Position numbers and translations under genes: made by a program. A stretch of DNA of 64,000 bases, taken from positions 25,847,124-25,911,123 of the forward strand of contig NC_135214.1 of NCBI RefSeq assembly GCF_052324685.1, written 5' to 3'. Numbering within the stretch: the stretch's first letter is position 1; every line of letters begins with the position of its first letter. The notes beneath the pieces are model-generated. The model was not told where the DNA came from and ran no database searches. It worked only from the letters and a program-made list of their open reading frames with translations. Origin of the DNA: Brachyhypopomus gauderio (lineage: Eukaryota; Chordata; Actinopteri; Gymnotiformes; Hypopomidae). Positions 1 through 64,000 of this stretch are shown one piece after another.

Positions 1-666
1 CCTCATATGACTCCACACATAGTGAGACGTTAGAAGGTGTTTGGCTGGGGTCTGCTGTGAGGGGTACGGAGGTGCTGTGTGAAGTCACATCTTAGAGAGG
101 GCTGTGAAGCGCTCCCAGAGAAGAGCCCACGCTGTACTCCTGAACGGCCTGCAGGGGGCACTCACAGCTATTTGGATCAGCCTTCGTATTAACATTTAAT
201 ACTACATCTTTAAGAGAATCTGTATGGATTATTTTATAAAATAACAAATAATGTCACTTATGGAGTATGATAAATGAGCCGGATTTTCATTTGTCTTCCT
301 AAATACGTTTTGCCTTAATTAACTTTTTCACGAGTATGCAATGTAAAACATTACAGTTTTAAAAGCTAAAATATCAGTGTATATCTTGATAAAATAAGGT
401 GAAATATATAACAATTCACTTGTGAGCAATAAATGAATCAGCACTTTGTTTCAGAAAAAGAAGTTTATATATAACTATGTCTTTTCATAAACTATTTACA
501 TACACTATTTACATACATTCCCATGAAACAAAACCCAAATAAATTAAATCAATGCCAGTCACCTGCTGAAATACAACACTCATTCTCCGCTCTGAGCACA
601 TCAGCTATTGTAATGCAACAGCAGGACCCATCAGCAATTCAGCAAGACAGGAAGGCTGTAGGAGGG

Positions 667-668
<2 letters not shown>

Positions 669-715
<47 letters not shown>

Positions 716-716
716 C
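669..716. repeat. (TG)n microsatellite with GC-alternating end
   Basis: About 48 bp of alternating purine-pyrimidine, TG turning into GCGCGC, directly 3' of the stop codon of the 719-1811 gene. The remaining bases 1-668 show no exon I can support; they are AT-rich and unremarkable. Confidence 0.9.
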
Positions 717-718
717 TG

Positions 719-1811
719 CTATCTGTATGAGACTGTAATGAAAGGTGTGTGTAGAAGCCGAACCCCATAACTCTCACATGGTTGTGTGTTGGTGTGTGTT
801 GTGCTGCAGTGTAGGGCCAGTCCCATCTCCAGCGCTGCCTGTAGAGGGCGCTCTCCCCATTCCTCATTACCCTCCCCCCACGCAGCAGTAGCAGGCTTCA
901 GCAGGGCTGGGGTGATGTCCTGGGGCTCCAGCGCCCTGCTCAACCCCCCCACCCGCCGTATGTCCAGGAGCTGCCTCTCTGTGGACCTGCTGCTAAACAC
1001 ACGCTGCAGAGTCTGGAAGGCGAACAACAGGTCCACCCTCACCTCCAGCACACGGTCCCAGGTCCAGGACTGGAACCTACACGCACAAATACACCCAAAT
1101 TATTATGGAAGAGATGAGCAGAACCTGTGAGGAGACACAGTAACTACAGCCCTCCAGATCTCCCAGAAACACGCCTCACCTCGTGGGCAGATGACGCTTC
1201 TCCAGCGAGGGCAGCAGCGGATGCACGTTCAGGTTTTCGGGGTTTGAAATGTGGAGATGAATCTCGGCCCTCGTGATCGTCGCAGACAGCACGTCTTCAC
1301 TGAGCAGAAACTCTATGTTTGAGCCTAGGAGTTGAGAAAGCTTGTTAATGCTCACCGTAACGTTAACATCTTCAGTTTAACCATGAAGTCTCCATGTTTA
1401 ATACTGAACTGCGCTGAAGCAGAACTTACCGCCGACATCTCGACCTTGTAGTCCTTTAACGCTTCCGCACCGATATCCCTTCTGGCAGCACCGGTAAACC
1501 CGTCTAACGTAACGGAACAGGGGTTGCTCCGGGAACACGGGCCGACGAGGGACATCTCTAGACATGGGCGATATCTTCAGCCGATATAAATGGCTCCAGG
1601 TAGCAAAAGGAAAGTTTATTTCCGTCCATGGTGCAGACAGCAGGGAGCAATACTGCTGCTGGCCGCTCTCGGGTTCCTCCGGGCTCCTGCGCTCCTGTAC
1701 TGCTGAGAACCTCGGGATCCGTCCACGTAATGACAGACAGTGAAGACCCACAATAAAATACACGAACGTGAAAATACTAAAGCCGACCCACGTGTTCCGA
1801 AACATAGTCAT
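719..1811 (-). CDS. Unrecognised secreted protein, TGF-beta-propeptide-like, 294 aa
   Basis: Three coding exons (1430-1811, 1180-1324, 719-1076) join in phase with GT/AG sites to give 294 residues ending in TAG. Residues about 8-28 are hydrophobic and look like a signal peptide or signal anchor; a second ATG lies two codons in. The middle (SATITRAEIHLHISNP) and later part (RQLLDIRRV, LEPQDITPALL, then ALEMGLALHC and GVRLLHTPFITVSY) follow the order of strand motifs seen in TGF-beta family propeptides (AEL strand, LLDTR..., FDVTPA..., final LLV-type strand). No RXXR-plus-cysteine-knot ligand follows; the protein stops there. I do not recognise an ortholog, and the family assignment is inference from pattern only. 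The stop codon lies directly beside a TG/GC microsatellite, so the C terminus could vary between alleles. It lies in tandem with hps4 upstream, both on the minus strand. Confidence 0.6.
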
Positions 1812-2448
1812 CTCAAAACGTCCAACACGGACCAGCAGGTTAAGACGCCGATGTGCCGAGGCTCAGCCCGATTTATGGTGTGAAGCCACCCGGTCCGACA
1901 ATAGAGGTTCTGGTCGACTCCCCTCTCTCCTCCCCCCCCGGGGGCTGTAGGGCTGTTTAGCTGCCCATTAACACCCCCTGACTGGGGTAAATACAGCTGC
2001 ATAATGCGGCCTTCAGTATACAGCCACTAGTGCGTGTTATCTGGCCCCTTAATGACCCTAAAGTATACGAGGACCATTACCAACACAACACTCATTTGCA
2101 ACAGAAACCGCTCCAACTGAGAGGGTATAAAACCTTTTTCTTTACTACCGTCAGGTGACCCGGCGGACAATAGCACGCCGTACACGTCCTGTAAACGAAC
2201 AGACGGGTAACGGACACACGGGCACCTGGCGCCGCGCGGCATTCTAGTTTTACACCTTTTTAAAAACTTCGCTAACCCAATATAGTCTACACATTTTACG
2301 ACGTCGTCCAAGGACGCTGCGTTATTACGCATACGCGGTTTGTCCACTTTGTACGTTAAAAAACTTGTTTAACTTGGTATGAAGCGTTTGTTAGCGAGTT
2401 TACGCGGACAGCACAAATCCGTATACAAACAAATGATAATTAAACTCA
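1812..2448. other. Intergenic interval between hps4 3' end and the upstream-oriented orphan gene
   Basis: This holds the putative promoter of the 719-1811 gene near 1812-2000 and then the region beyond the hps4 polyadenylation signal. A 106-codon minus-strand open frame at 2027-2347 has no recognisable domain or supporting splice context, so I do not call it a gene. Confidence 0.5.
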
Positions 2449-2454
2449 TTTATT
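2449..2454 (-). promoter_or_regulatory. Candidate polyadenylation signal of hps4
   Basis: AATAAA on the minus strand about 370 bp past the hps4 stop codon, giving a short 3' UTR. It is a motif match only. Confidence 0.4.
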
Positions 2455-2819
2455 AGAAATACGTTATAAAATCAGTTATAAAACATGCTTTTATAGACGC
2501 TTTAACCAGTAAGAACCGCAAGCTCCACCTCCGTGAGGATCGCACGTGCGTAATGAGCTTCGCCTACTGTAGCTGCTGTGGTCAGAGACACCGCGTGCGA
2601 GCGGCTCATATGCAGCTTAATAACTGTTATAATACACTCTGAACTGTGGTTTCTCAGACAACAGGAAGTGCAACAAACTTGATTTACATATACCTAATGC
2701 ATAATCACAGATATGTATTATAATGTGCATTTGAGTTGTGTGTGTATCTCAAAGAGATGTGAGAACACATAATTTAAGCATAAATACGTAATACATAGCG
2801 GTCCGACAGCACGCAGTGC

Positions 2820-3122
2820 TCAAAGCAGGTTCACCCCGTGTTTGAGTAAGCGCCGCCGGGCTTTACTCGGTAGTGAAAAAGCGCTGTCCTGCACGCTCGG
2901 AATCCCAGAGTTCCTGGCAGATGCCCCCTGCTGGAGGAAGTAGGTCTCCTGCGCCGTTGTGCGAGTAGCATACACAGCACCGCTGGCATTCCTGCAATTG
3001 CAAATTTCCAACATTACAAAGTACCACCATTACAAAGTACTAACATTACAATCTCTCTGCAAGGCAGCACATATCTGACACAGATTAAGAGGACTCCACC
3101 TCCACTGAGTGAAAATGTAACA

Positions 3123-3210
<88 letters not shown>

Positions 3211-3352
3211 GACAATGGCTTCCTGCAGAGTGTCCATGTGGGAGAAATGTGAGTGCAGCAGGGCTGTAGCCTTCACAAAAGGATCCTGAGACCTGGAGTG
3301 GCCAGACACATTCGCTATCACACACACACATACACACACACACACAGCAACA

Positions 3353-3387
<35 letters not shown>

Positions 3388-6300
3388 CATATACACACAC
3401 ATGCACATATACATGCATACACACATACCAAACATTAATCACATAACAGTATTTCTATTAATACACAGTATTTCTATTAATACATTGACACTCCACACCC
3501 TGGTACTATACTCCACACCCTGGTACTACTCCATCCTGCCAAACAGGAGCCCCCACGTCAGACCTTACACAGCAATATCACCCTGTAGTACCTCCATAGC
3601 GTGCGTCACAACAACCTGGAGCATAGTGTATGTCTGTGTGTGTGTGTGAGAGAGAGAGAGTTTCTGAGTAAGACAGAGAGACTCACTGGTAAGAGTGTTC
3701 TGGATGCAGTCATAGTGAGTGAAGACATATGGCCCTTGGGCCCCTGGGGGTCCTAGTGGGCCTGGGAGTCCAGTGGAGGCTGTCCTTAGATGAGCCTCCA
3801 GCCCATTCAGAGACGCCAAACTACTGAAGCACTGCAGCAATCACACACACACACACACACCCATGGTGTACAACCTTGTCTCAAACAATCACACAAATCT
3901 CATTCTCAAACACACACAGGTCATCACAGAGGTCCTCACCACATCTTCCCTGTCGTCTGTGCTGAAGTGACGCTCCACCAACAGGGAGAGGACCAGACCT
4001 CTCACCCTGTGCTGATACAACAGCAGTGGCACCAGAGCTGCTTGTGAGGGGCTCCGATAGTCCCCACGCCTTTCCACCCCACTCACCTCCGTCTCCCTCA
4101 CCTCCGTCACCTCCCCCCTCACCTCAGTCACCTCATCGCTCACCTCCGTCACCTCCCCCCTCACCTCCGTCATGTCTCTGCTCACCTCCCCCCTCACCTC
4201 TGTCATGTCTCTGCTCACCTCCCCCCTCACCTCCGTCACCTCCCCCCTCACCTCCGTCATGTCTCTGCTCACCTCCCCCCTCACCCCCGTCATGTCTCTG
4301 CTCACCTTCCCCCTCACCCCCGTCATGTCTCTGCTCACCTCCCCCCTCACCTCCGTCATGTCTCTGCTCACCTCCCCCCTCACCTCCGTCACCTCCCCCC
4401 TCACCTCCGTCATGTCTCTGCTCACCTCCCCCCTCACCTCCGTCACCTCCCCCCTCACCTCCTCCCTCACTCCTTCACTCACTTCCTGGATGTGTTGGGC
4501 TGAACTGTCCTGCCCTGATGTGTTGCTTACTGTGACCTCTAAACCCTCTGCCTCTAAACCCTCTGCCTCATTCCTGTCATCCTCTGACCTGATGGGACTG
4601 CCACTTTCACACATAACGCTCTCTATGACCTTATATGGCAGGGTCCCATTTGGCAAGCTGTGGTCCTGTGAGTCAGAACGGGTTCTTTCTGTTTCACTCA
4701 TCATAGTGGAGTTAAGACTGCTGACTGTTGACGGGCACAGACTATAGGAAGCAGAGGAGGAGGAGGAGGGAGGGGAGGACATTGTCTGATAGACTGGAGG
4801 TGGACAGTAGGCGGAGTCTAATTCAGCAGGGTCCAGTTCAGTGGTTGGTATGTCAGAGAGAGTGCGTGAAAGCAGGCGGGTCTTTCTGGGCTGGTCCGGA
4901 GGTTGAGGAGTGCAATGACATCTGATGAAGCAAAAAGACACAGAAGCCTGAGAAACCTAAACTTACAACAATGTTGAGGTTCTGTTTGAACGCATCTGAT
5001 GTATTATTCACTCTCTGATCTCTGCATGATGTCATGATTTCTCTTACACATTATCCTACATTTCAGAGCAGGGTCACTGTGCTGTTTTCTGTTCTTCCAA
5101 TTGAGCTATAGAGTTGAAGACTAGTACCTGCAGGAGTTGTCCACTGGGTGGCACTGCAACACGTGTAGTTCAGAGGAGGTCAGGAATACAGTTGTTGTGA
5201 CTGTGCTGGAAGAAGGCGTGGCCCCAGACAAGCACACTCCATTGGCCAGCAGCCCGTCTTCCTGTGGAGGGGTGGGTCTAAGCTCTGGCACCAGGTACAT
5301 TTATTTTGGAACAGGTACGGCTATACTGGTTTGAGTGGCTGGTTTCTACCTGGCTGTAGGTCTCTGTCTCCTGCACCATCACCTTCCTTGTGAGCTCTGG
5401 AGGCATCTGTGTGCTCAGCACTCTGTACAGACACGCACACACACAGACAGACAGACAATATGCAGATTTATAATCACTGGAAGATCCCTGGTTGTGTTTT
5501 TCGAGACCCCACGGAAGTCCTTCACGGTATGGCAGAAGAAAACAGCATCATCAAGAAATTAGACAAATGTGTAAAGTTTGTATTATGCACCCACCTGCCC
5601 TGGTAGAGGAGGCAGCCTGCCAACACTAGAGGGCAGCGCTGACATGCCTGCAAGATGAGAGCTGCCTTCAACAGCAACAGGGGGTCAATCTGTGGGCAGC
5701 GCACAGAGGTAGAGCAGCAGACATCAGCTTCCGCACAGATAACACCATAAACAACAGATGCTGGAACGGTTACTTTTGCCTGCCACGTCAGACATACGCG
5801 TGTGGAGTCGACGGTATTCAGGCAGCTGAAGATGTGGTGCAGCTCAGTGGTGCCGCCCTGCAGGTGGGAGAGACAGCGTGCCCAACGCAGGGCCAGCTCC
5901 CCTCGGCTGTGCAGCTGCGTTGCAGAGACAAGTAGCAAAGTCATGGCGCCTTTGGGCCGACACAGCAAAATCATATCATTCAGAGGAGGACAAACCCACT
6001 TCTTGTTTCCTGATGCAGTAAGCATGCTGTTTTTAAGATATTTGGATGTTATTTATGACCATTTTAAGCTGTGATGTCACACTAATGTACAATTGCGGAG
6101 TGAACATTTTGGTGGATAAAGCACACAAGGGCAAGTCTGTCATGTCTGTCGTGCAGTCTGTCATTCAGTAAAGGAGTCTGTTAACCTTCCCACGGTCAGA
6201 CGAAGCATCACAGTTAAAACCAGGACAGAAGTGCAGATGTACCTGGTAGCTCTGCTGGACTGGGCCATTGTAGAAACAGAAAAGGTCAATGAGTTGATCC

Positions 6301-7619
6301 AGGAACTCACACACACTAATATCAGGAATTTCAGCAACACAGTTCAGCGCCTGACAGTGGGAAGAGAAAAGAGCACACTCACTCAAAGGCATAGTGTTAC
6401 ACCTGAACACACACTGGACACACTCACTCAAATGCATACTGTTACACCTTAACACACACACTGAACACTCTCACTCTAAGCCATATTGTTAAACCTGAAC
6501 AAACACACACTCCCTCAAAGTAATACTTTTACACCTGAACACACTCACTCTAAGCCATACTGTTACACCTGAACAAACACACTGAACATCTCTGCAGTAG
6601 TGCAGTGGCAGTACTGCTGGATTGGGGCACTGATCAAATGGTGGAGTTCTGGAACTGATTCAGTTTTGATTTTAAAAGGAATTTTAATTCTCAGAGTTCC
6701 TGGACAACTTGAATTTGTCCTGGATAACAAATCACAAAGTAGTACCATTAAATCAGTACATATACACACATCTCACATACATGCACACACACACAGGTGA
6801 AGAGTCCATACCCAGAGGAAAGGGTCTCTCATGCGAACAGCGTACTTGCTCTTACGCAGGCGAAGCAGGCGGACAGGCGAGCGTGACAGCTCCGACACAC
6901 AGCGGCTCACCCCAGCCAGCTGCCCACACAGCAGCTCCTGGTCCTCTAAAGGCGTCTGCAACCCCACAACACATCATGTGAATCCATCTTAATGTTTGTG
7001 TGACATTTTAACAGAAATTCTTGCTGTACTTTTTGAGAATATCTAACCTTCACCTCCGTGCTAATCTGCACTTCTAAATATCCTAATAAAGTATACATAC
7101 TTCAGCTTGGAGAGGATAATTGATGAACAGGCAGAAAAGCTGTTTAATATTTACGATCTAAACAAAACACGTTACATCTTCGGGGTAGAAATAGCATATC
7201 CCAGCCCGGGTGAGATCGCCCTCTTCCTGGACTTTTGAGCGATCGTACAGGAAGAAACAGCTGAACCTGAAAACGTGCGAAAAACGGACAAACATGAATG
7301 ACTCTTACGGAGAAACACAAAACTCGAACTCGATGCTGTGTTGGAAATGCGTCTCAAGTGCTAAACATTAACTGCATTTTAACAAGAACACACACACACA
7401 CACACACACACAGATACGACCTTTTCATGCACCCTGACCTGTGTCGGTACCGATACCATCCCCGCATTAAGACTCTTACATGTGCAGTCTCGTCACACAC
7501 CGGACCTGCGGCGCTGCAGGGGTCGTACCGGTACCTCCACACCAAACCTATCGCCTTCACGGCACTTGATGACACCACCTGCGCTCTCACCGTCGTGTTT
7601 CCGTACGTGCCTCGGCCAT
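2820..7619 (-). CDS. hps4: HPS4, BLOC-3 subunit (Rab32/Rab38 exchange factor complex)
   Basis: Twelve coding exons: 7591-7619, 7176-7266, 6812-6955, 6243-6350, 5798-5914, 5595-5689, 5350-5422, 5128-5261, 3940-4921, 3687-3831, 3209-3314, 2820-2991. All phases close, giving 731 aa (human 708). Diagnostic segments include [104 protein letters not shown] and the C-terminal LLKHGVNLL. The N-terminal third is the longin-type region. HPS4 pairs with HPS1 to form BLOC-3, which activates Rab32/38 on maturing lysosome-related organelles such as melanosomes. The short first exon (MAEARTETR) was chosen because its donor leaves two bases, as the next exon requires. Unusual features are an 11/7-residue tandem repeat at about residues 418-546 and a collagen-like [14 protein letters not shown] stretch near residues 612-626, which is not in the human protein as I recall it. 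Confidence 0.95.
3126..3208. repeat. (CA)n microsatellite forming the hps4 intron 11 donor
   Basis: About 83 bp of CA repeat abut exon 3209-3314, so the splice donor GTGTGT is itself the first repeat units on the minus strand. A second interrupted CA tract at 3320-3383 lies just upstream of the same exon's acceptor. Confidence 0.85.
4075..4460 (-). repeat. Coding minisatellite inside hps4 exon 9
   Basis: Units of 33 bp (11 codons, reading [11 protein letters not shown] and variants) are mixed with 21-bp units (EVTEVRG). All units are multiples of three, so copy-number change keeps frame. The encoded segment is acidic and basic with no aromatic residues, hence probably disordered or helical, and lies between the conserved N- and C-terminal HPS4 regions. 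Confidence 0.9.
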
Positions 7620-8248
7620 CGGCGGATGTGGACCACTCGGAGCACTCACACTGGGTCTCCGTCTTGTTCAGTAGCTGCGGCTCATGTTTCTCCGGGTCCT
7701 GCAGATCGGGACACCAGGCTGTAACTCCTACTGCCCACGGGCGTCGTCCAGTCCAGCGTTACACCAACGTGGAAGTCGCGTCTAGTTCTCAAACTGGGCT
7801 AATGGCAAATAGCGCACAAAACAGCTTCCTCTTCCTCATACATGTTATGATTGTAAACGTTTATAATTAAACGTTGTAGTTATACTGAACGTCATTAGTT
7901 GTGTTGATACACTCACCTGCACGCGCAGGGCGGCTCAGCAAACTCAGCAGTGCAGCCGCACCGATTCTTCAGCGAAGTAGCAATTAACGACTGATTCAAA
8001 TACGAATAAAACATGTACGCGAGTGCTTTAACATAGCATACACCCTTTTTCCTGCTAACATTTAACTTTTTTTTTCAAAACTTGTCGGACTTGGAAGAGG
8101 AATGCGGGTCACAAGAAAAGCGTCATGTGAGTCTCGTAAGGCGAGAACAGGGTCACGTGACTAACGAGAACGCGGCGCGCGTCGACCGTGCAGCGGCCAT
8201 GTGTAAGAAAAAAACTCAACACTGCTGGATTCAGTTATGGAATACGTG

Positions 8249-8254
8249 TTTATT
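8249..8254 (-). promoter_or_regulatory. Candidate polyadenylation signal of cox6a1
   Basis: AATAAA on the minus strand, about 200 bp past the cox6a1 stop. The 630-bp stretch between the hps4 start (7619) and here holds no other exon I can support and probably contains the hps4 promoter. Confidence 0.45.
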
Positions 8255-8450
8255 CTCATTTAAGGTTAAACAAGGTCATACAGTGGTCTTGGTATGAATA
8301 ACTTCATTAGCTGCTCATTCTTTAGAGCAGTGACCATTTCAACAGGCTGTGTGTAAAATGGAGGGATGGTGGTCCAGGTGTGGAAGCAGATCCAGACATT
8401 AAGAGAGGGGACAGAGCCCTCTGGTCCACGGAGATTAAGCTGTTCATGAT

Positions 8451-8550
8451 TCACTCTTCGTGGCCCTCGTAGCCGTCAGGCAGAGCGTTCACGTGGGAGT
8501 TGTGGAAGAGTGTCTTGACACCATCACCCCAGGGGAAACGCTGCAGAACG

Positions 8551-8601
<51 letters not shown>

Positions 8602-11600
8602 TTACTTAATACTAGGACAATTGAGCAAGAAATGCATCATTGGAGGCCATCATGCTTACTGTATGTAGGAGTATTTACCAGACAAAACAGAATATCTAAG
8701 GCAAACACTGGTATGTAGACATAGAAGCCTATAAACTCCATGCATTCAAAAACAGTACAGACCCCAGGGTCTGGCCTAGAACCCATTTGAGCTGATTCTG
8801 GATTATAAGCAATATTATTATAAACCCAATCAAATAAGTTCAGACAAGACAGGGAGTCATTGGTGCAGTGTGGATGGGGAGCAGACTTGTAGCGTTGGAT
8901 GGTGGAGCCTGCTTCTTACTACAAATATTCCAAAAAGCTTATATTGGTATGTAATCTTAAATCAGCAACCACATTAAGACCCCAGGTAAGTTTTATTCAG
9001 TTATGTTGATTTATGGCCAAGAGTAAACTGCTTTACATAAGAAAACATGTGCCTTCAGCAGTGGAGATGGAGAGTGTACGTGGCTGTAGATGCGCAGCAG
9101 AACACATTCGACCCAAGCCCTAACTCTAATGCGTAGTTTACGCACCTTGCTGCGGATGCGCAGGTGTGGGTAGGGGACGAACTCTGGTTGGTCGTGGCTG
9201 TGGTGCTGCGACTTCAGGAAGGCGTTCAGCATGCACACGCCGACTCCAGGCAAAGCCACCACGAAGGTCAGGATCTTCCATGTCTTTGCTTGAAAACAAC
9301 AAATAAACAAAGAAACAGTGAGGTTTGTGTGAACGTTAGCTAGATAACTAACCTACCCGTTTTACTGTGAAATGTCACCCTAGTAAAAACACTTATAGCC
9401 CAACCTAGGGGGCGATATGGGAAAAAATTGTATCACGACTTTTTTCATAAAATCACGATTTTGATTTTTTATCACAATCTTCCATGCAAAAATAAAAAAA
9501 AAAAAAAAAAAATTGGGGCTACAAAGCTTTCTTTTTAAGCAGATTTAAATGAATAATATTGCAATTTTCCATGTGCAAACATTGTAAACAAAAAATGTAA
9601 ACAACACACGTGACACTGTCATGTAGGGCTACGCCCCCCTCTCCTAGCTGTAACTCCGGTTTCCCTGTTCCTCGTGTCTGTTGTTCCCTGCTCCTTGAGC
9701 CCGTCTTGTTGTGTGTTTCTATGGTTTCCCCACATCTGCCACGCCCATGTCGTTATTGTCTTCACCTGTTTCCATAGTTGCCAGGTTTGCGGTTTTCACG
9801 CCAAATTGGGCTTGTTTGAAAATCCAGCCGCGGGTAAAAATTCTGGAGTCGCGGGGTGTGGTTTTTTGGCTACTTTTGAGTTGGGCCACCACGGGGGTTA
9901 CAAGTAAACACAAAGAATCGATCGCGATATAATTCTTAATTTGTCTCCATTTTAAACACTCGCCACCCCCCGTCAACTACTTTGGGCTAGTTTAGGCTGC
10001 TGAAGGATATTTTTGTAGGACCTGGCAACCCTGCCTGTTTCTAGTCTAGTTCAATGTATTTATAGTCCCCGTGTCTCCCATGTCGGTATCGGTTATTTTG
10101 TGCTACTTACCTGTTTATTCTCTTGCCTCGTTCGTGCTCTAGTGGATTTAACTGTTTCATTTTTGTCTTCATCGTAATTACGTTCAGCCTAGTCTTTGTT
10201 TCCCCTGCCTTGTTTTGTTCTTTGTGCCACCATGCCCGTTTATATTTCATGTTCGGACTGCCTACCTGTTATGACCCCTGCCCGGTATTACGACTCTGCC
10301 TTTGGAGTTCCATTCAATAAATCTCGCTCTCCTTAGCGTTTGTGTCTGTCTCCCTGCTCTGCGTCACGCAGTTCCTAACTGTGCGTTCACACCGAAAGCG
10401 ATAAAATCGCTCTCCGTCGCAGAGTCGCCAGCATTGAGTCGCGTGGGGGCGTGTCCAACATCACGCCTGCATGCAGCACGTGACAGATATGCAAATCACG
10501 TTTTTAAAGCAGGACGCAGTATTTATTTTAATCTATTGATTACAGGACATACGATTATAAAGGAGTGCGTGTATAAAACATAGTGTGTGTATAAAACACA
10601 TATAGTATATAAACCTAAAATGTTTATGTATTTTTTTTTACTTTTTACCCCAGACCCGAAGATCAAACAGGAATTTTAAAAATCATAACCAACAATCGGG
10701 TATACGCTAATTTATTGCAGATGTTTAACAAATGAACAGTATTCCCTCCAAAAATAAACATCGTAAAGTGCGGGACATCCAGAGACAGCCACTATTAATC
10801 TCTCCTCCATTTTGCAATCGGAACAAATAATCAGTAGGAACCAAAGTCAGAGGTGCGGTTTCGGAGGAGGGTGCAAACATACTTTCTGATTGGTAGTCGC
10901 CGCCGCGCGTCACTGCTCATTTGCATAAAGTTGAGCCAAGCTCAACTTGTTCGCGTCGCTCGAATCGCTCACTTCGCGTCGCGTTGCTGGGTGTCGCTCA
11001 CTCTCATTGAAAATGAATGACTTCCGGTCGCCGTGTCGCTCTCGGTGTGACGCACAGTTACACTGTTAAAGTGCACGATTGCACTAAATAGCACTTTAAA
11101 CTTAAAGTTAAATATTTATACATAGTCAAAATGATTCGATATAATTCGCTTTTTTATCACATTATTTAATGGTGGTTTATTTTCAAAATGCCCAATCTTA
11201 ACGTCTTCACGTTCTCTGTTTCGTGCTGGAATTACATTTGTTAACGTAATACAAGAGAACTGTTCAGACAGACAGATATTTGTTGTGAAACGAAGTAGTT
11301 ACAATTTCAAGCATTTTCAAGTAGGCTACTTAGCCTAAATTCCAGCACTTTTCAAGCCTGAAACACAAAGCAACATTAAAATTCGTCAAGTAAATGTTCC
11401 TTCCCCCGTTTTTGAGGGGTGTTTCTTTATACTACCACATATCGTTCGCACCAGGTGTGGCGGAGTCGCGCACTATGGTCACTTGTGAGACGGCTGCCCG
11501 CATTGTTTCACTTTCGGCATATTACTTGGGCTGTCTACGTCTCAAGTGATTGAATAAATTTGTTGTACTGGCATCGGACGTTTTCACGTGTTCTTTGCAC

Positions 11601-13086
11601 ACTTTACATATCGCTGTAGTTTGGTCTTGGTCAGTGGAAGAAAATCCGAATCAATTTCAGATTACAGAGGTAAATTTCCTCTTTGTTACCAGCTCCTCGG
11701 TTTGGCTTTCAGCCATGGTTGTCCACTTTTAGTTTTTACAAACACAACATGGAGGCGTGGAAGACGCACAGTTCGCTGTGATTGGCCAGTCCTACGCCCT
11801 ACATCTGACGCATCGGTGGGAACCAGCATAAAAAGTCATTGAGCTGATTGACAAAGGCGATCTATACGTTTTCTCTAATTTGGTAGATCGCCTGCGATTC
11901 TCCACTCGTTATCGCCATTCACGATTTTATATCGTCATATCGTGCACCCCTAGCCCAACCCTAACCCTATTTTACCCAAATTGACTAAGCTTTAAACCAA
12001 ACAAAAAGAAAACAGCTTAGCTATCTAGTAGTTATGCTGGTGTATAATGTTAAATCAGATTTTCAAACCAAACGGGTAATTTAGCTCTATAATATTTTTT
12101 ACCGTGTTAGATAACATTACCGAGTTTGGTGCTGCAGCCTCATCCATGCATCTGTCCCGTTAGGACAGATAACTCATTATATTAACAGTACATTATTCTC
12201 TAGGTCTATTCTCCAACATTTCTTCTGGGTAATGAAGGTTAGCTAGCTAGCCAAGGTTATGATCTTGACTTAAAAATAACCCAACCTAGTTAAACAGATC
12301 CAATTTCAAGCCAACCACAGATACTCTTACCAGGCTAGCTAACCTACACACGTCTTACAGCCACACTGGCGTCTAACCTACACACATCTTACTTCCACCC
12401 TCACGTCTGTCTAACCTACACACGTCTTACTTCCACCCTCACGTCTAACCTACACACGTCTTACTTCCACCCTCACGTCTAACCTACACACGTCTTACTT
12501 CCACCCTCACGTCTAACCTAGACACGTCTTACTTCCACCCTCACGTCTAACCTACACACGTCTTACTTCCACCCTCACGTCTAACCTACACACGTCTTAC
12601 TTCCACCCTCACGTCTAACCTACACACGTCTTACTTCCACTCTCACGTCTAACCTACACACGTCTTCCACCCTCACGTCTAACCTACACACGTCTTACAG
12701 CCACACTGGCGTATAACACGGACACCTTACAACTCCCCCACACGTCTTACACTCACACACGTCTTACACTCACACACGTCTTACACTCACACACGTCTTA
12801 CACTCACACACGTCTTACACGCACACACGTCTTACACGCACACACGTCTTACACTCGCCCTGATGGATGTGTATATGCGCGCTGCAGTTAGCCAGCTAGC
12901 TAACAAGGTCAAACTACAACGTCCGGGACGTTCACAACAGCCATCCCTGGCAGTTCTTCCATTTACTACACCAGGTCTTAAATACATACCTCCATCTTCA
13001 GCGTGTGCTACAGCTGACAACCGACGACTCTGGGGCAAAAAAGCTGACCGCGAGACAAGCTGCGAAAACCGTCCGAGCGTGGCCAT
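8451..13086 (-). CDS. cox6a1: Cytochrome c oxidase subunit 6A, mitochondrial
   Basis: Three coding exons (12990-13086, 9146-9288, 8451-8540) close in phase to 109 aa. Exon 1 encodes a basic mitochondrial presequence ([19 protein letters not shown]). Exon 2 encodes [19 protein letters not shown], the single inner-membrane helix, then the conserved [13 protein letters not shown]. Exon 3 encodes [20 protein letters not shown] and the acidic end [11 protein letters not shown]6A is a nuclear-encoded regulatory subunit at the complex IV dimer interface. I call it the broadly expressed 6A1 form from the sequence and from its neighbours prkab1 and msi1, which sit near COX6A1 on human 12q24; the muscle paralog 6A2 is the alternative. 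Intron 1 (9289-12989) is almost entirely mobile and tandem-repeat DNA. A CA tract at 8552-8599 lies just upstream of exon 3. Confidence 0.95.
9773..10033. mobile_element. hAT-type MITE nested in element A
   Basis: It has an 8-bp duplication CCTGTTTC (9765-9772 and 10034-10041) and terminal inverted repeats ending GTTGCCAGG on the left and CCTGGCAACCCTG on the right. It is 261 bp with no coding capacity. A truncated relative lies at about 46845-47035 inside another hAT-type element. Confidence 0.75.
10376..11060. mobile_element. Inverted-repeat DNA element nested in element A
   Basis: The left end TAACTGTGCGTTCACACCGA is mirrored at the right end as TCGGTGTGACGCACAGTTA. The interior (about 685 bp) is noncoding. 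The TAA/TTA at the ends could be a Harbinger-type 3-bp duplication, but the superfamily is uncertain. Confidence 0.6.
12343..12858. repeat. 34-bp and 17-bp minisatellites in cox6a1 intron 1
   Basis: About ten copies of a 34-bp unit (core ACACGTCTTACTTCCACC) run to about 12715. They pass into 17-bp units (ACACTCACACACGTCTT) up to about 12858. The two units share the ACACACGTCTTAC core, so the shorter one probably arose from the longer. Confidence 0.9.
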
Positions 13087-13839
13087 TTTACCTCAAATTA
13101 CACTGGAAACGACTGACTGGCAGAAGCGGAAGTGGCCCGATAAAGACGCGTCCGGACGGGACGTTTTGACTTTGCTGCCGCCTACAGAGCTGGTGCCTAA
13201 TCGTAACCTCTCTTAAAACGTCGTGCTTCAGGTTTAAACTGTTATTTTATTGCTGAGTGACTGCAAAAGCGATATGATATGTGTTATATGGAACAACGTG
13301 TAACAACAAAACACAGTCAAATCAGGTGGATATGAGGACGAGCAGAAGCTGTAAATAGAAACTGTGTTTAGTATTGCAGTATGAGGTGCACAATTTTAAC
13401 AAGTAATCATAAGGAGAGCTAACAGATTAAGGCTACAGTTTTTATTTACAGACATAAAATGTCCAAGAAAGAAGACGCACTTTACATGGATCAATATGCA
13501 GAGTCAGTAATCCTCAGACACTTTGTAAACCCGGTTTTTATATCTACTATTTAATTTCAATGTGCATAAATTTAGGTTTTATTGCATTGCTATCATACTC
13601 ACATTTCTACACACTGAAATGTACTAACAATTAAGTTTAATAAACTGAAAATTAAATGTTTTCAACTGATCAACTTAAATACTTTATTGTTGAACAGAAC
13701 ACTTTTTAGGCTACCTGACCCTGACATTTTGTTTTTCTGCTTGCTGCTGGCAGTCAGGTCAAACAGACACATTAGGCAAAACATAAGTTCGAGTTGCGGT
13801 TTGTTTTAACCAGTGTGGCCTATATGTTTTAACCTGCTG

Positions 13840-14230
13840 TGTTTTATTCAGTAGCCTATATGCTGTTTTTGATCTTCATGGACGATGAAGCACCAGCTCA
13901 CAGAGGTTGTGTCATTAGTGAGCGGCTGCTGAAGACTGGGGTACCTCATGAATCCCATGTAAAACCTATTGGATTAGCAGAGTTGATTAGTGTAGAGGCT
14001 CGTAACACTGTAGCCCAGAAGCTCAGTGACCGGAGGGCCTTCAAGAAGAGTGGGATGCCATGACTCAGCAGACAATACGTTGACTTATGAGACAATAAGT
14101 AAACAGCATTAGACATTAAGCTGTATTTGATGCTTAAGGGCACATGATGAGTTTTTTTGTTAACATTTATTGTTGGGGTATACCCTCCACTGTTTGCTTT
14201 TGCTTCAATAAATTGAGATGAGGAAATCAC
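13840..14230 (+). pseudogene. Degenerate Tc1/mariner-family transposase 3' remnant
   Basis: The frame at 13839-14063 reads FMDDEAPAHRGCVISERLLK and then ETGVPH- and VEARN-like words. These are recognisable as the second catalytic-Asp region of a Tc1/mariner-family transposase in decayed form, followed by a T-rich tail with AATAAA. The expected SPDLNPIE block is lost. The surrounding interval 13087-15339 has no supported gene. About 14250-14480 resembles another dispersed fish repeat related to the one at 32186. Confidence 0.55.
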
Positions 14231-15339
14231 CACTGCATGCTTCTATGGTGCTAGTGACTTTGAATGAGGCGTGGTTGTTGGTGCTAGACAGGCTGGCCTG
14301 AGTATTTCAGAACTTTTTGATCCTCTTTTCACACACAACCATGCAGCTGCACAAATTGTACTAAACCTTCCCAAGCTCTCACACAACAGTCCACTGCAGT
14401 GTTCCATACATACAGTTCCTTCCTGCAGTCAGTCACATTGGATTAAACACCCAGGCATGCCTTCCAAGTCAAAACTGGACCTGCTCCCTCCTACCTGCAA
14501 ACACCAGTGTCACTGCACTGTACCACAGAACCTTCACAGGTCATGGAAGGAGTTAATCCTGCACAGAGTGGGCAGATCAGGAGGTGATGGGTGGTTTATG
14601 CAGAAGCTACATGTGTGGACACAGAGGGACAGAGAGACAGCAGACAGCACAGTTAAGGTAGCCCACTCTCAACAGAAGGTAAGACTCTCCTGGCCTCCCA
14701 GACTTTACAGAAGCTGCTCACAGCAATAGAGCTATAGTACAGCTAACATGACCCAAAGAGATCCTTCAGTAGAATGCCTGTGGATAGAGCAGCATTTCAA
14801 TAGCAAGGGGTCGTTACAATGCTCTTTTGGAGGAGAAAAATGAATTCCCTTTAAAGATTTATCAACATATGAACAATCTGTTTAAGTCTGATCTGTTTAA
14901 CTTGTATATTGGCTTATATCAATCAAAATATAATGCCTTGTATATTGATGTATTTATGCTAAATGGTCAAACGTTGTATGTTAGAAGTTAGAACTGTTAG
15001 AAGTGTTTTAGTCAGACATTTTCCTGGTTTTAGCATGTACCTTAATATGTCCATGGGTTATGATTAAGGACGTTTGTATTGGGAGATGTCTGATACTTTG
15101 TTGATCTACGGGTTAATGTTCAGCATATCGGGGCTGTCCCCTTGAACCCTTTGTTTATAGCACATTTCTGGCTGTTTCAACTCAAATCCCTGCTGTGAAG
15201 ATTTGTTTACACCTACATTTATGGTATGTGCATATTAATGACTACAGATGCTTTAATAGCTCAGTGAAAGACACCATGGTGGGGACGTCTGTAGTGGCAG
15301 TATAAACAGTATCAACTTGTAAACTGTTATGGCATTTTA

Positions 15340-15965
15340 AGTAGTGAACAGGAGTGAGGTCTGATGAGTGATGGAGTAGTGAACAGGAGTGAGGTCAGAG
15401 GAGCGATGGAGTAGTGAACAGGAGTGAGGTCTGAGGAGCGATGGAGTAGTGAACAGGAGTGAGGTCTGAGGAGTGATGGAGTAGTGAACAGGAGTGAGGT
15501 CTGAGGAGTGATGGAGCAGTGTACAGGAGTGAGGTCTGAGGAGTGACGAGTAGTGAACAGGAGTGAGGTCAGAGGAGCGATGGAGTAGTGTACAGGAGTC
15601 AGGTCTGAGGAGCGACGGAGTAGTGAACAGGAGTGAGGTCTGAGGAGCGACGGAGTAGTGAACAGGAGTGAGGTCTGAGGAGCGACGGAGTAGTGAACAG
15701 GAGTGAGGTCAGAGGAGCGATGGAGTAGTGTACAGGAGTGAGGTCTGAGGAGCGACAGAGTAGTGAACAGGAGTGAGGTCTGAGGAGCGACGGAGTAGTG
15801 AACAGGAGTGAGGTCTGAGGAGCGACGGAGTAGTGAACAGGAGTGAGGTCTGAGGAGTGATGGAGTAGTGAACAGGAGTGAGGTCTGAGGAGTGACGGAG
15901 TAGTGAACAGGAGTGAGGTCTGACGAGTGATGGAGTAGTGAACAGGAGTGAGGTCTGAGGAGCGA
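15340..15965. repeat. 35-bp minisatellite upstream of the lectin gene
   Basis: About 18 copies of a 35-bp unit with core AACAGGAGTGAGGTCTGAGG. Variants alternate between GCGATGG, GCGACGG and GTGATGG ends. It ends about 190 bp before the lectin start codon, so it lies in the probable promoter or 5' UTR region. Confidence 0.9.
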
Positions 15966-16154
15966 TGGAGTAGCTGCTGTGCTTTTATCTTTTCAAATAT
16001 AGAAAATGTTTGTGCATGTCTGCCTGCCTCCTATAGGGACAGTTACTGTAGGAATGGTCAGATCTGCCCCTGCCTTAACCACCTTTACTACTCTGAATGC
16101 TGGTTTGTGTTGTCTTGTGTTTGTATCGTCTTGTGTTTGTGTTGTCTTCCTGAG

Positions 16155-16388
16155 ATGGAATCTGTTGGATATGACAAGTTCAGTTCCTCTGACTCCGAGA
16201 ATCATCACCGCCACCATCAACCTCTTTACACACACAGTGAGTTAAGGAGCATAAAACTCTGACATCAATCAGCAGGGATTTATAACGTCAATGTCATTTT
16301 AGACTAGTCTTGGGGCTTCTCGCGCAGCATGAGTACGTCGAAACTGTTGCAGAACGTGGACTCCTGCTTGCTTGTTTGGAAGCCAGAC

Positions 16389-16447
<59 letters not shown>

Positions 16448-19293
16448 GTCATGCCCGAAAGTACCCTCATACCCCTGGCAAATTTTGACTTAAATTTACT
16501 TTTATTTAACCAGAAATTATATTTTTGACTGGAAATGACACAGGCATCTCCCAGGAGATAATACGATGATGTACAAGAGGCATCATTGTGGGAAAAAATA
16601 TTTCTCAGCTTTTGTTCACATTTGAACAAAAAAGGGCATGCCCAAAATTATTCATACCCTTTGAAACATATCACAGTATAACAGTATATGGGAAATCCAA
16701 AGTTCTATACAATTCCAAATAGTCCAAGCTGTTTTAAAGCATCCTAATTACCCTGATTCATGGGGAACAGCTGTTTTAATCAACTCAACAGGAGAAAACC
16801 AGCAGCTCTCTGCAGTTGGTTTGTGGACAGTCATCATGGCTAAGACAAAGTAGCTCACTAAGGACCTGCGGCTGTGCATTGTGGTTGCTCACAAGTCAGG
16901 AAAGCGCTATAAAGTAGTGATGGGCAAATGAAGCCTCTTGAAGCAATGAAGTTTTCCAACCCTTTGCTTTGCAAAAAGGTTCATTACTCGAGGCTTCATT
17001 CATCACTCACTAGTGACATCTGCTGGTGAAACTGTAACAGCCTCGTCATTCAGTTGGATCATACTTTCAACAATGTGTAAATGCAATATTGTCACAAAGT
17101 TTCCATCAAACTCATGTTTAGTAACAGGAGAATCAATTAAATCATACTTAATTGTCATGTTTTAATTATTAAAATGATTTGTAGCCAATCTAATCCTTGA
17201 CCATTAGTGGTTGTGTTGGGTTTTCTTGTATGTCATGAACGTATTTGACAATGAAGATATGTTGTACTTTACTATGTTGGGAATTGAGTGATTGTTGAGT
17301 GACTGAATATTTGGAATTAGAAACTGATTTTTTTTAAAAACAGAATGTGTTTAAAATAATTGCTTCTTGGGGCTTCTAGATCTGGTTTGGCAGTCATGAC
17401 CTGGTGGTTAGGGAAGGGAAGTGGTTAGGGAACTGAGCTTGTAATCGGAGGGTCGTGGGTTCGATCCCCAGGCCTGAGGCCAGGGGCGAGGCTAGGGTAT
17501 TTTTAGTGGTGCTAGAGCACCACCGTGAAGTTGCTTAGCACCCCCTGGCTCAACACATTTTTTAAACATTATATTATGCAAAAAACTTGCTCTGCACCTG
17601 CGCAATACTTTGGTATTGTGCCTCTGTGAGCACTGGGGGCTGGGCACCCCTAAAGACCAGATCCTAAAATCGCCCCTGCCTGAGGCCATGACTAAGGTGC
17701 CCCTTAACCCTCAATTGTTCACTTATATAAAAATGAGATAAAATGTAAGTCGCTCTGGATAAGGGCGTCTGCCAAATGTAAAATATTTTTAACATTACAA
17801 ATAAGGTTTGCCTCTTCCAATGGTTTTTAGTCTGTTTTTGATGTGTGAATCTGATGTACATCCTGATCAAACAAAAAGAATTTAGAACGTTCCAGATTTT
17901 AAATTTAACTACAACACGAAGCAACAGGGTTCATAGCGCTTTTATTTAGAAAAACGATACGCAAAATGAAGCAATGACGTGGCTGATGTAATGCGAGGCC
18001 TCGTTTGTTGCTGATCACGTGATTTTGCTCAACATGACACAAGCTCCGAAGCGGGGCTTCATCGGACACGCCCCTTTTTACTCGGTACACGCTTCGAAGC
18101 CTAGCTTCAGATGTCCCATCACTACTATAAAGCCATATCAAAATGTTTTCAAGTTCCTGTGGCTACAGTGCAAAGTATTATTAAAAAATACAAGAAGTTC
18201 CGCACTGTGGAAAATCTCAGAAAATGTGGTTGGAAGCCAAAAGTGACACATGTGCTGGCCAGGAGAATAGTGAGAGAGGTGAAGAAAAATCCAAGGATCA
18301 CCACCAAGGCCATCCTGGTGAATCTGGGCTCTGCTGGTGGCGACATCTCAAGGCAGACAGTCCAACGGACACTGCACACTGCTGGGTTCCACGGACGCAG
18401 ACCAAGGAGGACACCACTTCTCCAGAAAAGGCACACAAAAGCCCACTTGACCTTTGCAAATGATCATCTGGACAAAGAAGAAGACTTCTGGTGTTCTGTT
18501 TTATGGTCAGATGAAACAAAAATTGAATTGTTTGGCCACAATGATGTGACCACCATTTGGTGTAAAAACAGAGAAGCCTTCAACCCTAAGAACACCATCC
18601 CCACTGTCAAACATGGTGGTGGGAACCTAATGTTTTGGGGGTGTTTTTCAGCCAATGAACCAGGGAACTTGATCGCAGTAAATGGCACCATGAAAAAAGA
18701 GCAATACATCAAGATTCTCAACAACAACATCAGGCAGTCTGCAGAGAAACTTGGCCTTGGGAACCAGTGGACATTTAAGCATGACAACGACCCAAAACAC
18801 ACAGCCAAAGTGGTGAATAAATGGTTAGCAGACAAAAACATTAATGCTTTGCAGTGGCCCAGCCAGAGTCCTGACTTGAATCCAATTGAGAATCTGTGGA
18901 GGGAGCTAAAGATCAGGGTGATGGCAAGGAGACCCTCCAACCTCAAAGAGTTGGAGCTCATCACTAAAGATGAATGGACAAAAATACCAGTGGAGACGTG
19001 CAAAAAGCTGGTCAGCAAAATTACAGGAAGCATTTGATTGCTGTAATAAAGCCAATAAAGGCTTTTCTATTAATTATTGAGAAGGGATGAATAATTTGAC
19101 ATGCCATTTTTTGTTCAAATGTGAATAAAAGCTGAGAAATATTTTTTCCCCACAATGATGCCTCTTGTACATCATCGTATTATCTCCTGGGAGATGCCTG
19201 TGTCATTTCCAGTCAGAAATATAATTTCTGGTTAAATAAAAGTAAATTTAAGTCAAAATGTGTCAGGGGTATGAATACAGTCAGGCATGACTG

Positions 19294-19344
<51 letters not shown>

Positions 19345-21144
19345 TAGTGGGAATTTGCACCTAAGCTTTTCACTCAACTGTACCCCGGTACTCTTGAAAT
19401 ATGACAATAAACAAACTGAAACTGATAAAAGGGCTGTTGTGCATTTGTGTTTCAGACAGACACAACAGGATGATTTTCATCATGTTCGGAATACTTTCTC
19501 TCTTCCTCTTAATACTAACAATTACAGTTGGAGTTAAATGTAAGTCCATTCTCAAAAAAGACATAGTATAGATAGAAGAGCTCTCATCATTAACTGAAGA
19601 TGGCTATCTTTAGCCTTAAAATGATCAGAATCTGTCTTGTTCCCAGAGACTTTAAAATCTGCTTTATCTGTAATAATAGTGGAATTTGGGTGTCAGTTGA
19701 CTTGTTCTCATTGATGTTCAGTCTCCCAGGTGAACAAGCAGGTGTCTGAGGTCACGCTGTCCCTGCAGGCGGTCAGGGAGTCTGTAAAGCCAGCTCAGAC
19801 AGGTCAGTGAAGACTGGCCCCTTCCTTCCTTCCTCTTCACCCACACTCTCTACCCCGTCTGTGTTCCTCTCAGATATTAGACTGTAAATCTGTTTTGTTC
19901 TTTCTCTCACAGGAACGTTTCCGTTCCGTGAAACCCTGCTGCCCTTGAGAGGTGAGGGCCCCGCCCTCTCTGCTGCTAACACACCCAGATGTTCACAACA
20001 CACACACCCACCCAGCTGTTCACAGCACACACACCCACCCAGCTGTTCACAACACACACACCCACCCAGCTGTTCACAACACACACACCCACCCAGCTGT
20101 TCACAACACACACACCCACCCAGCTGTTCACAACACACACACGCACGCAGCTGTTCACAACACACACACCCACCCAGCTGTTCACAGCACACACACCCAC
20201 CCAGCTGTTCACAACACACACACCCACCCAGCTGTTCACAGCACACACACCCACCCAGCTGTTCACAACACACACACGCACGCAGCTGTTCACAACACAC
20301 ACACGCACGCAGCTGTTCACAACACACACACCCACCCAGCTGTTCACAGCACACACACCCACCCAGCTGTTCACAACACACACACCCACCCAGCTGTTCA
20401 CAGCACACACACCCACCCAGCTGTTCACAGCACACACATCAGCACACGCACGCAGCTGTTCACAGCAGTCACGTGTGTGCATGTGTGCGTAGGTGCCTGT
20501 GAAGAGGACTGGACATTTTATAAAGGCAAGTGCTACTTTTTGTCCAGACTGAGGAAAAAGTGGCACGAAGCAGAAGATGCCTGTAACAAGCAGAGGGCGC
20601 ACCTCCTGGTGGTGAACGACGCTGATGAACTGGTACGACTGGAGAAACAAGGACTAATAGTACATTTCAAATATTACACATATGAGAGTGCAGAAAGCTG
20701 AAAATGAACCATCCATCGTGGTATTTTTTCTTCTCATTCTATCTCAGGACTACGTTTCCCAAATTGTTAGTCGCAATGAACATTACTGGATTGGTCTGGT
20801 GGAGAGGGAGGAGGGAGACTGGAGTTGGGTGGATGGAACAGACTTCAAATCAACTGAACAGTAAGCTGTTATACCATTGGGTCATCTGAAGCAAAGCTGG
20901 TGTTTGCTGTTGTTACAGCTAGTCTACAGTGGGTACAGTGATGGCTGCAGGGCTCTAACACCCTCCCCTGCATCTGACCTCCAGCTTCTGGGACTTAGGG
21001 CAGCCAGACGACTGGGACGTTCGCGTGAACGGGGAGGACTGTGGGCAGCTTCACCCCATACTCTCACAGCAGCGGAGCTTGTGGAACGATGCTGACTGCA
21101 CACTCCCCTACAGATACATCTGTGAGGGTACACCCAGGGACTGA
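16155..21144 (+). CDS. Type II transmembrane C-type lectin receptor, QPD type, 232 aa
   Basis: Seven coding exons (16155-16236, 19456-19539, 19722-19802, 19913-19951, 20493-20632, 20748-20860, 20985-21144) close in phase to 232 aa. The cytoplasmic tail has a YDKF (YXX-hydrophobic) endocytosis-type motif. The transmembrane segment is about residues 33-55 (IMFGILSLFLLILTITVGV), followed by a short heptad-like neck (VNKQVSEVTLSLQAVRES). The C-type lectin domain starts at ACEEDWTFYKGKCYF, with WIGL, QPDDW (186-190), GEDC and WND (213-215), and ends RYICEG. In this family QPD usually marks galactose-type and EPN mannose-type calcium-dependent binding; QPD, the following Glu and WND are present, so sugar binding is plausible. 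The glycine-rich loop after QPD in asialoglycoprotein receptors is short here. It resembles fish CD209/asialoglycoprotein-receptor-like lectins; the exact ortholog is unclear. Intron 1 carries the nested transposons and intron 4 a 27-bp minisatellite. Confidence 0.88.
16391..16440. repeat. (TA)n microsatellite at Tc1 insertion site
   Basis: About 50 bp of alternating TA directly before the left end of the Tc1 element, which uses TA as target. Confidence 0.85.
17385..17790 (+). mobile_element. tRNA-derived SINE, split by a younger insertion
   Basis: The head has a tRNA-like B box (GGGTTCGATCCCCAGG near 17458). The tail reads GTCGCTCTGGATAAGGGCGT and then CTGCCAAATG, the conserved tail found on many fish SINE and LINE elements. 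The two halves are separated by 198 bp of another element plus its duplication. Outer boundaries are approximate. Confidence 0.75.
17481..17678. mobile_element. Short hAT-type MITE inside the SINE
   Basis: 198 bp with ends CAGGGGCGA and TCGCCCCTG and an exact 8-bp duplication CCTGAGGC (17473-17480 and 17679-17686). Confidence 0.85.
19983..20440. repeat. 27-bp minisatellite in lectin intron 4
   Basis: About 16 copies of a 27-bp unit (core CACCCAGCTGTTCACA). Because 27 is a multiple of three and the unit lacks stops, it opens several frames on both strands (HTHPPSCSQ-type and CVCCEQLGG-type), which are not genes. The intron is 541 bp, so retaining it would shift the lectin frame. Confidence 0.92.
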
Positions 21145-21268
21145 CTGACCCCCACCCCACACCACACACACACACACAGGGAGAACACAGAATCCTGCCC
21201 TGCTCACACACTAAGCACAAGGGTAAAATCCACAGTGTGACACCTCACGGGTGAAATCAACAGTCAAC

Positions 21269-21317
21269 TTTATTTCACATTTGACTTTGTTGTAATTATG
21301 TTGAAAAAAGTAATAAA
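21269..21317. promoter_or_regulatory. Facing polyadenylation signals of prkab1 and the lectin
   Basis: AATAAA for the minus-strand prkab1 is at 21269-21274 and AATAAA for the plus-strand lectin at 21312-21317. If both are used, the two convergent mRNAs overlap at their 3' ends by some tens of bases. Bases 21145-21579 hold only these 3' UTRs. Confidence 0.45.
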
Positions 21318-21579
21318 ACAAAGTACATTGTACAAAGTGTTGGCTGGAAAATCCTCAAAGTTGAAAGCATGTTTGGTCAAAAAGACATCAAACCCTACAA
21401 GTCCTTCCCAAAGCCAATGAGGTGATCTCATCCCACATTCCTGGTCCCCTTGTCCAAACCCCCAGAACCACCAGTGTGCTTCTCCTTGTGAGGGTTGATT
21501 TGGTCACATACGTTTTCGTGTCTTAGTGCTGATAAAGCAGAATTATACAGTGGGGTCTGAAATGGCCACTGTGCTCTGT

Positions 21580-28399
<6,820 letters not shown>

Positions 28400-29945
28400 A
28401 AGTCCAGGGTGAGGTGTCTGTAGCAGGGTGGAGTACAGGTACAGGGTGCAGTACAGACACATTGTGAGGTGTCTGTAGTAGGGTGGAGTACAGGTACAGG
28501 GTGGAGTACAGACGCATTGTGAGGTGTCTGTAGCAGGGTGGAGTACAGGTACAGGGTGGAGTACAGACGCATTGTGAGGTGTCTGTAGCAGGGTGGAGTA
28601 CAGACGCAGGGTGGAGTACAGACGCAGGGTGGAGTACAGACGCAGGGTGAGGTGTCTGTAGCAGGGTGGAGTACAGACGCAGGGTGGAGTACAGACGCAG
28701 GGTGAGGTGTCTGTAGCAGGGTGGAGTACAGACAGGGTGGAGTACAGACACATTGTGAGGTGTCTGTAGCAGGGTGGAGTACAGGTACAGGGTGGAGTAC
28801 AGACGCAGGGTGAGGTGTCTGTAGCAGGGTGGAGTACAGACACAGGGTGAGGTGTCTGTAGCAGGGTGGAGTACAGACGCAGGGTGAGGTGTCTGTAACA
28901 GCGTAGAGTACAGACGCAGGGTGAGGTGTCTGTAGCAGGGTGGAGTACAGACAGAGTGGAGTACAGACACAGGGTGAGGTGTCTGTAGCAGGGTGGAGTA
29001 CAGACAGGGTGTAGTATAGACGCAGGGTGAGGTGTCTGTGGCAGGGTGGAGTACAGATGCAGGGTGGAGTACAGACGCAGGGTGAGGTGTCTGTAGTAGG
29101 GTGGAGTACAGATGCAGGGTGGAGTACAGACGCAGGGTGAGGTGTCTGTAGCAGGGTGGAGTACAGACGCAGGGTGAGGTGTCTGTAGTAGGGTGGAGTA
29201 CAGATGCAGGGTGGAGTACAGACACAGGGTGAGGTGTCTGTAGCAGGGTGGAGTACAGACAGGGTGTAGTATAGACGCAGGGTGAGGTGTCTGTGGCAGG
29301 GTGGAGTACAGATGCAGGGTGGAGTACAGACGCAGGGTGAGGTGTCTGTAGTAGGGTGGAGTACAGATGCAGGGTGGAGTACAGACGCAGGGTGAGGTGT
29401 CTGTAGCAGGGTGGAGTACAGACGCAGGGTGAGGTGTCTGTAGTAGGGTGGAGTACAGATGCAGGGTGGAGTACAGACACAGGGTGAGGTGTCTGTAGCA
29501 GGGTGGAGTACAGACAGGGTGTAGTATAGACGCAGGGTGAGGTGTCTGTAGCAGGGTGGAGTACAGATGCAGGGTGGAGTACAGACGCAGGGTGAGGTGT
29601 CTGTAGTAGGGTGGAGTACAGATGCAGGGTGGAGTACAGACGCAGGGTGAGGTGTCTGTAGCAGGGTGGAGTACAGACGCAGGGTGAGGTGTCTGTAGTA
29701 GGGTGGAGTACAGATGCAGGGTGGAGTACAGACACAGGGTGAGGTGTCTGTAGCAGGGTGGAGTACAGACGCAGGAGGTGGTGTCTGTAGCAGGGTGGAG
29801 TACAGACGCAGGGTGAGGTGTCTGTAGCAGGGTGGAGTACAGACGCAGGGTGAGGTGTCTGTAGCAGGGTGGAGTACAGACGCAGGGTGGAGTACAGACG
29901 CAGGGTGTGGTGTCTGTAGCAGGGTGGAGTACAGACGCAGGGTGT
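28400..29945. repeat. 1.5-kb minisatellite with 255-bp higher-order unit
   Basis: Basic units of about 37 bp (GAGGTGTCTGTAGCAGGG core) alternate with 18-bp units (GGAGTACAGACGCAGGGT). The variant GACAGGGTGTAGTATAGACG recurs at 29001, 29256 and 29511, giving a 255-bp higher-order period. On the minus strand all three frames stay open for about 500 codons, which is a by-product of a stop-free unit. It lies 3' of tmem233 exon 2. Confidence 0.93.
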
Positions 29946-30127
29946 CCTGCTTCATGCTTTAAGTGCCCCAGTACACATGAAGGCAAATGTTGATGTGGCA
30001 CCTTCCTCTCATGATCACATGGGATGCTGAGAATGTTTAACACCAGCATCAAATCAGCACAGAACTACCTACACAACAACCAGTATTGCACACTATAGCA
30101 TGTGTGATCACACTATGTACTGCATTA

Positions 30128-35290
<5,163 letters not shown>

Positions 35291-35294
35291 CTGT

Positions 35295-36115
35295 CTGGTA
35301 CCACCATCACTGTCCGGTACCACCATCACTGTCCGGTACCACCACCACTTTCTGGTACCACCACCACTGTCTGGTACCACCATCACTGTCTGGTACCACC
35401 ACCACTTTCTGGTACCACCATCACTGTCTGGTACCACCATCACTGTCTGGTACCACCACCACTTTCTGGTACCACCATCACTGTCTGCTACCACCATCAC
35501 TGTCTGCTACCACCACCAATTTCTGGTACCACCACCACTTTCTGGTACCACCATCACTGTCTGGTACCACCACCACTTTCTGGTACCACCATCACTGTCT
35601 GGTACCACCATCACTGTCCGGTACCACCACCACTTTCTGGTACCACCATCACTGTCTGGTACCACCACCACTTTCTGGTACCACCATCACTGTCTGGTAC
35701 CACCATCACTGTCCGGTACCACCACCACTTTCTGGTACCACCATCACTGTCTGGTACCACCATCACTGTCTGCTACCACCATCACTGTCTGCTACCACCA
35801 CCAATTTCTGGTACCACCACCACTTTCTGGTACCACCATCACTGTCTGGTACCACCACCACTTTCTGGTACCACCATCACTGTCTGGTACCACCATCACT
35901 GTCCGGTACCACCACCACTTTCTGGTACCACCATCACTGTCTGGTACCACCACCACTTTCTGGTACCACCATCACTGTCTGGTACCACCATCACTGTCCG
36001 GTACCACCACCACTTTCTGGTACCACCATCACTGTCTGGTACCACCATCACTGTCTGCTACCACCATCACTGTCTGGTACCACCATCACTGTCCGGTACC
36101 ACCATCACTGTCTGG
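35295..36115. repeat. 19-bp minisatellite grown inside a LINE reverse-transcriptase fragment
   Basis: About 43 copies of a 19-bp unit (GGTACCACCATCACTGTCT). Since 57 bp is three units and 19 codons, the array is open in frame. A variant block (CTGCTACCACCATCACTGTC) recurs at 35485 and 35770, a 285-bp higher-order period of 15 units. The last unit encodes ITVWY and continues directly into LINE-like coding sequence. Confidence 0.9.
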
Positions 36116-36262
36116 TACAGCAGCCGCACCACCAGTGACCGCCTGGCCCTCCAGAAAGTGGTTAAGACTGTAGAGGCCATAATCAGTAATAGGCTGCCAG
36201 CCTTACAGGACACTTATCAGTCCCATTGCCTGAGAAAAATCAAAGATCCAGTTAGACAGTAG
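36100..36262 (+). pseudogene. LINE reverse-transcriptase C-terminal fragment
   Basis: The frame reads ITVWYSSRTTSDRLALQKVV and then KTVEAIISNRLPALQDTYQS and HCLRKI. This matches the end of fish LINE open reading frames (ITVWYG..., ALQRVVKTAE, LPSLQDIY, RC.RKA). Near 36770 a tail ending AATAAACTTGACTTGA looks like a LINE 3' end. Between them (about 36330-36582) is a Tc1-like remnant ending AATACTTTTGGCAATATAGT. Confidence 0.65.
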
Positions 36263-37173
36263 CCATCCTGCATACCTAATCTGCAGTTTCCTAATTTGCA
36301 GTACCCTGATTTCTTTTGATTCTTTTGATCCCAGATTGACTGACTGACATATATATCATTCAACATCAGTATGTGACCTCACAAATGTGCTTCTGGAAGA
36401 ATGGGCAAAAATCCCCATAAACACAATCCTAAACCTTGTGGACAGCCTTCCCAGAAGAGATGAAGCTGTTCTAGATGCAAAAGGTGGACCAATGTCATAT
36501 TGAACCCTATGGATTAGGAATGGGATGACGAGCTCATATATGAGTCAAGGAAGGTGAGCAAATACTTTTGGCAATATAGTGTATATATAATGTGTGTGCG
36601 TGTGTGTGTGTGTTTATATGTTTAGCTTCATATTCGTTTTTGCTAATTGGATATTTACGTATATTTATTTGATTTTATATGCCCAATTTGTTTTTGTTCA
36701 TTAATGCTTCCTGCTGTAGTATAACCACCCTTGCCTCATTCTATAAGCATTTCAGTGCATGAATGTCCTGTACGTTGATTCAGATTACCAATAAACTTGA
36801 CTTGAGTATGTGACAAATATTTTAATGATCTTCATACTCGTTACGATGGACGAGTACACATGGACCACTGGACCATGTGGAATGAGAGGTGCATTGATTG
36901 TGGCTAAAAGAGGTTTGTGTAAAAATAGGCTATAAAACACTGATAATATCAGAATCCTAACATGACCGCTTTGCTGAGTAGGTTTACTCTAAACTGAAGC
37001 AAAACTTTATATTCAACTCCATAACGCATTTCATTATACATAGTGTCTTCTGCATTCAGGTGTGAACACAATGCATATGACCTCTCATGAGTTTGGCGGA
37101 TGCGGTGATTCGATACGGGGAAAAAGGTTCAGCTGTTGCATTTGCAGAAATACGCGGTGTCTGTAAGAACGAC

Positions 37174-39240
<2,067 letters not shown>

Positions 39241-39796
39241 TTCTTTATTATATAACTATATACTATATACATTATATTATCTAACTATATGTTTATATTT
39301 AATCTCTTTACATATAAATATGTATACATATATAAATATAACGTATAGAGCAATTATCATTGTTAAATATTTTTATTACTAAATTATATTATCAAACTAT
39401 ATGTCTTTCAGTGTTTGCATCTAATGAAGCATCTAAAATGTAAAACCACTGAAAGATAATTGGCACTTTAATATTTTATTTTTGATATTTTAGTGTTAAA
39501 TGTATTGGATGATTTGGTGTTTTCTGTAGTGTTGTGTATCTGTGGTCAGACTGCCACCGTGCTCAAGATACTGACCCTTCTGTCTGTTACAGTTATTCAT
39601 TGTGTTACACATTTTGCAAATGGTCATGGACAATTGTCTGTTGTTTTTTTTTTGTATTATCAATTGCTTATGTCATGTTTATCAAAATGTGTTCTTCGGA
39701 TTGTCTGTTGAATTGTCTTACCCTCCAAAACATTTAGTTTTTAGGTCGCCTAGGTCATTACGTGCAAAAGTGCTGAACATGTCATAATCTCTAAAC

Positions 39797-40070
39797 CAGG
39801 GGTGCCCACAAGTTTTCAGCTTGCGAGCTACTTATAAGATGACCAAGTCAGAAAGATCTACCTTTTCAAGATCGCTTGGAGTGAGATTTGAACCTGGAGG
39901 GGGTGGCGAGTGTTGGTTGCGTATGTCATGTATGTCAATGAATATGCAACCGTCAGTGCAGATAGACGATAGCCTGTCATTCATTCATCCACTACTTTTT
40001 AATGTCATGTGATCTACCCACATTCCTTCGCGATTGACCGACACTTCCTTCGATGTAATGGGCACCCCTG
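39797..40070. mobile_element. hAT-type MITE, 274 bp
   Basis: It has ends CAGGGGTGCCCA and TGGGCACCCCTG and a nearly matching 8-bp duplication (CTCTAAAC and CTCTAAGG). It is noncoding. Confidence 0.75.
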
Positions 40071-40299
40071 CTCTAAGGCATCTTTTTACATTTATTTATT
40101 GATTTTTTGGTTACATTTTGGTAATCTATCCTAATTTGACTGAATTGTTTGCAGGTGAATATTCAGTTACAGTAAGAAAGGCAATTGTTGAAGGCTTAGA
40201 TCAACCAATGGTCTTGACCACAGGTCAGAGGTGCATCCCATGAACCTTTACTGTAATTGGCAAACATTTACAATCACTAAACACTGCAGTATCACAAAG

Positions 40300-40503
40300 T
40301 CCCATAATGGAAACACAAGGCCATGTACAGGATGAACAGCTAAGAAGAGGCGTAAGACTGTGTGTCGTAAGGCTGAGGGGACAAAACAGTGAAATAAGGG
40401 TAATAATTGTGGTCCATGTTTTACATGTAAATCTCACAATGGCTGAGGGTGCAGCCGAATATTGGAAGAACAACTGTGTTTTCAATCGTTCAAACATTTC
40501 ATA
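40300..40503 (+). pseudogene. Possible transposase N-terminal remnant
   Basis: The frame reads RGVRLCVVRLRGQNSEIRVI, then a VHVLHVNLTMAEGA stretch. This resembles the arginine-rich start and DHV...GLTM.EA helix-turn-helix of a fish DNA transposase. It is heavily decayed and the call is tentative. The rest of 40504-42638 shows no exon and probably includes the long msi1 3' UTR, a CA tract at 41563-41657, and a roughly 70-bp direct duplication (41847 and 41918). Confidence 0.35.
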
Positions 40504-41562
40504 GAGAAAACGTATATAAATCCAGAAATGTGTGCTCTGCTGTAATGCTGCATATATATACCACAGAATTCTGATATATTTTGATATACCACAGAATGTG
40601 CAGCATTCTTGAAATCAAAAGCTTAGCTAGTTTCTATCAGTCTGCACTGACTGTGACTTATAGTTGCACTGACAACATGACTTTTATTTTGTATTTTACT
40701 TTGTATTTTGACTACTTTGTTCATAGGCAATGGCAAACTAGATATTCTGATGGCACTGACAAATTGACTGACATAAACATTTGCTTTTGAGGCAAAAATA
40801 AAGAATTTTGAGTGAAGTATGTGCTTTTGCAGGTATTTCATTGAGTTTTGCTGTTTGCACTAACTGCTTTGAGAAATGCACTTGTGATGCCAATGTAAAC
40901 CATGATGTGAGAAATATACCAAATCAACTGATAAAACTGTAACATGACCTTTTAATTAAAGGACTGGCCAACATAAACATGAAAAGGAAATATCAGTCAG
41001 CATATTTAAACTCAAGCAAGGCAGAAGCAATCCAGATGTAAAAAGCACAGAAAAGATGTTTGTTTTCAGATAATCCAGACTAGTTTAGATTAGTTACACA
41101 AAGTGGACAAATGCACTGTAAATGCACAAGAGCTGTAATGTTTGGAAATAATTTATTAGGAATTTTTGAAATGTTCATTTCTTACAAACAGTGAAACTTG
41201 ACATGATACATTATCTAGAGATGTTGAAGTACCTGATCTAAATCAGTCATTTAAAAAATCTCCCCAAACCTGATTTTATTGTTGCAGTGTTTCATTTTGT
41301 CCAGTAGGGGCAGGCTTTTTGAACAATAGTTCAACAGAGCAACCTCAGGATCGGCCCATGATGGACACAAAGGTGATGGTTTAGTGTGCCTGGCATAAAC
41401 AGTGAATGTGACAGTGATGTTTACAGCATAATGGATGTTAGGAACAATATTAAATTCACATTTTAAATCCTCTTATACAAGGGAATACATTAGACCATGA
41501 CAGCACTAATCACACACAGGTGCACACACACAACACACACACACACACATAGACACACAGAC

Positions 41563-41658
<96 letters not shown>

Positions 41659-42638
41659 CCAGCATTATTAGTAGCTTGTCATTCACATAGTTCACTTTCC
41701 TCAGCAACATACAAAACAAAAACATTTCAAGTTAAAAAAAGGTCAAAATATTACATTTAGAGAAACAAAGACTGTCTTGTGTTTTAAGTGTACATGTGCG
41801 TGTTAAGACTCACACAGAAATCACACCTCACAGATGTTTACAAAATGAATGACTGGATCTCCTAGTGATCTCAATATGATCCAAAAGAGAGCATGTAAAA
41901 TCCTTTACAAAATTAATGAATGGATCTAGTGATCTCAATACGATCAAAAAGAGAGCATTTAAAATCCTTTACAAGACAAAAGGGTCAAATCTAACTCTGA
42001 ATGACAATTATGTGCTTGGTTAATATCATCGCTGTGATCATGAGCAATATCATAAATCCAGTTCCAAAACTACCAAATATACATTTTGACATTCCTTCCA
42101 ATATTTTCCTTCGTAGAAAAATGTTTCATCTGAAATTCATCACATACTTTCAAATGTACCACAAACTGCACCCAGGACACATCTTTGCTCCCATTAAATT
42201 GTTAAACATCTAAAACCCTACAATTGTAAACCTACAGTGCCTCAAAACACATGAATAGTTTCATAAAAAATTGAACAGCATGTCCAATTAACAGAAAATC
42301 AGGAAGAATGAAAGTATAAGAGAAACATACAGACAGGTTAAAAAAAGAAAGAAACTGCTTCCAGAGAATAATCTGAATATGTACACATCCTTCCATTAAG
42401 AGTGGAGCAGACAGAGGGTTAGTACAGGTGATGTAACAGCAATGCAGGAAGCACTAGTGTTGATTCCACTGGGAGGTGTGGGACAGGCGTAGGCCTGATC
42501 GCTTCATGTTCGTCCTGCCACCTTTAGGACACAAACACAGCCGACTGTCATCACTGCCAGTTACTGGAGAGGAGCAGAATGTGTGTGACAGTCACACAGC
42601 CCTGATATGTTGAAGCAATCATGTCATCACTCACCTTC

Positions 42639-63637
<20,999 letters not shown>

Positions 63638-64000
63638 TCCGCGGCCGTGTGTCCCGTCCGAGTCGTGTGAGAGAGTAGAGGCAAAAAAAGTGAGGAGAGG
63701 GGCACGGGCACGGGCTGGGTTAGGAGGGGAGGAGAGGGGGGGAGGAGGAGGTGGGGAGGTGGGGAGCGCGGGTGGATGTACGCCGGAAGACTCCTCCTCT
63801 TGGTCCAGTCTGGCTGACCGAGGGTTACCTAGCCAGTCACGGACCGGTAGCGGCGGCAATGACAAACGGCCGCAAATCAATGTGTGTGAAATTCAGGCAG
63901 GAACTTGAGGGTTTGGGCTGAACGTAGTTTGATTCCAGGGATAAACCGAGAATTTAACCTAACATGTCTGGACTTATTTGGGTGGCTCGCTGTTTCTGTG
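63638..64000 (-). promoter_or_regulatory. msi1 5' UTR and probable promoter
   Basis: This region directly upstream of the msi1 start codon is GC-rich with many CpGs (63590-63860) and a purine-rich GGAGGGGAGGAG stretch at 63722-63765. No TATA box is obvious. It is inferred from position and composition only. Confidence 0.45.

Follow-up and report, generated by a model that had tools for sequence, protein, structure and literature searches.

As a rule, a TGF-beta prodomain is produced along with the ligand that it folds and holds. Among the closest described systems, transcripts of Atlantic salmon mis (AMH) encode the prodomain only, and the authors of that study suggest possible modulation of other TGF-beta members (PMC3034696). 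Choanoflagellates have TGFb_propeptide proteins separate from any TGF_beta domain, as described in an eLife 2018 paper (PMC6040629), and the GDF11/myostatin propeptide serves as an inhibitor, according to a further report (PMC6537384). No propeptide-only vertebrate gene was among the matches listed in our literature search, in which few subscription papers were covered.

Here we describe a gene of the fish Brachyhypopomus gauderio whose predicted product resembles the arm of such a prodomain. The gene lies in a stretch of 64,000 nucleotides (C4:25847124-25911123; genome 796.5 Mb), called the window below; positions are counted from its first nucleotide. On the minus strand, the coding sequence is made up of exon 1 with the ATG (1811-1430, 382 nt), exon 2 with a beta-1-like strand (1324-1180, 145 nt) and exon 3 with the remainder of the arm-like region (1076-719, 358 nt), separated by a phase-1 intron of 105 nt (1325..1429) and a phase-2 intron of 103 nt with a weak acceptor (1077..1179). 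Spliced, it amounts to 885 nt and 294 amino acids and ends in a TAG stop (721-719). The initial annotation had proposed three exons closing in phase, and the model agrees: the joins are in phase and every internal border carries GT/AG. It had also listed the strings AEIHLHI, LLDIRRV, DITPALL and LLHTPFITVSY as propeptide landmarks, all of which are present in the order given, and had placed the stop where a cleavage site and cysteine knot would be expected to begin; the TAG indeed follows directly after the last arm-like strand.

When splice sites in window positions 1-2400 were ranked by simple weight matrices on the minus strand, the donors of introns 1 and 2 came 3rd and 1st among 174 GT sites, and the acceptors were weaker, at 12th and 24th among 157 AG sites. 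The exon 3 acceptor scores -0.41, and a rival AG with 1124 as its first exon base is far stronger at 6.55; its use would give a 55-nt intron and then a stop seven codons in. A body of 291 codons stayed open in only 1 of 20000 Markov-1 copies, and the two alternative frames contain 8 and 9 stops. Codon-position asymmetry is clear in exon 2 (chi2 22.8) and exon 3 (chi2 15.6, 6 df each) and absent from exon 1 (chi2 5.7, 6 df). For the whole coding sequence the value is 29.8, equalled by 6.3% of 4000 random window pieces, a count in which pieces without some base gave NaN and were scored as not reaching the observed value.

The hydrophobic N-terminus occupies residues 1-26 (1811-1734), with a 15-residue hydropathy peak of 2.2 starting at residue 9, a description based on hydropathy only. 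No glycosylation sequon occurs in the 294 residues. Cysteines are found at residues 25, 55, 108, 109, 115, 266 and 276. By eye, Cys266 sits at the arm Cys position of TGF-beta, activin and inhibin, as seen in loci L026, L052 and L042 of the same genome, and both it and Cys276 presumably lie near where the prodomains of these three carry their bowtie cysteines.

A first line of evidence for family membership is a chain of landmarks in the order of the prodomain arm. When blocks and spacing limits were drawn from 12 human propeptides, the highest-scoring chain was PEQPLFRYVR, TITRAEIHLHI, LLDIRRVG, PQDITPALLKPA, AALEMGLALHC, HTPFITVSYR. Landmark 2, beta-1-like, is TITRAEIHLHI (1248..1280, minus strand, as are all that follow; residues 143-153), and landmark 3 is LLDIRRVG (947..970, residues 212-219). 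Landmarks 4 (PQDITPALLKPA, 890..925, residues 227-238) and 5 (AALEMGLALHC, 806..838, residues 256-266) both score low, and the chain sets the latter, with Cys266, two residues off the register of the family Cys. Landmark 6, HTPFITVSYR (722..751, residues 285-294), is the last arm-like strand before the stop. The chain scores 44.05, a value reached by 0 of 5000 shuffles (maximum 34.7), 0 of 408 window pieces and 0 of 60 pieces of locus L001. The human references themselves, each scored with its own blocks left out, gave between 4.8 (for GDF5, a partial sequence) and 105.5; INHA reached 27.7, NODAL 41.5 and MSTN 47.8. With blocks from the fish's own loci only, the same positions were recovered at a score of 38.2, which was matched by 0 of 5000 shuffles and 0 of 1210 half-overlapping pieces (maximum 32.3).

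An arm-only chain gave 36.6 (z 5.57; 0 of 5000 shuffles), which tops 9 of 11 held-out propeptides from the same genome, whose arms were cut by hand and whose gene names are our reading of the sequences. These scored 12.3 for inhibin alpha, 26.5, 32.3 and 52.2 for nodals, 28.2, 35.6 and 43.5 for inhibin betas, 28.2 for a GDF9/BMP15-type locus, 26.8 and 30.3 for GDF10-type loci and 32.6 for L054; lefty, AMH and GDNF-type loci stood outside this scoring. Scored one at a time with the human blocks, the strongest landmarks are the final strand (equalled by 59 of 10000 shuffles) and beta-1 (388 of 10000), and the others are unremarkable alone. An initial chain built without spacing limits also beat 3000 shuffles, but placed landmarks 1-4 elsewhere. 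The blocks were cut by hand after the query had been viewed, a possible source of bias. In both sets, members for which block placement failed were omitted from single landmarks, for example TGFB3, MSTN, NODAL and INHA from landmark 3, NODAL from landmark 5 and LEFTY1 from landmark 6 of the human set, and L013 and L018 from landmark 3 of the fish set; two landmark-6 blocks of the fish set cross a splice junction.

A second line of evidence comes from the intron ahead of beta-1. We examined 35 family loci in this genome, and in 34 of them the acceptor that scores highest ahead of that strand belongs to a phase-1 intron; in the remaining locus, L025, the phase-1 acceptor ranks second. Loci represented by exon 1 only, those whose exon is masked and those in which an arm exon went undetected are outside the count of 35. 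The family intron lies 14.7-37.7 codons ahead of the beta-1 Ala or its substitute residue. Intron 1 of the query is likewise in phase 1, 18.67 codons ahead of the beta-1 Ala, and has the top acceptor there. The extremes of the family range are set by L054 and L055, in both of which the placement of beta-1 is doubtful; without them the range narrows to 21.7-34.7 codons and the query, at 18.7, falls three codons outside. As a phase match is expected by chance in one case out of three, the intron supports a family origin but does not prove it. Intron 2, in phase 2, has no clear family counterpart; as we read them, introns that come shortly after beta-1 in the two ADMP-like loci are in phase 0, and those of the BMP5-8-like loci are in phase 2.

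Standard searches were less receptive. The 294-residue protein had no PF00688 match, nor any other Pfam match, at E up to 10 in HMMER, and no match in NCBIfam, which is mainly a prokaryotic library. The Pfam propeptide model is blunt: among six human propeptides, four scored above its cut-off, NODAL reached 23.1 bits against a cut-off of 25.8 and INHA went unmatched. Purpose-built HMMs of 12 human, 21 fish (several of them incomplete) and all 33 propeptides gave the query 1.0-1.9 bits, which is marginal, being equalled by 39 of 2000 shuffles (HMMER reported 1414 of these, and the denominator was kept at 2000) and by 50-53 of 3000, or about 2%. In hhalign, 5 of 200 shuffles were as good as the query in local mode, and the global mode was negative, with 164 of 200 shuffles equal or better. 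Pairwise alignment to 32 fish propeptides was weak (best z 3.0), and in the two alignments that we inspected landmarks were not paired with landmarks. Single-sequence structure prediction of exon 3 alone returned only helices at a mean pLDDT of 39.7, too low in confidence for use.

In latent forms, the straitjacket is the part of the prodomain that grips the ligand. Judged from its sequence, exon 1 contains no recognisable straitjacket (helix/lasso/alpha-2). The alpha-2 landmark (landmark 1) was matched by 3826 of 10000 shuffles and is not significant, and neither is a VRSF motif before the intron (2225 of 5000 shuffles of exon 1; 775 of 20000 of its last 25 residues). The propeptide resemblance first noted for this protein is thus partly supported: by the ordered arm landmarks and the phase-1 intron, and not by a PF00688 match or a straitjacket.

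In keeping with the accompanying claim that the protein lacks a ligand, our searches of the window, of the adjoining 30 kb and of the genome-wide PF00019 listing brought up none near the gene. No cysteine-knot coding sequence was detected in the six-frame open frames of the window (best E 1.7) or in the 30 kb beyond its left edge (best E 0.85, in low-complexity sequence); the same model gives about 1e-48 for whole ligand domains and up to 4.5e-5 for intron-split pieces in sister loci. None of the 65 PF00019 matches listed across the genome is near, the closest on the contig being at about 13.29 Mb, some 12.5 Mb off. A proprotein-convertase site after the arm is absent, RXXR occurring only at residues 31, 100 and 104. 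Two donors precede the stop, at 777 (CAT/GTGAGA, 3.5) and at 1042 (6.2, which ties the best).

The neighbouring genes bound the locus. Upstream on the same strand lies hps4, whose end at 2820 leaves about 1 kb to the ATG of the prodomain-like gene. The C-terminus of hps4 matches HPS4 of BLOC-3 (8zwc_B, E 2.9e-16), and 8zwc_B is also hit by a second piece, at E 3.5e-10. Downstream, beyond the window and again on the same strand, is hnf1a (HNF-1_N, E 1.1e-35), with its first coding exon about 4.2 kb past the stop at 719 in a tblastn search with human HNF1A as query. With hps4 and hnf1a on the same strand, the limits of the gene are set on both sides. The stretch between the stop and the window edge (1..718, minus strand) holds a CA microsatellite at about 670-712 and an ATTAAA at 200. 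Further left there is a weak malectin-domain match under the Pfam cut-off; an exon of AMPK beta (prkab), matched by AMPKBI, is located further to the right. Within hps4, a tandem peptide array at about 4090-4460 (minus), inside the open frame 3889-4956, attracts weak sub-cut-off Pfam matches to apolipoprotein and coiled-coil models. The window also contains a Tc1-type transposase copy at 18105-19034 (plus strand; HTH_Tnp_Tc3_2 and DDE_3), a second such copy at 24253-25233 (minus strand, read from open frames) and an immunoglobulin-domain exon with a hydrophobic start at 37305-37757 (plus strand).

Relatives of the gene were also sought. Neither exon 2 nor exon 3 has a close paralogue in the fish's own genome, the next-best matches having E 1.1 and 1.7, the latter in a low-complexity region. 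Human NODAL gave the top pairwise score among the 12 references (58), as good a score being reached by 31 of 20000 query, 55 of 20000 reference and 8 of 5000 window shuffles. Kinship with NODAL was nevertheless rejected and no subfamily was assigned, because, when 32 propeptides of the fish were ranked, none of its three nodal arms reached the first ten. Pinhead carries CXCXC motifs; the protein has none, and this identity was dropped. A PDB sequence search gave three matches, all to F420 hydrogenase at E 0.24 and above, which we discarded, and viral contigs yielded no relative. In genome contigs, a Paracoccus stretch matching at 45% over residues 60-103 of exon 3, with an E-value relative to the candidates only, was put down to chance. 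Separately, a lefty-like locus has identical scores at C17:7282218 and C145:23866, perhaps an assembly duplicate.

Given the gene model, the open frame, the ordered landmarks, the family-type intron and the absence of a nearby ligand domain, we consider it reasonably probable that this is a diverged TGF-beta-superfamily gene reduced to its prodomain, mainly the arm, which stops where the furin site and the start of the ligand would be expected. It is unlikely that the match is due to chance, the protein being an unrelated, lineage-specific secreted orphan whose hydrophobic strands resemble arm landmarks. The missing Pfam match, the marginal full-length profiles and negative global hhalign, an exon 1 unlike the family and the lack of a usable structure would all fit such an orphan, but 0 of 5000 shuffles matched the query in each of three chain tests, and the intron agrees with the family in phase and, roughly, in place.

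Rather improbable, in our estimate, is a relic: a defunct TGF-beta-family gene of which, its ligand exon having been lost, only the 5' part survives, drifting and perhaps transcribed even now. The failure to find a ligand, the microsatellite at the stop, the weak exon 3 acceptor and the lack of codon signal in exon 1 are consistent with decay; long drift, however, should leave stops, and the body has remained open, to an extent seen in one Markov-1 copy out of the 20000, despite strong divergence. Since exons 2 and 3 have no good match elsewhere in the genome, the gene is probably old, in which case its intact frame speaks against drift. Transcripts that use the donors at 777 or 1042 before the stop, or a far exon, to reach a hidden growth-factor domain are very improbable, as no TGF_beta domain was found in the window or the 30 kb beyond its edge, hnf1a follows at about 4.2 kb on the same strand, the closest PF00019 match that the listing gives for the contig lies some 12.5 Mb off, and splicing from 777 would drop the final strand, the best-scoring one.

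If the prodomain-only reading is correct, the gene would descend from a TGF-beta-superfamily precursor whose ligand-coding part was lost, and would be transcribed and kept open by selection. Its product would be secreted and fold as an arm domain, in which Cys266 and Cys276 may link disulphide dimers, and could bind the growth factor or the prodomain of another family member. A secreted carrier or decoy would be the most likely role for the predicted protein, which may be a free-standing regulator of TGF-beta-type signals. With the straitjacket unrecognisable, a latching role is doubtful, and the protein would more probably act as a weak escort or decoy than confer true latency. More tentatively, the locus could possibly be a dedicated vertebrate ligand-free prodomain gene, born of growth-factor loss, whose secreted product regulates other members by binding their growth factors or prodomains, the ligand-side mirror of a pseudoreceptor. 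Such a gene would show a prodomain functioning independently in a vertebrate, and would offer a natural, testable decoy or chaperone. As the Pfam model misses human INHA, ligand-less or diverged propeptide genes may sit unnamed and under-annotated elsewhere, which would suggest why propeptide-only genes escape annotation.

Compared with known systems, the gene shares ordered arm strands and family spacing, the phase-1 intron before beta-1 and a Cys near the LxLHC position with TGF-beta superfamily prodomains (PF00688) of the nodal, inhibin alpha and beta, GDF9/BMP15 and GDF10 types. Unlike PF00688 prodomains, it has no PF00688 match, recognisable straitjacket, furin site after the arm or cysteine knot. 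As in the choanoflagellate proteins, a propeptide domain is encoded apart from a TGF_beta domain, although those organisms are non-animals and reportedly have no TGF_beta domain, whereas the present gene is a vertebrate one that presumably arose by loss (PMC6040629). The prodomain products of salmon mis are splice forms of a hormone-bearing gene, and at our locus no ligand exon was found; both are fish prodomain products that end before the hormone (PMC3034696). The GDF11/myostatin propeptide differs in being derived from a full precursor, but, according to that report, it shows that a propeptide on its own can block its growth factor (PMC6537384).
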